A stretch of DNA of 64,000 nucleotides from Flavobacterium sp. 102 (GTDB lineage Bacteria > Bacteroidota > Bacteroidia > Flavobacteriales > Flavobacteriaceae). Position numbers and translations under genes: made by a program. Below, one piece after another: positions 1 through 64,000 of this stretch; position 1 is the stretch's first letter; each line of letters starts with the position of its first letter. The DNA is taken from assembly GCF_003634615.1 (NCBI RefSeq), contig NZ_RBKX01000001.1:2914001-2978000 (forward strand), written 5' to 3'. Under the pieces are notes generated by a model. It saw nothing but the letters and a program-made list of their open reading frames with translations. It searched no databases and was not told the DNA's origin.

Positions 1-2
1 TT

Positions 3-1109
3 ATGGAAGCAAAACATTCAGACGACGTCATCGGTCGTGCCCGAGTACAAGACAGCCCGGAACTCGAAGCCTATTATAAAGAACTCGAAGGTTTTGGCGC
101 TGGTGCGTTATGGACAGTAGCCAACGATATTGAACCTTGGGAACCGAGAAGTTCTTCTGTGCCGATGCTTTGGAAATATGAAGATTTGAGAAGCTTAGTT
201 TTAAAATCCTCCGAACTCGTAACACCGGAACAAGCCGGAAGACGCGTAGTGTATTTGGTCAACGACAAGAGAAAAGATGTTTCCGCTGCTGTTGGTTGGT
301 TGTACACCGGAATCCAAGTCACACGTCCGGGCGAAAGTACTTCGGCTCATCGACATAAAGCTTCTGCCCTACGTTTTATTATGGAAGGCGATAAAGGTTA
401 TACGGTGGTTGATGGTAATAAAATCATGCTCGAAGTGAATGACTTCGTGATTACGCCTAATTCTACTTGGCACGAACACGGTGTAGAAGAAGGCGGGCAA
501 ACTTGCATTTGGCAAGATGGTTTAGATATTCCACTCGTTAATGCTTTAGAAGCCAATGATTATGCGGTGTATGACGGCAAACAACCTTTGATTGCACCGG
601 TAAATCATTTACCGATGTCTTTTGACGGTAATGGTATTGTTCCGGCCGATTTGGTTTGGGACAAGCCTTATTCTCCTCTATTCAAATATTCTTGGAAAAA
701 AGTGTATCCGGCGTTGTTGGAAGCAGCCAAAGTCAATGATGGCAATCCGTTTGACGGAATCATCATGCGTTATTCCAATCCGTTAACCGGTGGTCATGTG
801 ATGCAAACCATGGGCGCATCGATTCAATTGTTACCTGCAGGTTTCAAAGGAAAAGCCCACAAGCATACGGGATCTTTTGTGTACCAATGCGCCAAAGGCA
901 AAGGCTATTCTATCATCAATGGCAAACGTTATGATTGGAAGGAAAGAGACATTTTCTGCGTCCCGTCTTGGGCTTGGCACGAACACCACAATGCTTCCGA
1001 TACCGAAGATGCCTGCTTATTCTCCTTCAATGATTTACCGGTGATTGAGAAACTGGGATTGTATCAGGAAAGAGCATATGAAGAAAACAATGGGCATCAA
1101 TTGATATAG
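3..1109 (+). CDS. Gentisate 1,2-dioxygenase-like bicupin
   Basis: A 368-residue two-cupin protein of the gentisate/salicylate 1,2-dioxygenase family, which opens the ring of gentisate to maleylpyruvate using Fe(II). The N-terminal cupin shows the metal-site stretch SAHRHKASALRFIMEG near residue 115 and a second histidine motif TWHEHGVEEG near 157. The C-terminal cupin repeats the pattern (KAHKHTGSFVYQ, WAWHEHHN). Length matches full-length members, so ATG at 3 is plausible, but the window begins two bases upstream and a slightly longer start cannot be excluded. A fumarylacetoacetase-family hydrolase and a maleate isomerase follow within 4 kb, which supports a ring-cleavage role. The exact substrate (gentisate, salicylate or a relative) is inference. 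Confidence 0.8.
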   Translation: MEAKHSDDVIGRARVQDSPELEAYYKELEGFGAGALWTVANDIEPWEPRSSSVPMLWKYEDLRSLVLKSSELVTPEQAGRRVVYLVNDKRKDVSAAVGWLYTGIQVTRPGESTSAHRHKASALRFIMEGDKGYTVVDGNKIMLEVNDFVITPNSTWHEHGVEEGGQTCIWQDGLDIPLVNALEANDYAVYDGKQPLIAPVNHLPMSFDGNGIVPADLVWDKPYSPLFKYSWKKVYPALLEAAKVNDGNPFDGIIMRYSNPLTGGHVMQTMGASIQLLPAGFKGKAHKHTGSFVYQCAKGKGYSIINGKRYDWKERDIFCVPSWAWHEHHNASDTEDACLFSFNDLPVIEKLGLYQERAYEENNGHQLI

Positions 1110-1207
1110 GAGCAGTTGTTTTCTGCTGTCAGCAACTCTGGTTCCTGCTCTCGCCAGTCGCTGTCCGCTTTGCGAACGAGCTCCAACAATGGCTCCATCA
1201 GGGCTAA
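1110..1207 (+). repeat. Dispersed flavobacterial intergenic repeat, variant copy
   Basis: A GC-richer noncoding block that starts GGAGCAGTTGTTTTCTGCTG and ends near ATCAGGGCTAAA. The same head (GGAGCTATTTCCTGCTTTCC) and tail (ATCAGGGCTAA) occur inverted at 42221-42300 with a different middle. Both copies lie between genes. It resembles a dispersed repeat known from many Flavobacterium genomes; its function is unknown. Confidence 0.5.
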
Positions 1208-1239
1208 AGAAACGAATCATTTTCAGTAAACAAAAAAAC

Positions 1240-1413
1240 ATGAGGAATTTAAAACCATTAATGGGAATCGGAATAGCAATCCTTTTTGTTTTGCTCGGAC
1301 TTTACTTAATTCAAAAAGAAGACAAAACCGCTATTATTGTGGGTTATGCCAACGTCATTTTCTTTTCCGGAATCATTCTGTTAGCAGTAATAAAACTTTT
1401 TAAAAAGCAATAA
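1240..1413 (+). CDS. Small two-helix membrane protein
   Basis: A 57-residue hypothetical protein with two hydrophobic helices (about residues 6-23 and 30-50), a polar turn QKEDKTAI and a lysine-rich tail LFKKQ. An upstream in-frame ATG at 1189 lies inside the dispersed repeat, so ATG at 1240 is the more likely start. It sits 4 bases before the aspartyl protease gene and is probably cotranscribed with it. No recognised family. Confidence 0.5.
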   Translation: MRNLKPLMGIGIAILFVLLGLYLIQKEDKTAIIVGYANVIFFSGIILLAVIKLFKKQ

Positions 1414-1417
1414 ATAC

Positions 1418-2635
1418 ATGAAACTGCTGAGTAACATAATACTTAAAAACATATCGAAGACAAATCTGTTGTTGTTCTTTATTCTTTTGGCGACCAGTAT
1501 TCAAGCACAAGAATTAGCTCTTAACCAAGGAAAAATAAATCAAAAACAGTATTACGAAGAAATCGACTTTGAAATCGTTAATGACAAAATCATCATTCCG
1601 GTAACTATTAATAACAAAACATACAAATTTCTTTTGGATACGGGAGCTCCAAATTTAATTACCAAACGCTTACTAAACGAAATCAGCACAGAAAACCTAA
1701 AAAAAATCCCTGTTTATGATGCCAACAATCAAGTAGACACACTTGAAATGGTTGCCATTAAATCGATTAAATTAAAAAACCTAAACTTTGAAAACAACGT
1801 GGTTTTAACCACCGACTTGGACAATCATTTTATTCTAAAATGTTATAAAATTGATGGGTTTATTGGAAGTAATTTGTTCAAAAATTCAATTCTAAAGATA
1901 AGTCTTAAAAATAAAAAAATTACCATTACTGATAACATTAAGAAGCTACAACTCAAATCAAAACCAAGCAACTTAACATTATTTGGTGACCAAAAATCGC
2001 CATTCATCAAGATAAACTTTACCGGAAATAATAACGAAAAAGGAAGTGAAGATGTCTTAGTAGATACCGGCATGGATGGTTTCTACGAAATTTCAAACCG
2101 AGCCTATTCCGTATTTTCTAAAGAGAATATTTTTGAAGAACTCTCTAAAAGCATGGGAACTTCTAATATTGGTTTATTTGGTGCCGCACCGGTTAAAGAA
2201 CAAATATTGGTAAAACCCTATTTGTTAAAAATAAACGATACTACTTTCGAAAACTTAATCACCAATACTACCGATGACAACAATTCAAGGTTAGGACTGG
2301 ATTTGCTCAAATATGGTGATATTGTAATTGATTTTAAAAATAAAAAATTCTATTTTGAAGCCGATAAAACAGTCACTTTAGATCATAAAGCACCGGTTTA
2401 TTCACCAACAGTAATCGGTCAAAAATTTGTAATAGGTCACGTATGGGACAAGAACTATAAAGACCAACTAAAATTTGGAGATGAAGTCATCAGAATTGAC
2501 AATCACCTATTGAGTGAAATGGATTTTTGTGACATCATTAAACTGAAAAAAAACCTTGACACCCAAAAACCTTATGAAATAGAAGTACGATCTAAAGACA
2601 ATCAAACTAGAACAGTAAAAATAGAAAACAAATGA
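1418..2635 (+). CDS. Retropepsin-like aspartyl protease with PDZ domain
   Basis: A 405-residue exported protein with an N-terminal signal segment (about residues 13-31). It has two aspartyl-protease half-sites, FLLDTGAPNLI with Asp74 and VLVDTGMDGFY with Asp216, the arrangement of a single-chain pepsin-like pair. The C-terminal ~80 residues resemble a PDZ domain (LKFGDEVIRIDNHLL), a combination seen in Bacteroidota aspartyl-protease family proteins. It overlaps the following hydrolase gene by 4 bases (ATGA), so it is translationally coupled to the ring-cleavage genes, though no functional link is evident. Target proteins are unknown. Confidence 0.75.
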   Translation: MKLLSNIILKNISKTNLLLFFILLATSIQAQELALNQGKINQKQYYEEIDFEIVNDKIIIPVTINNKTYKFLLDTGAPNLITKRLLNEISTENLKKIPVYDANNQVDTLEMVAIKSIKLKNLNFENNVVLTTDLDNHFILKCYKIDGFIGSNLFKNSILKISLKNKKITITDNIKKLQLKSKPSNLTLFGDQKSPFIKINFTGNNNEKGSEDVLVDTGMDGFYEISNRAYSVFSKENIFEELSKSMGTSNIGLFGAAPVKEQILVKPYLLKINDTTFENLITNTTDDNNSRLGLDLLKYGDIVIDFKNKKFYFEADKTVTLDHKAPVYSPTVIGQKFVIGHVWDKNYKDQLKFGDEVIRIDNHLLSEMDFCDIIKLKKNLDTQKPYEIEVRSKDNQTRTVKIENK

Positions 2636-3540
2636 AACTACTCACCTACGCCACTCAAGACACTGAACCACGTTTAGGCTTTCTCCACAACAACCAAGTC
2701 ATCGACATGGAAGATTTTGGCGAAATCTCTAATTTCCCGTTACCAAGCGATATGCTCGATTTGATTGATATGGGCATCGAATTGGTAGAAGAATTAAACG
2801 ATATGGTAGCCGATACACCGGAAAACTTCTTCGAAGAAATCGCCTATTCGCTTGACGAAGTGACTCTACTCGCTCCGATTCAAAAACCGAGAAAAAATAT
2901 CATTGGTATTGGTTTGAATTATACGGAACACGTTTCGGAAAGTGCCCGTACTTTAGACACCACCGGAAAGTTACCACAAAAACCAATTATCTTTTCCAAA
3001 CCGCCAACAACGGTTACAGGAACAAATACTGAAGTAATCAAGAACACCAAATTAACCCAACAATTGGATTGGGAAGTGGAATTGGCTGTAGTAATTGGAA
3101 AACACGGCAAATATGTTCCCAAAGCTGATGCGATGGATTATGTTTTTGGTTACACCGTAATTAACGATATTTCGGCACGTGATTGTCGTAGAGAAGGTCA
3201 ATGGATCGTTTCCAAAGGACAAGATACTTTTGCGCCGATGGGACCCATTTTAGTCACCAAAGATGAAATCGAAAACCCACACAACTTGAACTTATCCTTG
3301 AAAGTAAACGGCGTGGAAAAACAAAACTCCAATACTAAATTCTTACTCTTCAACATTAACGATTTGATTGAAGATTTGAGTATCGTATTCACTTTAGAAC
3401 CCGGAGATATCATTGCCACCGGCACTCCGGCGGGCGTTGGTGCCGGTCGTGATCCGCAAGAATGGTTGCATGATGGCGATGTTATTGAAGCTACTGTGGA
3501 AGGCATAGGAACAATTGTAAATACCGTGAAAGAGATTTAA
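2632..3540 (+). CDS. Fumarylacetoacetate hydrolase family protein
   Basis: A 302-residue FAH-family enzyme, of the kind that hydrolyses the C-C bond of acylpyruvates such as fumarylpyruvate or maleylpyruvate. Visible family motifs are IGIGLNYTEHVSES near residue 90, the metal-binding DWEVELAVVIG near 144, GYTVINDISARD near 178, and the C-terminal PGDIIATGTPAGVG. The length fits the FAA hydrolase group rather than the longer true fumarylacetoacetase. Placed with a gentisate-dioxygenase-like gene and a maleate isomerase, it is the likely second step of ring-fission product breakdown. Whether it prefers maleylpyruvate or fumarylpyruvate is not visible. Confidence 0.85.
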   Translation: MKLLTYATQDTEPRLGFLHNNQVIDMEDFGEISNFPLPSDMLDLIDMGIELVEELNDMVADTPENFFEEIAYSLDEVTLLAPIQKPRKNIIGIGLNYTEHVSESARTLDTTGKLPQKPIIFSKPPTTVTGTNTEVIKNTKLTQQLDWEVELAVVIGKHGKYVPKADAMDYVFGYTVINDISARDCRREGQWIVSKGQDTFAPMGPILVTKDEIENPHNLNLSLKVNGVEKQNSNTKFLLFNINDLIEDLSIVFTLEPGDIIATGTPAGVGAGRDPQEWLHDGDVIEATVEGIGTIVNTVKEI

Positions 3541-3545
3541 ACTGA

Positions 3546-4043
3546 ATGAAAGTCAAGTATACTTATGATAAAAAGAAAAGTTTAGAACCTATTCATAAAT
3601 CAAAATGGTTTTATTTAGAAATCTTAATTTTTACATTGTTAGCCCTTTATTTTGTTAAGGAATTTGAATTTTTAATTGGGGTTTTTCTTTTTCTGTCTAT
3701 TCCGTTTTTATTACAAATTACTCTTCATGTAAATTATTATTTTAATGATAAAGACGTAATATTAGAAATTGATTATTCCGAAAAAAAGATTATCCACTAC
3801 AAGAACAATATCAAAGCTGAAATTAACTTTGATGAAATCGAATCAATAGTAAGGTGTCAAGGCAGTAGGTACCAAGAAACATTTGGGAAGCATGTGATAC
3901 CTTCAAATTTTTATAATCACACGGTTATTGTTGGAAAAAACAAAAAGAAAATAAGGTTTTCCGATTTTATTTTAAAAGACTTTGGCTTATTTCCAATCGA
4001 AAAGAAAGTAATAATATTTCCTTTTTTAAATTTAATAAAATGA
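3546..4043 (+). CDS. Hypothetical membrane protein, DUF/PH-like
   Basis: A 165-residue protein with two transmembrane helices (about residues 22-38 and 42-62) followed by a soluble beta-rich segment containing VILEIDYSEKKIIHYKNN. This layout recalls small bacterial proteins with a PH-like domain after two helices, but no family can be named with confidence. It starts 6 bases after the FAH gene and its stop overlaps the start of the maleate isomerase gene by 4 bases, so it belongs to the same operon. It is more AT-rich than its neighbours. Confidence 0.6.
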   Translation: MKVKYTYDKKKSLEPIHKSKWFYLEILIFTLLALYFVKEFEFLIGVFLFLSIPFLLQITLHVNYYFNDKDVILEIDYSEKKIIHYKNNIKAEINFDEIESIVRCQGSRYQETFGKHVIPSNFYNHTVIVGKNKKKIRFSDFILKDFGLFPIEKKVIIFPFLNLIK

Positions 4044-4792
4044 ACAAAACAATTAGAATAGGACAAATAGTGCCATCATCCAACGTAACGATGGAAACCG
4101 AAATACCGGCTATTTTCAGAGCCAGAGAAACCATCCTACCGGAACATTTTACGTTCCACAGCAGTCGCATGCGCATGAAAAAAGTCACCAAAGAAGAACT
4201 AGAAGCGATGGATGCGATGAGTTTAAAATGTGCTCAGGAATTGTCCGATGCACATGTAGATGTGATGGGTTATGCTTGTTTGGTAGCCATTATGAGTATG
4301 GGACGCGGTTACCATTGCGTTTCCGAAGTGAATTTACACCAAGAAACTGTGGCGAATGATTTTCCAACACCTATCGTAACTTCTGCCGGTGCTTTAATTA
4401 ACGGTTTGAAAGTTTTGGGTGCCAAACAAATTTCGATTATTACGCCATATATGCGTCCGTTAACCGATATGGTTGTCGATTATATTGAGCACCAAGGAAT
4501 CAAAGTCAAGCAAAGTATTGCACTCGAAATTCCGGACAACTTGGAAGTAGCTGCACAAAACCCAATGAACTTATTGGAAATCTACAAACAATTGGATTTG
4601 ACTGATGTGGATGTTTTAGTTGCTTCGGCTTGTGTGCAAATGCCTTCTTTGGAAGCGATTGATTTGATTCAGGCTGAATGTGGCATTCCGGTCACTTCTG
4701 CTGCGGTTTGCACGACATATGAAATGATGAAAAAATTGGGTATTGAAGCCAAATCGGCTATTGGTGGAGAATTGTTAAACGGAAAGTACTAG
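4040..4792 (+). CDS. Maleate cis-trans isomerase (Asp/Glu racemase family)
   Basis: A 250-residue member of the maleate isomerase/arylmalonate decarboxylase group. It carries the signature SSNVTMETEIP near residue 13 and the two catalytic cysteines expected for maleate isomerase, Cys80 in GYACLVAIMSMG and Cys198 in ASACVQMPS. Maleate isomerase converts maleate to fumarate. In this cluster it would finish degradation of gentisate-type ring cleavage if the hydrolase releases maleate directly. It begins at an ATGA overlap with the preceding gene. Related racemase-family functions are less likely because both cysteines and the N-terminal signature are present. Confidence 0.8.
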   Translation: MNKTIRIGQIVPSSNVTMETEIPAIFRARETILPEHFTFHSSRMRMKKVTKEELEAMDAMSLKCAQELSDAHVDVMGYACLVAIMSMGRGYHCVSEVNLHQETVANDFPTPIVTSAGALINGLKVLGAKQISIITPYMRPLTDMVVDYIEHQGIKVKQSIALEIPDNLEVAAQNPMNLLEIYKQLDLTDVDVLVASACVQMPSLEAIDLIQAECGIPVTSAAVCTTYEMMKKLGIEAKSAIGGELLNGKY

Positions 4793-4885
4793 AATTATAA
4801 AAAAATTACTGAAAATTATATAACTCTTTCTTTTTAGGCTTGATTATCTTTATGTTATTGAAATAGTAACCTAAAAGTATAGCGT

Positions 4886-5002
4886 ATGAATGGGATTTTC
4901 AAAACATTAATTGCCGGTTACAGTGCCAAAAAATTAGGTGGTGGTTGCATAGGAACCATTATAGTTTTTATAATTATCTACTTTTTGTTAGGCTATTTAT
5001 AA
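4886..5002 (+). CDS. 38-residue membrane peptide upstream of pterin dehydratase
   Basis: A short ORF starting MNGIFKTLIAGYSAKKLGGG and ending with a hydrophobic helix IIVFIIIYFLLGYL. It is basic and glycine-rich before a single transmembrane segment. It ends 17 bases before the pterin dehydratase gene, in the same orientation, suggesting one transcript. The codon pattern and complete reading frame support a real gene, but homology could not be tested. Confidence 0.55.
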   Translation: MNGIFKTLIAGYSAKKLGGGCIGTIIVFIIIYFLLGYL

Positions 5003-5019
5003 ATCGTAATACTAAAATA

Positions 5020-5262
5020 ATGGAGTGGATTGTTAAAGACGGAAAACTAGTCAATACATTTGAATTTAAATCTCAAACAGCATTGGCCGAATTCATATTG
5101 AAAATAGCCAAACAAGCTGATGAAATGGACCATCATCCCGATTATAAAATTTTCAAAGCTTTTACTGTTGAAATCACTTTATTCACCTATAGCAAAAAAG
5201 CCATTACTGAATTGGATCAAACCTTAGCGGCATATATTTCGAATACTTTCTCAGAGCGCTAG
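5020..5262 (+). CDS. Pterin-4a-carbinolamine dehydratase homologue
   Basis: An 80-residue protein of the PCD/DCoH fold, which normally dehydrates 4a-hydroxytetrahydropterin made by aromatic amino acid hydroxylases. The double histidine MDHHPDY (His38, His39) is present. The position normally occupied by the third catalytic histidine (STH in the family) reads LFTY, giving Tyr57, so activity may be reduced or altered. A longer frame begins at 4945, but that start lies inside the upstream small ORF; ATG at 5020 gives the normal family length. No aromatic hydroxylase gene is nearby. Confidence 0.75.
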   Translation: MEWIVKDGKLVNTFEFKSQTALAEFILKIAKQADEMDHHPDYKIFKAFTVEITLFTYSKKAITELDQTLAAYISNTFSER

Positions 5263-5333
5263 GATTAACAATACTAAGGTATTAATTAATAACTAAAGCA
5301 TAAAAAAAGAGAAGGCTTATATTTTTTTTGAGC

Positions 5334-5341
5334 TAAATTTG
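5334..5341 (+). promoter_or_regulatory. -7 box for small RNA A
   Basis: TAAATTTG matches the Bacteroidota -7 consensus TANNTTTG exactly. It ends 7 bases before the first base-paired nucleotide of the small RNA at 5349, placing the start site at the RNA's 5' stem. No convincing -33 TTG at ideal spacing was seen. Confidence 0.55.
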
Positions 5342-5348
5342 ATATTAA

Positions 5349-5478
5349 GACTTTGATTAATTAAAGACCTGAACAGTTGAAAAATTGTTTAATATACCAT
5401 AGTGCTGAAAAGCGCAAAATGGAGGTTATAATAAATCAAAGTCAAAATGAGAGGTCTGTCAAAAGACCTCTTTTTTTT
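5349..5478 (+). ncRNA. Structured small RNA A
   Basis: About 130 nt, no ORF. A 10-bp closing stem pairs 5349-5358 (GACTTTGATT) with 5434-5443 (AATCAAAGTC). Inside are a second stem GACCT/AGGTT, a hairpin AACAGTT-GAAA-AATTGTT and a hairpin GTGCT-GAAA-AGCGC flanked by CCAT/ATGG. An intrinsic terminator with a U tract follows directly. A paralogue with the same architecture, different stem sequences and its own promoter and terminator lies at 6138-6268. Size, closed-rod shape and lineage make a 6S-Flavo type RNA one candidate; the family assignment is a guess. Confidence 0.65.
5450..5478 (+). terminator. Intrinsic terminator of small RNA A
   Basis: Stem AGAGGTCT/AGACCTCT (8 bp, loop of 6) followed by eight T. 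It ends the structured RNA on the + strand. Confidence 0.85.
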
Positions 5479-5621
5479 GGGGTTTGAATTCGCTGAAACT
5501 AATTTCAAAAAAATCAAGTAACAAAACAGTAAACCGGTCAGTGAATATTTAACTTCAAAGTAACAACTCCTAATCTCCTTTTTTGTAAATTAGAAGTTTT
5601 TAAAACTAAAATAACTACTAT

Positions 5622-6032
5622 ATGAAAAGAAGAGCAACTGCCGTTTGGAACGGCTCAGGCAAAGACGGAAAAGGACATTTAACCACACAAAGTACCGTAT
5701 TAAATCAGACACAATATTCCTTTGGCTCTAGATTTGAAGAAGGAATCGGAACCAATCCAGAAGAATTAGTTGGCGCAGCACATGCAGGTTGTTTTTCAAT
5801 GAAACTGGCCTTCAACTTACAAGAAGCAGGTTTCACACCAACCGAATTAAAAACCAATTGCGAGATTGTTTTTGAAGACGGATCCATTGTAGCATCAAAT
5901 CTTACTTTGACCGCAACTGTTGACGGAATTTCAAAAGATAAATTCGACGAATTGGTAAAAGATGCTGAAACAAATTGTCCAATTTCAAAATTACTAAATA
6001 CCAAAATCAGCGTCAGTCATACGCTTAACTAA
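5622..6032 (+). CDS. OsmC family peroxiredoxin
   Basis: A 136-residue cytoplasmic OsmC/Ohr-fold protein that uses two cysteines to reduce organic hydroperoxides. The peroxidatic cysteine is Cys57 in GAAHAGCFSMKLAF and the resolving cysteine Cys119 in ETNCPISKLLN, both at family positions. The SRFEEGIGTNPEELVGA segment is typical of OsmC rather than Ohr. It is monocistronic, flanked on both sides by the paired small RNAs on the same strand. Confidence 0.9.
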   Translation: MKRRATAVWNGSGKDGKGHLTTQSTVLNQTQYSFGSRFEEGIGTNPEELVGAAHAGCFSMKLAFNLQEAGFTPTELKTNCEIVFEDGSIVASNLTLTATVDGISKDKFDELVKDAETNCPISKLLNTKISVSHTLN

Positions 6033-6126
6033 TAATCTCAAAAAAGACATCAAATTTACACTACTAAAGCAAAGTTAAATGAGTGTTAAAGTCCTTATTT
6101 TAAAATAATTGCATTTAAAAATTAAG

Positions 6127-6134
6127 TACATTTG
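6127..6134 (+). promoter_or_regulatory. -7 box for small RNA B
   Basis: TACATTTG fits TANNTTTG exactly and ends 3 bases before the closing stem of small RNA B. A TTG at 6109-6111 could be the -33 element, though 15 bases of spacing is short. Confidence 0.55.
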
Positions 6135-6137
6135 AAT

Positions 6138-6268
6138 ATGATTTTGATTAATTACTTGAAGGTCTCAAAGAGAGAATTCAATAGTTGGATGCATCAAGTG
6201 GTGCAAGTTAATAATGATAAATCAAAATCATAAAATTGAGGAGGTCTGAAAAGACCTCCTATTTTATT
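6138..6268 (+). ncRNA. Structured small RNA B, paralogue of RNA A
   Basis: A 12-bp closing stem pairs 6138-6149 (ATGATTTTGATT) with 6220-6231 (AATCAAAATCAT). As in RNA A, the stem is followed by AATTA on the 5' side and AATAA-type sequence on the 3' side, then an inner stem (ACTTG/CAAGT) and two hairpins (TCTC-AAA-GAGA within GAA/TTC, and GCATC-AAGT-GGTGC). A terminator with the same GGTCT/AGACC core ends it. Base changes in the outer and inner stems relative to RNA A are compensatory, which argues for selection on structure. Confidence 0.65.
6239..6268 (+). terminator. Intrinsic terminator of small RNA B
   Basis: Stem AGGAGGTCT/AGACCTCCT (9 bp) with a GAAA tetraloop, then ATTTTATTT. It closely resembles the terminator of small RNA A. 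Confidence 0.75.
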
Positions 6269-6283
6269 TAATTACCAAAACAC

Positions 6284-6313
6284 TTAAAAGAAAAAGCCGC
6301 TAAAAGCGGCTCT
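6284..6313 (-). terminator. Terminator of the leftward carboxypeptidase-regulatory-like gene
   Basis: Stem AGCCGC/GCGGCT with a short A-rich loop; on the minus strand it is followed by a T-rich run. It lies 20 bases downstream of the stop at 6334. A similar hairpin occurs at 15603-15626. Confidence 0.75.
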
Positions 6314-6333
6314 CCAAATGGCATCATAGTTTT

Positions 6334-7254
6334 TTAAGCTACTTCTTGAGCATTACTATTCACTGATTCCATCACAATACTAACATCTGTTCGCTCTGTT
6401 GCAGTAACAGCAACTATAGTTCTAGTATCGGCATATCCCGGTTTTTTAACAATAACAGTATACATACCACTGTCAATGTCTTTTATCTCAAAACCACCAT
6501 TATTAGTTGTTTTACGGCTAAATGCAGTATCTTCAATAGCAACATCAACTTTATTCAACGGATAACCTTCCGCATCAGTAACAATGCCTCTTATTGCAAT
6601 CGTGCGATAACCTGGTCTTATGATTTTTCTACTTGAATAATAAGTAGAATAAAACTCCAAATCGCTAAACTGAAGCATATTAACCAAAGCATCCATTTTT
6701 TTTAAAACTACATCACAACTTGCAAAAAGTTGACTCATTTCACTTGTTGCCTGTTTGCGCTCTACTATTCCGGCTCTAGGCTTAGGGATATAAGATGTGT
6801 ATTCACTAATACTATCATCTAATGAATCTAACATCACATTATCTACACCATAATCCGATAAATTAGCCAATAACGAACTTCCTTTACCGTGAATGTATTG
6901 GCAAATGTCAGCACATATAGTATCGGGCTTCTTAATTAAATTACTAATGCGCTGATACATTTCTTCTCGTAAAACTACATCATCAATGTTGATGGCGTAA
7001 GCCTTAATTCTAGTAGCAACATCAATAGCCTTTCTTGTCAAGGCTAGTTTAAGGTCGTCTTTTACAATTCTGTAACCAACCCGATTAGTGGTTTGACTTT
7101 CGCTGAGTTGTCTAATGTCCGCAACACTTTTGGTAAACGTAACAAGTTTTGCCTCAAACTCAGGCATACTGGCTATAATAGCCGCTGGTACTGTTGCAAG
7201 AAAATCTTCTACAACATAGTACATTGAGCGTTTTCGCTCTTGTAATTGATTCAT
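6334..7254 (-). CDS. Carboxypeptidase-regulatory-like domain protein
   Basis: A 306-residue protein with a helical N-terminal two-thirds (about residues 1-215, no recognised family) and a C-terminal beta-sandwich of the carboxypeptidase regulatory-like type (IRGIVTDAEGYPLNKVDVAIED through SGMYTVIVKKPGY). No signal peptide is visible, so it may be cytoplasmic. An in-frame ATG 45 bases upstream (7299) would add MNPKSLNVNLLILKI; the internal start MNQLQERKRS is preferred because it begins the charged helical region. Similar proteins are common in Flavobacteriaceae and have no established role. Confidence 0.6.
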   Translation of the reverse strand: MNQLQERKRSMYYVVEDFLATVPAAIIASMPEFEAKLVTFTKSVADIRQLSESQTTNRVGYRIVKDDLKLALTRKAIDVATRIKAYAINIDDVVLREEMYQRISNLIKKPDTICADICQYIHGKGSSLLANLSDYGVDNVMLDSLDDSISEYTSYIPKPRAGIVERKQATSEMSQLFASCDVVLKKMDALVNMLQFSDLEFYSTYYSSRKIIRPGYRTIAIRGIVTDAEGYPLNKVDVAIEDTAFSRKTTNNGGFEIKDIDSGMYTVIVKKPGYADTRTIVAVTATERTDVSIVMESVNSNAQEVA

Positions 7255-7643
7255 AATTTTTAATATTAATAGGTTAACATTCAGTGATTTGGGATTCACT
7301 CAAGCCAAAGTTATAAAAATATTTCCCTACGAAACAACACAAAAACATCAGAAAATACATTTTTATTAAATAATTAATATTTCTTACAAATCATTAATAA
7401 TTTCATTTTACACAAATCAATAACGTTCTCATTTTTAAAATATTCTCATTAAAATGTAAGATTTATTGACCAAGACAATTACTACAAAATAATATTCTAA
7501 TGACTCCAATTAACATTTTTTCAAAAAAAACGCCACCAAATCACCCGAAAACAAAATTTATATAGTAAAATAATTACTTTTAAATATATTCAAACTACCA
7601 CTTCTTACCATAAGAATCTGATTAACAACAAATAAACACTAGC
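7255..7643. other. AT-rich intergenic region upstream of cas1
   Basis: A very AT-rich divergent spacer between the leftward regulatory-like-domain gene and rightward cas1. It must hold both promoters, but no clear TTG/TANNTTTG pair was found. TACTTTTA near 7575 is the best -7 candidate for cas1. No ORF or repeat was seen. Confidence 0.4.
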
Positions 7644-8528
7644 ATGATCAAAAGAACTTTATTAGTAGAAAACAAGACAACCATTACAACAAAAAATTTA
7701 CAACTTGTTTTAAAATCAGAAATCAAAGAAAGCACAGTTCCTATTGAAGACATCGGTTTTTTAGTAATAGACAATGCCGAAACCTACCTCAGTATTCCTG
7801 CAATGAACTTATTAATCCAAAACAATACCGCTGTCATCATTTGTAGCACCAATCATTTACCTAACGGTATGTTTCTAAACCTTAATAGTCATCACATCCA
7901 ACAAGAAATATTTAAAAATCAAATAAACGCAAGCACTCCATTAAAAAAGCAATTATGGCAACAAACCATTGTCGAAAAAATAACCAATCAAGGAATACTA
8001 TTAGAACAAATTACCGAAGCAAAAAACACTTTTCCTTTCCTAGCCTCAAAAGTGCTTAGCGGAGATAGCACTAATATGGAAGGAGTTGCCGCTAATCAAT
8101 ACTGGAAATCTTTCTTCGAAATAAAGTTTAAACGCGAACGTTTCGGCGACTATCCTAATAGTTTTCTAAACTACGGCTATGCCATTCTAAGAGCAGCAAC
8201 CGCCAGAGCATTATCCGGAAGCGGATTACTCAACACACTTGGCATCCATCACAAAAGCAAGTACAATGCCTTTGCCCTAGCAGACGACATCATGGAACCA
8301 TTCCGACCAATAGTCGATGAAAAGGTCTATGAAATAATGCAAAACTTCGAAGAACAAGAACTAAATACAGCCATCAAAGCCGAACTTTTACAAATACTAA
8401 CCCGAACAGTATACTTCAAAGAAGAAAAAAGCCCTTTAATGGTAGCACTTCAAAAAACCGCAAGCTCATTACAACAATGCTATACCGGTGACCGCAAGAA
8501 AATAAAATATCCAAAACTATGGAGCTAA
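7644..8528 (+). CDS. cas1: CRISPR integrase Cas1 (type II-C)
   Basis: A 294-residue Cas1, the metal-dependent integrase that with Cas2 inserts new spacers. The catalytic set is visible: Glu146 in STNMEGVAANQYWK, the His pair at 202-203 in LGIHHKSKYNAF, and Glu218 in DDIMEPFRPIVD. Length and motifs match type II Cas1. Its stop overlaps the cas2 start by 10 bases. No csn2 or cas4 is present, which defines subtype II-C. The CRISPR array begins about 230 bases past cas2, and cas9 is on the opposite strand beyond the array. Confidence 0.95.
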   Translation: MIKRTLLVENKTTITTKNLQLVLKSEIKESTVPIEDIGFLVIDNAETYLSIPAMNLLIQNNTAVIICSTNHLPNGMFLNLNSHHIQQEIFKNQINASTPLKKQLWQQTIVEKITNQGILLEQITEAKNTFPFLASKVLSGDSTNMEGVAANQYWKSFFEIKFKRERFGDYPNSFLNYGYAILRAATARALSGSGLLNTLGIHHKSKYNAFALADDIMEPFRPIVDEKVYEIMQNFEEQELNTAIKAELLQILTRTVYFKEEKSPLMVALQKTASSLQQCYTGDRKKIKYPKLWS

Positions 8529-8848
8529 ACGGATACAGAATTATGTGGCTATTTGTATTTTTTGATTTACCAACCGAGACCAAAAAAGATCGGAAATTCG
8601 CAAGTGGCTTTCGAAACAACCTCTTGAAAGATGGCTTTGCCATGATGCAATACTCCGTCTATGTCCGCCATTGCGCCAGTAGCGAAAGCGCCGATGTACA
8701 CGAAAAAAGAATTCACAAACTATTACCACCACTAGGCAAAGTAAGCGTCCTAAGAATAACCGACAAACAATTCGGCAACATCCTCAACTTCTGGGGCAAA
8801 GCAGAAATACCCAAAGAACCACAACCAACCCAATTAGAACTTTTCTAA
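8519..8848 (+). CDS. cas2: CRISPR Cas2
   Basis: A 109-residue Cas2, the dimeric bridge of the Cas1-Cas2 integration complex. The ferredoxin-fold start FVFFDLPTETKKDRK carries the conserved Asp16. ATG at 8519 overlaps cas1; an internal ATG (MWLFVFF) would shorten it by 8 residues. The C terminus ends in QPTQLELF, typical of type II-C Cas2 in this phylum. Confidence 0.93.
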   Translation: MELNGYRIMWLFVFFDLPTETKKDRKFASGFRNNLLKDGFAMMQYSVYVRHCASSESADVHEKRIHKLLPPLGKVSVLRITDKQFGNILNFWGKAEIPKEPQPTQLELF

Positions 8849-8960
8849 AACATATCAGTTATCTCTATCAACCGTTTTTTTGTCATCCCGAGCGCAGTCA
8901 GGGGAATACCCACAATTTTTCTCCCTCAAACTTGTCATGCTGACGAAGGAAACATCTCAT
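8849..8960. repeat. Decayed REP-like palindrome remnants
   Basis: Noncoding. It contains TTTTGTCATCCCGAGCGCAG and TTGTCATGCTGACGAAGGAA, degenerate arms of the TGTCATNNCGACGAAGGAG palindromic unit whose better copies flank the GIY-YIG gene at 10214 and 10679. It directly abuts the first CRISPR trailer copy at 8961. Confidence 0.5.
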
Positions 8961-9077
8961 CACAACCTCAGAAAACAAAAAATGCCTCAATCACAGCTTA
9001 TCATCCTGTAAAAGAAGCATTTTTTTATCACGATATACACCATATATCCTTGATTATTAGAAGGTAACAAGCCAACT
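8961..9077 (-). ncRNA. Trailer copy 1: tracrRNA-like element with terminator
   Basis: The third copy, closing mini-array C. Anti-repeat-like segment at 9048-9064, nexus-like segment at 9036-9051, and a CACGATAT segment at 9029-9036 complementary to the 3' part of the repeat. The terminator hairpin at 8977-9026 has A/T runs on both sides and could work in both directions, so it would also stop cas1-cas2 read-through. Confidence 0.5.
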
Positions 9078-9177
9078 AATATCGTGTTTTCTAATCTTAA
9101 TCAAATCTCCCTGATAATGAAACTTGATAAAATCATTCACCAAATATCGTGTTTTCTAATCTTAATCAAATCTCCCT
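9078..9177 (-). CRISPR. Mini-array C: variant repeats, one spacer
   Basis: Two variant repeats (9078-9112, 9143-9177) around one spacer (9113-9142). It has the same leader block and trailer as mini-array B, so it is a duplicate of that unit with a different spacer. Confidence 0.9.
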
Positions 9178-9189
9178 TTTCGGGAGATT
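9169..9189 (-). promoter_or_regulatory. Leader hairpin of mini-array C
   Basis: The same 8-bp AATCTCCC/GGGAGATT stem as in mini-array B. The 55-bp leader block 9178-9232 is identical to 9515-9569. Confidence 0.65.
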
Positions 9190-9232
9190 AACAAACACTC
9201 CGCTGAAAAATAAACACAAAGTGTTTGTAAAC

Positions 9233-9349
9233 CACAACCTCAGAAAACAAAAAATGCCTCAATCACAGCTTATCATCCTGTAAAAGAAGCATTTTTTTAT
9301 CACGATATACACCATATATCCTTGATTATCAGAAGGTAACAAGCCAACT
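9233..9349 (-). ncRNA. Trailer copy 2: tracrRNA-like element with terminator
   Basis: Identical to trailer copy 3 except one base at 9330. It closes mini-array B. Terminator hairpin at 9249-9298, nexus-like segment at 9308-9323. Confidence 0.5.
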
Positions 9350-9514
9350 AATATCGTGTTTTCTAATCTTAATCAAATCTCCCTTATCGAAGTTTACGAA
9401 CGTGAGGATGTTGGAATATCGTGTTTTCTAATCTTAATCAAATCTCCCTCGCAATACAGTAAATATCTTTTTGTGTGTAAATATCGTGTTTTCTAATCTT
9501 AATCAAATCTCCCT
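9350..9514 (-). CRISPR. Mini-array B: variant 35-nt repeats, two spacers
   Basis: Three identical variant repeats and spacers 9385-9414 and 9450-9479. The variant differs from the canonical repeat in its first seven bases on the transcribed strand (AGGGAGA for GTTGTGG) and lacks one A in the middle. The inner part still pairs with the tracrRNA, but the lower-stem bases GTTGTG that match CACAAT in the tracrRNA are lost. Confidence 0.9.
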
Positions 9515-9526
9515 TTTCGGGAGATT
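9506..9526 (-). promoter_or_regulatory. Leader hairpin of mini-array B
   Basis: AATCTCCC and GGGAGATT form a perfect 8-bp stem with a 5-nt loop (GAAAA on the minus strand). One arm is the 5' end of the first variant repeat. A second inverted repeat, ACAAACACT/AGTGTTTGT, lies further upstream on the minus strand at 9528-9565. The arm sequence differs from that of mini-array A exactly as the repeat differs. Confidence 0.65.
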
Positions 9527-9569
9527 AACAAACACTCCGCTGAAAAATAAACACAAAGTGTTTGTAAAC

Positions 9570-9686
9570 CACAACCTCAGAAAACAAAAAATGCCTCAAT
9601 CACAGCTTATCATCCTGTAAAAGAAGCATTTTTTTATCACGATATACACCATATATCCTTGATTATTAGAAGGTAACAAGCCAACT
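9570..9686 (-). ncRNA. Trailer copy 3: tracrRNA-like element with terminator
   Basis: 117 bp after the last canonical repeat on the transcribed strand. Read leftward it holds TTCTAATAATCAA, complementary to the repeat core (TTGATT and ATTAGAA). AAGGATATATGGTGTA follows, 13 of 16 bases like the nexus AAGGCTATATGCCGTA of the true tracrRNA. Then comes a long hairpin (ATGCTTC/GAGGCAT) and T6 at 9586-9635. The repeat plus this trailer could fold in cis. The lower stem of a standard duplex is missing, so it may be a decayed tracrRNA. Transcription is inferred. Confidence 0.5.
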
Positions 9687-10116
9687 AATATCGTGTTTTC
9701 TAATCTTTAATCAAACCACAACTACAGGTGTATTGGTTGCATCCGTAAACGGAATATCGTGTTTTCTAATCTTTAATCAAACCACAACCTTACCGTTTCG
9801 TATCGGGGCCTCGGTGTAAATATCGTGTTTTCTAATCTTTAATCAAACCACAACTTGTAAGCGTGTATCTGAAACTGATTTAGAATATCGTGTTTTCTAA
9901 TCTTTAATCAAACCACAACTGGCTTACTCCAACAGCATCAGATGGCAAAATATCGTGTTTTCTAATCTTTAATCAAACCACAACCCTTGGCCTAATACAT
10001 ACAACACATCCATAAATATCGTGTTTTCTAATCTTTAATCAAACCACAACCTACCGGCGTAGATGCGTTCAAGTCAAATCAATATCGTGTTTTCTAATCT
10101 TTAATCAAACCACAAC
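9687..10116 (-). CRISPR. Mini-array A: canonical 36-nt repeats, six spacers
   Basis: Seven perfect canonical repeats and six unique spacers (9723-9752, 9789-9818, 9855-9883, 9920-9948, 9985-10014, 10051-10080). The repeat's 5' half pairs with the tracrRNA at 15186-15210: 15 bp perfect, a 4-nt bulge, then 6 bp. This is therefore the array that the resident Cas9 can use directly. Its leader hairpin is at 10107-10148 and its trailer is the 117-bp copy at 9570-9686. Confidence 0.95.
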
Positions 10117-10148
10117 GGAGTGACTCCGTAGAAACTCCGTTGTGGTTT
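10107..10148 (-). promoter_or_regulatory. Leader hairpin pairing with first canonical repeat
   Basis: A perfect 15-bp inverted repeat (10107-10121 with 10134-10148, 12-nt loop). One arm is the start of the first canonical repeat plus GGAGT; the other is an upstream copy of the complement, AAACCACAAC as read on the minus strand. Further upstream sequence also resembles a decayed inverted repeat (AAGATTAAAAAG). In the leader RNA this would sequester the 5' end of the first repeat. Confidence 0.7.
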
Positions 10149-10213
10149 GGTTGCTTAAGATTAAAAAGTTTTATGTCAAAGAACTATTCTATTTTTGTCA
10201 AACCGACTTCTCT

Positions 10214-10289
10214 TTTGTCATTTCGACGAAGGAGAAATCTCATCATACCATTCAAGATTATGTGATTTCTCCTTCGTCGAAATGACAAA
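10214..10289. repeat. REP-like palindromic unit, right of array
   Basis: A perfect 26-bp inverted repeat (10214-10239 with 10264-10289) built on TTTGTCATTTCGACGAAGGA, around a 24-nt loop. It ends exactly at the stop codon of the GIY-YIG gene. A diverged copy with a related loop lies upstream of that gene at 10679-10754. Confidence 0.8.
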
Positions 10290-10628
10290 CTATTTATTAT
10301 TCACAAACCTATCATTCAAAAATTCAAATTCGGGATTAAAACTCCTAATTAAATCCAATTTCTTTTCCCTTCTCCAAGCCTTCAATTCCTTTTCTCTAGC
10401 AATAGCTTCTTGTACCCAAGTAAACTTTTCATAGTACACCAAAAACTCAATATTATATCTCGATGCAAAAGTTTTAATTCCTTTTTCAATATTCTCTTTA
10501 TGCTGCTTCAATCGTTCACCAAGATTATTTGTCATCCCAATATAATAAGTCGAACGGTATTTATTTGTAATGATATAAACATAAAAAGAATAGTGTCCTT
10601 CGTTATATTCAATCATGCTATTATTCAT
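10290..10628 (-). CDS. GIY-YIG nuclease family protein
   Basis: A 112-residue single-domain GIY-YIG protein of the small UPF0213/YhbQ-like class. The catalytic signature appears as YVYIITN followed by YYIGMTNNLGERLKQH, with Arg in GERL and a Glu near residue 79 (AREKELKAW) as the expected catalytic partners. Such proteins are often solitary in Bacteroidota and bracketed by palindromic repeats, as here. It is not a known CRISPR component; its position between the array leader and cas9 looks like an insertion. The start may be MNNSMIEY or the Met four residues later. Confidence 0.8.
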   Translation of the reverse strand: MNNSMIEYNEGHYSFYVYIITNKYRSTYYIGMTNNLGERLKQHKENIEKGIKTFASRYNIEFLVYYEKFTWVQEAIAREKELKAWRREKKLDLIRSFNPEFEFLNDRFVNNK

Positions 10629-10678
10629 CGTTTTTTCTATAATCGTTCAACTTCCTTTTTTATCATTCCGCCTTCCCT

Positions 10679-10754
10679 TTTTGTCATTCAGACAAAGGAA
10701 GAATCAAATCACACCATTCAAAATTATGTGATTTCTCCTCCGTCGAAATGACAA
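10679..10754. repeat. REP-like palindromic unit, downstream of cas9
   Basis: Imperfect inverted repeat: TTTTGTCATTCAGACAAAGG on the left and GATTTCTCCTCCGTCGAAAT on the right. The loop contains CACCATTCAAAATTATGTG, close to the loop of the unit at 10214. It ends 2 bases before the cas9 stop codon. Confidence 0.7.
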
Positions 10755-10756
10755 CA

Positions 10757-13700
10757 CTACACTTTTTGAATTTTTCCAGAAACTGAAATTTTAAAATTAA
10801 ACCCTTCAACTAATATTTTCAATGCAGACTTTGACAATCTTAATTTTTCATTAGCAATATCAAAGTTAATTTCAGATGATTTTTCCAATAGCCCATCAGG
10901 TTTTGATGTAGAATGTAGTCTAAACTGTACTCTTCCATCAGATTCTATAGCAACTGTTTTATATAATCTTTTTACTAAATCAAAATTTTCTAGCTCCCAG
11001 ATTTCATCTTCAAAATCTTTATAAAACAATACTAAAGTTCCCGTTTTTAATAGAAATTTTAAATCTAAAATATTTTTATTTTTATCCTGCAAATTAAACT
11101 CTAAAGGATATTTATGAGTGTTTTCTTTTGAATTATAGTATTTGCCAGCTTCAAAATTATTAACAACTTTGTATTCTGATATAATCTTGCCTTTATCATC
11201 CTTTCCACTGTACAAAGCGAAACAATAATTCCCATCATTTTTAACATGATAAAATTGTTTATGTTCATGCCTTGAAACATCCCTATGTTTCTTGATAAAT
11301 AATGGATTCGTAACATCACTAGTATAATATCTTATCTTTTTTATTGGAACTGGAGCACCACTACCATTTGGCAAAACATACAATCCATTTTTTATTTTAT
11401 TCTCCAAAAGTTGAATAGAATCTCTAAGCGGTTGCTCATCCTCTTCTTTAAGGTCTCGCATTTGTTTTTTTAGGTCGTCAATTTCCTTTTTTAATTGCTT
11501 CTCTTGCTCTCTCCCATTTATAACAATTTCCTTGATTTTATCATCAACAATATTTTTTAAATCAGCGTCTTTAAATAATTCAATTGCTTGACGTTTCACA
11601 TATTTAACAACTTCCTCAGGTTTTCCGGTTTTTTTACTAATCTCCTCTCGTAAAATGGCTCCATAAAAACTCTCTTTGTGCAATGCACCACGAACAGTAT
11701 CTCCTTGCTTATATTTGATTTCTCCTTTTTCATTTCTTTGAATGATTCCTCTCTTTCTAATAGCTTTCTTACTTTGAATAGGTAAAACATCCGGTGTATG
11801 ATGACTTATCAATGTGTTTTTATCAAAGTCAGCAACATCTTTATGAAATCCATCCCATGGAATTCTGTGGGCAAAAGAAGGTTTTGGTTTTCCAAAAAAC
11901 TCAAATTGTTCTAAATCATGATAATAATTTGCCAACGCATCGTTTATATCTCTTGTACAACAAGCAACAACTACTGCATCTTTAGCATGATGCGCATGAT
12001 TATCTCTTGTCTTTTCTTCCAATCCCCACATTTGTCTCAAATTGGCTGTAGTCTTACCTTTTATTGGATATACTTTACTAAATACTGTTTTAAGAAATAA
12101 ATTTCCATATTTACTAATAATTCCTATGTCAACCGATTGACTATTTTTAAATCCTTCAGGAACTTCTTCCATTGTGAATGATTTATACTTTTTATAATAA
12201 TAAGTGTGCTCAAATCTTAATTTAGTTCTGTCGATAATATATTTATCTCTTTTCTCTTTGATTGAAGCTGCCTTAACTTTTTTAGACAATTCTTTAATTT
12301 GTTCTTCTAAAGTTTTATACCTAGCATACCAATGTTTAATTCTTGGTAAAATCTCATCATAGTTTTCGCATTCAAATGGAATTTTATCTTTCTTTATCTG
12401 TCTATTGTAAATAGCACAACATAAGGTTTTATTTACTTGTGAATTATCTAAACTCCTACTTCTAGGTATAGTATGCTCAATATCATACTTTGGATTATTA
12501 CCAATAAAATCAGATAAACAAATAGTTTTCCCTGTATAAAGACATACTTTGTTTTGCTCAATCCAAAGTTGGTATTTTAAAATATCTGTTTCAGTTGGTT
12601 CATAATCACTATAACCTGTATTTGAATCATTACAAGAATCATTTTTAATTTCTCCATTAAAAATAGACTTTATTTCTGCGCCATATTTACTACGTCTATT
12701 TTTCAAATCTTCTTGCCATTGCCTGATAGCAACTCTTTCGTTAGCAGAGTTTAATTCTCTTGGCATTTCAACATGTATAATCGTATCTTCATCTATTAAA
12801 TCATCTTTCATCAATTGATTAACTACTTTTTTCAATTGATGTAATGAACGCATTGCCATTGGATTTTTAATAGACGAAATTATAGGACTTCCCAAGTACA
12901 ACTTACCATCGTCTTCACCACGCTTAGCTTTTTTATATACTTCAATTGCTGAAGGGTGATATAAGCGTTTTAAATCATCATCATTAACATCAAAATTATC
13001 GCTTAAAAAAACCTTCAAAATTTCATCAATTGTTTTCTTTTTAGCAAATTCTCCTCTTCCTGAATTGAGTTTCATTTGATTTACAAATAATTCAAAACAT
13101 TCAGATAAAATCTCATTTTGATAAGTCTCAGAGGTTTCATTCCATTTTTTTGCACCAAAAAAATCTTTAATCTGTTTGTTTAAGCTATTCCTATAGGCTT
13201 CTGCTACAAATTGGTTATCTGAACTCCATGTACCATTGTCTTTTTTAACGTTCTTAATTAATCCATTTACAACATCAATTCTATTACTATAAGCTTTATA
13301 ATTTTCAATGATTGAATTTATTTCATTATTTATTATGGCTTTGTTTTCCTCATTATCCCAAATTTCTTTTGGCAAAACATTCTTCATGTTAGCCAAGAAA
13401 ACAGCATGCGAATAAATAAGATTCATTCTTAAATAAGGAAGTATATTTCGAATAGCCTTTAAACTTAAAGAACCATAGTCTAGCTTGAGTTTTATCTTTG
13501 AAAATTTTGTGGCGATTTTATCGTCACAATTAAAATTATCAATAGCAAATTGCTTTAAACGTTCTTCTTTATCAAAGCGAAATAATACATGCCAAACATC
13601 ATCAACAATATCCTCAACCGTCTTTTTAACCCTTACATTATTTTCTATTTTAGTATTTTTTACAAAATTTGAGTATAAATAGGTTTTCCAATCTAAACCA

Positions 13701-15073
13701 AAAACTTCGATTAAATTTGCTATGGTAGGACAACCAGCTACATTACTGCCAAAATTATAATTGAATAAAACATCATATTCTGTTACATTTTTATCTCTAT
13801 AGTAACCTGATTTTAGATTTTTTGGAGTGAGTTTTTTTGCAATATCAACAAAATCAAAATTTGCTTTTGACTTTCTAAAAAATAAAGATTGAATTTGCTG
13901 CCTCTCATCATCGTTTAACAGCCTTAATTTTTCATCAATAGGCAATTTAATTTTTACATTATTCAAGTAGCTTAACATTCTGAATTCTTCAAAATCAGGA
14001 TGAGATATTGGCACACATGCTTTTCTGTTTTCTAATGGACACTTAGCAACTAAACCCTTCTGAGATTTTAAAGGCCTCTGAAAAAAGATAGCTTCCTTAA
14101 TTTTTTCTCTTAATTCAGTATCTAAGCTTTGCTTATCAGATATAAAATTAAACTCTGCTAAATAATGATCTTCTCGATGAGTATATTCTCCTCTAATTTT
14201 TTGGCCAGTTTGATGTAATGTATAAAAATATTGACCTAATGTGGAACAATTCGATTTTACAATTTTTTCAGACAAGTCACTTATAGCTCTCTTTACCGGA
14301 CCAAGAAATTCTTTTCTGTTTAGACGCTCAATTAGCTTTTCCTTTAAATCATTATAGTTCAAAACTGCTTGTTCCTTTATTATAGTATTAAAGGCTCTTG
14401 AAAGTGCAAATAATGGTTTATCACTTGCTTCATCTTTATCAAAATTCAAAAGGAAATCAGAAAACATTTCTGAAAAATCAAATATAGTAACTGCATCATT
14501 GATTAAAGATGTTATTTCATCTTTTTTTTCTTCAATAATAGAATTGTCTGAACTATCCAATCTATTACTTAAAAAACCTCTTCTTTGCGCTATGTGGTAA
14601 AAAGCCCGACCTAAAACAAACCTATCTTTTTTATTGTTTAGATTTAATGACTCATTAGCTGACCTATATCGAAAAAAATATGGATTCTCATTTTGCTTTT
14701 TTCTTTCATTCTCATTTTCATGACTATCAGTACTTAACCAAACTCTAAATTCGTCATTTTGAGGATAAATCTTTTTATATCTCCATTTATTTAAGTCATC
14801 ATCTGATAATTTAGGACACAAATCATTATCCGACAATACTTTAAGTATATCTATCTTTCTTATTTTCCTTCTATACTTTAATTTTCTTGCACTTCTGTAC
14901 TCTGTTCTCTTAGCGGCTTTAGAACTTTCACTATTAGTTTTTGCTTCAATATTCACCCCCTCAGAAAATATCCTTACCCCTTTATCAACAAGGGCAAATT
15001 CACTTCCATCTTTATCTACAATCGCCCACCCAATACTATTAGTCCCCAAATCCAATCCTAAAATCTTTGCCAT
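10757..15073 (-). CDS. cas9: CRISPR endonuclease Cas9 (type II-C)
   Basis: A 1438-residue Cas9, the RNA-guided DNA nuclease. RuvC-I begins at residue 1 (ILGLDLGTNSIGWA, Asp8). The arginine-rich bridge helix lies near residues 53-78 (RTEYRSARKLKYRRKIRK). RuvC-II has Glu769 (IIHVEMPREL), HNH has His867 and Asn890 (YDIEHTIPRSRSLDN, CAIYNRQIKKD), and RuvC-III has Asp1032 (HAHHAKDAVVVA). All catalytic residues are present, so both nuclease sites should be active. The size is typical of Bacteroidota II-C proteins. It is encoded opposite to cas1-cas2, and its tracrRNA is divergent, starting about 105 bases upstream. Confidence 0.97.
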   Translation of the reverse strand: MAKILGLDLGTNSIGWAIVDKDGSEFALVDKGVRIFSEGVNIEAKTNSESSKAAKRTEYRSARKLKYRRKIRKIDILKVLSDNDLCPKLSDDDLNKWRYKKIYPQNDEFRVWLSTDSHENENERKKQNENPYFFRYRSANESLNLNNKKDRFVLGRAFYHIAQRRGFLSNRLDSSDNSIIEEKKDEITSLINDAVTIFDFSEMFSDFLLNFDKDEASDKPLFALSRAFNTIIKEQAVLNYNDLKEKLIERLNRKEFLGPVKRAISDLSEKIVKSNCSTLGQYFYTLHQTGQKIRGEYTHREDHYLAEFNFISDKQSLDTELREKIKEAIFFQRPLKSQKGLVAKCPLENRKACVPISHPDFEEFRMLSYLNNVKIKLPIDEKLRLLNDDERQQIQSLFFRKSKANFDFVDIAKKLTPKNLKSGYYRDKNVTEYDVLFNYNFGSNVAGCPTIANLIEVFGLDWKTYLYSNFVKNTKIENNVRVKKTVEDIVDDVWHVLFRFDKEERLKQFAIDNFNCDDKIATKFSKIKLKLDYGSLSLKAIRNILPYLRMNLIYSHAVFLANMKNVLPKEIWDNEENKAIINNEINSIIENYKAYSNRIDVVNGLIKNVKKDNGTWSSDNQFVAEAYRNSLNKQIKDFFGAKKWNETSETYQNEILSECFELFVNQMKLNSGRGEFAKKKTIDEILKVFLSDNFDVNDDDLKRLYHPSAIEVYKKAKRGEDDGKLYLGSPIISSIKNPMAMRSLHQLKKVVNQLMKDDLIDEDTIIHVEMPRELNSANERVAIRQWQEDLKNRRSKYGAEIKSIFNGEIKNDSCNDSNTGYSDYEPTETDILKYQLWIEQNKVCLYTGKTICLSDFIGNNPKYDIEHTIPRSRSLDNSQVNKTLCCAIYNRQIKKDKIPFECENYDEILPRIKHWYARYKTLEEQIKELSKKVKAASIKEKRDKYIIDRTKLRFEHTYYYKKYKSFTMEEVPEGFKNSQSVDIGIISKYGNLFLKTVFSKVYPIKGKTTANLRQMWGLEEKTRDNHAHHAKDAVVVACCTRDINDALANYYHDLEQFEFFGKPKPSFAHRIPWDGFHKDVADFDKNTLISHHTPDVLPIQSKKAIRKRGIIQRNEKGEIKYKQGDTVRGALHKESFYGAILREEISKKTGKPEEVVKYVKRQAIELFKDADLKNIVDDKIKEIVINGREQEKQLKKEIDDLKKQMRDLKEEDEQPLRDSIQLLENKIKNGLYVLPNGSGAPVPIKKIRYYTSDVTNPLFIKKHRDVSRHEHKQFYHVKNDGNYCFALYSGKDDKGKIISEYKVVNNFEAGKYYNSKENTHKYPLEFNLQDKNKNILDLKFLLKTGTLVLFYKDFEDEIWELENFDLVKRLYKTVAIESDGRVQFRLHSTSKPDGLLEKSSEINFDIANEKLRLSKSALKILVEGFNFKISVSGKIQKV

Positions 15074-15142
15074 AATAAACTGCCTTTTTAAGTAAAGAAT
15101 AAAACTACAAAATAATTTTCTTACTTTTTACGGTTTTCCACA

Positions 15143-15172
15143 TTGTTAGTAAAAAATAATTCTTTATTTTTA
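15143..15172 (+). promoter_or_regulatory. Promoter of tracrRNA
   Basis: TTG at 15143-15145 and TATTTTTA at 15165-15172, 19 bases apart, fit the Bacteroidota -33/-7 pattern except the last base. Predicted start is about 15178. Confidence 0.55.
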
Positions 15173-15177
15173 CTTCA

Positions 15178-15268
15178 GATTAAAATTCTAATCTTTAATC
15201 TTATCACAATAAGGCTATATGCCGTAGATGAAAATCTTAAGTCCTGCGTACTCCGTGGGACTTTTTTT
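15178..15268 (+). ncRNA. tracrRNA of the type II-C locus
   Basis: About 91 nt. The anti-repeat 15186-15210 (TTCTAATCTTTAATC, a TTAT bulge, CACAAT) complements the 5' half of the canonical repeat. The nexus AAGGCTATATGCCG follows at 15211-15224, with GGC/GCC pairing. After a linker GTAGATGAAAATCTTA comes an intrinsic terminator with stem AGTCC/GGACT and seven T (15240-15268). This order is typical of Bacteroidota II-C tracrRNAs. It also fixes the array's transcription direction as leftward. Confidence 0.88.
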
Positions 15269-15343
15269 ATGCTCAAATCATTTTCATCCAACCTCGCCAT
15301 TCTGCTAAAACAAGTTACTACCAATCTACTCTAAACATTGTCA

Positions 15344-15574
15344 ATTCCTCTATAAGTAAAAACGTTTCCTTTATAAGTAACACCGTTTCCTCCATAAGTA
15401 ACATCGTTTCCTCCATAAGTAACACCGTTTCCGCCTTAACTAAAGTCGTTTCCGCCATAAGTAACACCGTTTCCTCCATAAGTAACATCATTTCCGCCTT
15501 AACTAAAGTCGTTTCCTCCATAACTAAAGTCATTTCCAACCTAAGTGAAGTCATTTCTTTTATAACTGACATCA
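15344..15574. repeat. 21-bp tandem repeat (minisatellite)
   Basis: Eleven near-identical 21-bp units such as TTTCCTCCATAAGTAACACC plus one base, in perfect 21-bp phase. Because 21 is a multiple of three, all six frames stay in register. The minus strand encodes a heptad pattern (LLMEETV type, ORF 15318-15575) and the plus strand an equally regular one (VSSISNT type, no ATG). Neither looks like a known protein. It lies just downstream of the tracrRNA terminator. Confidence 0.8.
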
Positions 15575-15602
15575 TTTCTCTAAAATCACAACCACATAAA
15601 AA

Positions 15603-15626
15603 AGAAAAAGCCGCTAAAAAGCGACT
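15603..15626 (-). terminator. Terminator of leftward small ORF
   Basis: Minus-strand stem AGTCGCT/AGCGGCT followed by a T-rich run; nearly the same as the hairpin at 6284-6313. It supports a leftward transcript from the ORF at 15675-15893. Confidence 0.6.
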
Positions 15627-15674
15627 CTCCCATCCAAAAAAAAACGCAATTAAAACTCGAAATAAATAAACTGT

Positions 15675-15893
15675 TTACCATTTCCCTGAGCAATGGCTAT
15701 TAGGAAAAACATAACAGCCCAAACCACTTCCAGAACTAAAGGAGATTTCGTTTAAGACACCATTTCTAATGAAGTACTCATCATACAAGGGCAAATAAAG
15801 GTCAATAAAATCAACGTAAATACTTTTATAATCGAAAAAACCATATAATATTTTCGCACCATCTCCATTCATAAACAACATCCATTCAATCAT
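15675..15893 (-). CDS. Hypothetical 72-residue protein
   Basis: A short acidic, aromatic-rich protein (DYKSIYVDFIDLYLPLYDEYF in two pieces around residues 22-42) with a Gly/Ser/Cys-rich end. No family recognised. A terminator sits 50 bases downstream on the same strand, which favours a real transcript. Surrounding DNA looks eroded, so it may be a remnant of a larger gene. Confidence 0.35.
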   Translation of the reverse strand: MIEWMLFMNGDGAKILYGFFDYKSIYVDFIDLYLPLYDEYFIRNGVLNEISFSSGSGLGCYVFPNSHCSGKW

Positions 15894-15951
15894 GTTTTAG
15901 GCCGTTTCAAACTTTCTGACCCTAAAGAAAACCCAAGTAAAATTGACAAAA

Positions 15952-16041
15952 CTATAAGTTGCTAACGCCAATAAACTCAAAAGCTCCGAGACTAACCGCA
16001 CTAATAAGCACAGCCACAAACAATGATTTCTTTAAACTCAT
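15952..16041 (-). pseudogene. 29-codon remnant of an exported protein
   Basis: ATG at 16041 opens MSLKKSLFVAVLISAVSLGA and continues FEFIGVSNL before TAG. The start looks like the N-terminal membrane anchor of a larger flavobacterial envelope protein. Downstream frames are closed, so it is probably a truncated gene. Function unknown. Confidence 0.3.
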
Positions 16042-16315
16042 TTAATTTATTGTTGAGTTAGACAAAAAAAATAATGAACCCTGTTTCTTAATCAGAGCTA
16101 ATTCAATAAAAATTTGGGGAAAATAAAAGCCGATAACAACACCTCTATTTAGCTCAAAAATAAACTGTTAAACTTTCAAAAAATACTAAACCTCTTTTTT
16201 TTATTAACGAATTTCTTGTTAATAAGTTAGAGCAATGAGCTAAAAGACACTACACTTATAATATCCGTTAGAATATCTTTGGTATATTTGATAAACACCA
16301 ACAAAAAAATTTTCA

Positions 16316-17344
16316 ATGACAAATAAAGAAAGACTTCAAAAACAACTCGAACTCACTAACGAACAAACTTCTCCTTTATTTCGCATTATGTTTACACAAA
16401 ACATCAATATAGCTAACAAAAGACATTTTGAAAATAACATTTGTGCATTTCACATTGGTAACGGTTATATTTTATCGGTAGCACACAACTTAAAACCGGA
16501 GGCGAAAATTTTTAAATCAATTGAAGAAAGTATTTTCAACAACGACATTCTGCCCTATCTAAATGAAGCTCAAAAACAATTATTTTTAAATTGCTATCCA
16601 TTAGATTCTACAACCCAAAAAAGATATTGGAACAGCAACAACCCAAGTGATTTTCAATTCACCATTGATGCTTTAAAGCAAATCAATTTTGATACACGTT
16701 GGGTTACTTTTCTGGAGAAAAAGATTTGCAAAGCACATTTAATAATTCAGTTTAAAAACGATCAATTTTATAATAATGCTACACTTTCAAAACATTTTAC
16801 GGCAGCCACTTATTTTGCAGAACCTGCAATCAATCGCCATACTTTTTTAGTTGAAGTAGAACTCGTAGAAGCTTTTTACAGTGACGATATTGCTTTGTAC
16901 AAAATCATCAATACACCACAGGAAGTCATTGATGCCATGCCAAGTGCCACAATCGATTACTCCATTTTAAGTGATGAACAAGAACACTATTATTGTTTGC
17001 AGAGCTCACCTACAAGTGAAGTCGGCAAATTACTCAACAAAGCCCAAATTGACGGTTTTACGGAGCATTTTGCCATTTTTCAAGAACGCATTGGCGGCAA
17101 TTATATTTTGGAAGGATTACGCTATTTGATTAAAGGCTATTTCCGATTTGGTTCTTCGGGCGCACCTTATTTCGTTTATGACACAAAGCAAAATGAGTTT
17201 AAGGTCAATGCCATTCAAAGTGAAGCCTGTCCAATACAATTATCGATTGACAACAAACGAGACGGGAATTTCCAATATGTGAATGCAATTGCAACGCCTT
17301 TGTATAATATCAAGGAAAAATTGGAAGCCTATCAGAACTTATAA
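16316..17344 (+). CDS. Trypsin-like serine protease
   Basis: A 342-residue protein with a chymotrypsin-type triad in the right order: His57 in GNGYILSVAHNLK, Asp191 in SDDIALYKI and Ser281 in FGSSGAPYFVY. There is no signal peptide, so it is probably cytoplasmic. The N-terminal 30 residues and the long insert between His and Asp (about residues 70-180) are not typical of HtrA, and no PDZ domain follows. Cytoplasmic proteases of this kind occur in bacterial conflict systems, and the gene lies near CRISPR-Cas, but a defence role is speculation. Its stop overlaps the convergent T9SS gene by 6 bases. Confidence 0.65.
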   Translation: MTNKERLQKQLELTNEQTSPLFRIMFTQNINIANKRHFENNICAFHIGNGYILSVAHNLKPEAKIFKSIEESIFNNDILPYLNEAQKQLFLNCYPLDSTTQKRYWNSNNPSDFQFTIDALKQINFDTRWVTFLEKKICKAHLIIQFKNDQFYNNATLSKHFTAATYFAEPAINRHTFLVEVELVEAFYSDDIALYKIINTPQEVIDAMPSATIDYSILSDEQEHYYCLQSSPTSEVGKLLNKAQIDGFTEHFAIFQERIGGNYILEGLRYLIKGYFRFGSSGAPYFVYDTKQNEFKVNAIQSEACPIQLSIDNKRDGNFQYVNAIATPLYNIKEKLEAYQNL

Positions 17345-18268
17345 CTTTACAAACTGCTGAGTTTTATTTCCATTATTCGTTTCTACTGTAATTAAATAGG
17401 TTCCCTGAGCTAAGGAACTTACATCAATAGCGTCAGTGTTAGTTCTGTTCAATATTTTTTGTCCTAAAGCATTATAAATACTAATTTGGTTTACGGTTTC
17501 TCCATTAATTATATCAATATTTAATACTCCGTTTGTGGGATTGGGATAAAGGGTGAATAGTTTATTAATCACATTGTCCTTCACTGCTAGACTGCAATCG
17601 GTAACAAATTGAACTTCGTCTTGAGGAAAATTGGAATAAAAAGATTGACTGCTTGCTTCCTCATCATCCAAACAAACAAAACGCAAAGCCGGACAATTCA
17701 AGTAATCAGCACAAGTGTAATCAACACCGGGCATCAATAAAATAACACATCCATTCAAAACACCGTTTCGAATATTAACCCAAACCAAATTAGGATTGTT
17801 ACTGACATTTAATTGAAAAACATTAGTAGCACTTAAATCGAGATAAGTTATCCAATTATCTCCACAATAAATTTCCTCTAAATTTGGCAATCCATCAACC
17901 ATAAGTTCAGTCAACTGGGCATTGTGGCAAGTCAATTTTTTTAAGGAAGGTATTTGCAAATTTAAAGTTACCAGAGGATTATTACCAACTTCCAAAGAAA
18001 CTAAATTGGTAAAATATTCAATACCCATCACTGAGGAAATGTTACTATTATTTAAGATCAATTTAGTGACCAAAAAAGCTTCGCTAACCTGAATTTCTCC
18101 ATCATTGTTGACATCCGCATCAACATCACCACCATAAAAAGAATTGTTATCAACACACAAAGTATTCAATAAGGCGTTTTTAAAATTGGCATCAGGAATA
18201 TTGATTATCTGTGCTTGTGTACTTAATCCCCATATAACACAAAACATAAAAAAGTATTTTTTTACCAC
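17339..18268 (-). CDS. T9SS-secreted leucine-rich-repeat-like protein
   Basis: A 309-residue exported protein: signal peptide (residues 1-19, ending in QAQ), then irregular leucine-rich repeats (LVSLEVGNNPLVTLNLQ, LKKLTCHNAQLTELMVD, LEEIYCGDNWITYLDLS). It ends in a type A C-terminal sorting domain (LYPNPTNGVLNIDI through SLAQGTYLITVETNNG). It should pass the outer membrane by the type IX system. LRR proteins of this kind often mediate surface contact; the partner is unknown. Confidence 0.85.
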   Translation of the reverse strand: MVKKYFFMFCVIWGLSTQAQIINIPDANFKNALLNTLCVDNNSFYGGDVDADVNNDGEIQVSEAFLVTKLILNNSNISSVMGIEYFTNLVSLEVGNNPLVTLNLQIPSLKKLTCHNAQLTELMVDGLPNLEEIYCGDNWITYLDLSATNVFQLNVSNNPNLVWVNIRNGVLNGCVILLMPGVDYTCADYLNCPALRFVCLDDEEASSQSFYSNFPQDEVQFVTDCSLAVKDNVINKLFTLYPNPTNGVLNIDIINGETVNQISIYNALGQKILNRTNTDAIDVSSLAQGTYLITVETNNGNKTQQFVKL

Positions 18269-18368
18269 GACAATAATAGTTTATAGCATATAAATTTATA
18301 AAATAATCACCAGTATTTGATTACAAATTGGAAATTAATGGTTTATGAACTAAAAAAAATAATTTTTA

Positions 18369-18415
18369 TTTGCGTAACTGAACAGTTACACATATATTTG
18401 TAACCGATTAGTTAC
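18369..18415 (+). promoter_or_regulatory. Promoter with two ArsR operators
   Basis: TTTG at 18369-18372 and TATATTTG at 18393-18400, 20 bases apart, are a full-consensus Bacteroidota promoter. Two related inverted repeats overlie it: GTAACTG-AA-CAGTTAC (18374-18389, perfect) between the boxes and GTAACCG-AT-TAGTTAC (18400-18415) at the start site. The next gene is an ArsR-type repressor, so autoregulation is likely. Confidence 0.75.
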
Positions 18416-18433
18416 CTATTAAATTATTAATTA

Positions 18434-18769
18434 ATGAGAAGAGATGTTTTTCAGGCCATTGCCGATCCAACTCGCAGAGCCATTCTTAGCCTTTTAGCTG
18501 CACAAACTTTAACGCTCAATGCAGTTGCCGAAAATTTTGACATCAGTCGACCGGCAATATCCAAACACATTAAAATTCTAAATGAATGTGGCCTAATCGA
18601 AATTACCGACAAAGGTCGGGAACGCTATTGCGAAGCCAAACTTGAAAAACTCAATGAAGTTTCAGTTTGGATAGAACAATACAAACAGTTCTGGGAAACC
18701 AAACTCGATGCTTTAGAAACCTATTTAGACCAACTTCAAAAAGACAATAACAATGACAACATCAGCTAA
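18434..18769 (+). CDS. ArsR-family winged-helix regulator
   Basis: A 111-residue repressor beginning MRRDVFQAIADPTRRAILSL, the form found next to SRPBCC/AHSA1 genes. The recognition helix is near residues 38-52 (DISRPAISKHIKILNECG). No metal-binding CVC-type motif is seen, so the ligand is probably not a metal. It overlaps the broken SRPBCC gene by 17 bases and sits under a promoter with two palindromic operators. Confidence 0.88.
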   Translation: MRRDVFQAIADPTRRAILSLLAAQTLTLNAVAENFDISRPAISKHIKILNECGLIEITDKGRERYCEAKLEKLNEVSVWIEQYKQFWETKLDALETYLDQLQKDNNNDNIS

Positions 18770-19205
18770 CACCGCAGACAGAGAAATTACTGTTTCTCGT
18801 TTGCTAAACGCTCCAATAGCCTTGGTTTGGGAAGTCTGGACCAATCCTGACCACATAAAAAATTGGTGGGGACCAAATGGTTTTACCAATACCATCACCA
18901 AAATGGAAGTTATTTCCAACGGCTTATGGAACTTAGTAATGCACGGACCTGACGGAACCGATTACGACAATGAAAGCATTTTTACCGAAGTCGAATAACA
19001 GAAAAAAATTGTTTACCATCATATCTCTGGTCATGAATTTATAGCCACTATTCTATTCGAAGAAAGAGGCAATCAAACCTATCTTCATTGGCAAATGCTA
19101 TTTGAGTCTAAAGAAGAATTAATAAGGATTATGAATCTATACAATATTTCAGAAGGCTTACAGCAAAACATAGAAAAAATGGAAGCTTATTTAAAGAATC
19201 TATAA
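18753..19205 (+). pseudogene. SRPBCC (AHSA1-type) gene with in-frame stop
   Basis: The frame reads an AHSA1-like domain (ITVSRLLNAPIALVWEVWTN) for 81 codons, hits TAA at 18996-18998, then continues in the same frame with KKIVYHHISGHEFIATILFE to a stop at 19205. The total of about 150 codons equals a complete domain, so a single nonsense change explains the break. It could be a true pseudogene, a sequencing error or a strain polymorphism. The cognate ArsR gene upstream and second SRPBCC gene downstream are intact. Confidence 0.8.
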
Positions 19206-19216
19206 ACTAAAGACAA

Positions 19217-19660
19217 ATGGAAAAAACAGACAACAGCCTTACGCTCAAAAAAGTTTATAAGGCATCGGCAACAACACTTTGGAAAGTAATTACCGAAAGA
19301 GAACATTTAAAACAATGGTACTTTGAATTTACCGAAGATTGGCAACTAAAAGTAGGCCAACAATTTGACTGGTACGGAACAGATAATGATTGCAAAGAAT
19401 GGCAACATCGTGGAGTAATGCTCGAAATTATCCCCCATAAAAAACTGGTTCACAGCTGGGAATATGTAGGTTCGTCCGGAACTTCTGTGGTTACTTGGGA
19501 ATTACATCCCATAGATGAAAATACTACCGAATTGCATTTCAGCCACGTCTTTACGGTTCCTTTTGATGTTAACGAACCGGCATTCAAAAGAGAAAACTTT
19601 GAAATGGGCTGGAACCACATCCTCAATATTTCCTTGGTGGAATACCTTGGGAAAATTTAA
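19217..19660 (+). CDS. SRPBCC domain protein (AHSA1/YndB type)
   Basis: A 147-residue START/SRPBCC-fold protein with the AHSA1 pattern KVYKASATTLWKVITEREHL at the start, a central HSWEYVGSSGTSVVTWEL, and a C-terminal helix near NFEMGWNHIL. Such proteins bind hydrophobic ligands; the ligand here is unknown. It follows the broken SRPBCC gene by 11 bases in the ArsR operon and may cover its function. Confidence 0.85.
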   Translation: MEKTDNSLTLKKVYKASATTLWKVITEREHLKQWYFEFTEDWQLKVGQQFDWYGTDNDCKEWQHRGVMLEIIPHKKLVHSWEYVGSSGTSVVTWELHPIDENTTELHFSHVFTVPFDVNEPAFKRENFEMGWNHILNISLVEYLGKI

Positions 19661-19669
19661 TTTTAAAAT

Positions 19670-19705
19670 AAAAGTCCGCTGGATATGGCATTCCAACGGA
19701 CTTTT
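19670..19705. terminator. Bidirectional terminator
   Basis: AAAAGTCCG/CGGACTTTT arms with inner pairing TGGA/TCCA. It lies between the convergent SRPBCC and PLP-enzyme genes and has T-runs on both strands. Confidence 0.8.
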
Positions 19706-19725
19706 AAAAATCAAATTATAACAAC

Positions 19726-20955
19726 TTAAATAATATTCAATTCATTCATGCACTGTTTCATCATTTGATACGTGCGCTCAATGTCATTATCCAATCCGAT
19801 GGAAAAACGAATTAATCCGTCGGTCAAACCCATTTCATGTTGCTCTTCCAAAGGAATTTCACTCGAAGTTGATGTTCCCGGTGCACTAAACAATGTTTTA
19901 TAAAAGCCTAAACTTACGGCTAAGTAACCCAAGTTACGGTGTTGCATTAATTCCATCAATTCATTGGCTTTGTCTAAAGTTCCAACATCGATTGTCATCA
20001 TGCCGCCAAAACCATATTCCGGATTAATCATGCCGGTATACAATTCGTGACTCGGATGACTGGGCAATCCGGGATAAACTACTTTCAGTCCGGCTGCCTC
20101 AAATTTTTGGGCTAAATACATGGCATTATGACTATGCTGTTTCATGCGAATATGAAGTGTACGCATATTTTTCAAAATACTCGACGCTCTTAAACTGTCC
20201 ATGGTTGGTCCTAAAAGCATACTAGCACCATCGTTCACATTCTTCAAATCATTGATAAAATCCTGTGAAGCACAAACTACACCACCAACAGTATCACTAC
20301 TTCCATTGATAAACTTCGTCAAGCTGTGAATCACCACATCAGCCCCTAATTTTGCCGGCGCAACAGACAATGGTGAAAAAGTATTGTCAACAACTAATTT
20401 AATATTATGTTCTTTGGCAATAATCGCCAAAGCTTCAATATCAGCTACTTCCAATAAAGGATTGCTAACCGTTTCGCAATACAGCACTTTAGTATTTGGC
20501 GTGATTGCTGCGGCAACCAAATCTAATTTGGTGATGTCAACAAAACGAGTTTTGATGTTCCATTTTGGCAACATGTTTTTCATAAAAGCATAAGTTCCGC
20601 CATAGATGGTGCGGCTGGAGACGATTTCATCTCCGGCAGCACACAACTGGAGCAAAACAGGCGTAATCGCACCCATTCCTGAGGCAGCAACGTTGGCACT
20701 TTCCGTACCTTCCATCGCGGCCAAAGCTTGCCCTAAATACAAATTCATGGGCGAAGAATGACGCGAGTATAAATAACAGCCTTCGGCATTGCCTTCAAAA
20801 GTATCAAACATGGTTTTGGCCGAAAGAAAGGTATAAGTAGAACTGTCAGATATTGAAGGATTTACACCTCCGAATTCTCCGAAGTATTGTAAATCCTGAA
20901 TTTTATCTGCAGGATGAAAATCAATAGTGGTTGTAGGTTCTAAGTTGTGTGTCAT
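19726..20955 (-). CDS. Trans-sulfuration PLP enzyme (methionine gamma-lyase type)
   Basis: A 409-residue enzyme of the Cys/Met metabolism PLP family. The Schiff-base lysine is Lys214 in VIHSLTKFINGSSD, a sequence closest to methionine gamma-lyase or O-acetylhomoserine sulfhydrylase members. YSRHSSPMNLYLGQAL near residue 63 and VDNTFSPLSVAP near 189 are further family motifs. The divergent Lrp/AsnC gene 189 bases upstream probably regulates it, as amino-acid-responsive pairs often do. Lyase versus synthase activity cannot be settled from sequence. Confidence 0.8.
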   Translation of the reverse strand: MTHNLEPTTTIDFHPADKIQDLQYFGEFGGVNPSISDSSTYTFLSAKTMFDTFEGNAEGCYLYSRHSSPMNLYLGQALAAMEGTESANVAASGMGAITPVLLQLCAAGDEIVSSRTIYGGTYAFMKNMLPKWNIKTRFVDITKLDLVAAAITPNTKVLYCETVSNPLLEVADIEALAIIAKEHNIKLVVDNTFSPLSVAPAKLGADVVIHSLTKFINGSSDTVGGVVCASQDFINDLKNVNDGASMLLGPTMDSLRASSILKNMRTLHIRMKQHSHNAMYLAQKFEAAGLKVVYPGLPSHPSHELYTGMINPEYGFGGMMTIDVGTLDKANELMELMQHRNLGYLAVSLGFYKTLFSAPGTSTSSEIPLEEQHEMGLTDGLIRFSIGLDNDIERTYQMMKQCMNELNII

Positions 20956-21144
20956 AAGTTGGATTTGGTTTATTACGATTCAAAATTGATATATTACAGT
21001 TAAAAAAACAACACAAATAGATTAATATAGATTTTAAAACTAAATTTGTAGAAATTTATAGAAAATATTTTTAACTTTACATCAAGAAACACACTTTATC
21101 AGTTTTTAAAACTATTTAAAAACCTACAACTTAGAACCTGCGAC

Positions 21145-21597
21145 ATGGATACCATCGACAAAAAACTCCTCGCCCTACTCCAACAAGACACCAAAAAAAC
21201 CACCAAAGAGTTATCAGTAAAACTCAATCTTTCCGTGACAGCAGTTTACGAACGCATCAAGAAATTGGAACGCGAAGGTATCATCGATAAATATGTCGCT
21301 TTACTCAATCGCAATAAAATCCACAAAGGTTTTGTCGTGTTTTGCCATATCAAACTCATCCAACATTCGAAAGAATTCCTAACTACTTTTGAACATCAAG
21401 TTATAAAGCTCGATGAAGTTTTAGAGTGTTTTCACGTGAGTGGCGATTATGATTACATTTTAAAAGTTTGTGTCAAAGACATGGAAGAATACCGAGAGTT
21501 TATGGTAACCAAATTGACTACACTGCAACACATCGGCAGTACACACAGCACTTTTATGATCGGCGAGGTCAAAAACACTACGGCTTTTACACTATAA
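21145..21597 (+). CDS. Lrp/AsnC family regulator
   Basis: A 150-residue regulator with an N-terminal winged helix (MDTIDKKLLALLQQDTKKTT, then LSVTAVYERIKKLEREG) and a C-terminal RAM ligand-sensing domain (VLECFHVSGDYDYILKVCVK). It is divergent from the trans-sulfuration enzyme gene, and the ~190-bp shared region is AT-rich; an exact TAAATTTG at 21041-21048 may be its -7 box. Likely senses an amino acid. Confidence 0.9.
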   Translation: MDTIDKKLLALLQQDTKKTTKELSVKLNLSVTAVYERIKKLEREGIIDKYVALLNRNKIHKGFVVFCHIKLIQHSKEFLTTFEHQVIKLDEVLECFHVSGDYDYILKVCVKDMEEYREFMVTKLTTLQHIGSTHSTFMIGEVKNTTAFTL

Positions 21598-21651
21598 AAA
21601 TTGATTGCAAATTTGCCATTGTCATTGATATGGGCATTGAGATTTAATTCG

Positions 21652-21659
21652 TAATTTTG
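21652..21659 (+). promoter_or_regulatory. -7 box of lpdA
   Basis: TAATTTTG matches TANNTTTG and lies 38 bases before the lpdA start. No well-spaced -33 TTG stands out. Confidence 0.45.
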
Positions 21660-21697
21660 TGCCACAGTAAACAAAACACACTAATTTTTATAGTATT

Positions 21698-23101
21698 ATG
21701 AGTTCATTTGACGTTGTCATCATAGGTTCAGGTCCGGGCGGATATGTTTCAGCTATTCGTTGTGCCCAATTAGGTTTCAAAACCGCCATCATTGAAAAAT
21801 ATGCTACTTTAGGAGGAACTTGCTTAAATGTAGGTTGTATTCCGTCTAAAGCACTTTTAGCTTCTTCTCATCATTACCAAGAATTGCAACACTTTGCGGA
21901 TCACGGCATCGAGGTTTCGGGCGAAGTAAAAGTCAATTTAGAAAAAATGATTGCCCGCAAACAAGCAGTGGTTGACCAAACTTCCGGCGGCGTGAAGTTC
22001 TTAATGGACAAAAACAAAATCACCGTTTTCGAAGGATTAGGTTCTTTTGAAGATGCCACTCACGTTAAAGTAACCAAAGCCGACGGTTCAACTGAAATAA
22101 TCGAAGGAAAAAATATCGTAATCGCAACCGGTTCAAAACCGTCTTCGTTGCCATTCATCAAAATCGACAAAGAAAGAATCATCACTTCTACCGAAGCCTT
22201 GAAATTGCCTGAAGTACCGAAACACTTAATCATCATTGGTGGCGGCGTTATTGGCATCGAATTAGGACAAGTCTATTTAAGATTAGGCGCACAAGTTTCT
22301 GTGGTAGAATATTTAGACCGAATCATTCCAGGTATGGATGCCGGTTTGTCTAAAGAATTGACCAAAGTCTTGAAAAAACAAGGCATGAAATTCTATACTT
22401 CTCACAAAGTGAAAGAGGTAACCCGAAAAGGTAAAAACGTAACCGTTCAAGCCGATGATGCTAAAGGAAATACGGTAACTTTTGAAGGCGATTATTGCTT
22501 AGTAGCCGTTGGTCGTCGTCCTTATACTGACGGATTAAATGCTGATAAAGCCGGTGTAAAAGTAACGGAAAGAGGTATGATTGAAGTCAATGACCATTTA
22601 CAAACGAATGTTCCAAATATCTATGCGATTGGTGATGTAGTTCGTGGTGCCATGTTGGCTCACAAAGCCGAAGAAGAAGGTACTTTGGTGGCTGAAATTA
22701 TGGCGGGACAAAAACCACACATCGATTACAACTTAATTCCGGGTGTAGTTTACACTTGGCCTGAAGTAGCAGCTGTTGGTAAAACCGAAGAGCAATTAAA
22801 AGAAGCCGGAGTGGCTTACAAAGCCGGAAGTTTCCCTTTCAAAGCGTTAGGAAGAGCTCGTGCCAGTGCAGACAACGATGGTTTTGTTAAAATTTTGGCA
22901 GACGCTAAAACTGACGAAGTTTTAGGAATCCACATGATTGGTGCCCGTTGTGCCGATTTGATTGCTGAAGCCGTAACCGCCATGGAATTCAGAGCCAGTG
23001 CCGAAGATATTTCACGTATGTCACATGCGCATCCAACTTTTGCAGAAGCTATAAAAGAAGCTGCTTTAGCCGCTACGGATAACAGAGCATTACACGTGTA
23101 A
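21698..23101 (+). CDS. lpdA: Dihydrolipoyl dehydrogenase (E3)
   Basis: A 467-residue FAD flavoprotein that reoxidises dihydrolipoamide in 2-oxoacid dehydrogenase and glycine cleavage complexes. The FAD motif GSGPGGYVSAIR, the redox disulfide GGTCLNVGCIPSKALL (near residue 40), the NAD motif IGGGVIGIELG near 180 and the C-terminal catalytic HAHPTFAEA are all present. Length is standard. It is monocistronic and followed by a strong terminator. Confidence 0.95.
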   Translation: MSSFDVVIIGSGPGGYVSAIRCAQLGFKTAIIEKYATLGGTCLNVGCIPSKALLASSHHYQELQHFADHGIEVSGEVKVNLEKMIARKQAVVDQTSGGVKFLMDKNKITVFEGLGSFEDATHVKVTKADGSTEIIEGKNIVIATGSKPSSLPFIKIDKERIITSTEALKLPEVPKHLIIIGGGVIGIELGQVYLRLGAQVSVVEYLDRIIPGMDAGLSKELTKVLKKQGMKFYTSHKVKEVTRKGKNVTVQADDAKGNTVTFEGDYCLVAVGRRPYTDGLNADKAGVKVTERGMIEVNDHLQTNVPNIYAIGDVVRGAMLAHKAEEEGTLVAEIMAGQKPHIDYNLIPGVVYTWPEVAAVGKTEEQLKEAGVAYKAGSFPFKALGRARASADNDGFVKILADAKTDEVLGIHMIGARCADLIAEAVTAMEFRASAEDISRMSHAHPTFAEAIKEAALAATDNRALHV

Positions 23102-23136
23102 TCAGATTTTTAGATCGTTAGATTATTAGACCATAA

Positions 23137-23165
23137 AAAACGTCCCGATGATTTCGGGACGTTTT
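23137..23165. terminator. Bidirectional terminator after lpdA and arsenic operon
   Basis: AAAACGTCCCG/CGGGACGTTTT perfect 11-bp stem with a 7-nt loop and T-runs on both strands, between the convergent lpdA and arsC genes. Confidence 0.9.
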
Positions 23166-23168
23166 CAT

Positions 23169-23588
23169 TTATAGATTATGGGTTGCAACAAAGTCTTTAC
23201 AATAGTCTTTAATCATTTCTCTTACCCTTCTAAATTCTTCAATAACTTCCATCGTAGAACCTTTCACTTTCGACGGATCGGGAAAATTATAGTGCAACTT
23301 TACCGCTTGCGTTGGAAAAAACGGACAACGTTCTTTGGCATTGTCACAAACGGTAATCACATAATCAAAAGGAATTTCGAAATATTCCTCCACATGATTA
23401 GAAGTGTGTTTCGAAATATCAACACCGTCTTCTTTCATAATAGCTACTGCCAAAGCATTTACACCATGCGTTTCCACTCCGGCTGAATACACGGTTACTT
23501 TATCCGAATCGGTGAAATGCGCCAAATAACCATGCGCCATTTGGCTTCGACAACTGTTGCCTGTACATAAAACTAGTATATTTTTCAT
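23169..23588 (-). CDS. arsC: Thioredoxin-type arsenate reductase
   Basis: A 139-residue LMW-phosphatase-fold enzyme reducing arsenate to arsenite. The CX5R loop is Cys8-TGNSC-Arg14, and the redox relay cysteines Cys81 and Cys88 appear in TVCDNAKERCPFFP, as in thioredoxin-coupled ArsC. It is the last gene of a leftward operon with a methyltransferase, Acr3, DinB, a second phosphatase-like protein, DUF6428 and ArsR. Confidence 0.93.
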   Translation of the reverse strand: MKNILVLCTGNSCRSQMAHGYLAHFTDSDKVTVYSAGVETHGVNALAVAIMKEDGVDISKHTSNHVEEYFEIPFDYVITVCDNAKERCPFFPTQAVKLHYNFPDPSKVKGSTMEVIEEFRRVREMIKDYCKDFVATHNL

Positions 23589-23591
23589 ACA

Positions 23592-24203
23592 TTATTTTCT
23601 TTTAAATCCGCAAAAAAGGAAGTCTTGGATTGTATCAAAAGGCGTTTGATGCGCTTCGGTAAAGCATCCGCTTAATTCAAAATCTCTTTCAAAGACGAAA
23701 CGTAAACTTTCCATATTGTATTGGGAAATCTCCAAACCACTGCATTTTTTCGGACCAGCATCAGAGAAAGTACCCATAAAAAGCTTTCCGTCATTGGCTA
23801 CAGCCTGACTAGCAATCTTAGAATATTTTTCTACTTCATTGGCTTTAGTCAAAAAGTGAAAGCAAGCACGGTCATGCCAAATATCATATTGTTCCTTAGG
23901 CATAAAATCCAAAATATCTGAAACGATAAAAGTGACTTTTGAAGCTCTATCACCTAACCTACTTTTGATTCTTTCAACGGCTTTTGCCGAAATATCAAGC
24001 AAAGTCAAATTGGTAAAACCTAAATCCAGCAAAGCATCCATCAAATAACTGTCGCCACCACCAATATCGATGATTCTAGCTTCCAAAGGCAAATGCAAAG
24101 CTGTGATAAAATCAACGGAAGTTTTAGGATACTTTTGGTACCAACTCACTTCCATTTCGGTTTTAGTGGAAAACACATTCTCCCAATGTTCTTTTCTTTC
24201 CAT
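23592..24203 (-). CDS. Class I SAM-dependent methyltransferase of ars operon
   Basis: A 203-residue methyltransferase. The SAM-binding motif I is ARIIDIGGGDSYLMD, with acidic residue LLDIS following. The start MERKEHWENVFSTK is chosen because the longer frame would run back into the acr3 gene. Tail residues form FLFCGFKRK. It lacks the conserved cysteines of ArsM arsenite methyltransferase, so its substrate is uncertain. Similar genes recur in Bacteroidota ars operons. It starts 4 bases after acr3 ends. Confidence 0.75.
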   Translation of the reverse strand: MERKEHWENVFSTKTEMEVSWYQKYPKTSVDFITALHLPLEARIIDIGGGDSYLMDALLDLGFTNLTLLDISAKAVERIKSRLGDRASKVTFIVSDILDFMPKEQYDIWHDRACFHFLTKANEVEKYSKIASQAVANDGKLFMGTFSDAGPKKCSGLEISQYNMESLRFVFERDFELSGCFTEAHQTPFDTIQDFLFCGFKRK

Positions 24204-24207
24204 AAAT

Positions 24208-25248
24208 TTAAACGGTTGTGGTGAAATATTTTTTTCTAAGCCAAAAGGCCACATTGACCAAAATGATTAATGCCGGTACTTCCACCAACGGACCAATTAC
24301 GCCTGCAAAAGCTTGTCCACTATTGATACCGAAAACACCTATAGAAACCGCAATCGCCAACTCGAAATTATTTCCCGAAGCGGTAAACGATAAAGCTGTC
24401 GCATCACGGTAATTGGCACCAATCTTTTTCGACACAAAAAACATCAAAAAGAACATAACGGTAAAAAAGATTACTAACGGAAAAGCGATTCGAACCACAT
24501 CCATCGGCAAATCGACTATCATTTCGCCTTTCAAACTGAACATAATGACAATGGTGAATAATAACGCAATCAAAGTAATCGGTGAAACGAAGGGAATGAA
24601 TTTTTGGTTAAACCATTTGTCGCCTATAAATTTCTTAATCGCATACCGACTGATAACCGCTAAAGCAAAAGGAATACCAAGGTAAATCCCAACCGTTTTG
24701 GCTATTTCGGCTATGGTGATATTTAGTTCCAGTCCTTTAATCCCAAACAAAGGCAACATGATTTCCAAGTAAAAATAAGCATACAAACTAAAAAAACAAA
24801 CTTGCAGCAAACTGTTAATCCCAATCAAGCCTGCGGTTAATTCGCGATTGCCTTCGGCCAATTCGTTCCAAACAATCACCATCGCAATACAAGGCGCAAT
24901 CCCTATGATGATTAGTCCGGTCATGTATTCGGGATAATCTTTCAAGAAAAAAGTCGCCAATAAAAACATCAAGAACGGCCCGACTAGCCAAGTGATAAAA
25001 AAGGAAGCCGTAAGCAATTTAGGCTGCTTGAACATTTGCGGCACTTTCGAAAAATCGATTTTGGTTAACGGCGGATACATCATCAAGATCAACCCAATCG
25101 CCAAAGGAACATTGGTTGTTCCCGAAGAAAACGAGTTGATAAAATCAGCTGAATTTGGAATAAAATAGCCAATTCCAACGCCGACTAACATTGCTAAAAA
25201 AATCCACAATGTTAAAAATCGATCTAAAAAAGTAAGTCTTTTTTTCAT
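24208..25248 (-). CDS. acr3: Arsenite efflux permease Acr3
   Basis: A 346-residue integral membrane carrier of the Acr3 (BART superfamily) type with about ten helices, expelling arsenite through the inner membrane. The start RLTFLDRFLTLWIFLAM and internal TGLIIIGIAPCIAMVIVWN, including the conserved cysteine of helix 4, are family hallmarks. It is flanked by arsC, methyltransferase and ArsR genes. Confidence 0.92.
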   Translation of the reverse strand: MKKRLTFLDRFLTLWIFLAMLVGVGIGYFIPNSADFINSFSSGTTNVPLAIGLILMMYPPLTKIDFSKVPQMFKQPKLLTASFFITWLVGPFLMFLLATFFLKDYPEYMTGLIIIGIAPCIAMVIVWNELAEGNRELTAGLIGINSLLQVCFFSLYAYFYLEIMLPLFGIKGLELNITIAEIAKTVGIYLGIPFALAVISRYAIKKFIGDKWFNQKFIPFVSPITLIALLFTIVIMFSLKGEMIVDLPMDVVRIAFPLVIFFTVMFFLMFFVSKKIGANYRDATALSFTASGNNFELAIAVSIGVFGINSGQAFAGVIGPLVEVPALIILVNVAFWLRKKYFTTTV

Positions 25249-25281
25249 AGTAAAATTTCTTATCTACAGTACATTTATCAT

Positions 25282-25740
25282 TTATTGACTACTGCCATAT
25301 TTAATTGTAATGGCCATTTGTCCGGCGTGGTATGCGGTGTGTGAAACAATTCTCCCAAAAGCTTCTGCTTTAGTTTTTATCCCAAACTCCTTGGTCTCAA
25401 TTTTCACTTCCCAATCTTCTTCCTTTTGTTGTTCCACTATTTTCTTCAAAGTTTCAAAAGAATAATCAACAAAGGCGTTGAGTGCATCCAGATCTGTCCA
25501 TTCACCGGTGTCTTTCTTTTCAATCACTGTTTTGGCAACCACTTTTGCCTCTTCAGAGCCAAAAACATTTTTAGCAAAAAGCAATTCAACCTCTCCAATA
25601 TGTCTAATTAAAAAACCAACACTATTCTTTGCCGGAGGTAATTTTTTAACCAAATCCAATTCGGTTAAAGTTGCCAATTGATTGGTAAATCGGGTTCTGG
25701 ACTCCATCCACAATTGAAGTAAGGTTGCAGTTGTTGACAT
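25282..25740 (-). CDS. DinB family protein
   Basis: A 152-residue four-helix DinB/YfiT-fold protein. The predicted metal histidines appear in FLIRHIGEVELL near residue 45 and SHTAYHAGQMAITIKYG near the C terminus. Such proteins are often thiol-transferases for bacillithiol-type cofactors, which would suit an arsenic operon, but this is inference. The second Met (25740) is preferred over MIM at 25746. Confidence 0.8.
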   Translation of the reverse strand: MSTTATLLQLWMESRTRFTNQLATLTELDLVKKLPPAKNSVGFLIRHIGEVELLFAKNVFGSEEAKVVAKTVIEKKDTGEWTDLDALNAFVDYSFETLKKIVEQQKEEDWEVKIETKEFGIKTKAEAFGRIVSHTAYHAGQMAITIKYGSSQ

Positions 25741-25750
25741 AATCAAAATA

Positions 25751-26359
25751 TTAATTTATTTGAGAAAACACATAATACATCTCACTCGCAATTTGCAAAC
25801 TGCGTTCCGTATATTTTTCATCCATCAAATCCGTTCCGTCAAAGGCTTTTGGATCATCATATTTTATAGGGAATCGGGCTTCTGCACCAAAAACCATCGG
25901 ACAACCTTCGTCGGCATTATTGCACGTCATGATAGCGCCAAAATGGGTTTTCGGATTGAATTCATCAAAATACGTTTTGGAAAAACAAACTATCGGATGC
26001 TGATTTACATCGAATTTGACGGCGTATACCGGATTTTGTTCCTGACTCAATTTTTGAATTTCAAATCCTTCATTAGTCAAAGTTTCAACCACTTTAGGAA
26101 ACATAGCCGTAGCTTCGGTTCCGCCCGAATAGCAAAATACATTTTGAATTCCGAAATGAAACGCCATCATTTGAGCCCAAATTTGGGACAAATGACTTCT
26201 GCGGGAATTGTGTGTGCAAATGAAATTTAAACGAATTTCCATTTGGCTATTGACTTTAGTCTGAATGTAATCCACTAAGGGATTTAAAACATCCTTTCTT
26301 TCATTTGGAACCGGAATTTCAGTGATGGTTTTGATCGTTTTTGATAAATTTTCAAACAT
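25751..26359 (-). CDS. Phosphatase-fold arsenate-reductase-like protein
   Basis: A 202-residue protein with an N-terminal helical extension of about 40 residues and a low-molecular-weight phosphatase loop FICTHNSRRSHLSQI (CX5R). It differs from the arsC here in length and in the loop, and carries a further cysteine pair region (MTCNNADEGCPMVFG). It may be a second arsenate reductase using a different thiol partner. Starts 8 bases upstream of the DinB gene's neighbourhood in the same leftward operon. Confidence 0.75.
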   Translation of the reverse strand: MFENLSKTIKTITEIPVPNERKDVLNPLVDYIQTKVNSQMEIRLNFICTHNSRRSHLSQIWAQMMAFHFGIQNVFCYSGGTEATAMFPKVVETLTNEGFEIQKLSQEQNPVYAVKFDVNQHPIVCFSKTYFDEFNPKTHFGAIMTCNNADEGCPMVFGAEARFPIKYDDPKAFDGTDLMDEKYTERSLQIASEMYYVFSQIN

Positions 26360-26444
26360 ATGATTAAATTTAACCGCAAAGAATGCAAAGGTTTACGCAG
26401 AGTTCGCTAAGACTTTTATTAGATTTTTCGTAATATTATTCTAA

Positions 26445-26921
26445 CTAACAACAACCCGAATCAGGTGTACAACATGAAGCTTCTTTTGGTTTCCACTCGC
26501 CTATTTTGACTTTTAATTTTTCCGGTGGAATGCCACAATGGTCTTTCGCCAAACAATCGGTCATTTTGGATCTTAATTGGAAATTAGTCCCGTCAAAATC
26601 TAAACTGAATTTACCGATAGTGTCTTTCATTTGGTACTCCACTTCGATTTCTAAATCGGGGATTTGAAGTTTTGCTTCTGACAATTCAATAATGTGAACC
26701 AACTTCTCCGGATGCAATCTGTGGTCATAATCATTGGCTTCCCAAAGTTGGAAATTCACCACTTCTTCCTTTCGAATTACGCCACCGCAATCGATAAAAT
26801 GTTTGGTCACTTTGCCCACTTCAGTTACGTGGAAATGACTGGGAACCAACTCGCCGTTTGGCAATTGGAAAGCTATAGTTGACAAGCTTTTTAGTTCGTT
26901 TTTAATTTCTGAGAGTTTCAT
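26445..26921 (-). CDS. DUF6428 family protein with cysteine tail
   Basis: A 158-residue protein of the DUF6428 type found in Bacteroidota arsenic operons. HFHVTEVGKVTKHFIDCGG is a conserved segment near residue 29. The C terminus ends ASCCTPDSGCC, a cysteine cluster able to bind arsenite or a soft metal, suggesting a chaperone or buffer role. That role is inference. Confidence 0.65.
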   Translation of the reverse strand: MKLSEIKNELKSLSTIAFQLPNGELVPSHFHVTEVGKVTKHFIDCGGVIRKEEVVNFQLWEANDYDHRLHPEKLVHIIELSEAKLQIPDLEIEVEYQMKDTIGKFSLDFDGTNFQLRSKMTDCLAKDHCGIPPEKLKVKIGEWKPKEASCCTPDSGCC

Positions 26922-26931
26922 AATTAGATTG

Positions 26932-27141
26932 TTAGACTTATTAGATTTTTAGACTTATTAGACTTATTAGATTGTTAGACTTATTAGATTATTAGACTTA
27001 TTAGATTGTTAGATTTTTAGAAAGAAAATCTTTTCCCTTTTCCCTTTTCCCTTTTCCCTTTTCCCTATTCCCTATTCCCTCTTCCCTATTCCCTCTTCCC
27101 TATTCCCTCTTCCCTATTCCCTCTTCCCTTTTCCCTTTTCC
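26932..27141. repeat. Simple-sequence repeats within ars operon
   Basis: Two tracts: alternating TTAGACTTATTAGAT-type units (about 26932-27020), then about fifteen 7-bp units CCCTTTT, CCCTATT or CCCTCTT (27027-27141). They separate arsR from the downstream ars genes by about 230 bp. No ORF or terminator is seen in them. Confidence 0.8.
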
Positions 27142-27148
27142 ATCCTAT

Positions 27149-27472
27149 TCAACAACATTTATTTTTTAATTTGTGGCGAATCACACCAAAATGGTTTTCA
27201 ATTTTATCAATAGTATCCGGGTTAATGCAATAGCAAATGGCGGTTCCTTCGATAGTGCCTTTGATGATATTGGCGTTTTTTAATTCTTTTAGATGCTGGG
27301 AAATGGTTGGCTGTGCCAATGGCAATTCGTTGACAATATCGCCACAAATACAACTATCTACCGTTAATAAATAATCCACAATGGCTATTCGCGCCGGATG
27401 CGACAAAGCTTTGAATAAGGTGGCCATTTCGTTTTGTTCAATAGAAAAAGATTCTGTTTTTGATGCGCCCAT
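27149..27472 (-). CDS. arsR: ArsR arsenite-responsive repressor
   Basis: A 107-residue winged-helix repressor. The metal-site sequence SCICGDIVNELPLAQPTISQ combines an ELCVCDL-like cysteine pair with the recognition helix; a C-terminal CC pair (KNKCC) may add ligands. It heads the leftward arsenic operon and should release DNA on binding As(III). Confidence 0.9.
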   Translation of the reverse strand: MGASKTESFSIEQNEMATLFKALSHPARIAIVDYLLTVDSCICGDIVNELPLAQPTISQHLKELKNANIIKGTIEGTAICYCINPDTIDKIENHFGVIRHKLKNKCC

Positions 27473-27486
27473 GGTTTATTTAAATT

Positions 27487-27528
27487 ATTATATTGCAATA
27501 TTACGATAAAACAATAATAAGAACCAAA
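27487..27528 (-). promoter_or_regulatory. arsR promoter and operator
   Basis: On the minus strand TTTG is followed after about 21 bases by TAATATTG, one mismatch from TANNTTTG. The palindrome TATTGCAATA (27491-27500) overlaps the -7 box, as expected for an autorepressing ArsR. Confidence 0.6.
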
Positions 27529-27618
27529 CATTTCCTGAAGAATTTAACAAATCATAATTCGCAAATCCTGAATCCTAAATATTTTCACTACTTTTGGCAT
27601 TCAAAAAAACGCAAATAA

Positions 27619-28116
27619 ATGGCAACAATTACTTTGGGTGGAAATCCAATAAACACCAATGGCGAATTACCAACAACAGGTTCAAAAGCCCCTGAATTTC
27701 AATTAGTAACACAAGATTTAAGCATCACTACGCTAGCCGATTTTGCCGGAAGCAAAGTTGTTTTAAACATATTCCCAAGCATTGACACCAATACTTGCGC
27801 TACTTCAGTACGAACGTTTAATGCCAAAGCGAGTACTTTAGCAAACACCAAAGTATTGTGCATTTCTCGCGATTTGCCTTTTGCCCAAAAACGTTTTTGC
27901 GGTGCGGAAGGTTTAGACAACGTAATCAACCTTTCTGATTTCAACACCGGAAACTTTGGTAAAGCATATGGTTTGGAAATCGTTGATGGCGCTTTCTCAG
28001 GCTTACACGCAAGAGCTGTAATTGTAATTGACGAAAACGGAACAGTAACCCATACCGAATTGGTTGCCGAAATTGCCAACGAACCTAACTACGAATCCGC
28101 TTTAGCAGCGCTATAA
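27619..28116 (+). CDS. tpx: Thiol peroxidase (atypical 2-Cys peroxiredoxin)
   Basis: A 165-residue Tpx. The peroxidatic cysteine is in NIFPSIDTNTCATSVRTFN near residue 60, and the resolving cysteine in FCGAEGL near 94, the usual Tpx spacing. It reduces hydroperoxides with thioredoxin. It is followed after 8 bases by dgkA, so the two share a transcript. Confidence 0.95.
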   Translation: MATITLGGNPINTNGELPTTGSKAPEFQLVTQDLSITTLADFAGSKVVLNIFPSIDTNTCATSVRTFNAKASTLANTKVLCISRDLPFAQKRFCGAEGLDNVINLSDFNTGNFGKAYGLEIVDGAFSGLHARAVIVIDENGTVTHTELVAEIANEPNYESALAAL

Positions 28117-28124
28117 ATAAGATT

Positions 28125-28499
28125 ATGGCATTCGAAAAAGACAATTCCTTCATCACCGGAAGATTAAAAAGCGTTGGTTATGCGGTCAAAGGTGCCCTCA
28201 AACTTATCACTACGGAACACAGTGTGATGGTGCAATTTACTCTGGCCATCATTATGATTATAGCCGGATTTTATTTTGAGATTGACCGTTATGAATGGAT
28301 GATGCAAATATTGGCTTTTGGGTTAGTGTTAGGCATTGAAAGTTTGAATACAGCCGTGGAGAAAATAGCCGACTTTGTGCATCCTGAGTTTCATGACCGA
28401 ATTGGTTTTATCAAAGATATTGCCGCCGGTGCCGTAATGTTTGCTGCCTTAGCTGCAATAGCGATAGGTTTGCTCATTTATGTTCCAAAATTTTTATAA
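28125..28499 (+). CDS. dgkA: Diacylglycerol kinase family membrane protein
   Basis: A 124-residue three-helix membrane kinase of the DgkA/undecaprenol kinase family. Motifs are FKY-like RLKSVGYAVKGALKLI at the start, the catalytic ESLNTAVEKIADFV near residue 71, and KDIAAGAVM near 100. It phosphorylates diacylglycerol or undecaprenol; Gram-negative context favours lipid recycling. Confidence 0.9.
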   Translation: MAFEKDNSFITGRLKSVGYAVKGALKLITTEHSVMVQFTLAIIMIIAGFYFEIDRYEWMMQILAFGLVLGIESLNTAVEKIADFVHPEFHDRIGFIKDIAAGAVMFAALAAIAIGLLIYVPKFL

Positions 28500-28542
28500 A
28501 TAGTCGATTAAATTTCTATTTTTATAGCGTTATACTTAACTA

Positions 28543-31014
28543 ATGGCAAAAACAGTAAAAAAAGAGACTAAAGCAAAAGAGAAAGATCCAAATCTGGAAC
28601 TTAAAATACTCAAGACTAAAAAGCAATACAGAATGCTGTTTGGTTTTGTATTGGTCTTACTCTCTATCGCCTTTTTGGTTTCCTTCATTTCTTTCTTTTT
28701 ACATGGTCAAGCCGACCAAAGTGCTGTTAATGCTATAACAGATCGAAACGAACCGGTGAAAAACTGGTTGGGTAAATTCGGCGCTTACTTAGCCGATTTA
28801 TTTATCTACCGTGGTTTTGGTATCGCTTCCTTCCTATTCGTAAAGCTATTCTTTTTGAGCGGTGCTTTCCTGGTATTGGATTTACCGGTTAAAAAGCTAA
28901 AAAATACTTGGTTTTGGGATTTGTTTGCCCTAGTGGTATTGTCCATCCTATTTGGTTTCTTTGCCTATACTTTACCGGAATTAGGCGGAACGATTGGTTT
29001 TGAAATGAATTTATTCCTTCAGGATTATATCGGAAAGACCGGAACCGGATTGGTGTTGGTTTTCTCCATCATTATTTATCTCATCTTTAAAATAAAAATA
29101 TCTCCGGATGCGATTAAGTCTTTCTTCGAAAAGAAACACAAAGACATCAAAGAAGATTTAAGCAGTATTGTAGGTTCCAATGACAAAGGTGTCGATTACA
29201 ACTTAGAAGAATTTGCCGTAAATGACACGGAAGAAGAGCCAATCGAAGAGCCAACGCTCAAACCTTCTCAATTTGAAATCAATAAAGAAGCGTTGAAACC
29301 AACCATTGAAAATGCTTCTGAAATCAATTTGGAACCAACCATTAAAATGGCGGTTACGCCTACTCCGGTAGAACCGGTTTATGTAGAGCCTGTAAAGCAA
29401 ATCATAGAAACCAATGACGAAGCTTTTACCATTGAAAAAGCAGCGGATGAAGATGTAATGGAAGAAAATTTGGCTGCAAAATTAGTAGCCGATTTTGGTT
29501 TGTTTGACCCAACCTTAGAATTGTCCAACTATAAATTCCCAACGATTGACTTGCTTAAAGAATACGCTTCCGTAGGCATTACCATCAATCAGGAAGAATT
29601 AGAAGAAAATAAAAACCGAATTGTAGAAACGCTTCGCAACTATAAAATCGATATTGCCCAAATCAAAGCGACGGTTGGACCATCGGTAACACTTTATGAA
29701 ATCGTACCCGAAGCCGGAATCCGTATTTCAAAAATAAAAAGTTTGGAAGACGATATTGCGTTATCGCTTTCTGCCTTAGGAATTCGTATCATCGCGCCTA
29801 TTCCGGGGAAAGGAACCATCGGGATTGAAGTACCGAATAAGAATCCGACTATGGTACCGATGAAGAGTGTAATCTCTTCGGCTAAGTTCCAAGAAGCGGA
29901 AATGGAATTGCCTATCGCTTTAGGAAAAACCATTTCGAATGAAACCTTTGTGGTCGATTTAGCTAAAATGCCGCACCTTTTGATGGCCGGAGCAACCGGA
30001 CAAGGAAAATCGGTTGGATTGAATGCGGTACTGACTTCTTTATTATACAAAAAACATCCTGCGGAAGTAAAGTTTGTTTTGGTCGACCCAAAGAAAGTAG
30101 AGCTTACCTTATTTAATAAGATAGAACGCCATTATTTGGCCAAATTACCCGATACCGAGGACGCGATTATCACCGATAACAACAAAGTAATCAATACACT
30201 GAATTCGCTTTGTTTGGAAATGGACAATCGTTATTCGTTACTGAAAGACGCCATGGTGCGTAACATTAAAGAATACAACGAAAAGTTCAAAGGCCGAAAA
30301 TTGAATCCGGAGAACGGTCACCGTTTCTTGCCTTATATCGTTTTGGTGGTCGATGAGTTTGCCGATTTGATTATGACCGCCGGTAAAGAAGTAGAAACCC
30401 CTATTGCGCGTTTGGCCCAATTAGCCCGTGCGATTGGAATTCACTTAATCATCGCTACGCAAAGACCTTCGGTGAATGTAATTACCGGTATGATTAAAGC
30501 CAACTTCCCGGCGCGTATTGCGTTTAGAGTAACTTCTAAAATTGATTCCAGAACTATTTTAGATTCAGGCGGTGCTGACCAATTGATAGGTCGTGGTGAT
30601 TTATTGTTCTCTAACGGAAATGATTTGGTGCGTGTGCAATGTGCTTTTGTAGATACGCCTGAAGTAGAAAAGATTGTAGATTACATAGGTTCTCAAAAAG
30701 CTTATGCCAGTGCTTACTTGTTACCGGAGTATGTGGGTGAAGATGGTAGTAGCGTGAATTTAGAGTTTGACATCTCCGAAAGAGACAGCATGTTTAGAGA
30801 AGCTGCCGAAATAATCGTAACTGCCCAACAAGGTTCGGCATCATTATTGCAAAGAAAATTGAAACTAGGCTACAACCGTGCCGGAAGACTGATAGATCAG
30901 CTCGAAGCCGCGGGAATCGTAGGGCCATTTGAAGGAAGTAAAGCGCGTAGTGTCAACATTCCCGACTTGACTTCGTTAGACCAATTTTTTAGCAATGAAC
31001 AAAACAATCATTAA
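28543..31014 (+). CDS. ftsK: DNA translocase FtsK
   Basis: An 823-residue septal DNA pump. Four N-terminal membrane helices (about residues 30-185), a linker, then the alpha/beta motor with Walker A GATGQGKSVGLN near 486 and Walker B VLVVDEFADLI near 605. A C-terminal winged-helix gamma domain (LQRKLKLGYNRAGRLIDQLE) recognises KOPS-like sequences. It couples division with chromosome dimer resolution. lolA follows after one base. Confidence 0.95.
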   Translation: MAKTVKKETKAKEKDPNLELKILKTKKQYRMLFGFVLVLLSIAFLVSFISFFLHGQADQSAVNAITDRNEPVKNWLGKFGAYLADLFIYRGFGIASFLFVKLFFLSGAFLVLDLPVKKLKNTWFWDLFALVVLSILFGFFAYTLPELGGTIGFEMNLFLQDYIGKTGTGLVLVFSIIIYLIFKIKISPDAIKSFFEKKHKDIKEDLSSIVGSNDKGVDYNLEEFAVNDTEEEPIEEPTLKPSQFEINKEALKPTIENASEINLEPTIKMAVTPTPVEPVYVEPVKQIIETNDEAFTIEKAADEDVMEENLAAKLVADFGLFDPTLELSNYKFPTIDLLKEYASVGITINQEELEENKNRIVETLRNYKIDIAQIKATVGPSVTLYEIVPEAGIRISKIKSLEDDIALSLSALGIRIIAPIPGKGTIGIEVPNKNPTMVPMKSVISSAKFQEAEMELPIALGKTISNETFVVDLAKMPHLLMAGATGQGKSVGLNAVLTSLLYKKHPAEVKFVLVDPKKVELTLFNKIERHYLAKLPDTEDAIITDNNKVINTLNSLCLEMDNRYSLLKDAMVRNIKEYNEKFKGRKLNPENGHRFLPYIVLVVDEFADLIMTAGKEVETPIARLAQLARAIGIHLIIATQRPSVNVITGMIKANFPARIAFRVTSKIDSRTILDSGGADQLIGRGDLLFSNGNDLVRVQCAFVDTPEVEKIVDYIGSQKAYASAYLLPEYVGEDGSSVNLEFDISERDSMFREAAEIIVTAQQGSASLLQRKLKLGYNRAGRLIDQLEAAGIVGPFEGSKARSVNIPDLTSLDQFFSNEQNNH

Positions 31015-31015
31015 A

Positions 31016-31657
31016 ATGAACAAACTACTATCTATTGCATTACTACTACTCATTAGTTTTACTACTAATGCACAAGATAAAAAAGCCAAAGACTTGCTCG
31101 ACCAAGTTACCGCTAAGGTAAAAACCTATAAGAATATCTCCATCGATTTTAAATACACACTCTACAACAGTAAAGAGAACATCAACAAAGAAAGCAAAGG
31201 CAATCTGGTGTTGGAAGGCAACAAATATGTTTTAAATTTCTTAGGTGTAACCAAAATATATGATGGCAAAAAAAGCTACACCATCGTTCCAGAAGACGAA
31301 GAAGTAACGATTTCGAGCGTAAATGACAAAGACGAAAATGCTATTACGCCTTCTAAAATGCTTACCTTTTTCAATAGCGGTTATAAGTATTATTGGGACA
31401 TTCTTCAAGACGTAAAAGGACGTAAAATTCAGTATATCAAATTGGTACCTATCAACCCTAAAGACCAACGCAAAGAAGTGCTATTAGGTATCGATTCCCA
31501 AACCAAAAACATCTACAATGTGATTGAAATGGGCAAAAACGGAACTAAAACCACCCTTACTGTTAATTCTTTTAAAACCAACCAACCTTTATCAAAAAAT
31601 CAGTTTACCTTTGTGCCGAGTAAATATCCAAATTACTATATCAACAAAATAGATTAA
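31016..31657 (+). CDS. lolA: Outer membrane lipoprotein carrier LolA
   Basis: A 213-residue periplasmic chaperone carrying lipoproteins from the LolCDE complex to the outer membrane. Signal peptide MNKLLSIALLLLISFTTNAQ. The beta-rich core has YKNISIDFKYTLYN and the LDQV start helix of the family. The upstream in-frame ATG at 30995 overlaps ftsK and would spoil the signal peptide, so 31016 is used. Confidence 0.88.
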   Translation: MNKLLSIALLLLISFTTNAQDKKAKDLLDQVTAKVKTYKNISIDFKYTLYNSKENINKESKGNLVLEGNKYVLNFLGVTKIYDGKKSYTIVPEDEEVTISSVNDKDENAITPSKMLTFFNSGYKYYWDILQDVKGRKIQYIKLVPINPKDQRKEVLLGIDSQTKNIYNVIEMGKNGTKTTLTVNSFKTNQPLSKNQFTFVPSKYPNYYINKID

Positions 31658-31663
31658 GCTCGG

Positions 31664-33550
31664 GTGAAAATACTTGACAGGTACTTATTAAAATCTTTCC
31701 TGATTACATTTACTACGGTATTTGTAATCTTGTTTTTTATATTCGTATTGCAAGTAGTTTGGCTCTTCATTTCCGAATTGGCCGGAAAAGACTTAGACAT
31801 CTTTATGATTCTTAAGTTCTTACTTTTCAAAATGCCAAGTATCATTCCTTTAGTTTTACCGCTTTCAGTATTATTGGCTTCTATCATGACTTTTGGTAGC
31901 TTGGCCGAGAACTATGAGTTTGCCGCAATGAAATCATCCGGAATCTCTCTGCAACGGGCGATGCGAAGTCTAACGGTTTTTATCCTGCTGTTGAGTATCG
32001 TTGCGTTTTTCTTTGCCAATAACGTCATTCCTTTTGCCGAATATAAGTTCATTAACTTCCGAAGAAACATTGCTCAGGTTAAGCCCGCTATGGCTATAGC
32101 CGAAGGACAGTTTAGTGAAGTTGGGAGCTATAACATTAAAGTCGAAAAGAAATCGGGAGAAAACGGCAAATACCTTAGCGGCGTAACCATTCACAAAAAA
32201 TCGACTTTGGGTTCGGCAAGTAATACTGTGATCAAAGCCAAAAAAGGCGAATTGGTCAGTAGCGAAGATTCGAACACCTTGAAGTTGATTCTCAAAGATG
32301 GTAACTATTACGAAGACATCGTCCCAAAGAAGTTTGAAGAACGCAATAAACTGCCTTTTGCCAAAAGTGAATTTCAGCGCTATGTAATCAATATCGATTT
32401 ATCTAAATTGAACAGTTCCAGTTTAGAAGAAGAGAAAATCACCAACACCAATACCATGTTGAACGTTGGAGAATTGAAATACACACTCGACTCTCTTCAA
32501 AAAAATTATAAAAAAGACATTATCTCTTATACCGAAAACATCAACCAGCGGGCGAATATGACTGCGGTTGACATTAATAGGGATTCCGTTGCGCCAACGC
32601 TTAATAACACTGATCTGTTAAGAACCTATTCCAAAAGTGATAAAAGCCAAATTCTGAAAGTCGCCAGCAGCAATGTGGATGGCATCAACTTTTCGTTGGA
32701 AACTTCAAAATATGAAATGCAGGACAAACAGAAAAACATCAACCAACACTGGATTGCGTTGTATGACAAGTTTGTGATTGCCTATGCATGTTTGCTAATG
32801 TTCTTTATCGGCGCACCACTCGGAGCGATTATTCGCAAAGGTGGTTTAGGATTGCCAATTGTATTTGCCATACTTATTTTTATCATCTTCCACTTCATTA
32901 ATACCTTTGGCAAAAAAGTAGCACAACAAGATGAAATCTCTCCTTTCTTAGGTTGTTGGATGTCGTCTTTTGTCTTGACGCCTTTTGCTATTTTGTTAAC
33001 CAAAAGAGCGACCGATGACAAAGGCTTTAGTATGAACTTTGATTGGTTGACCAATTTCTTCAACCGTATCTTTCCTGATAAAACTCAGCCGGTACCGGTA
33101 GCCTCAACCTTAACCCCTGATTTGGCTATTGATGCTGAAGAAGTACAGCAGTATTTGAATACTTTACCGGAAGATAGCATGCCGCAGACTATAATTGAAG
33201 AAAAAGTACGACCTACTGATAATCGCACTATCGAATTAATAACCAAACAATACCACTTGTTTAGTTTGATTGCTTTAGTGAGTAATATTCTTTTGATTGC
33301 TGTTTTCTTTTGGGGCAAACCCGATACTTTAACCATGATAATTATGGCGGCGGTAATCGCTGTTTCGCTATTCTTTAGTGTATATAAATCACAACAAGCT
33401 TTAACTACTTTAGGTATTCGTGCCGATAAAAACATTGACATTCCACTTTTTGTACTCCTATTGGCAGGGTTTCCTTTTTACTTCCTGTTCTATGGTTACA
33501 ATAGGCTTTTAGTCAACCAACTTATTTCAGAATCTAACACTACTGTCTAA
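31664..33550 (+). CDS. LptF/LptG family permease
   Basis: A 628-residue YjgP/YjgQ-type permease of the LPS export complex. GTG at 31664 starts [16 protein letters not shown], the usual first helix. Three N-terminal helices, a periplasmic jellyroll-like domain (about 135-360) and three C-terminal helices ([19 protein letters not shown] onward) are visible. It is longer than E. coli LptF or LptG because of an extra C-terminal region with additional helices, typical in Bacteroidota. It overlaps the ribBA start by one base. Confidence 0.88.
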
Positions 33551-34692
33551 TGGACACAACCACTACAACAAAAATCCAACTCAACACTATAGAAGAAGCC
33601 ATTGAAGACATTCGCCAAGGCAAAATAATTATCGTTGTTGATGATGAAGACCGTGAAAATGAAGGCGATTTTTTGGCAGCAGCCGAAAAAGTAACTCCGG
33701 AGATGATCAACTTCATGGCCACTCACGGACGCGGATTAATTTGCGCCCCACTAACCGAACGTCGTTGCAACGAATTGGAACTTCACTCGATGGTGAAAAA
33801 CAACACCGACCACATGGAAACTGCCTTTACGGTTTCGGTCGATTTAAAAGGTCATGGTGTTACCACGGGAATTTCCGCAGCCGATAGGGCTAAAACTATA
33901 TTGGCTTTAGTGAATGAAGAGACCAAACCCCATGATTTAGCACGTCCGGGACACATTTTTCCTTTAACCGCTAAGCAAGGAGGTGTTTTGAGAAGAACTG
34001 GCCATACTGAAGCGGCTATCGACTTTGCAAGACTTGCCGGCTTCAAACCTGCTGGTGTGATTGTGGAGATTATGAATGAAGACGGCAGCATGGCGCGTTT
34101 ACCGGAATTGGTAGAAGTAGCTAAGAAATTTGACTTGAAATTGGTTTCTATAGAAGATTTGGTAGCCTACAGAATGCAACACGATAGTCTGATTGTAAAG
34201 AAAGAAGACTTTGACATAGAAACCCGTTTTGGTTCGTTCCGCATGAGAGCTTATCAGCAAACGACAAACAAACAAGTACACTTGGCTTTGACCAAAGGCA
34301 GTTGGAATGCCGGAGAACCTATCTTAACACGTATAATTTCGACCCAAGCCAATAACGATATCCTGAATAGCTTAACCGATTGTCCGGATAAAAAACTAGA
34401 CGATGTATTCAACAGAATCATCCAAGAAAACAAAGGAGCGGTATTGTTCATTAACCAAGAAAAAGACTCTTCAGACCTATTAAATAGGCTAACCGAATTA
34501 AAACAATTACAAGCCGAAGGCATTTTAAAAGCCCCACAAATCAAAATGGACATCAAAGACTTTGGTATCGGTGCACAAATATTGCACGATATTGATATCG
34601 CAAAGATTCGATTAATCTCTAATACTACCCAAACCAAGCGTGTCGGGATGATTGGGTATGGATTGGAGATTACAGAATATGTGGCTTATTAA
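33550..34692 (+). CDS. ribBA: RibB with degenerate RibA domain
   Basis: A 380-residue riboflavin-pathway fusion. The N-terminal DHBP synthase is intact: [16 protein letters not shown] near residue 30, [10 protein letters not shown] near 61 and [14 protein letters not shown] near 156. The C-terminal GTP cyclohydrolase II fold is recognisable ([34 protein letters not shown]), but its zinc ligands are missing. The usual HSECLTGD and RCDCG segments read ISTQANND and TDCPD, and the catalytic RGIGLL reads SSDLL. The RibA half is therefore probably inactive or regulatory, and a separate RibA should exist elsewhere. Confidence 0.85.
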
Positions 34693-34771
34693 ACATACTT
34701 TTGATATAAAAATGATAAGCTAATTTTTATACAGCTTTTATTTAATTTCATTACAGACCTGATTCAATCCA

Positions 34772-34815
34772 ATAACATTAAGAGCTGATGAATAAACATC
34801 AGCTCTTAATGTTAT
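34772..34815. terminator. Bidirectional terminator
   Basis: A 19-bp perfect inverted repeat (ATAACATTAAGAGCTGATG and its complement) with a 6-nt loop between the convergent ribBA and SnoaL-like genes. Confidence 0.8.
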
Positions 34816-34844
34816 AAATTTTGAGTATTAATTGTAATTATTTA

Positions 34845-35168
34845 TCAGATAATCTTCAGCGATTGAATATGTTGGTCTTTAAATTCAAATTGATACGTCA
34901 ACACAAGTGGACTTCCCGGAAAGGTTCCTGAAATTTGTGCTTTCAAAGTCTTCTTAATTTCGGAATATTCAAGAGGTTTCATTACGACTTGATATCCTTT
35001 ATTGGCTTTATCAATCCATCTTTCGATTTCTTTTCTGCCTTTGTGTGTATTTCCTTCATCAAATACAACAGCCATTTCAGAAAAACAATTGGCATAAGCC
35101 ATACTGTCAAAATTATCTTGTGCTTTTACAAGGTCGACAATTACTTTAGGTAAATTTTTCATATTCAT
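34845..35168 (-). CDS. SnoaL-like nuclear transport factor 2 fold protein
   Basis: A 107-residue NTF2-like protein (VDLVKAQDNFDSMAYANCFS start, AVVFDEGNTHKGRKEIERWI centre). Members are small polyketide-cyclase-like enzymes or ligand binders with no single function. It follows the SDR gene by 17 bases in the same direction; both are likely controlled by the divergent HxlR regulator. Confidence 0.8.
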   Translation of the reverse strand: MNMKNLPKVIVDLVKAQDNFDSMAYANCFSEMAVVFDEGNTHKGRKEIERWIDKANKGYQVVMKPLEYSEIKKTLKAQISGTFPGSPLVLTYQFEFKDQHIQSLKII

Positions 35169-35185
35169 TAAAATTATGTTGATTA

Positions 35186-35980
35186 TTAAACTGTTGGTAT
35201 TGTTCCACCGTCTATTACAAACTCGGTTCCGGATAAGTAGTTAGCCCTTGGCGAAACTAAAAAACCGACAAATTCTGCAATTTCTTCCGGTTCTGCCGGA
35301 CGGCCTATTGGAATTCCGCCCAAAGCATCCATAACACTTTGAGTTGCCTGTTCAATGGTTGTGTTTGAACTTTCAGCAATTCGCTCCATCATTGCTTTTG
35401 AGGCTTTAGTATTTATCCAACCCGGTGAAACCGTCAATACACGAATGCCTTTGGAAGCAACCTCGTTCGATAAACCCTTACTGTAATTAATTAAACCTGC
35501 TTTTGCTGCAGCATATGGCAATGTGGAATCATATAAAGGTAATTTGCCCTGAATGGAAGCGATGTGAATAATCACACCTCTTTTTTGTGCTATCATTTGT
35601 GGCAGAAAACCACGGTCTAAACGAACAGGTGCCAGCAAATTACTTTGAAGAGTCTGCAGCCAATCTTCGTCATTCAAAACGGAAAACCCACCTCCTTTTG
35701 CTTCAGAACCACCCAAATTGTTTACTAAAATGTCTAATGTGTCAAATTTGGTAAGTACTTCCTTAACTACTTTTTTTGTACCTAATGGAATAGTCAAATC
35801 AGCCGCAATAAAATGCAGTTTTTCATTGGGTTCGTCCGGAAAGTTTCTTGCTGTGATGATTACTGTTGCACCTGCCGCTAAAAGTCTTTCTGCAATGGCT
35901 TTTCCTGAACCTTTTGTGCCTCCGGTTACCAAAGCAATTTTTCCGGATAATTCGTTGTTAAAATTAAAATCGTGTTTCAT
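35186..35980 (-). CDS. SDR family oxidoreductase
   Basis: A 264-residue short-chain dehydrogenase. The cofactor motif is TGGTKGSGKAIAERL, the NNLGG segment replaces NNAG, and the active site is Ser (ASIQGK), Tyr and Lys in YAAAKAGLI. The end FVIDGGTIPTV is typical. Substrate unknown. Divergent from an HxlR regulator, a common inducible arrangement. Confidence 0.88.
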   Translation of the reverse strand: MKHDFNFNNELSGKIALVTGGTKGSGKAIAERLLAAGATVIITARNFPDEPNEKLHFIAADLTIPLGTKKVVKEVLTKFDTLDILVNNLGGSEAKGGGFSVLNDEDWLQTLQSNLLAPVRLDRGFLPQMIAQKRGVIIHIASIQGKLPLYDSTLPYAAAKAGLINYSKGLSNEVASKGIRVLTVSPGWINTKASKAMMERIAESSNTTIEQATQSVMDALGGIPIGRPAEPEEIAEFVGFLVSPRANYLSGTEFVIDGGTIPTV

Positions 35981-36103
35981 TGTTTACTTTTTTGTACAAA
36001 ATTCAGTTATATATGAATATCAGTCAATTACGGAAATACGATTCACATAGGGATAAATTTCTCCCCTATTGCTCAATTTGGTACATTGAACTAAATTTGT
36101 TTT

Positions 36104-36451
36104 ATGAAAGAAAGAAAAATTCCTTTGAACTTAAATTGTGGTCTTGACTTGATTGGCGAAGTGCTTTATGGCAAATGGAAAATTCGTTTGCTGTGGTTTA
36201 TAAATGAAGGTCATAAACGCCCAAGTGAACTTCAACGTAAAATTCCTGATGCATCTCGACGCGTATTAAATATTCAGTTGAAAGAATTGGAAGAACATGA
36301 ATTAGTTACAAAAATCATTTATCCTGTTGTTCCTCCTAAAGTTGAATATTCATTAACCGATTTTGGAGCAACTTTAATTCCAGTGATTTCAGCTTTGGGC
36401 AATTGGGGTGATGAAAATGAAGAACGGTTGAGAACTCTTATTATGAAATAG
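36104..36451 (+). CDS. HxlR family transcriptional regulator
   Basis: A 115-residue winged-helix regulator with the HxlR signature: GEVLYGKWKIRLLWFINEG near residue 19, LQRKIPDASRRVLNIQLKEL, then YSLTDFGATLIPVISAL. It reads divergently from the SDR/SnoaL pair over a 123-bp spacer. HxlR proteins often sense electrophiles or quinones. Confidence 0.9.
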   Translation: MKERKIPLNLNCGLDLIGEVLYGKWKIRLLWFINEGHKRPSELQRKIPDASRRVLNIQLKELEEHELVTKIIYPVVPPKVEYSLTDFGATLIPVISALGNWGDENEERLRTLIMK

Positions 36452-36535
36452 AGTTGAAAATTAATTATCTTGGCTTATTAAGATTATGAAGTAATGAAAG
36501 TTAAGTATTGACTATTTAGAATACCACCTTTAATA

Positions 36536-36582
36536 AAACGAAAACACATGAAGTTGATTTTTTTCTTCGTGTGTTTTCGTTT
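36536..36582. terminator. Bidirectional terminator
   Basis: 18-bp stem (AAACGAAAACACATGAAG with its near-complement, one G-T pair) and an 11-nt loop, between the convergent HxlR and hydrolase genes. Confidence 0.8.
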
Positions 36583-36603
36583 CTTAGCATTAAGCTACCT
36601 AAA

Positions 36604-37512
36604 TTATTGTTTGGCAAATTTCTCTAACTCTGTATTGAATTTCTCCATTTCTTCCACAAATAAGGCGTGTCCGCTATTTTCAAATTGAATGATGAAAGAG
36701 TTTTTAATTCCTTTATGGAGTTCTTCTGCAAATGCAAATGGACATAATTTGTCTTGAGTACCGTGGAATATGGCCACCGGAATTTTAATTTTTGATAGTT
36801 CCGGACGTAAATCAAGGTCCAATAAGGCTTTTATCGATTCCGTGATAGCATAGGGAGAAGCTTCTAAGTTGATACTTTCCAACCATTTTTCTACATTTTT
36901 AGAAATAGTACCTTCTTTCGCAGGAAAAGCACTGCCAAATCCGGCAATTAAATCTTGTCTTGCGGTCATGGTTTGTGTGATTAATCCACTTGCATCTGCC
37001 TCTGAAATGCCATGAGGAGCGCCGGCTCTTTTTTTCCAAGAAGGTGCAGCTGCACCAAATAATGCCAGTTTACTAACATGTGCCGAGTCATATTTTGTTA
37101 CATAATGAATCACAACTGCACCACCCATTGAAAAACCACCCATCACGGCATTTTGAATTTTCAGTTTTTCCAAAACTACTTTAATGTCGTCCGAGAAAAC
37201 ATCAAAATCATAACGCCCATAAGGCTTGTCTGATTTTCCAAAACCTCTCAAGGTAATCCCAATAACCCTGAAGCCTTTACGACTTAAATATTGGTACTGA
37301 TACTCATACATGGCGTCACTTAATGGCCAACCATGAATTAAAACGATGGGCTGGCCTTCGCCAAGGTCGGTTACGTGAAGTTTTACGCCTTTTTCTACTT
37401 CAATATATTCTGCTCTACCTAAAGAAGCAGGTGTTCTTTTTTCTTGTGAAAACGATACATTATTAGTTAATAATGTTGTAAATAATCCGATGGTTAAAAT
37501 TAAATTTTTCAT
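36604..37512 (-). CDS. Exported alpha/beta hydrolase
   Basis: A 302-residue alpha/beta hydrolase with a signal peptide (residues 1-22). The nucleophile is Ser128 in GGFSMGGAVV, the oxyanion region IVLIHGWPLSD is near residue 57, the acid lies in FHGTQDKLCPF and the base His is in NSGHALFVEEME. The pattern resembles non-haem chloroperoxidase/esterase members. Substrate unknown; monocistronic. Confidence 0.85.
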   Translation of the reverse strand: MKNLILTIGLFTTLLTNNVSFSQEKRTPASLGRAEYIEVEKGVKLHVTDLGEGQPIVLIHGWPLSDAMYEYQYQYLSRKGFRVIGITLRGFGKSDKPYGRYDFDVFSDDIKVVLEKLKIQNAVMGGFSMGGAVVIHYVTKYDSAHVSKLALFGAAAPSWKKRAGAPHGISEADASGLITQTMTARQDLIAGFGSAFPAKEGTISKNVEKWLESINLEASPYAITESIKALLDLDLRPELSKIKIPVAIFHGTQDKLCPFAFAEELHKGIKNSFIIQFENSGHALFVEEMEKFNTELEKFAKQ

Positions 37513-37579
37513 GCTTTTAAATTTTAAAATTGTTACTATTAATTTGATGAAGCAAAGTTGAAGCGGAAAGATTAACTAT

Positions 37580-37825
37580 TCAATGCACAGTATTGTAAGC
37601 CTTGATTATATTCTCATAATCATTTGCGGACTTTGATTTTAAAAGATAGGTATAGGCATAAATGGAATCCAGAGAATCATTGTCCTCATTTTCGTCCATT
37701 CTATCAACAATGTAATTAATGCTTTTGTTTTTAAGCGTGTCAGGAATTTTAAATACTTTTTGCTGCGCGTTACTTTTTTGAGTAAGAATAAAGGCAACTG
37801 CCAAAATGATTTTAAGTGTTTTCAT
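37580..37825 (-). pseudogene. Truncated N-terminal fragment of a TPR-type regulator
   Basis: 81 codons: signal peptide MKTLKIILAVAFILTQKSNA, then IPDTLKNKSINYIVDRMDEN, a start typical of flavobacterial tetratricopeptide regulators with a C-terminal AraC domain. The frame ends after about one helical pair, where such proteins usually run past 400 residues. No continuation is seen downstream. It might instead be a small exported protein. Confidence 0.4.
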
Positions 37826-38128
37826 TCTTGATTATGTAGGTTACTATTTGGGGCAATCTGTATGAAATCTTCGGGTATTTAATTGAGGTGTGAAAAATAG
37901 TAATTAAAATAATAATGTCAAATTGAGAATTTAGGGGAAATTCAAAGCTTCAATCTTTGAATGTGTAATTGATTAATAAACAATTAATTACATTTAATAA
38001 ATTAGAGAAGGATTAATTAATCCTTGCATTTTTGCGAATCAACAATTGTTTAATGGCTTTTGCTATGGCTTGGAAATCAGAACTTCTGATTTTAGATTTG
38101 TTACGAACAAACATTACCAGTTTTCCCT
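37826..38128. other. AT-rich intergenic region before the mobile segment
   Basis: About 300 bp with no ORF. It is the left edge of the segment carrying RteC and integrase genes. No clear attachment repeat or promoter pair was recognised in it. Confidence 0.4.
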
Positions 38129-38962
38129 ATGACAGATTTTGCAACCGAGTTGTTGGAAAATTTAGAGGCTCAGTTAAATGAAATTGAAGTAGAGAGAGAT
38201 TTAATTAAAGCAGCTGAAAATTCCATTAAGGCAACAATTGTTATTTTAGAAAAACTCAAAACTCACTTCGTCCGACATGAGTTTGAGAACAAAATTGATG
38301 AAATTAATTTTTTCAAATTCGTAAAACCACAATTTGTTTCGAAGTTGATCTATCACAATGAGATTTACAACATTGAATCGAACAAGCCATTTGGTGGAAC
38401 AAAGTATCTACGGAAATACTATTCGGCCGAACTTTCTAAATTGAAATCCTACTTTAATGAAAACGTGGAATTTTATAAGTACTACAGGACAGGAAGTGTC
38501 TACCTTGATAAGAAGTATTTTGTCCGCGGCCGCTATGATATTAAACTGACTTTAGATAGTTCATATTTTCAGGCTGACAATCGTTTTACTACATCGCATG
38601 ATTTTAAAGTGGCCAAGATTATCGCTAATGATTTAATCCAGACTTATCTTGAACGGGAAATAATTAAGCTGGATAATAAACCGGTGCCGTATGCGATTAC
38701 TGAAAGGCAGGTGCAAAAATGGACCGGTTCGAAAGTTGCATTGATTGAATTAATTTATGCGCTACACGCCGAAGGCGTTTTCAATAATGGAATGACTGAC
38801 TTAAAAGAAACTGCGAAGTTCTTTGAGGAAACGTTTGATATTGACTTGGGGCAATTTCACAGAACGTTTTTTGAAATGCGCGCGCGGAAGAGTGAGCGGA
38901 CTAAGTTTTTAAATTCTTTGAGGGAAACTTTGGTTAGGAGAATGGATGAGGTGGATGAATGA
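38129..38962 (+). CDS. RteC-like protein of conjugative elements
   Basis: A 277-residue protein of the RteC family, which in Bacteroides conjugative transposons activates excision genes. Features are a coiled-coil N-terminal 60 residues, the central GTKYLRKYYSAELSKLKSYF, and a C-terminal helical region with AITERQVQKWTGSKVALIEL and RKSERTKFLNSLRETLVRRM. No rteA/rteB two-component pair or excision genes are adjacent, so the regulator is orphaned. It marks the left part of a mobile region. Confidence 0.75.
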   Translation: MTDFATELLENLEAQLNEIEVERDLIKAAENSIKATIVILEKLKTHFVRHEFENKIDEINFFKFVKPQFVSKLIYHNEIYNIESNKPFGGTKYLRKYYSAELSKLKSYFNENVEFYKYYRTGSVYLDKKYFVRGRYDIKLTLDSSYFQADNRFTTSHDFKVAKIIANDLIQTYLEREIIKLDNKPVPYAITERQVQKWTGSKVALIELIYALHAEGVFNNGMTDLKETAKFFEETFDIDLGQFHRTFFEMRARKSERTKFLNSLRETLVRRMDEVDE

Positions 38963-38971
38963 AATAAAATT

Positions 38972-40570
38972 CTATTTTGGAAAAAGCCAGTAAGGCAAGT
39001 TGTTTTTTGTTATTTCTCGGAGTCTTCTGTCGATGGGACTCAAGCCTTGGGTTAGAAGGTAATAAATATCACTTAATAAAATTTTACTTTCAAAGATGTA
39101 GCTATGAGAGTTTTGACTTAGAATATTAGATGCTTCAACTGTGTCAACATTTTTATCTAAAAACATTTCGTCACCAATTTGTCCCAACCTCAATCTTTTT
39201 CGCCTTACGAAGCTTGAAGCATTTAGCGCCTTATCATGGTCTGAAGCATAAATGGTTCTTCTCTGTCCAATCATTTTAAATTCCGGGAGTATTGTATTGC
39301 GAAACTCTTCTTGATCAATGTCAGGTGCTCCTAGAATGAGTTGTTGAATTTTTATAAGTTCCTTTACGTAAAGAGGGTTACGTCTGAGTAAGTTTAATGA
39401 AAGTGTAAGTACTAAACTACCCATGCTATGAGCGACAATGTGTAAATGCTCTAGGTCAGTCTTTGTCAATATCTGTTGTAAAAATAATTCAAACTCGGGG
39501 GCGCTACTTCGGGCTTTAGCTTCATCAGATAAATAATCTGGAAGTTTTCCGGAAGAAGGCCAACTAAAGAACCCAGCGTAACCATCAAAAGGTAAGTCCC
39601 AAGCAAGTTGGGCGGTTCTACGCGCAGCATCCTCAAAGCTTGTGTTGTAACCATGGACAAAAAGGAGTGCATTTTTTTTTGGAAATCCTGAAATATGTTT
39701 TTTAAATTCCTTAAGAAATGTCGTATCATCTAAGGCTTCAACACTTTTAATTATAACATGTTCATTTTCATCTTCTGGTAAACTCCACAAAATAATTTTA
39801 CCAGGTCTTTCAAGCTCACCTTGAATATGCCCCATAGGTATTTGAACTTCACAATGTCCATATTGAAGCTCATTTCCGCTATTTGAACCATATGATTGTA
39901 TGTTGCCTTTCTTTTGAAGGACTTCGCGATTAGTAGCGTAAAATATTTTGATTTTACCGCCTTTATCTTCTTTTGCAGGTAAAATGTAATTTAACTTTTC
40001 GATTTCATGAGATGCGCTATGACTTTCGTAAGATTGAAAACCTAAATCATCCTTAAAACCATGTAAGTTTTCATAGATTCGTGTGATTGAATTTCCAAAT
40101 TGACGTTCTATGTTAGAGAGATCAACTGATTTCAGTTGTTGTATCTCATTGCTTTCATGAAAAATTTTTCTATTTACTTCTCCAAAATCACTTTCTCGAG
40201 CCCATTGAATAGTTAAAATTACTTCATTCCCATCTAAAATATTTTTATTCTCTATAAATCCTAATTTTTTAATTGTTTGATTTTCAACTCCTAATATTCT
40301 ATCATGCTTTCGTATTTTGGAGGTATTTCGAACAGCTGCTACTAAGTTTCTAATCTCACCATTTTCCTGCTCCGGGTGAGCCTTTGCAACCTCAATTGTC
40401 AAATTGCTCATATTTTCATGGATGCTTCCATGAATTTCCGACCAATCAAATTTGACCGTACTGAAATTATTGTCTTGCTCTTTCCAACTTCTATGACTGG
40501 AGTTATTTAATTGAATAGCATAATACTTTCCTGAAAAATATTCGTTTTTTACTAAGGAGGACTCGTTCAT
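38972..40570 (-). CDS. Alpha/beta hydrolase, DUF900 type, with unknown N domain
   Basis: A 532-residue protein. The C-terminal ~320 residues are a DUF900-like hydrolase: KIFYATNREVLQ near 205, ALLFVHGYNTSFEDAARR near 305, and nucleophile motif IVAHSMGSLVLTL near 380. The N-terminal 190 residues match nothing recognised. No signal peptide is seen, unlike secreted DUF900 members. It lies alone between an RteC gene and an integrase remnant, the kind of place where accessory or defence genes are found. Convergent with rteC, with 9 bp between stops. Confidence 0.65.
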   Translation of the reverse strand: MNESSLVKNEYFSGKYYAIQLNNSSHRSWKEQDNNFSTVKFDWSEIHGSIHENMSNLTIEVAKAHPEQENGEIRNLVAAVRNTSKIRKHDRILGVENQTIKKLGFIENKNILDGNEVILTIQWARESDFGEVNRKIFHESNEIQQLKSVDLSNIERQFGNSITRIYENLHGFKDDLGFQSYESHSASHEIEKLNYILPAKEDKGGKIKIFYATNREVLQKKGNIQSYGSNSGNELQYGHCEVQIPMGHIQGELERPGKIILWSLPEDENEHVIIKSVEALDDTTFLKEFKKHISGFPKKNALLFVHGYNTSFEDAARRTAQLAWDLPFDGYAGFFSWPSSGKLPDYLSDEAKARSSAPEFELFLQQILTKTDLEHLHIVAHSMGSLVLTLSLNLLRRNPLYVKELIKIQQLILGAPDIDQEEFRNTILPEFKMIGQRRTIYASDHDKALNASSFVRRKRLRLGQIGDEMFLDKNVDTVEASNILSQNSHSYIFESKILLSDIYYLLTQGLSPIDRRLREITKNNLPYWLFPK

Positions 40571-40637
40571 AAAATAGTTTCTTAAAAGTCAAATTTATTT
40601 AAAAAAAGTCTAATAAGTCCGCTATTGAAATGAATTA

Positions 40638-40922
40638 TTAAGCTTGTTTTACATTATAGCTTTTTTGAGCGAATTTCTGTTTTAAAATTGCCATATCATC
40701 ACTAACTTTTTTGTCTAAAATTTTTGCGTAGTGCTGTGTAGTCTTGATGTTTTTATGACCAAGCATCTTGCTTACGCTTTCAATTGGAACGCCATTTGTC
40801 AATGTTACTGTTGTGGCAAATGTATGCCGCGCAATATGAAAAGTCAACTCTTTATCGATTTTGCAAACTCCAGCAATTTCTTTTAGATACGCGTTCGAGC
40901 CGAACCAAAAATAGTTACGCAT
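40638..40922 (-). pseudogene. C-terminal fragment of a tyrosine recombinase
   Basis: 94 codons whose residues from AYLKEIAGVCKIDKELTFHI to the end align with the last quarter of the full integrase at 48748-50001. It retains the His-x-x-Arg box (HIARHTFAT), the LGHKNIKTTQHYAK histidine and the nucleophilic Tyr. The N-terminal and core domains, with the first catalytic Arg, are absent, so it cannot recombine DNA alone. Sequence differences show it is a diverged relative, not a recent copy. The first ten residues are junction-derived. Confidence 0.8.
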
Positions 40923-41087
40923 GGACCAAGGAAATGTAATTTTCTAAATGCTCTTATAAAATTAATTTGAACCCTAAATGTGAACATTAGCTCTTTAAAT
41001 CTCGATAGCGGACCTCGAAAGAATAAAGATTCATTCGTAACTAATTTATTACCATTCATTTTTAATACCTTTTAAAAACTTAAACTT

Positions 41088-42209
41088 CTAATTTGATTTT
41101 TTATAACTCCAAACCGCCATGCCGTTTACAAATACTGCAAATCCGGTAACAATTAATAGGTTTGGCAATACTTCATAAAATCCGGATCCTTTTAGTAGAA
41201 CCATTCTTATGAACTCTACAAAGTATCGAATAGGGTTTAACAATGTTAAGCTTTGCGCCCATTTTGGCATACTTTCGATAGGTGTAAATAAACCACTCAT
41301 TAATATGAAAATCACCATAAAGAACCACGCAATAAACATTGCTTGTTGTTGGGTTTCGGTATGATTAGATATGTATAGTCCGAATCCTAAAATTAATAGT
41401 AAATACACTGATGTGAAACCATAAACAAGGAAAATATTACCTAGCATGGGAACATTAAAAACAACTTTAGCTATAAGCAAACCAACAGTCAAAATCACTA
41501 AGCCAAGTACCCAAAATGGAAATAATTTTCCAACTATAAACTGATATTTTTTTATTGGTGTTACATTAATTTGCTCCAATGTACCTAACTCTTTTTCTCT
41601 AACTATATTCATTGATGACAGAAATAAAGTAAGCATAGTAACCAATAAAACCAAGATACCTGGAACCATAAAGGTTTTGTAGTTTAAGGTTTTGTTGTAC
41701 CAAAAAGACGGTATAACTATAATATTTTGAGGTATTTCTTTGTTTCCTGAAAAATAGTTGGACTGCATTTGAATATTTTGATTGTATGTATTTATGATTT
41801 GTGTTACATATACATTTTCAACACCTGCTGTTGCAGCATCTATAGCATTAATACTTACTGAAATACTTGTTTTTTGGTCTTTTTGAAGGTCACGATTGAA
41901 GTGAATTGGAATATTTACAATAATGTCGGTTTTTCCTTTTTGCATTTCTTGGATAGCTTCTTTTTCAGAAAAATAGGGTTCTGTAACTTTAAAATAGGTT
42001 GAGGATTTAAACGAATTTATTAAATCTCTTGATTCCCGACTTTGGTCATTGTCAACAAAGGTTATTGCAATATTTTTAACATCGAATGTAGCTGCATTTG
42101 ACAAGATTAATAATTGCAAAATGGGTAATATAAATATAAGTTGAAGCATGCTTTTATCTCTAAAAATTTGCTTGAATTCTTTTTGTATGATGAATAATAT
42201 TGTTTTCAT
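41088..42209 (-). CDS. ABC-2 type permease (YbhR/YbhS-like), second
   Basis: A 373-residue ABC-2 permease: a first helix (LQLIFILPILQLLILSNAAT), a large periplasmic domain (about 45-175) and five C-terminal helices starting at GILVLLVTMLTLFLSSMNIV. The REKELGTLEQINVTP coupling motif is typical of YbhS/YbhR exporters. It is the last gene of an efflux operon running from TetR at 48614, and pairs with the permease at 42307. Confidence 0.88.
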   Translation of the reverse strand: MKTILFIIQKEFKQIFRDKSMLQLIFILPILQLLILSNAATFDVKNIAITFVDNDQSRESRDLINSFKSSTYFKVTEPYFSEKEAIQEMQKGKTDIIVNIPIHFNRDLQKDQKTSISVSINAIDAATAGVENVYVTQIINTYNQNIQMQSNYFSGNKEIPQNIIVIPSFWYNKTLNYKTFMVPGILVLLVTMLTLFLSSMNIVREKELGTLEQINVTPIKKYQFIVGKLFPFWVLGLVILTVGLLIAKVVFNVPMLGNIFLVYGFTSVYLLLILGFGLYISNHTETQQQAMFIAWFFMVIFILMSGLFTPIESMPKWAQSLTLLNPIRYFVEFIRMVLLKGSGFYEVLPNLLIVTGFAVFVNGMAVWSYKKSN

Positions 42210-42220
42210 TGTGTGATTTT

Positions 42221-42300
42221 TAGCCCTGATTGCAGTGGAAATCCTTTTCTTTTTTTCTTTAAAAAAGAAAAGATTGGAGCGGAAAGCAGGAAATAGCTCC
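42221..42300 (-). repeat. Dispersed flavobacterial intergenic repeat
   Basis: An 80-bp block between the two permease genes. The minus strand reads GGAGCTATTTCCTGCTTTCC to TGCAATCAGGGCTAA, with an internal A/T palindrome (CTTTTCTTTTTT/AAAAAAGAAAAG). It is related to the block at 1110-1207. Confidence 0.6.
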
Positions 42301-42306
42301 TAAAAA

Positions 42307-43413
42307 TTATTCTAATCTAATTTTATATTTTTTGATGCTCAATGTTATAAAAAATACGGTCATCCCAATTAATATAAGGGTTTCTTTCCAAATATATTGA
42401 ATTCCGACTCCCTTGAGCATAATGGCTTTTACAATAATAATGAACCATTTTGCAGGTATGATGTTACTGATTACTTGCATGGGTAAAGGCATACTATTTA
42501 TAGGAAATATGAATCCTGATAGAATAATTACTGGTAGCATCAAACCCATTAATGATAACATCATTGCGGTTTGTTGAGAATTAGAAACGGTAGAAATTAA
42601 TATCCCCAATGAAAGAGCAGAAATGATAAATAATATACTTTCAAAAGCTAACAAAAAGATGCTTCCATTTATAGGCATTTTGAACACAAAATAGCCTAAT
42701 GTTAATATTACGATTGCATTGATAATGGAAAGAAAAATATAAGGAAATACTTTTCCAATAATTACTTGAAATGGTTTTAATGGAGAAACTAAAAGAATTT
42801 CCATAGTGCCTAATTCTTTTTCTCGTGTGATAGAAATAGAGGTCATCATAGCTGAAACAAGCATTAGAATAACGGTCATTACACCTGGAACAAAATTAAA
42901 AACACTTTTGAGTTCAGGATTATAAAACATTCTCGATTGTACTTCAACCTTTACCGGATTACTATTGGATTGTTTTTTTTGCGATTGATAATTTTGTATA
43001 ATTGCTGAGGTATAATTTGCTATTGTGTTGGCAACATTAGGTTCGGTCGCATCGGTAATTGCTTGAACTACTGCTACTTTTTTGGTTTCTAGATTTTTAC
43101 TAAAATTTGGTTCGAAAATAAGAACTGCCTTGATTTTTCCTTTTTTAAATTCTGATTCTATGTCGCTTTCTTTTTCAATTTGGTTTTCAACATTAAAATA
43201 AGGTGATGCTTTTATTTTATAGATAATTTTTTGTGTTTCTATATCATTTGATTGGTCTAAAATGGCAATGTCAACATTGTTAATTTCATTTGTTATGGCA
43301 AAACCAAACAATAAAATTTGGGCAATCGGCATACCAAACAGAATAAACAAAGAACGTTTATCTCTGAAAATATGGTAGAATTCTTTTTTTACAAATCCGA
43401 TAAATCTTTTCAT
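42307..43413 (-). CDS. ABC-2 type permease (YbhR/YbhS-like), first
   Basis: A 368-residue ABC-2 permease with the same layout as its neighbour: a first helix at RSLFILFGMPIAQILLFGFA, a periplasmic domain, and C-terminal helices from GVMTVILMLVSAMMTSISIT. Coupling motif REKELGTMEILLVSP. The two permeases probably form a heterodimer driven by the two upstream ATPases. Confidence 0.88.
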   Translation of the reverse strand: MKRFIGFVKKEFYHIFRDKRSLFILFGMPIAQILLFGFAITNEINNVDIAILDQSNDIETQKIIYKIKASPYFNVENQIEKESDIESEFKKGKIKAVLIFEPNFSKNLETKKVAVVQAITDATEPNVANTIANYTSAIIQNYQSQKKQSNSNPVKVEVQSRMFYNPELKSVFNFVPGVMTVILMLVSAMMTSISITREKELGTMEILLVSPLKPFQVIIGKVFPYIFLSIINAIVILTLGYFVFKMPINGSIFLLAFESILFIISALSLGILISTVSNSQQTAMMLSLMGLMLPVIILSGFIFPINSMPLPMQVISNIIPAKWFIIIVKAIMLKGVGIQYIWKETLILIGMTVFFITLSIKKYKIRLE

Positions 43414-43458
43414 TTGTTTTTTGTTTCTAGTTTAAGTTTCAAGTGTTGTAGTGATTTA

Positions 43459-44193
43459 TTATTCTATATTCCTTGCTAATTTTAAAAAAACATCATTCAT
43501 AGAATCTACTTTGAATTGTAGTTTTAAATTTTTTGGAGTGTCTAAAGCTTCAATAGAGCCGTCAACCATAATAGAAACACGGTCACAATATTCTGCTTCA
43601 TCCATGTAATGTGTGGTTACAAAAATGGTAGTACCTTTATAAGCTTGTGTATAAATCATTTCCCAAAATTGTCTTCGGGTTATTGGGTCAACGCCTCCTG
43701 TTGGCTCATCGAGAAAAACAATTTTTGGCTCGTGCAGTAATGCAACTGAAAACGACAATTTTTGTTTCCAACCCAATGGTAACGATCCCACTAAATTATT
43801 GACCACATCTTGAAGCTGTAATTCTTCGACTAATTGGGCTATTTTTTGTTTAATTTGAATTCTTGATAATCCATAAATTCCACCAAAAAAAGTAATGTTT
43901 TCTTTTATCGTTAAATCATCGTACATAGAGAATTTTTGGCTCATATATCCTATACTTTTTTTAACCATTTCGGCTTGTGTATGTACATCAAAACCAGCCA
44001 CATTGGCTTCTCCAGAAGTGGGATTTGAAATTCCAATCAACATTTTCATTGCCGTTGTTTTTCCTGCTCCATTGGCTCCTAGAAACCCAAAAATTTCTCC
44101 TTTATACACATCAAAAGAAATACCTTTGACAGCCGTGAAGTTGCCAAATTGTTTGGTTAGGTTTTGTACAGATATAATTTTTTCTTTGTCCAT
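43459..44193 (-). CDS. ABC transporter ATPase, LPLGWKQ-type signature
   Basis: A 244-residue ATPase. Walker A GANGAGKTTAMKML, Walker B IVFLDEPTGGVDP. The signature reads LPLGWKQKLSF in place of LSGGQ, as in the second half of E. coli YbhF. Here the two YbhF halves are separate genes: this one and the one at 44202. The pair energises the ABC-2 permeases downstream. Confidence 0.9.
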   Translation of the reverse strand: MDKEKIISVQNLTKQFGNFTAVKGISFDVYKGEIFGFLGANGAGKTTAMKMLIGISNPTSGEANVAGFDVHTQAEMVKKSIGYMSQKFSMYDDLTIKENITFFGGIYGLSRIQIKQKIAQLVEELQLQDVVNNLVGSLPLGWKQKLSFSVALLHEPKIVFLDEPTGGVDPITRRQFWEMIYTQAYKGTTIFVTTHYMDEAEYCDRVSIMVDGSIEALDTPKNLKLQFKVDSMNDVFLKLARNIE

Positions 44194-44201
44194 TTTTTTA
44201 T

Positions 44202-45098
44202 TTATAAGTCCATAAAAACATCTTCAATCGTTATTATTGCGGGTTTAATAACGATATCCGCATGATTTTTATTTTTTAAATAATCGTGTAAATCATTTGG
44301 ATTAAAATCTGCTTTTTTATCAATGTAATGAATGAATTCGCCAAACGCATAAACACTGTATTGATTGGGATAATTTTTCAAGTCGTGAATCAAACCATGT
44401 GTGTTTTTTGCTCGTACATCATAAATTACTTTTTCGTAGTTGTTAATGATATTTTCAGGTGTTTCTATTTTTAAAATTTTGCCTTTTTGAATTAATGCAA
44501 TTCTATCGCAAAGCGAAGCTTCGTCCATATAAGGAGTTGAAACCAAAATGGTAATGCCTTTTTTTTGCAATCGTTTGAGCATAATCCAAAATTCTTTTCG
44601 GGAAACGGGATCCACTCCAGTGGTAGGTTCGTCAAGAAATAATACTTTTGGCGCATGAATTAACGCACAACACAAAGCTAATTTTTGTTTCATTCCGCCA
44701 GAAAGCGCTCCAGCTCTTCTTGTTTTGAAAGGCTCAATTTGAACGTAAATGTCTTTGATTAAATCATAATTTTCTTCGATGGTGGTTCCGAAAATAGTGG
44801 CAAAAAACTCCAAATTTTCTTCTACGGTTAAATCCTGATACAATGAGAATTTACCAGGCATATATCCCACAGAATTTCTAATTTCTTTAATGCCTTTGAT
44901 TACATCAAAACCTGCCACTTCTGCGCTACCTTCGTTGGCTACTAAAAGTGTTGTCAGTATTCTGAAAATAGTTGTTTTTCCGGCACCATCTGGACCAATT
45001 AGGCCAAATAATTCCCCGTCATTTACATTAAAAGTAATGTTTTCAACTGCTTTTATGTTTTTGTAAGATTTTGATATGTTGTTTACTGCAATACTCAT
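44202..45098 (-). CDS. ABC transporter ATPase, YbhF N-half-like
   Basis: A 298-residue ATPase with Walker A GPDGAGKTTIFRIL, signature LSGGMKQKLALC and Walker B VLFLDEPTTGVDP, plus a C-terminal ~70-residue extension. It corresponds to the first half of E. coli YbhF. Start and the cupin stop overlap by one base (TAATG), and the next ATPase follows after 8 bases. Confidence 0.9.
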   Translation of the reverse strand: MSIAVNNISKSYKNIKAVENITFNVNDGELFGLIGPDGAGKTTIFRILTTLLVANEGSAEVAGFDVIKGIKEIRNSVGYMPGKFSLYQDLTVEENLEFFATIFGTTIEENYDLIKDIYVQIEPFKTRRAGALSGGMKQKLALCCALIHAPKVLFLDEPTTGVDPVSRKEFWIMLKRLQKKGITILVSTPYMDEASLCDRIALIQKGKILKIETPENIINNYEKVIYDVRAKNTHGLIHDLKNYPNQYSVYAFGEFIHYIDKKADFNPNDLHDYLKNKNHADIVIKPAIITIEDVFMDL

Positions 45099-45385
45099 TA
45101 TTTTATCAATAAGAAATTACTTTCGTCAATTGCTTTTACAGCGTGTTTAACATTTTCTTCGATCATTACATAAGTGCCTGAATTGAGATTAATGACTGTT
45201 CCTTTTTCATCTGTAAAAACAGCATTTCCCGAAATGCAAACTAACAATGCAGGTATTTTTGAAACGTGTTCTTTAAGTATTTCACCTTTTGCTATTTGCA
45301 ATGAAATTACTTTAGCGTCTTTTGGTTCAAATAATAATTGTGTTTGAACGGGTTTATTTTCGGTATGTAAGTTTTTTAAAATCAT
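45098..45385 (-). CDS. Small cupin-like protein
   Basis: A 95-residue single cupin-like barrel (EHVSKIPALLVCISGNAVFT, then SGTYVMIEENVKHAVKA). Metal-binding histidines are few, so it may be a ligand sensor rather than an enzyme. It is overlapped on both sides by operon genes (4 bases with the upstream lipoprotein, 1 base with the ATPase). Confidence 0.65.
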   Translation of the reverse strand: MILKNLHTENKPVQTQLLFEPKDAKVISLQIAKGEILKEHVSKIPALLVCISGNAVFTDEKGTVINLNSGTYVMIEENVKHAVKAIDESNFLLIK

Positions 45386-45822
45386 TGGAAAAATTGATTA
45401 AATGTTTTAAACGAATTTTGAATTTCTGTAAACTGATTTGCTGATTTTTCTTTAGAAAACGAATCGACTAATTCTATATAAGGAACTAACCATTTGTGAA
45501 GTTCGTCATGAGCTTGTCCTTTCATGGTACAATTTGATGTTAGTATATCAATATTTGTCTTTAATTTATCAGCTAATAATGAATAATTAGTGTTTTTTTC
45601 TTGGTCAAAATGGACTACATCTTTTTCCATATTACGAATGTGTATCATCATATTATCATCTACCTTCCATTTTTCACCATTGTTTAATTGAATTGTTTCG
45701 CTTTGAGAATGTTGGTGTTCTTCAGTTTTAATTTCAGTAGCTTTTTCTTCTTTCGATTTCGTATTACAAGAGAAAAGGAGTAATATAACTGTGGCTAAAA
45801 AGGCAATTTTTATTTTTAACAT
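45382..45822 (-). CDS. Hypothetical lipoprotein, helical
   Basis: A 146-residue lipoprotein: signal and lipobox LLLFSCNTKSKEEK with Cys at about residue 19. A His/Glu-rich linker (EEHQHSQSE) is followed by a helical domain. The helical part resembles small periplasmic four-helix proteins that bind metals or sense stress, but no family is certain. Embedded in the efflux operon. Confidence 0.6.
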   Translation of the reverse strand: MLKIKIAFLATVILLLFSCNTKSKEEKATEIKTEEHQHSQSETIQLNNGEKWKVDDNMMIHIRNMEKDVVHFDQEKNTNYSLLADKLKTNIDILTSNCTMKGQAHDELHKWLVPYIELVDSFSKEKSANQFTEIQNSFKTFNQFFQ

Positions 45823-45843
45823 TTCTTGTAATTTTTTTAATTA

Positions 45844-46722
45844 TTATTTAAACCACATTTCTGCCGGCATTCCGATTTTTAGACTGCCATCATTTTTTAC
45901 TTTTACCTTTACGGCATAAACGAGATTTACTCGTTCTTCTTTTGTTTGAATAATTTTAGGAGTAAACTCTGCCGAAGATGCAATCCATGAAATGTTTCCT
46001 TGATATGATTTCATATCTTTTTCAGCATCAATTTTTACCGATACATTTTGTCCAACTTTTATTTTTGACAACTGTGTTTCGCTTACATAGATTCGTAAAG
46101 TCATTTCAGAAATATCAGCTACCTTGTATAGTGGTTTTCCAAATGCTGTTATTTCGCCTGGTTCAGCATACTTAGTTAAAACAGTTCCATTAATAGGATT
46201 AATAATTTTACTTTTTGCTATTTGATCATTGATTCTAGCAATTTGTACATCTATCGATTTTAAGTCATTTAAAATAGGTGCATTTTGAGTTCCGACACTT
46301 TTTATTTGCTCTTCGATAACTTTTACCTTTCCTTCAATTTCATCTACTTGTCGTTTAGTTGCAGCATTTTCAGCATACATATTACGGATTCGGTTTTTCT
46401 CTAATTTAGCTGTTTTTAATTGTTCATTTAAGACGCTTTTTTGTGATATTATATTTGCGGATTTTGACGACACGGTGCTTTTAGAGGCAATTAATTGTTG
46501 TTTCGCAAAATGTAATTGTAATGTATCAACTAATCCTACTTGTAATTGAGATTTTAATTCATCTCCTTCTTCGACTTTTAAAAACTCTATTTTACCGTTA
46601 GCTTCTGAAGAAATAGTTATTTCAGTTGCTTCAAAATTCCCATAACCGTCAGCTTTGTCGTTATTTTTGTTACAAGAAATTAACCCTATCGTTGCTAAAA
46701 TTATAATGCTTATTTTTTTCAT
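45844..46722 (-). CDS. HlyD-family periplasmic adaptor lipoprotein
   Basis: A 292-residue membrane fusion protein with a lipobox (TIGLISCNKNND), a beta-barrel/lipoyl start (GKIEFLKVEEGDELKSQLQV), a long coiled coil (about residues 75-165) and the second lipoyl half (KSKIINPINGTVLTKYAEPG). It corresponds to YbhG and links the ABC-2 exporter with the TolC-like channel encoded just upstream. Confidence 0.9.
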   Translation of the reverse strand: MKKISIIILATIGLISCNKNNDKADGYGNFEATEITISSEANGKIEFLKVEEGDELKSQLQVGLVDTLQLHFAKQQLIASKSTVSSKSANIISQKSVLNEQLKTAKLEKNRIRNMYAENAATKRQVDEIEGKVKVIEEQIKSVGTQNAPILNDLKSIDVQIARINDQIAKSKIINPINGTVLTKYAEPGEITAFGKPLYKVADISEMTLRIYVSETQLSKIKVGQNVSVKIDAEKDMKSYQGNISWIASSAEFTPKIIQTKEERVNLVYAVKVKVKNDGSLKIGMPAEMWFK

Positions 46723-46748
46723 TTTTTTTAAATTTTTCGGATCCTATT

Positions 46749-47999
46749 TTATTTTCCCTTAATTATTTCGTAATTTGATTTAGCCGCTGTTAATTGAACT
46801 TCATGCGTTTTCAAAATATTTTTTGCTTCAAATAAATTGGTTAATTCTATAAGATATTCAGACGATGTTATAACACCATTTTTCAATTGAACATCTGAGG
46901 ATTTAATAATTTTTTCACGTATTTGAATTATTTCGGCATCAGAAAGTAGCAGTTGTTCTATTTTTTTAATTTCATAATCTTGCTCTTCTAATTGTATTTT
47001 GTTATTTAATTCAAATGTTTCTTTCTCAGATGTCACTATTTCTTTTGATATATCTAATGCTTTTTTATCTGTTTTTGTTTTACCCCAATCAAAAATATTC
47101 CAATTAGCTTTTACCCCAACAACATAGAATGTTTGAAAAGAATTGTCTAACATGTTTAATCCTGGATTACCATAACCCGCCTGACCAAAAGCATTTATTT
47201 TTGGAAGATTTGATTTAGATAAAACATTTTTTGAGAACTCTAATTGCTGATTTTGTAAATCATAAAAAGCAATTTCGGGTCTTATTAAATTAGTGCTATT
47301 TGTATATGATAATGGTTGTATTAAAGTTGTTTCGGTATCAATTTTTGAAAAAGTTAATTCTGAAAGGTTATTTAATAATTTGATGTTTTCAAATTTAATT
47401 TCTGTTAATTGCTGGTTTATTTTAATAATTTCTGCTTCTAAAACCTGTTCTGATGATGGAAGAATTGCTCCAAATTTGACTCCCGATTTCACTTCCTTAA
47501 CTTTGGAATTTAATAACTCTTTTTTTGAAGATAGTAGTGCTTTTTTTTCTTGAAGTAACAAAACAGAAAAGAAATATTGATTGATTCGAGTTTTTATCTG
47601 ATATAAACTAACTTCGATTAGTTGTTGTTGTGTTTTGGTTTGCGCTTCTTTTAATTTAGTATTTGCATCAATTATTCCACCATTGTATAATAATTGATTT
47701 ACATCTAAAGTTGCTCTATATTGATCTTTTTTTAAAGATTGAACTCCTGGCAGAGAAGTAGGTAAACCTATCACTTCAGATTGATAAGTTGCTTGTGCGT
47801 TTACATCGATTTTTGGTAACTTTCCTTTGCTTAATGCTTCAATTTCATAGCTTGATTTTTGTTCTATTAATCCTGTTTGTTTTGATAAAGGATAATTTTT
47901 AGTGGCTAATGTGTAACAATCTTCCAAGGTTAAAGTCTGTTGAGCATTTGTATATATTGATAAAAGCAATAATATCAGTATGATTAACTTAGTTTTCAT
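46749..47999 (-). CDS. TolC-family outer membrane channel
   Basis: A 416-residue outer membrane efflux protein with a signal peptide ending NAQQ and the family start TLTLEDCYTLATKNYPL. Long helical hairpins (LSKGKLPKIDVNAQATYQS, KSNLPKINAFGQAGYG) mark the two repeats. It completes a tripartite exporter with the HlyD and ABC components. Confidence 0.9.
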   Translation of the reverse strand: MKTKLIILILLLLSIYTNAQQTLTLEDCYTLATKNYPLSKQTGLIEQKSSYEIEALSKGKLPKIDVNAQATYQSEVIGLPTSLPGVQSLKKDQYRATLDVNQLLYNGGIIDANTKLKEAQTKTQQQLIEVSLYQIKTRINQYFFSVLLLQEKKALLSSKKELLNSKVKEVKSGVKFGAILPSSEQVLEAEIIKINQQLTEIKFENIKLLNNLSELTFSKIDTETTLIQPLSYTNSTNLIRPEIAFYDLQNQQLEFSKNVLSKSNLPKINAFGQAGYGNPGLNMLDNSFQTFYVVGVKANWNIFDWGKTKTDKKALDISKEIVTSEKETFELNNKIQLEEQDYEIKKIEQLLLSDAEIIQIREKIIKSSDVQLKNGVITSSEYLIELTNLFEAKNILKTHEVQLTAAKSNYEIIKGK

Positions 48000-48002
48000 A
48001 AT

Positions 48003-48614
48003 TTATATTTTTATTGAATTGATGATAAACTCAGCCACTTCAGTTTTTCTATTTTCTAGTATTTTATTGTAGCTTTCTTTATCCACATTAACAAGGGTCA
48101 TTAATAGAGGTTCTCCAATAAAAGGAAAAATATTTAAAGAGATAATATTGATAAATAACTGTTCCGCTTCAATTGGTTTAATAATTCCTTGAATTATAGC
48201 ATCACTTACTTGAAGTTTAAATTTTTCAATGGAAGGAAATTTTTTTTCAGAGCGAAGCTTTTTAACAAATTCTGGGTTTTTATTTAATTCTTGTATTACA
48301 AAGTTTGGCAAATAGGGATGTTTGATTACAAACGAAACATAATTTTCAGTGAACTTTCGTATTTTTTCAAATAAGTCACTATCATCATTTAGCACTTTAT
48401 TTAATTGTGGTGCTAAAAGCGAAAAAGCACTTTTGAAAACAGCTTCAAATAATAATTGTTTGCTTCTATAATAATAATGCAATAATGCTTTATTAATTTT
48501 TGCTTTATCTGCTATTTCTTGCATTCTTGCCCCTGCCATTCCTTTTTGCTGAAAGATTTCTTTTGCAGCTATTAATATTTCATTTTCAGTATTTTCAGTT
48601 TTAATTTTATCCAT
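48003..48614 (-). CDS. TetR-family repressor of the efflux operon
   Basis: A 203-residue TetR regulator. The N-terminal HTH is complete: ILIAAKEIFQQKGMAGARMQ, then IADKAKINKALLHYYYRSKQ. It heads the operon, 4 bases before the TolC gene, so it probably represses its own transcription and that of the exporter until a drug or bile-like ligand binds. Confidence 0.9.
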   Translation of the reverse strand: MDKIKTENTENEILIAAKEIFQQKGMAGARMQEIADKAKINKALLHYYYRSKQLLFEAVFKSAFSLLAPQLNKVLNDDSDLFEKIRKFTENYVSFVIKHPYLPNFVIQELNKNPEFVKKLRSEKKFPSIEKFKLQVSDAIIQGIIKPIEAEQLFINIISLNIFPFIGEPLLMTLVNVDKESYNKILENRKTEVAEFIINSIKI

Positions 48615-48627
48615 ATTGTTTAATTAT

Positions 48628-48649
48628 ATAGTTTAACTATTTGGTTAAC
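48628..48649 (-). promoter_or_regulatory. Putative TetR operator
   Basis: ATAGTTTAACTAT is a 13-bp palindrome followed by TTGGTTAAC, an adjacent related half-site, 14 bases upstream of the TetR start. A minus-strand TTTG lies just beyond at the right distance for a -33 element. Confidence 0.5.
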
Positions 48650-48747
48650 AAAATTACTAAAAGAAAATTACTAAAATGGTGTTTATGCTTTTTTTAACAA
48701 ATAATAAAATCTTAATAGCTTTAAATAGCCTTGATTACTAGAAATTT

Positions 48748-50001
48748 TTAGCTTGCGACAGAAGATTTTTTCAATATATTATTGTCTAAAATTGAAAATT
48801 TATCTTTTAAAATCTTCATATCATCACTCACTTTTCTATCCAAAACTTTAGCATAATGCTGTGTAGTTCTTAAATTTTTATGCCCAAGCATTTTGCTCAC
48901 GCTTTCAATAGGAACACCATTGGTAAGTGTCACAGTAGTGGCAAATGTATGTCGAGCAATGTGAAAGGTTAATTCTTTTTCAATTTCACAAACTCCTGCT
49001 ATTTCTTTTAAATAGGCATTCATCTTTTGGTTGGATAGGATAGGTAGTAGCTTATCTTCATTTACACACTGTGGATGATTTTCGTATTTATCGATTATCA
49101 ATTGTGTTACAGGAAGGATTGGAATTTTGGAAGCACTTTCAGTTTTTTGCCTATGTGTGAATATCCATTTCTCGCCATCTATTCCATAGCTTATATGCGA
49201 TTTTGTTAAGTTTTTGACATCTATGTATGCCAAACCAGTAAAGCAGCTAAAAAGAAAGATATCACGAACTAGTGAAAGTCTTTCTGTTTTGAAATCTTTT
49301 TCAATTATTGATTGGATTTCTGCTTCAGCTAGATAAACTCTCTCAACTTCTTTGATTTTTGATTTATAATTAGCAAATGGGTTCTTATCTATCCAGTCAT
49401 TGTCCAAACAAAGCTTGATTATTTTATTGAAGTTTTTAAGATATTTGACCGCTGTATTATTAGCACAGTTTCTAACGCTTCGTAAATAGAATTCGTAGTC
49501 ACAAACAAATGCATTGTCTATTTTTGTGATGTCGATATCTGATATTTGATATTTCCATTGCAGAAACTCTTCCGTATGCTTTAATGATGTTTTGTAACGT
49601 TCCAATGTTCCTGGAGCATATTCTTTGCCTACCAATTCTTTAATTTTATTGTTATGATCCTGGAATATCGGTATCAACATTCTTTTGCGGTCATTGGCTC
49701 CGAAAATTTCGTTTTTCAAATTTTCAGATGTTACTTCCATATCTTTTTTAAACAAGCGCTTTTCAGCGTCTAAAACTTTTGTTTTTAAATAATCAAGATA
49801 TTCATTTATTGTACGGGCTTCTTTAGTGCCGCCCTTCACTTTAGACCCTTCGCTAGACCAGTTGTCAGGAGACACACTTTTATTGGCACTAAATTCAAAT
49901 CTTTTGGCATCGATTGTAACCCTAACATAAATAGGGCAAACTCCATTACTGTTGACTTTTGCTCTCTTAATATAAAAGAGAATTGAAACGGGTGAATTCA
50001 T
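48748..50001 (-). CDS. Tyrosine recombinase (Bacteroidota integrase)
   Basis: A 417-residue site-specific recombinase. N-terminal Arm-type domain (VSILFYIKRAKVNSNGVCPI), SAM-like core-binding domain, and catalytic domain with Arg in FLFSCFTGLAYIDVKNL context, HIARHTFATTV, LGHKNLRTTQHYAK and the Tyr nucleophile. It should be active. It sits at the right end of the efflux cassette, and a diverged C-terminal fragment of a relative sits at the left end (40638-40922). It is divergent from the second integrase at 50472. Confidence 0.9.
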   Translation of the reverse strand: MNSPVSILFYIKRAKVNSNGVCPIYVRVTIDAKRFEFSANKSVSPDNWSSEGSKVKGGTKEARTINEYLDYLKTKVLDAEKRLFKKDMEVTSENLKNEIFGANDRKRMLIPIFQDHNNKIKELVGKEYAPGTLERYKTSLKHTEEFLQWKYQISDIDITKIDNAFVCDYEFYLRSVRNCANNTAVKYLKNFNKIIKLCLDNDWIDKNPFANYKSKIKEVERVYLAEAEIQSIIEKDFKTERLSLVRDIFLFSCFTGLAYIDVKNLTKSHISYGIDGEKWIFTHRQKTESASKIPILPVTQLIIDKYENHPQCVNEDKLLPILSNQKMNAYLKEIAGVCEIEKELTFHIARHTFATTVTLTNGVPIESVSKMLGHKNLRTTQHYAKVLDRKVSDDMKILKDKFSILDNNILKKSSVAS

Positions 50002-50210
50002 AAGTGGTAACCTTTAGTTATTATTAAATTTAAAATTTTCAATAATGACAAACAAGATGTTCACTATTTGAATAGGTTAGTGAACAGGTTGCCGGATTGG
50101 TGAGAAGATTTCTGCGAGGAGTCACTTAATTTTGAAAAAGCAAGTGACTCCTTTTAGGACACCTAAGGTTTGATATTTTATGAATAATTTGATATTCTGT
50201 AAAAGAAAAA

Positions 50211-50243
50211 ACCCCACTAAATCCTTGAATTTAGTGAGGTTTA
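50211..50243 (-). terminator. Hairpin terminator left of a tRNA-like 3' end
   Basis: AACCCCACTAAAT/ATTTAGTGAGGTTT stem with a 6-nt loop. On the minus strand it follows the tRNA-like tail at 50265-50280 and has T-runs, so it looks like the terminator of a leftward tRNA gene. Confidence 0.6.
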
Positions 50244-50264
50244 TTTCATTTTGCTTTTCAGCTA

Positions 50265-50280
50265 GCGGAGAAAGAGGGAC
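50265..50280 (-). other. Probable attachment site: tRNA 3'-end fragment
   Basis: AGCGGAGAAAGAGGGA on the plus strand equals the reverse complement of a tRNA acceptor/T-arm end (TCCCTCTTTCTCCGCT). The rest of the T-loop is absent, since the sequence continues CTACAACAACTG. A tRNA tail with its terminator but no body, 190 bp from an integrase start, is what insertion into a tRNA 3' end leaves. The tRNA identity (perhaps serine) is a guess. Confidence 0.5.
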
Positions 50281-50471
50281 TACAACAACTGTTCATGTTT
50301 AATCTTGCTTACTCAATGAATTTTTACAAACCCTTGTAAATACTGTTAAATTTACAATTTTAACAGCACAGATGAGAGCAAATAAAATCAAACAAACATA
50401 AAGGTTGTTGTCTTATTGTTGTCTAAGTTATTTTAATTACTATATTTGTTATATATTAAATTACAGTACCA

Positions 50472-51788
50472 ATGGCGACAATCAAATTTATGTTGCAAAG
50501 CGAAAGCAACAACGCTCCGATTTATCTCAGACTATCAGTCGGAAAGGGCAATACTCCAAAACGTAAGACGAGAGAGTTCATCGATGCCAAATCATGGAGC
50601 AAGGCAAAAGGCTATCCGAACGACAAGGAAGTCGAAGGCAAAAACCTAAAATCAAAGCTCATCGACCTTGAATCATACGTACAGAAGCAATTAAACGCTG
50701 ATGATGCCAAAGGGCTGACAATTGATGGCAACTGGTTAGAGAAAACGATTGACAAGTTCCACGACCGCATCGAACCTGATAGTTTGGATTACTTGATTCC
50801 ATACGGCGAACACTTTTTGAAACGTTTACCATATCAAACTACTTCGAAGGGAAAGAAAGGTGTAGATGCTTCAACCATTACAAAATATAAAACGATTGTC
50901 GAAAAGCTTAGAGGATTTCAAGAGCACATGAATAAAACGTATTTGGTACGTGATGTAAATATGACATTCCATGCTGAGTTTCTCGAGTATCTTGAAACTG
51001 TTGAAAGTATTAGTGATAATACAGCCGGGCGTTATTTGGCCTTTGTAAAAACTATCGTTTTAAACGCACAAAAGAACGGAATCACAATCAGCCCTCAAAT
51101 TGCCGACTTCAAGGGATTTTCCATAAAAGTTCCAATTGTGACGCTGACCTTTAAAGAAATCGAGCAAGTCAAAGCGGCTGTTTACAAAGACGAGAAAATG
51201 GATATTGCACGCGATTGGCTCGTGATGTCTTGCTTTCTCGGACAGCGTGCGAGTGACCTTTTCAGGATGAATAAACAGATGGTTGAAAAGCATCACGGAT
51301 ACCGATTTATTTCTCTAACACAACAGAAAACACAAAAAGCGGTGCAGATACCAATCCACGAAGAAGTGGATATTATTCTCAAAAAGTATAGCGGTCAATT
51401 CCCGCCGCTTTTCGCTAAAAATCTTGGCAGCAACAGCGCAATGTATGACCGACTTTTGAAAGATGTGTGCGCAATAGCAAAAATCAATACCATCACAGAA
51501 GGAAACCTCACCGATCCCAAAACCAAGAAATATGGTAAAGGAAACTATCCAAAGTGGATGTTGGTTTCGTCACACATTGGACGAAGAAGCTTTGCCACAA
51601 ACTTTTATGCTAAAAACGAATATCCAACCCCACTACTGATGGCGGTTACTGGACATTCGACAGAAACAATGTTTTTGGAGTATATCGGTAAAAAACCTAT
51701 GGATTATGCGATTCAGTTGGCGGAGATTTGGGCGGCAAAGTCTGAAAAAAAATGTACAACTCAATTGCTGACACTTAAAGCAGTTTAG
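50472..51788 (+). CDS. Tyrosine recombinase with SAM-like N domain
   Basis: A 438-residue integrase. N-terminal Arm domain MATIKFMLQSESNNAPIYLR, core-binding region near 150-190 (YLVRDVNMTFHAEFLEYLE). The catalytic domain has Arg in FLGQRASDLFRMN, HIGRRSFATNFYA, TGHSTETMFLEYIGK and the tyrosine nucleophile there. Its GC content is higher than the left-hand integrase, suggesting a different origin. It lies 190 bp from the tRNA-like fragment and probably belongs to the element that carries the metal genes to its right. Confidence 0.9.
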   Translation: MATIKFMLQSESNNAPIYLRLSVGKGNTPKRKTREFIDAKSWSKAKGYPNDKEVEGKNLKSKLIDLESYVQKQLNADDAKGLTIDGNWLEKTIDKFHDRIEPDSLDYLIPYGEHFLKRLPYQTTSKGKKGVDASTITKYKTIVEKLRGFQEHMNKTYLVRDVNMTFHAEFLEYLETVESISDNTAGRYLAFVKTIVLNAQKNGITISPQIADFKGFSIKVPIVTLTFKEIEQVKAAVYKDEKMDIARDWLVMSCFLGQRASDLFRMNKQMVEKHHGYRFISLTQQKTQKAVQIPIHEEVDIILKKYSGQFPPLFAKNLGSNSAMYDRLLKDVCAIAKINTITEGNLTDPKTKKYGKGNYPKWMLVSSHIGRRSFATNFYAKNEYPTPLLMAVTGHSTETMFLEYIGKKPMDYAIQLAEIWAAKSEKKCTTQLLTLKAV

Positions 51789-51809
51789 TAATAAAATATT
51801 TTTATTTTC

Positions 51810-51833
51810 AAAGCCCTTCATGGGCTTTTTTTT
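51810..51833 (+). terminator. Terminator of integrase gene
   Basis: AAAGCCC-TTCA-TGGGCTTT stem with a long T tract, 22 bases after the integrase stop. Confidence 0.85.
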
Positions 51834-51978
51834 ATTAGAAAAATATGTGACATGACAGATTTTAAAATTGTTGTTATCTTGCCATCCAAGCAACAGCTAT
51901 GAAAGGCATCCGCATGTTTGAGTGTTTTGGATTAAATGCCGAGAAAAAAAGAGTCATTCACAGTTAAAGAACCTCAGC

Positions 51979-54516
51979 CTAATAATTGAGATTGACACCG
52001 ACACCTAATCCCATATCACTATCATAATGTGTTGTTACTCCAAAATTGCGTTTTATGATATATCTCAGTCCTGCCATATACTCTTTGTCAGTGTTCCACA
52101 TCAAATCCATTCGTAGCCTTTTTGAAACCGGAATATCCATCCTTTCAAACTGAAGCCTAAAATTGCCATCAGTAAATACCTCAGCTTGTGCTTTTATAAG
52201 CATTGGCAAAGTATATTCTAATCCGGCACTAAAAACAGACCTTTCATCCTTAGTACTTGTTTGCCCGAAAAGGTTTTCTTCCATTTCATCTTCATCCATT
52301 TTTCTGTATCTCCAGTCAAATCCAATAAACGGCATAATCCATTGCATTTTGTCAACATACCTTCCAATATGGGTTTCGGTTTCATAACCATGCATTTCAT
52401 TATATCCTAATCTCCATTCAGTCCCAATGCTCCAGCGCGTATTACTAAACATTGCTTCACCATCGTTTCCATTTGAAGCAAAATCATTTTCTGCCATAAA
52501 ATGAAATTTCCTGTCATCAGCAAACAGCCTTCTTTGCGCCAATTTTGGATTGGGTATCTCAGGATTTGGAGGTGAGTTTTCATAGGAGAAAATCCTTCCC
52601 ATTCCTGCCATCATATGATAAAGGATATGGCAATGAAAAAACCAATCGCCGCTTTCAGTTGCCGCAAATTCTAAAACATCAGTTTCCATTGGCATAATGT
52701 CAATAATGTTTTTCATTGGAGCATATTCACCTTGACCATTTACTACCCTAAAATCGTGACCGTGTAAATGCATTGGGTGTCTCATCATAGAATTGTTATG
52801 GATTACCAATCGGATGATTTCGCCTTTTTTGATAAGGATTTTATCTGTTTCGGAAACGACTTTGTTATTTAAGCTCCAAACGTAGCGGTTCATGTTTCCG
52901 GTAAGTTCAAATTTAAATTCTTTCACTGGTGCATCTTTTGGCAATGCTGTATTTACCGGAGATTTTAACATGGCATAATTTAATGTAGTAATATCAGAAA
53001 GACCATTACTATCGTATTGATTTTCCATCTTATGTTCAGCATGATTCATGGGAGCATCAGATTTTGATTTATCATCCATTTTCATTTCTTCCATTTTACC
53101 ATTTCCTTTCATTACTCCACCTGTAATTTCAGGATACATCACCACATTCATGTCCATTTGATTGTAAGACATATTCATTCCCATGTCATCTAAATCGCCA
53201 TTCATTTTCATCATGTCGTTCATCATTTTCATGCCGTCAAAATATTTTAACTTTGGTAAAGGAGAAGTAAGTTGTTTGATGCCATCACCTAAATACAATG
53301 ATGCAGATTTAGTCCTATCTTCAGAGGTCGCTAAAAATTCAAAAGCGGTTTTATCAGCAGGAATTGTTACAATTATATCATAAGTTTCCGAAACAGCAAT
53401 AATCAGTCTGTCAACCTCAACAGGTTCAACATCATTACCATCAGTGGCAACAACAGTTATTTTGCCTCCGGCATAAGTGAGCCAAAAATAAGTTGAAGCA
53501 CCACCATTGGCAATTCGCAAACGTACCTTATCACCTCCTTTGAATTGGGATAGTTGGCTTTCGTTTTTTCCATTAATTAGAAGCTTATTATAATAAACAT
53601 CACTCACATCCATAGCATTCATGCGCTTCCATTCATTGGTAACTTTGGTTTTGAAATGTCCCTGCTGAATAGCTTCCAAATAACTTTGTGTTGTGCCTTT
53701 CTGAATGGCAAACCAATCTGAAGCATTATGCAGCATCCGATGTACATTTTTAGGGTTTAAATCTGTCCATTCACTTAAAACTATTGGATTAGTAGGCAAA
53801 TCATCAATTCCTTTCCTAAAAGTTGGGTCTTCATTTCTTTTATTCATTACAAAGCTTCCATACATACCAATTTGCTCTTGCAATTCAGTATGGCTATGAT
53901 ACCAATGCGTTCCATGTTGTATTATTGGAAATTTATAAAGGTGTGTAGTATGTGGTTTTATCGGCATTTGGGTAAGGTTTGGAACGCCATCATATTGATT
54001 GGGCAAAAACAAACCGTGCCAGTGTAATGAAGTATCTTCATCTAATTCATTGTGAACGTAAATTTCGGCAGTGTCTCCTTCAGTAAATGTGAGTGTAGGC
54101 ATGGGGATTTGCCCGTTTACAGCAATAGCCCGTTTTGGCTTATCTCCAAAAGTTACAATGGTATCACGCACATATAAATCGTATCGAACTGTTTTTGGCG
54201 GTTCGTTTTTTAGCACGTTGATAGTTGGTGCAGTTTCTACATTTACCTGTTTTTTTGGAGTGACAACCTCAACATTGCTATTAACTTCTTTCTTTGGTGG
54301 TGTTTTAGGCTGTTGGACAACTGCTTTTTTCTTTACTGTTTTAGTTTTTTCTTTTACTAAAGCCATTCCACATTTTGGGCATTTTCCCGGCTTTGGTGAA
54401 TGGATTTCGGGATGCATAACACAGGTATAGAATGTTTGCTGTGTTTCGTTTTTGACTTGAGCATCAGCGAAAGAAAATATAGATAGAACAAATACAAGTA
54501 AGACTATTTTTTTCAT
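51979..54516 (-). CDS. Multicopper oxidase fused to CopB-like outer membrane domain
   Basis: An 845-residue exported protein. In order: a signal peptide (1-19); a heavy-metal-binding domain (YTCVMHPEIHSPKPGKCPKCGM); a three-cupredoxin oxidase with copper motifs LHWHGLFLPN and HWYHSHTELQEQIG near 195-235, HPMHLHGHDF near 565 and WFFHCHILYHMMAGMG near 615; and a C-terminal ~200 residues resembling the beta-rich CopB protein (WSIGTEWRLGYNEMHGYETE). The oxidase probably converts Cu(I) to Cu(II) in the periplasm. A Met/His/Asp-rich segment (about 440-500, MKMNGDLDDMGMNMSYNQMD) may bind copper. It follows the copper ATPase by 4 bases. Confidence 0.88.
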   Translation of the reverse strand: MKKIVLLVFVLSIFSFADAQVKNETQQTFYTCVMHPEIHSPKPGKCPKCGMALVKEKTKTVKKKAVVQQPKTPPKKEVNSNVEVVTPKKQVNVETAPTINVLKNEPPKTVRYDLYVRDTIVTFGDKPKRAIAVNGQIPMPTLTFTEGDTAEIYVHNELDEDTSLHWHGLFLPNQYDGVPNLTQMPIKPHTTHLYKFPIIQHGTHWYHSHTELQEQIGMYGSFVMNKRNEDPTFRKGIDDLPTNPIVLSEWTDLNPKNVHRMLHNASDWFAIQKGTTQSYLEAIQQGHFKTKVTNEWKRMNAMDVSDVYYNKLLINGKNESQLSQFKGGDKVRLRIANGGASTYFWLTYAGGKITVVATDGNDVEPVEVDRLIIAVSETYDIIVTIPADKTAFEFLATSEDRTKSASLYLGDGIKQLTSPLPKLKYFDGMKMMNDMMKMNGDLDDMGMNMSYNQMDMNVVMYPEITGGVMKGNGKMEEMKMDDKSKSDAPMNHAEHKMENQYDSNGLSDITTLNYAMLKSPVNTALPKDAPVKEFKFELTGNMNRYVWSLNNKVVSETDKILIKKGEIIRLVIHNNSMMRHPMHLHGHDFRVVNGQGEYAPMKNIIDIMPMETDVLEFAATESGDWFFHCHILYHMMAGMGRIFSYENSPPNPEIPNPKLAQRRLFADDRKFHFMAENDFASNGNDGEAMFSNTRWSIGTEWRLGYNEMHGYETETHIGRYVDKMQWIMPFIGFDWRYRKMDEDEMEENLFGQTSTKDERSVFSAGLEYTLPMLIKAQAEVFTDGNFRLQFERMDIPVSKRLRMDLMWNTDKEYMAGLRYIIKRNFGVTTHYDSDMGLGVGVNLNY

Positions 54517-54520
54517 TTAA

Positions 54521-57058
54521 TTAAAGTTTTAAATTTCGTAATCGTAATGCGTTTATTATTACAGAGACTGAACTGAATGACATTGCTAAAGCGGCAATCA
54601 TTGGAGATAGTAAAATTCCAAAAAACGGATATAAAACCCCTGCTGCAATAGGCACTCCTAACACATTATAGAAAAAGGCAAAAAATAAATTTTGCTTAAT
54701 GTTTTTCATAACGGCATGACTTAAATTCTTGGCTTTTACGATGCCTTGTAAATCGCCTTTTACTAAAGTTATCTTGGCACTTTCGATGGCTACATCGGTT
54801 CCTGTTCCCATTGCAATTCCAATGTTGGCTTGTGCTAATGCCGGAGCATCATTTATACCATCGCCTGCCATCGCCACAATTTTACCTTCGGCTTGTAATT
54901 TTTTAATTTCTTTTAGCTTATCTTCAGGTAAGCATCCTGCTTTATATGACGTTAGTCCCAATTCATCAGCAACAGCTTTGGCGGTATTTTCATTATCTCC
55001 GGTTAGCATAATTACTTCAACCCCTTGGCGCATCAATTCTTTAATGGCTGCTGCGCTTGATTCTTTAATAGCATCGGAAATTGACACAAAACCTACAGCA
55101 ACGCCATCAACGGCAATGTATGAAACTGTTTTTCCCAGTTTTTGTTCGGCAATAATTCTGTTTTCTAAATCGTCAGCAATTGTTGCTTTTACCTGTTCCA
55201 TTAGTTTTTTATTTCCTAATGCTATTTTTTTATTGGTAACAGTTCCCGTAACTCCTTTGCCTGCAATGGCTTCAAAATCTTTTACTTTGATTAATGAAAC
55301 TGTTTTTGATTTGGCATAATTGACTACTGCCTGTGCTAATGGATGTTCGCTGTATTGGTTTAAAGAAGCAATACTTTGGAGTAAATCATTATCGTTGTTA
55401 TTGGCAGCATATATTTTTTCGACAGATGGTTTTCCTTGGGTGATGGTTCCTGTTTTATCGGTAATTAAAACATTAACCTTATTCATGTTTTCCAGCGCTT
55501 CGGCATTCTTTATCAAGACTCCTGATTGCGCGCCCTTACCAACGCCAACCATTACGGACATAGGCGTTGCAAGACCCAAAGCACAAGGGCAAGCAATAAT
55601 CAAAACGGCAATGGCATTTATAAAGCCATATACCAATGCCGGTTCGGGACCAAACTTTGCCCAAACGAAAAAGGTAATTACAGAAATGATGACTACAATT
55701 GGCACAAAATATTTGGAAATACTATCGGCTAATTTTTGAATTGGTGCTCGTGAACGGGAAGCATCATTTACCATTTGCACAATTTGGGAAAGCAAGGTTT
55801 CTGAACCTACTTTTTCGGCAACCATTATAAATGATTTGTTACCATTGATTGTTCCTGCAATTACGGGATCATCTTTCTTTTTGTCTACCGGTATTGGTTC
55901 GCCGGTAATCATAGCCTCATCAATACTGCTTTCGCCATCGGTTATTTTTCCGTCAACCGGAATTTTGTCTCCGGGTTTTACCCGTAATAAGTCACCTTTT
56001 TTTATATCGTTTATTGAAATTACTTTATCACCTCCGTCAATCACCAAAGTAGCTTCGGTTGGTGCCAGTTTTAATAATTCCTTGATAGCTCCGCTGGTTT
56101 GACTGTGTGCCCTGGCTTCGAGTAATTGTCCCAATAAGACCAAAGTCAGAATAACGGTTGTCGCTTCGAAGTATAATAGTACTGTACCGTGTTCGGTTTT
56201 GAATTCACTCGGAAAAATATCAGGGAAAAACATTCCGACTAAACTAAATAGAAACGCTACACCTGTTCCAATTCCGATAAGGGTAAACATATTCAAGTTC
56301 CAAGTGAGTATTGATTTCCACGCACGGACAAAGAATATCCAACAAGCATAGAAAACTACAGGAAGTGAAAGCAGTAATTGTACCCAATTCCATTTTGAGG
56401 CATCCATTAATTTCAATAAAGGATTGTTGTGTGCCATTTCTATCATGGCAATGGCGAAAACAGGAACAGTAAAGACTACTGCTATTTTCATTTTCTTCAC
56501 CAAATCTTTATAAGTCTTTTGGTCTTCGGTATCACTTGGATTCATAGGCACTAAATCCATTCCGCAAATAGGACATGAACCCGGACTTTCACTAATTACT
56601 TCGGGGTGCATCGGACAAGTATATAGGGCTTTACTAACGGTCAAATCAGGAGCTTTAACTAAGTCCATGCCACAAACAGGACAGTCGCCCGGCTTGTCAT
56701 AAACTTTTTCTCCTTCGCAATGCATTGGACAATAGTATTTACCATTGGCATTAGCGGGGACTTTGATTTCTTTTTTATCGCTATGGGAATGCGCAGCGCA
56801 ACAAGATTTTTCAGTAACTCCATCCGTTGCTGCTTGTTGTGGAATTTTACCATTGCTCATTTCTATGGTATATTTTCCAACGGCTGTTAATGCTTGTTGC
56901 AATTGCTCTGTTGGAATATGTTTTTCCATCGTTATTGTTGCTATTGGCGGATTTAATGAAACCTTAGCTTCAACGCCATCAATAGTATTCAATGTTTTTT
57001 CGACTTTGGTGCGACAACCATCACAAGTCATTCCGGTAATGTTATAGGTATGTATCAT
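54521..57058 (-). CDS. copA: Copper-translocating P1B-type ATPase
   Basis: An 845-residue pump. It has an N-terminal HMA domain (ITGMTCDGCRTKVEKTL), two heavy-metal-binding CPMH motifs (YYCPMHCEGEKVYDKPGDCP near 109 and YTCPMHPEVISESPGSCP near 145), then eight membrane helices. Catalytic features are TGE in MITGEPIPVDKK, CPC in IIACPCALGLATP, the phosphorylated Asp in ITDKTGTITQG and GDGINDAPAL near 730. The CPC motif and copper-oxidase partner indicate Cu(I) export. Confidence 0.93.
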   Translation of the reverse strand: MIHTYNITGMTCDGCRTKVEKTLNTIDGVEAKVSLNPPIATITMEKHIPTEQLQQALTAVGKYTIEMSNGKIPQQAATDGVTEKSCCAAHSHSDKKEIKVPANANGKYYCPMHCEGEKVYDKPGDCPVCGMDLVKAPDLTVSKALYTCPMHPEVISESPGSCPICGMDLVPMNPSDTEDQKTYKDLVKKMKIAVVFTVPVFAIAMIEMAHNNPLLKLMDASKWNWVQLLLSLPVVFYACWIFFVRAWKSILTWNLNMFTLIGIGTGVAFLFSLVGMFFPDIFPSEFKTEHGTVLLYFEATTVILTLVLLGQLLEARAHSQTSGAIKELLKLAPTEATLVIDGGDKVISINDIKKGDLLRVKPGDKIPVDGKITDGESSIDEAMITGEPIPVDKKKDDPVIAGTINGNKSFIMVAEKVGSETLLSQIVQMVNDASRSRAPIQKLADSISKYFVPIVVIISVITFFVWAKFGPEPALVYGFINAIAVLIIACPCALGLATPMSVMVGVGKGAQSGVLIKNAEALENMNKVNVLITDKTGTITQGKPSVEKIYAANNNDNDLLQSIASLNQYSEHPLAQAVVNYAKSKTVSLIKVKDFEAIAGKGVTGTVTNKKIALGNKKLMEQVKATIADDLENRIIAEQKLGKTVSYIAVDGVAVGFVSISDAIKESSAAAIKELMRQGVEVIMLTGDNENTAKAVADELGLTSYKAGCLPEDKLKEIKKLQAEGKIVAMAGDGINDAPALAQANIGIAMGTGTDVAIESAKITLVKGDLQGIVKAKNLSHAVMKNIKQNLFFAFFYNVLGVPIAAGVLYPFFGILLSPMIAALAMSFSSVSVIINALRLRNLKL

Positions 57059-57135
57059 CTTTTTGTTATTTTAATACAAATTTCCAGTTTAACAGTTTTT
57101 TGGACTTGCACAATTTTGGGTTTGATTTGCAAGAT

Positions 57136-57696
57136 TTATAAATCTTCTATTTGCTTTCTTTTGATCGATTTTAAATTCTTAAAGTAGGTTGGTGAAAAGC
57201 CAGTTGCTTTTTTGAATTGGTTACTCAAATGGGAAACGCTACTATAATTTAAAGAATAGGCAATCTCACTTAATGAGAGTTCATCATAAATGATTAACTC
57301 TTTTATTTTCTCAACTTTTTGATTGATAAAATACTTCTCAATAGTTGTGTTTTCTACTTCTGAAAATAAATTGCTTAAAGTATTGTAATCCTGATGCAGT
57401 TGTTGTGCAAGATAATCGGATAAATTACTTTTCAAATCGTTGTTTTTGTTCTGAACCAAATCAATGATGAGTGTTTTAATCCTATCGATAGTTTTACTTT
57501 TCTTATCATCAATTAAATCAAAGCCAATAGCACGAAGGTTTTTGAGCAATTCCTGTTTTTGGCTTTCCTGAATGTCATTTTCCAATTCAACTTCACCCAA
57601 TTCAACTGCGATAGGGTTAATTCCCATGTTTTCAAAAACTGATCTCACTACCATTTTGCAGCGACTACAAACCATATTCTTTATATAAAGTTTCAT
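57136..57696 (-). CDS. AraC-type regulator with N-terminal HMA domain
   Basis: A 186-residue regulator. Residues 1-65 look like an HMA metal-binding fold (MKLYIKNMVCSRCKMVVRSV with CxxC at 10-13). Residues 90-186 are an AraC helix-turn-helix domain (ELSLSEIAYSLNYSSVSHLS, then NQFKKATGFSPTYFKNL). The fusion suggests direct sensing of copper or another soft metal. It precedes the copA-oxidase pair by 77 bases in the same direction and is their likely regulator. Confidence 0.85.
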   Translation of the reverse strand: MKLYIKNMVCSRCKMVVRSVFENMGINPIAVELGEVELENDIQESQKQELLKNLRAIGFDLIDDKKSKTIDRIKTLIIDLVQNKNNDLKSNLSDYLAQQLHQDYNTLSNLFSEVENTTIEKYFINQKVEKIKELIIYDELSLSEIAYSLNYSSVSHLSNQFKKATGFSPTYFKNLKSIKRKQIEDL

Positions 57697-57781
57697 AGTA
57701 GATTCCTTTAGCGTACATACTGTAAAACTAACCCTGCTAAGAATTTAGCAAGGTTAATTTAATTTTCAAGGTGTATTCCTT

Positions 57782-58057
57782 TTACTTAGTATTAGCTTCA
57801 CCTTCGGTAACAGGCTCTGTCAATTTCATACCACATTTTGGGCATTCATCATTCAATTTCCCTTTAACTTCAGGATGCATTGGACAGGCATATAATTCTG
57901 CTGTTACTTTAGAATCCACTTTGGTGGTATCAATTGGAGTTGTAGCAGTATCATTACTTGTTTCCATTGGAATTTCTGTTGATTCTTCTTTATTTTTTTG
58001 GTTACATGAAACCAATACGAAAGCCATTACTATGGCTGAAAAGATTACTTTTTTCAT
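57782..58057 (-). CDS. Heavy-metal-binding lipoprotein
   Basis: A 91-residue lipoprotein with signal and lipobox (AFVLVSCNQKNK), a Thr/Glu-rich linker and one C-terminal CPMHPEVKGKLNDECPKCGM domain. An upstream in-frame ATG at 58102 overlaps the DUF3347 gene; the second Met gives a proper signal peptide. Probably a periplasmic copper buffer. Confidence 0.8.
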   Translation of the reverse strand: MKKVIFSAIVMAFVLVSCNQKNKEESTEIPMETSNDTATTPIDTTKVDSKVTAELYACPMHPEVKGKLNDECPKCGMKLTEPVTEGEANTK

Positions 58058-58073
58058 TTTATTATTTTTTAAG

Positions 58074-58919
58074 TTATTTAATAGTCTCCACCGTTTTGCC
58101 ACAGGTTAGCATTTGTGAACCGTAATAGGGGTTTTTAATTGAATTTTCTTTGCTTAGCCAGTTAGCACCTTTCCCATCATTTGCCATTGGGCAGAACTGA
58201 TAAAAAGTTGGCGTTTCCTGTTTAGCAACTTTTATTAAATCGTAAATGCTTTTTGATAAGGTCATAAAATGGTCTCTTTGATGTCCTGCGTCTTTAGTGT
58301 CTGAAATATGTTCAGCATCCTCTTTAAGGTTTGCAACAACTTTCATCCAAACCATGTGAACATCCATTTCCAATTTTTCCATTTTGACATTATTAATTGC
58401 TGAAAGCATTTCTTTTGCTTTTTCCGATGCAGTACTGCCATCAGTTTTTACTAAAGCATCTTTTATTGCAAAATAATTATCGAAAATAGATTGAAGTTGA
58501 TTTGAATCCTGCTGTACAGGCATAGAAGGAGTGTTTTCCATCACCATTTTATTTTCTTCGGTTTTAACTGGTATTTTTGCCTGACGCTCATATTGACAAC
58601 ATCCGGGAAGTTTCGAATAAGCTTCATTAGGAGCAAGGAATTTTTCACTGTCATAACCTGCCAATGCAATTCGTTTAAGTATCGCTTCCTGACTGGTTTG
58701 CTTCTCATCATAAGTTAAAGTAGCCATACTGGTGTCTTTATCCCAATCCACTTTGGCAATCTTATTGATGCTTCCTACTTTTTCAATTGCTGTTTCACAC
58801 ATACCACAATTGCCATATATTTTGACTTTTTCAGTAGTTGCATTTTTTATTTGTGCCTTGCACAAGTTGAACGATAACAATACGGTAATTGCTATCAATG
58901 TTTTTGATATTAGATTCAT
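58074..58919 (-). CDS. HMA plus DUF3347 exported protein
   Basis: A 281-residue protein: signal peptide to KAQI, an HMA domain (KIYGNCGMCETAIEKVG, CxxC), a linker, then DUF3347 (IFDNYFAIKDALVKTDGSTA, ending FCPMANDGKGANWLSKE). DUF3347 proteins accompany CusB-type adaptors and copper genes in Bacteroidota. The start at the second Met (58919) restores the signal peptide. Likely a periplasmic copper-binding protein. Confidence 0.82.
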   Translation of the reverse strand: MNLISKTLIAITVLLSFNLCKAQIKNATTEKVKIYGNCGMCETAIEKVGSINKIAKVDWDKDTSMATLTYDEKQTSQEAILKRIALAGYDSEKFLAPNEAYSKLPGCCQYERQAKIPVKTEENKMVMENTPSMPVQQDSNQLQSIFDNYFAIKDALVKTDGSTASEKAKEMLSAINNVKMEKLEMDVHMVWMKVVANLKEDAEHISDTKDAGHQRDHFMTLSKSIYDLIKVAKQETPTFYQFCPMANDGKGANWLSKENSIKNPYYGSQMLTCGKTVETIK

Positions 58920-59004
58920 AGTGAAAATTTTAATTTTTGGAAATAATAATTTTGAAAGCAAACGCTTTCAATTAGCCACAACTATGGCTGTCAAGAATTG
59001 AAAT

Positions 59005-59373
59005 TTAGCTTATTTTAGGTATAAGCCACATTGAATAGAAACCATTAGAAGTATTGGTTTCTGACATATAGAACTTTTCTTTTTTATCAAAAAAATCAAA
59101 TCTGTTTAGATTAAGTTCTATTTCATTATTAAGAATAGAACTAACACTAATAGTAGAGGTAGTGCAATTTGAATGTCCGCACTTTCCACCACAACCATTA
59201 TGTTTTTTGTTTTTTGCTTTACTACAACAACAATCCTTTAATGATTTTGATGAGTTTTCCTTTTTGCAAGAATGCTTTTCTGTTTTATTAGTAGAGCTAC
59301 CACAAGCATAAAGACTGTTAGGCATACAGAATAAGCCAAAAAGAAGTAATAATATGAAATAGTGTTTTTTCAT
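59005..59373 (-). CDS. Exported cysteine-rich protein
   Basis: A 122-residue protein with a signal peptide (to LYACGSS) and a Lys/Cys-rich segment containing CCCSKAKNKKHNGCGGKCGH, able to bind soft metals. The C terminus ends LNRFDFFDKKEKFYMSET and more. No family recognised. Flanked by metal-resistance genes. Confidence 0.65.
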   Translation of the reverse strand: MKKHYFILLLLFGLFCMPNSLYACGSSTNKTEKHSCKKENSSKSLKDCCCSKAKNKKHNGCGGKCGHSNCTTSTISVSSILNNEIELNLNRFDFFDKKEKFYMSETNTSNGFYSMWLIPKIS

Positions 59374-59526
59374 TGTGTTAATGCAAATTTAGTTAAAATC
59401 CTATAATCATAATCAAAAGTTCTTGTTAAAGAGTGTTTGCTATTGTTAACAATGCATCACAAATATAAGCCAAAACCTCAACTCAATGCTATATTTTCAA
59501 ACTGTATTGACATTACTTCGCAGTAA

Positions 59527-61572
59527 CTAAAATTTCATACGTTGAATTCTAACTGCATTAAGTATAGCCAATAATGCAACTCCGACATCAGCAAAAACCG
59601 CTTCCCACATAGTTGCTAAGCCACCAGCGCCAAGAATTAAAACAATCCCTTTTACTACAAATGCTAATGTGATGTTTTGCCAAACTATTTTTTTGGTTTG
59701 CTTACCGATATTGATAGCCATTGCTATTTTACTTGGTTTATCATCCTGAATCACTATATCAGCGGTTTCAATAGTGGCATCACTGCCTAAACCACCCATA
59801 GCAATACCAACATCGCTTAATGCAACCACAGGAGCATCATTAACACCATCACCAACAAAGGCAACAGTTTCATTTTTGGCTTTAATTTCCTTAACCTTGT
59901 TTACCTTATCTTCAGGCAACAAATTGCCAAAAGCGTTTGCTATGCCTAATTTATCTGCCACAAATTTAACAACGGTGCTTTTATCGCCACTTAACATTGT
60001 TGTTCTCACATTCAATGCCTTTAGTTTGTTAATGGTTTCCTGAGCATCTTTTTTGATAACATCGGCTATTGTGATATAACCAACAAACTTTTTATCATAG
60101 GCAACAGCAATAAGCGTGTAAACGATTGAATTTGGGTCTATGTCGTATGGAATGGAAAATTTATCCATAAGCTTAAAGTTTCCAACTAAAAGGCTCTTTC
60201 CGTCAACTGTTGCTTTCAAGCCGTGCCCTGAAATTTCCTCAACTTTACTAAGTTTGATTGAAGTGTCAACTTTGCCAACAAATTCGTGTATGGCGGTTGC
60301 TACCGGATGCGTGCTTTGACTTTCTAAGGCATTTACCATTTTTAGTATTTCCTTTTCTTTGAACTGCTTATCAAATACAACTTCCTGTACTTTGAAAACG
60401 CCTTCAGTCATTGTTCCGGTTTTATCCATTACAACGTTTTGCACAGTAGCAATAACATCGAGGAAATTACTTCCTTTGAACAATATTCCGTTTCTACTCG
60501 CAGCACCGATTCCACCAAAATAGCCTAATGGTATAGAGATTACTAAGGCGCAAGGGCAGGAAATAACCAAGAATATTAAAGCACGGTATAACCAATTTGA
60601 AAAGATGTAATTCTCAACAAAGAAGTAAGGCAGAAGCGCTATCAAAACGGCTAATAAAACGACAATAGGAGTATAGATTTTGGCAAACTTCCTAATGAAT
60701 AATTCGGTTGGTGCTTTTTGTGCTGTTGCATTTTGCACCAATTCCAATATTTTTGAAAGCTTACTATCTTTATAGGCTGTGGTAACCTTTACCTGTGAAA
60801 CTTTTGTTAGGTTAATCATTCCAGCTAAAACCGTTTCTCCTTTTGCCTTTGTATCAGGTTTGCTTTCACCTGTTAGCGCTGAGGTATTAAAGGAAGCAGA
60901 ATCAGAAATCAATTCACCATCCAAACCTAACTTTTCACCAGCTTTTAATTGGATAATGTCACCAATTTTAGCATCAGTGGCTTTTATGGTTTGTGTATCA
61001 GAACCGATCAAAATTGTTACCTCATCCGGTCTTTGGTCTAATAGTGATTTGATATTGGCTTTTGCCCTTGTGACCGCTAAAGTTTGAAAAACCTCACCAA
61101 CAGAATAAAAGAGCATTACAGCAACCGCTTCAGGATATTCGCCAATGGCAAACGCTCCAATAGTAGCTATAACCATCAAAAGAAATTCTGAAAATATTTC
61201 ACCTTCCCTGATGCTTTCAAATGCTTCTTTCATTACAGGAAAACCAACAGGAATATAGGCGATTACATACCATACAATTCTTAACCAGCCTGTAAACCAA
61301 ACAGGAGTAAAATAGTAGTCAAAAGCAATAGCCACTAAAAGCAATACCAATGAGATGATTGAAGGCAAAAACATTTTGAAAGTGCTTTCATTTGCATTGT
61401 GGCTATGGTCGTGACCGTCATCCTCTGGATGTTCGTGATGCTTTTTGCTTTTGGTAGTACAGCAACTATCATCCTGAATCAAATCTTTTGCACCGGCTTT
61501 GGTATAGATTTTTTCTTCCTGAGTGCAACAGAGTTGCTTTCCCTGAGCATCATATTTGTGTTGATGTTTCAT
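59527..61572 (-). CDS. Zn/Cd/Pb-type P1B ATPase
   Basis: A 681-residue pump of the ZntA/CadA class. The N terminus is His/Cys-rich (HHEHPEDDGHDHSHNANES with CCTQ and SCCTT) instead of a full HMA domain. Catalytic elements are TGE in SALTGESKPDTK, CPC in SCPCALVISIPLG, phosphorylated Asp in VMDKTGTMTEG and GDGVNDAPVVALSDVG. The start at the Met that gives MKHQHKYDAQGKQ (61572) avoids overlap with the upstream HMA gene. Metal choice (zinc, cadmium, lead) is inferred from the class. Confidence 0.9.
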   Translation of the reverse strand: MKHQHKYDAQGKQLCCTQEEKIYTKAGAKDLIQDDSCCTTKSKKHHEHPEDDGHDHSHNANESTFKMFLPSIISLVLLLVAIAFDYYFTPVWFTGWLRIVWYVIAYIPVGFPVMKEAFESIREGEIFSEFLLMVIATIGAFAIGEYPEAVAVMLFYSVGEVFQTLAVTRAKANIKSLLDQRPDEVTILIGSDTQTIKATDAKIGDIIQLKAGEKLGLDGELISDSASFNTSALTGESKPDTKAKGETVLAGMINLTKVSQVKVTTAYKDSKLSKILELVQNATAQKAPTELFIRKFAKIYTPIVVLLAVLIALLPYFFVENYIFSNWLYRALIFLVISCPCALVISIPLGYFGGIGAASRNGILFKGSNFLDVIATVQNVVMDKTGTMTEGVFKVQEVVFDKQFKEKEILKMVNALESQSTHPVATAIHEFVGKVDTSIKLSKVEEISGHGLKATVDGKSLLVGNFKLMDKFSIPYDIDPNSIVYTLIAVAYDKKFVGYITIADVIKKDAQETINKLKALNVRTTMLSGDKSTVVKFVADKLGIANAFGNLLPEDKVNKVKEIKAKNETVAFVGDGVNDAPVVALSDVGIAMGGLGSDATIETADIVIQDDKPSKIAMAINIGKQTKKIVWQNITLAFVVKGIVLILGAGGLATMWEAVFADVGVALLAILNAVRIQRMKF

Positions 61573-61576
61573 TTTT

Positions 61577-61930
61577 TTAAGCTTTACAGCATCCATCAAG
61601 AGAAGCTATACCTTCAGCAGTAGCTTTTACCTCATCAGCATCATACCCCAACTTAGAAATTCCTTCTTTGATTTCCTGCAAAGTTGCTTTCTTTGGGTTG
61701 TAATAAATAGTGAAAGTCATATTCTTATCATCAAGCTCATACATCTTAACACCTTTTATTTTCAGCATTTCAGTACTGAATTTTAATCCACAGGTTTCAC
61801 ATTGTTTGCAATGGCTACAATGTAAGGTTGTTTTGATTACTGCTTTTTGGTTACTCTTTTGAGCAATGGCAGTGTTAGAAACTAATAGCAATGTGAATAA
61901 TAATACTGCTGATTTTAATACATTTTTCAT
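61577..61930 (-). CDS. Exported HMA-domain metal-binding protein
   Basis: A 117-residue protein with a signal peptide (to AIAQ), a cysteine-dense motif TLHCSHCKQCETCGLKFS, an HMA-like fold and a C-terminal DGCCKA. It would carry metal in the periplasm to the pump encoded 4 bases downstream or to the TonB receptor encoded upstream. Confidence 0.82.
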   Translation of the reverse strand: MKNVLKSAVLLFTLLLVSNTAIAQKSNQKAVIKTTLHCSHCKQCETCGLKFSTEMLKIKGVKMYELDDKNMTFTIYYNPKKATLQEIKEGISKLGYDADEVKATAEGIASLDGCCKA

Positions 61931-61946
61931 TTTATGATATTTAGAT

Positions 61947-63914
61947 TTAGAATTTCAATTTTATCCCTCCATTAATCGTTGCACCTTCGGTATGCGTCCA
62001 AATATCGTCGAAAGTTGGGTTGCTGTGCGAACCACTAACAACAGGCTTATACTTACTTTGGCGGGTATCGGTGAAATTCTCAAAGTTTATAAAAAAGGAA
62101 TAGTTCTTCCACAAAGTTTTTTCAGCCATAAATCCAAATTCCCAAAATGTGGAAGTTTGTGTTCCGTTGTATAAATATTGTTTGTCAGTAAAAAAACCTT
62201 CCAAACCAAGTTTGAAATTGTGTTCCTTCTCAAAAATCAATGCCATATTTAGCTTGTTTTTTGGCAGTAGGGGTAAGAACTGATTACCTGATAAATACTT
62301 CCCTTTAGCATCAGTAAAAGTGTACCCAACAAAGAACTTTAAATCTTCTTTGAAAATGAACTTAACATTGGTTTCAAAGCCATTGCTTACTATTGGCTTT
62401 TCAGCATTAATAAAGGAAATGCTACTGCCATTATTTTGCAAAATCAATGGCTTGTTTATTTGTGTCAGGAAAAGCATTTGATTAATGCTAAAAACAAAAT
62501 CTTCTGAAATGTTGGTTCTGAAGTTTACATCAGTTGTACCGCCAATACTTTTCTCTGATTTCACATTGTTAAGAGCTTCTACATTTTGATATTGGATGGT
62601 TTCCGTTTGTTCTGTAAAAATGGTTGGGATTTTGTACCCTAAACCACCGCCAATTCTCGAACTCCATTTGCTGTTGAATTTGAACAATGCCGATACTTTT
62701 GGCAATATGAAAGTTTGGTTTTTCGAAAAGTTAGGATTGGAATAACTAACATTGTCAATACGTAATCCATTTTCAAGTTTAATGTTCTCTGAAATATCCC
62801 AAGTCTGCTGAATATAAGCGCCTGTTGTAAATGATTTTGAATCGAGCGTGGAAATATTTTTTTGCTCGAAATTATCATACAAAATATTCAACCCTGCAAT
62901 TATAGTTTGTTTTTTAGTATTCCACAGATAAGAAGCATCAGTGAAAACATTTGTATTAAACCCTGCAAATTCATAATTAGGGATGTTTATTTTTCTGTCA
63001 AAGATACTCAGGCTTTGTTTGAGTTTGAAACTGTTTTTCCCGGCCATTATTTTGTCAAATTCAAAGACTGTTGTGTTTCTTATCGTTTCGTTTTTTTCAA
63101 AATAGGTATGTAAGTCATTGGAACTTCCAGCAATTACAAACATATCACCACCTGTCATTGATGCTTTAGTAAAACTATTACCAAGCATAAAGGTTGTTGT
63201 TTCGTTAGGGTAATAGAATATTTTTGGATTAATGGTGAAATTATTGGATTTTGGGGTTTCTGAAAAATCATCATTATCTACATCATAAGCTTTTTGAAGG
63301 TTAAGCAACCCTAAAACCGTATAACCAAATTTCCCTTTGCGCTCTGAAGCATAAGCTCCAAAATTGGATTGTCTAATATTGGAATGGTTTAGTATGAAAT
63401 TGTATTCTCCTTCTTCGCTTGGAGTTTTAGAAATGAAGTTTACTACTCCGGCGATAGCACCACCACCAAATAAAGTAGATGCCGGACCTTTTATAACCTC
63501 AACCTGTTTTAAGTCAAGAGGTGGGATTTCGAGTATGCTCAAACCACTTGCGAAGTTTCCAAAATTTGGATAACCATCTTTTAATAGTTGTGTGTACCTA
63601 CCATCTAATCCTTGAACACGAATACTTGCATTTCCGCTTGTAGCTGACGTTTGCTGAACTTGTAAACCTGTGCTTTCGTGAAGAACCATTGATACATTTC
63701 CAGGTTTCATATTACCTTTTTCGTCTAATTCTTCGGCATCAATTGTTTCAATCCTTGTTGGTGTGTTCCTGATTGTTCGGCTTGTTCTTGTTGATTGAAC
63801 CTTAACTTCTTCAAGTTCTTCAGGTTCTTTTTCTTTTTTTATAGTGTCATTTTGGACTTGTGCCATACTGCAAATGCTAAATAGCAAAAGCAATGGCAGA
63901 GCAATTTTTGTCAT
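61947..63914 (-). CDS. TonB-dependent outer membrane receptor
   Basis: A 655-residue receptor with signal peptide, plug domain (RIETIDAEELDEKGNMKPGN, then VIKGPASTLFGGGAIAGVVN) and a 22-strand barrel ending with a terminal aromatic-type residue (INGGIKLKF). No carboxypeptidase-like N-terminal extension, so it is not of the SusC type. Its position ahead of an HMA protein and metal ATPase suggests a metal or metallophore ligand; this is inference. Confidence 0.88.
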   Translation of the reverse strand: MTKIALPLLLLFSICSMAQVQNDTIKKEKEPEELEEVKVQSTRTSRTIRNTPTRIETIDAEELDEKGNMKPGNVSMVLHESTGLQVQQTSATSGNASIRVQGLDGRYTQLLKDGYPNFGNFASGLSILEIPPLDLKQVEVIKGPASTLFGGGAIAGVVNFISKTPSEEGEYNFILNHSNIRQSNFGAYASERKGKFGYTVLGLLNLQKAYDVDNDDFSETPKSNNFTINPKIFYYPNETTTFMLGNSFTKASMTGGDMFVIAGSSNDLHTYFEKNETIRNTTVFEFDKIMAGKNSFKLKQSLSIFDRKINIPNYEFAGFNTNVFTDASYLWNTKKQTIIAGLNILYDNFEQKNISTLDSKSFTTGAYIQQTWDISENIKLENGLRIDNVSYSNPNFSKNQTFILPKVSALFKFNSKWSSRIGGGLGYKIPTIFTEQTETIQYQNVEALNNVKSEKSIGGTTDVNFRTNISEDFVFSINQMLFLTQINKPLILQNNGSSISFINAEKPIVSNGFETNVKFIFKEDLKFFVGYTFTDAKGKYLSGNQFLPLLPKNKLNMALIFEKEHNFKLGLEGFFTDKQYLYNGTQTSTFWEFGFMAEKTLWKNYSFFINFENFTDTRQSKYKPVVSGSHSNPTFDDIWTHTEGATINGGIKLKF

Positions 63915-64000
63915 TATGATGATTATTAGTTAAATAAATAGAGTGCTTATTATCTCTTAAAAGAGAGTGAGTTCATTTAACTAATTTTTGGCGGTTGCCA
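63915..64000. other. Upstream region of the TonB receptor gene
   Basis: The right edge of the window, noncoding as far as it goes. Short AT-rich sequence with no complete promoter pair recognised. Confidence 0.3.

What the first reader, a model, noticed from the sequence alone, without database searches (positions are those of the whole stretch)
8961..10170. Segmented CRISPR array: three mini-arrays whose leader hairpins covary with two repeat types
Read leftward, the array splits into units with 6, 2 and 1 spacers. Unit A uses seven identical 36-nt repeats; units B and C use five identical 35-nt variants that differ in the first seven bases. Each unit starts with a hairpin whose 3' arm is the 5' end of its own first repeat. 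In A the pairing is AAACCACAAC with GTTGTGGTTT; in B and C it is AATCTCCC with GGGAGATT. The upstream arm changed together with the repeat, which is hard to explain by drift and suggests that the leader-repeat fold matters, for example in crRNA processing or spacer ranking. Leader-repeat folding has been described for some Cas9 systems; a concerted switch of repeat and leader within one array is unusual. Pairings are seen in the sequence; function is inference.
Basis: partly seen in the sequence, partly recalled or inferred. Interest (0 to 1): 0.88.

Follow-up and report, generated by a model that had tools for sequence, protein, structure and literature searches.

The report
Hairpin caps on CRISPR array starts
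In many Flavobacterium relatives the first, spacer-less repeat of the Cas9 CRISPR array folds into a hairpin with the sequence just upstream, probably so that it cannot make a useless guide RNA; this array also carries two duplicated mini-arrays whose repeats were altered by a short palindromic insert so far seen only in CRISPR arrays.

Summary
In detail: units with 6, 2 and 1 spacers, two repeat types, and a hairpin onto each unit's first repeat. Two readings change. (1) The hairpins are not at the acquisition leader. In this II-C locus the conserved leader follows the last repeat; the hairpin sits on the oldest, 'extra' repeat. (2) The B/C repeats are not drifted A repeats. A palindromic insert (E1) splits the repeat after GTTGTGGTTT, and its end became the first 7 nt of the B/C repeats; B and C are one duplication.

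The general idea is strongly supported. A perfect helix of 10 bp or more caps 46 of 62 first repeats, against 2 of 1810 other repeats. The inner stem covaries. In two Flavobacterium loci with another repeat type, the same upstream box carries an arm changed to match.

Best explanation: a cis anti-repeat that hides the extra repeat from the tracrRNA and blocks extraneous crRNA. This is known for II-A and type VI but was reported absent from II-C. B/C repeats pair poorly with the only tracrRNA found, and one B spacer matches the host's own rpsJ: probably silent spacers. All functional steps are inferred.

The parts
10107..10148 (-). Cap hairpin of unit A: arm AAACCACAAC (10148-10139), inner stem GGAGT/ACTCC within 10138-10117, and the 5' end of the extra repeat GTTGTGGTTT (10116-10107)
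   Evidence: sequence; 46 of 62 related first repeats capped; covariation
9687..10116 (-). Unit A: seven identical 36-nt repeats and six spacers
9582..9686 (-). Leader copy 1 (true acquisition leader, with a terminator-like hairpin)
   Evidence: 74 of 81 loci scanned hold it
9528..9575 (-). Repeat stub GTTGTGGTTT (9575-9566) followed by the first part of insert E1 (9565-9528), unit B
9506..9526 (-). Right-end hairpin of E1 in unit B: AATCTCCC (9526-9519) with GGGAGATT (9513-9506)
   Evidence: (arm-swap control)
9350..9514 (-). Unit B: three 35-nt altered repeats and two spacers (9479-9450 matches the host's own rpsJ; 9414-9385)
9245..9349 (-). Leader copy 2
9191..9238 (-). Repeat stub (9238-9229) and first part of insert E1 (9228-9191), unit C
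9169..9189 (-). Right-end hairpin of E1 in unit C
9078..9177 (-). Unit C: two altered repeats and one spacer (9142-9113)
8973..9077 (-). Leader copy 3
15185..15268 (+). Candidate tracrRNA, divergent from cas9; its anti-repeat pairs with the A repeat over 8 + 15 bp; T-run at the end
   Evidence: prediction, not validated
10757..15073 (-). cas9
   Evidence: TIGR01865, 397.6 bits, cut-off 100
7644..8528 (+). cas1, type II
   Evidence: TIGR03639, 294.5 bits, cut-off 120
8519..8848 (+). cas2
   Evidence: TIGR01573, 62.9 bits, cut-off 24.5

Best explanation
The unit A hairpin is a cis anti-repeat cap on the extra (oldest, spacer-less) repeat of a type II-C array. A transcript that enters the array from upstream (cas9 and a small ORF lie upstream on the same strand) folds AAACCACAAC onto GTTGTGGTTT and takes the would-be guide into the same stem, so the tracrRNA cannot pair there and no extraneous crRNA is made. 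Shown: the hairpin, its conservation and its covariation. Inferred: the fold in the cell and its effect. Units B and C are tandem copies of a minimal array (repeat stub, insert E1, repeat, leader). The copies kept leader and repeat 3' end, so Cas1-Cas2 could add spacers flanked by the altered repeat. Guides from B and C are probably weak or silent with the only tracrRNA found (inferred), which would explain why a perfect match to the host's own rpsJ is tolerated.
For: Cap at 46 of 62 first repeats, 2 of 1810 other repeats, 0 of 1240 shuffles. Loci without a perfect cap mostly have an altered repeat start: 11 of 16, against 0 of 46 capped loci. Covariation score 0.137 against 0.060 for shuffles (0 of 500) and at most 0.055 for slid partners. 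The arm switches with the repeat in L230 and L254. Predicted tracrRNA binding is weaker at the first repeat than at every internal repeat scored in 38 of 39 usable loci. E1 splits repeats at one place: 19 copies in 12 of 396 genomes, all in II-C loci. B repeat to tracrRNA -16.9 kcal/mol, A repeat -28.4. One cas9 in the genome. Spacer B1 is 30/30 in rpsJ.
Against: No RNA data. Published surveys found no leader-repeat hairpin in II-C (PMC12080349). Among the original sample the repeat-derived pairs hardly vary, so their covariation rests on two loci, one cut by a contig end. In one search two measures do not exceed the shuffles (pairs with a change on both sides 4 against 4.0; further pair types 11 against 13.2), and RNAalifold alone gives only one pair with changes on both sides. 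Five of 62 loci have an intact first repeat and no perfect cap; 39 of 40 loci with the other repeat type have none. In L040 the first repeat is not predicted to bind more weakly than every other. The PAM of this Cas9 is unknown, so B1 may be harmless for lack of a PAM, and one self spacer is weak evidence.
Confidence: 0.62

Rival explanations
1. [quoted passage not shown]
For: A DNA palindrome would covary in the same way; the repeat-derived part is nearly invariant.
Against: The arm pairs exactly with the part of the repeat that the tracrRNA binds, and loci without the cap have that part of the repeat altered instead, as expected if tracrRNA pairing is what matters.
Confidence: 0.15
2. The cap is a processing or transcription signal: an RNase III site or attenuator that trims or stops transcripts coming from cas9.
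For: It lies downstream of genes on the same strand, and II-C arrays can have upstream terminators (PMC12080349, results read).
Against: No T-run follows the hairpin; the repeat GATTAAAG does. Stopping read-through would not need the repeat as one arm.
Confidence: 0.12
3. One reading: a leader-repeat fold that switched together with the repeat within one array and serves crRNA processing or spacer ranking.
For: Each unit's hairpin does include the 5' end of its own first repeat.
Against: The leader is at the other end; the B/C difference is an insertion end; B and C are one duplication.
Confidence: 0.05
4. Units B and C are a second working array type with its own tracrRNA and a role for the E1 hairpins in expression.
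For: Five identical B/C repeats and three acquired spacers show use by the integrase; the right-end hairpin is kept with different letters in other species (7.5 of 8 pairs against 5.7, 165 of 10000 swaps as good).
Against: No second cas9 and no separate B-type anti-repeat by one exact pattern; among relatives the module repeats are mostly without spacers and several are split by further inserts.
Confidence: 0.12

Closest known systems
Type II-A leader-repeat hairpin that blocks extraneous crRNA (Liao et al. 2022; not read, as described in PMC12080349 and PMC13187072)
   Same: A hairpin between upstream sequence and the 5' end of the first transcribed repeat, placed to keep the tracrRNA off.
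   Different: Here the capped repeat is the oldest and lies away from the leader; in II-A it is at the acquisition leader and the hairpin also speeds maturation of the newest crRNA. Our function is inferred.
Type II-C strategies of PMC12080349: mutated extra repeat, upstream terminator, hairpin in the ecrRNA guide (introduction, results, discussion read)
   Same: The inner stem lies in the would-be ecrRNA guide; loci without a cap often have an altered extra repeat.
   Different: The stem runs on into the repeat itself, which that paper says was not found in II-C; no T-run follows, so it is not a terminator of that kind.
Type VI leader-repeat hairpins (PMC13187072; abstract and passages seen)
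   Same: A hairpin with the first repeat that prevents ecrRNA formation.
   Different: Cas13 without tracrRNA; the leader is at that end; shown by experiment there.
Palindromic MITE or REP-like elements (recalled)
   Same: E1 is short, palindromic, non-coding, follows a fixed TTT, and is sometimes doubled (L033, L154).
   Different: Seen only in II-C arrays, not dispersed; no mobilising gene was looked for.

Membership tests
Type II-C CRISPR-Cas | cas9, cas1 and cas2 at the locus | tested here: met
   all above curated cut-offs
Type II-C CRISPR-Cas | no csn2 or cas4 at the locus | tested here: inconclusive
   no further ORF of 80 aa or more lies between cas1 and cas9 except the GIY-YIG-like ORF and an ORF antisense to it; the other neighbours were not scanned for these families
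Type II-C CRISPR-Cas | acquisition leader downstream of the last repeat | tested here: inconclusive
   the conserved segment lies there; acquisition itself was not observed
ecrRNA-blocking leader-repeat hairpin (II-A kind) | hairpin between upstream sequence and the first transcribed repeat, beyond chance | tested here: met
ecrRNA-blocking leader-repeat hairpin (II-A kind) | hairpin adjoins the acquisition leader | tested here: not met
   it is at the other end; so it works like, but is not, the II-A feature
ecrRNA-blocking leader-repeat hairpin (II-A kind) | competes with tracrRNA and suppresses ecrRNA | not testable with these tools
   energies only
II-C upstream Rho-independent terminator | T-run after the hairpin | tested here: not met
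   sequence
Dispersed MITE or REP-like element (for E1) | copies scattered around the genome | tested here: not met
   own genome: 2 places, both in this array; genus: 19 copies in 12 of 396 genomes, all in II-C loci

The most novel reading that the evidence does not exclude
E1 is a CRISPR-specific selfish or co-opted palindromic element. It inserts in the II-C repeat and disconnects it from the tracrRNA while leaving the rest of the repeat and the leader in place, and so builds tandem mini-arrays that accept spacers but stay silent: tolerant sinks in which self spacers such as rpsJ can be stored without autoimmunity. The cap hairpin would be a second, more widespread way to silence a repeat.
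Probability: 0.25. Interest if true: 0.85.

Novelty: new variant of a known kind. Interest (0 to 1): 0.68.

Why it matters
It places an extra-repeat hairpin in type II-C, where the published survey reported none (PMC12080349), with covariation that includes a switch of repeat type. It offers loci on which one can test whether control of extraneous crRNA arose more than once, and a natural array that may separate spacer acquisition from guide function. It also suggests, from one locus, that the integrase finds the far end of the repeat without the repeat's own 5' sequence.

Tried and rejected
Rfam gave nothing relevant: 22 matches at E up to 5, all below gathering scores. E1 as a dispersed MITE: rejected. 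A second cas9: none in the own genome. A separate B-type tracrRNA: none by one exact pattern. The true leader as covarying partner of the repeat: rejected, because L039 and L068, whose repeat has ATTTGAA, keep TTCTAAT. A first control that allowed G-U pairs and one mismatch did not discriminate (9 bp or more at 55 of 62 first repeats and 1801 of 1810 others), because the repeat's 5' end pairs imperfectly with the preceding repeat; I replaced it by perfect Watson-Crick helices.

Spacer targets: near-full-length matches were found only for A3 (L164 29/29, L165 and L166 27/29) and B1 (own rpsJ). The A2 hit L163 matches 22 of 30. Seven of nine spacers (A1, A2, A3, A5, A6, B2, C1) were searched in viral contigs by their 19-20 nt 3' ends; A4 and B1 were not. 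Phage records gave no convincing match for the array or for B1. No other spacer than B1 matched the own genome at E 0.001. The 3' flanks of A3 and B1 share NNNTCC, too little to name a PAM.

Rows dropped: of 57 regex hits in 70 loci, six were dropped as matches inside the array (L046, L056, L076, L084, L088, L094), leaving 51 that were preselected by the arm pattern. These collapsed to 40 distinct cores; three with E1 (L040, L081, L097) were left out of alignment A1 (37 rows). The nine rows were chosen by me. One search left out loci with a doubled E1 or without a readable repeat. In the order sample, 80 of the listed Cas9 places were fetched: 13 gave no array, 10 could not be oriented, 5 were short or masked, 52 were scored. 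In one search, nine of 48 rows were dropped because the tracrRNA match (4-5 mismatches) was the array itself.

Full report
What is there. The window lies in a one-contig genome of 3.8 Mb. The locus has cas1 and cas2 (7644-8848, +), the array (minus strand), a GIY-YIG-like ORF (10290-10628, -), cas9 (10757-15073, -) and a divergent tracrRNA candidate at 15185-15268 (+). Its anti-repeat pairs with the A repeat over 8 + 15 bp, which sets the direction of the crRNA on the minus strand.

Which end is the leader. The B/C unit as bait matched in 73 of 398 genus genomes. In most of the places listed with strong scores the matching part is the stretch that begins in the last repeat and runs on past it (AGTTGGCTTGTTACC...GCATTTTTT); one search finds it in 74 of 81 loci scanned. 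In II-C, spacers enter at the last repeat (PMC12080349; for F. columnare PMC8092290, passages). The hairpins are therefore on the oldest repeat, the one without a spacer of its own, which would give an extraneous crRNA.

The cap in relatives. Of 70 loci (the window and 69 fetched through that bait, so not a random sample), 62 have a readable 5' end, 7 are cut short and 1 gave no repeat. A perfect Watson-Crick helix of 10 bp or more onto the first repeat is present in 46 of 62, in 2 of 1810 other repeats and in 0 of 1240 shuffles. All 46 have an intact repeat start; of the 16 without a perfect cap, 11 have an altered start and 5 do not (L046, L056, L076, L084, L087; Fisher P 9e-9). The altered starts include E1 in the first repeat (L040, L081, L091, L093, L097) and a tracrRNA-like anti-repeat overlapping it (L030, L061). 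In an order-wide sample, 8 of 12 loci with this repeat type have the cap (0 of 345 other repeats), in four cases outside the genus (L174, L199, L226, L241); with the GTTGTGAATTGCT type it is 1 of 40 (1 of 1123 other repeats).

Covariation. On 37 distinct hairpins 95.8% of cells pair, against 90.6% for shuffles, and the covariation score is 0.137 against 0.060 for shuffles and at most 0.055 for slid partners. Changes on both sides fall in the inner stem; repeat-derived pairs hardly vary. Two measures do not exceed the shuffles: pairs with a change on both sides (4 against 4.0) and further pair types (11 against 13.2). RNAalifold on the same alignment finds 12 pairs, one with changes on both sides. 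Swapping inner arms between loci lowers pairing from 4.05 to 3.02 of 5 (0 of 10000 swaps as good). The strongest cases are L230 and L254: the upstream box is the usual one (TCTTAAACATCC, TCTTAAACAGCC), the repeat starts GTTGTGAATTG, and the arm is AATTCACAAC. Two repeat-derived pairs changed on both sides, A-U to U-A and C-G to U-A. L230 has 34 repeats. L254 was the only hit in 396 genomes, in a genome 75% complete, and its contig ends 20 nt into the repeat, so the array is not seen there.

What the cap does. The arm covers the part of the repeat that the tracrRNA pairs with. Predicted net tracrRNA binding is weaker at the first repeat than at every internal repeat scored (up to 12) in 38 of 39 loci with a tracrRNA found at 2 mismatches or fewer (L040 is the exception). 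These are energies on loci chosen for having the hairpin. The step to absence of ecrRNA is inferred from II-A and type VI work as told in PMC12080349 and PMC13187072.

Units B and C. Each starts with a repeat stub GTTGTGGTTT, then ACAAACAC...GTGTTTGT, then AATCTCCC-loop-GGGAGATT running into TTTGATTAAG. Without the stretch from ACAAACAC to GGGAGATTT the sequence reads as an ordinary repeat, short of one A. Similar inserts, with other loops and right ends, split repeats at the same place in other species. A pattern for them gave 19 copies in 12 of 396 genus genomes, all in II-C loci; the window's own variant (GTGTTTGTTA) falls outside that pattern. In genome contigs, 24 of 38 stretches are II-C arrays or their leaders by my reading of the flanks, and 14 are lone matches; three viral contigs are lone matches too. 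The leader occurs more than once in 15 of 74 loci (14 genomes; some were fetched because they hold E1), with E1 between the leaders in 13 of the 14, L091 being the exception. Lutibacter sp. HS1-25 has at least 11 tandem copies on two contigs. On a quick Cas1 tree of 65 rows the module (14 rows) needs at least 9 changes, 3 of them forced by starred branches, so it is often gained or lost, or it moves. The right-end hairpin is kept with different letters (AATCTCCC/GGGAGATT, AATCGAAA/TTTCGATT, AATTGAAA/TTTCAATT; 6 distinct arm pairs, 165 of 10000 swaps as good).

Are B and C used? The B repeat pairs with the tracrRNA at -16.9 against -28.4 kcal/mol and loses most of the lower stem in the duplex; in context it is -13.2 to -14.6 against -20.3 to -22.1 for internal A repeats. 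Spacer B1 is a 30/30 match inside the host's own rpsJ (ribosomal protein S10), while no A spacer matches the own genome. A lethal self guide is easier to keep if silent, but one spacer and an unknown PAM do not prove it. Because all five B/C repeats are identical, the integrase seems to have copied a repeat with a foreign 5' end; and since the copies are 35 nt with the 1-nt deletion inside, the far cut may be set from an internal motif rather than by a fixed 36 nt (inference).

Literature. Six searches (leader RNA and first repeat, Flavobacterium II-C, inserts in CRISPR repeats, ecrRNA, II-C hairpins, duplicated leaders) listed no paper that, from listings and the passages read, describes a cap on the II-C extra repeat, E1 or tandem leaders. 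PMC12080349 says that no leader-repeat hairpins were identified in II-C. Only open-licence papers are held, and the listings were capped.

Noticed in passing
window 9450-9479; L028:3989-4018: Spacer B1 matches 30 of 30 bases of the host's own rpsJ (ribosomal protein S10), next to EF-G and L3 genes; the 3' flank is TTCTCCGCAC.
   Followed up: partly
window 9078-9514: B/C repeats are 35 nt, with a foreign 5' end and a 1-nt deletion, yet were duplicated with 30-nt spacers: a hint that the integrase sets the far cut from an internal motif.
   Followed up: no
leader copies, e.g. window 9582-9686: The leader holds TTCTAATAATCAA, complementary to the middle of the last repeat with a bulge, and ATATCGTG, complementary to its end; the first arm does not track repeat changes in L039 and L068.
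   Followed up: partly
L030 and L061, start of the array: The first 'repeat' is the complement of a tracrRNA-like anti-repeat, with a terminator-like stretch upstream on the other strand.
   Followed up: no
L033, L084, L128, L130, L142, L154: Repeats next to E1 are split again by other short inserts, such as CGAG..CGAGATTCGG..CAGCC and CCCGATAGCCATCGGG, suggesting that these repeats decay or attract palindromes.
   Followed up: no
L137 and L158 (Lutibacter sp. HS1-25): At least 11 near-identical tandem modules with a 239-nt period and no spacers seen between them.
   Followed up: no
window 10214-10289, 10679-10754, 8932-8960: Large palindromic repeat TTGTCATTTCGACGAAGGAGAAATC in several copies around the array.
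   Followed up: no
window 15318-15575: An 85-aa ORF made of a short tandem peptide repeat upstream of cas9.
   Followed up: no
window 10290-10628: A GIY-YIG-like ORF between cas9 and the array; only a weak family match below cut-off.
   Followed up: no
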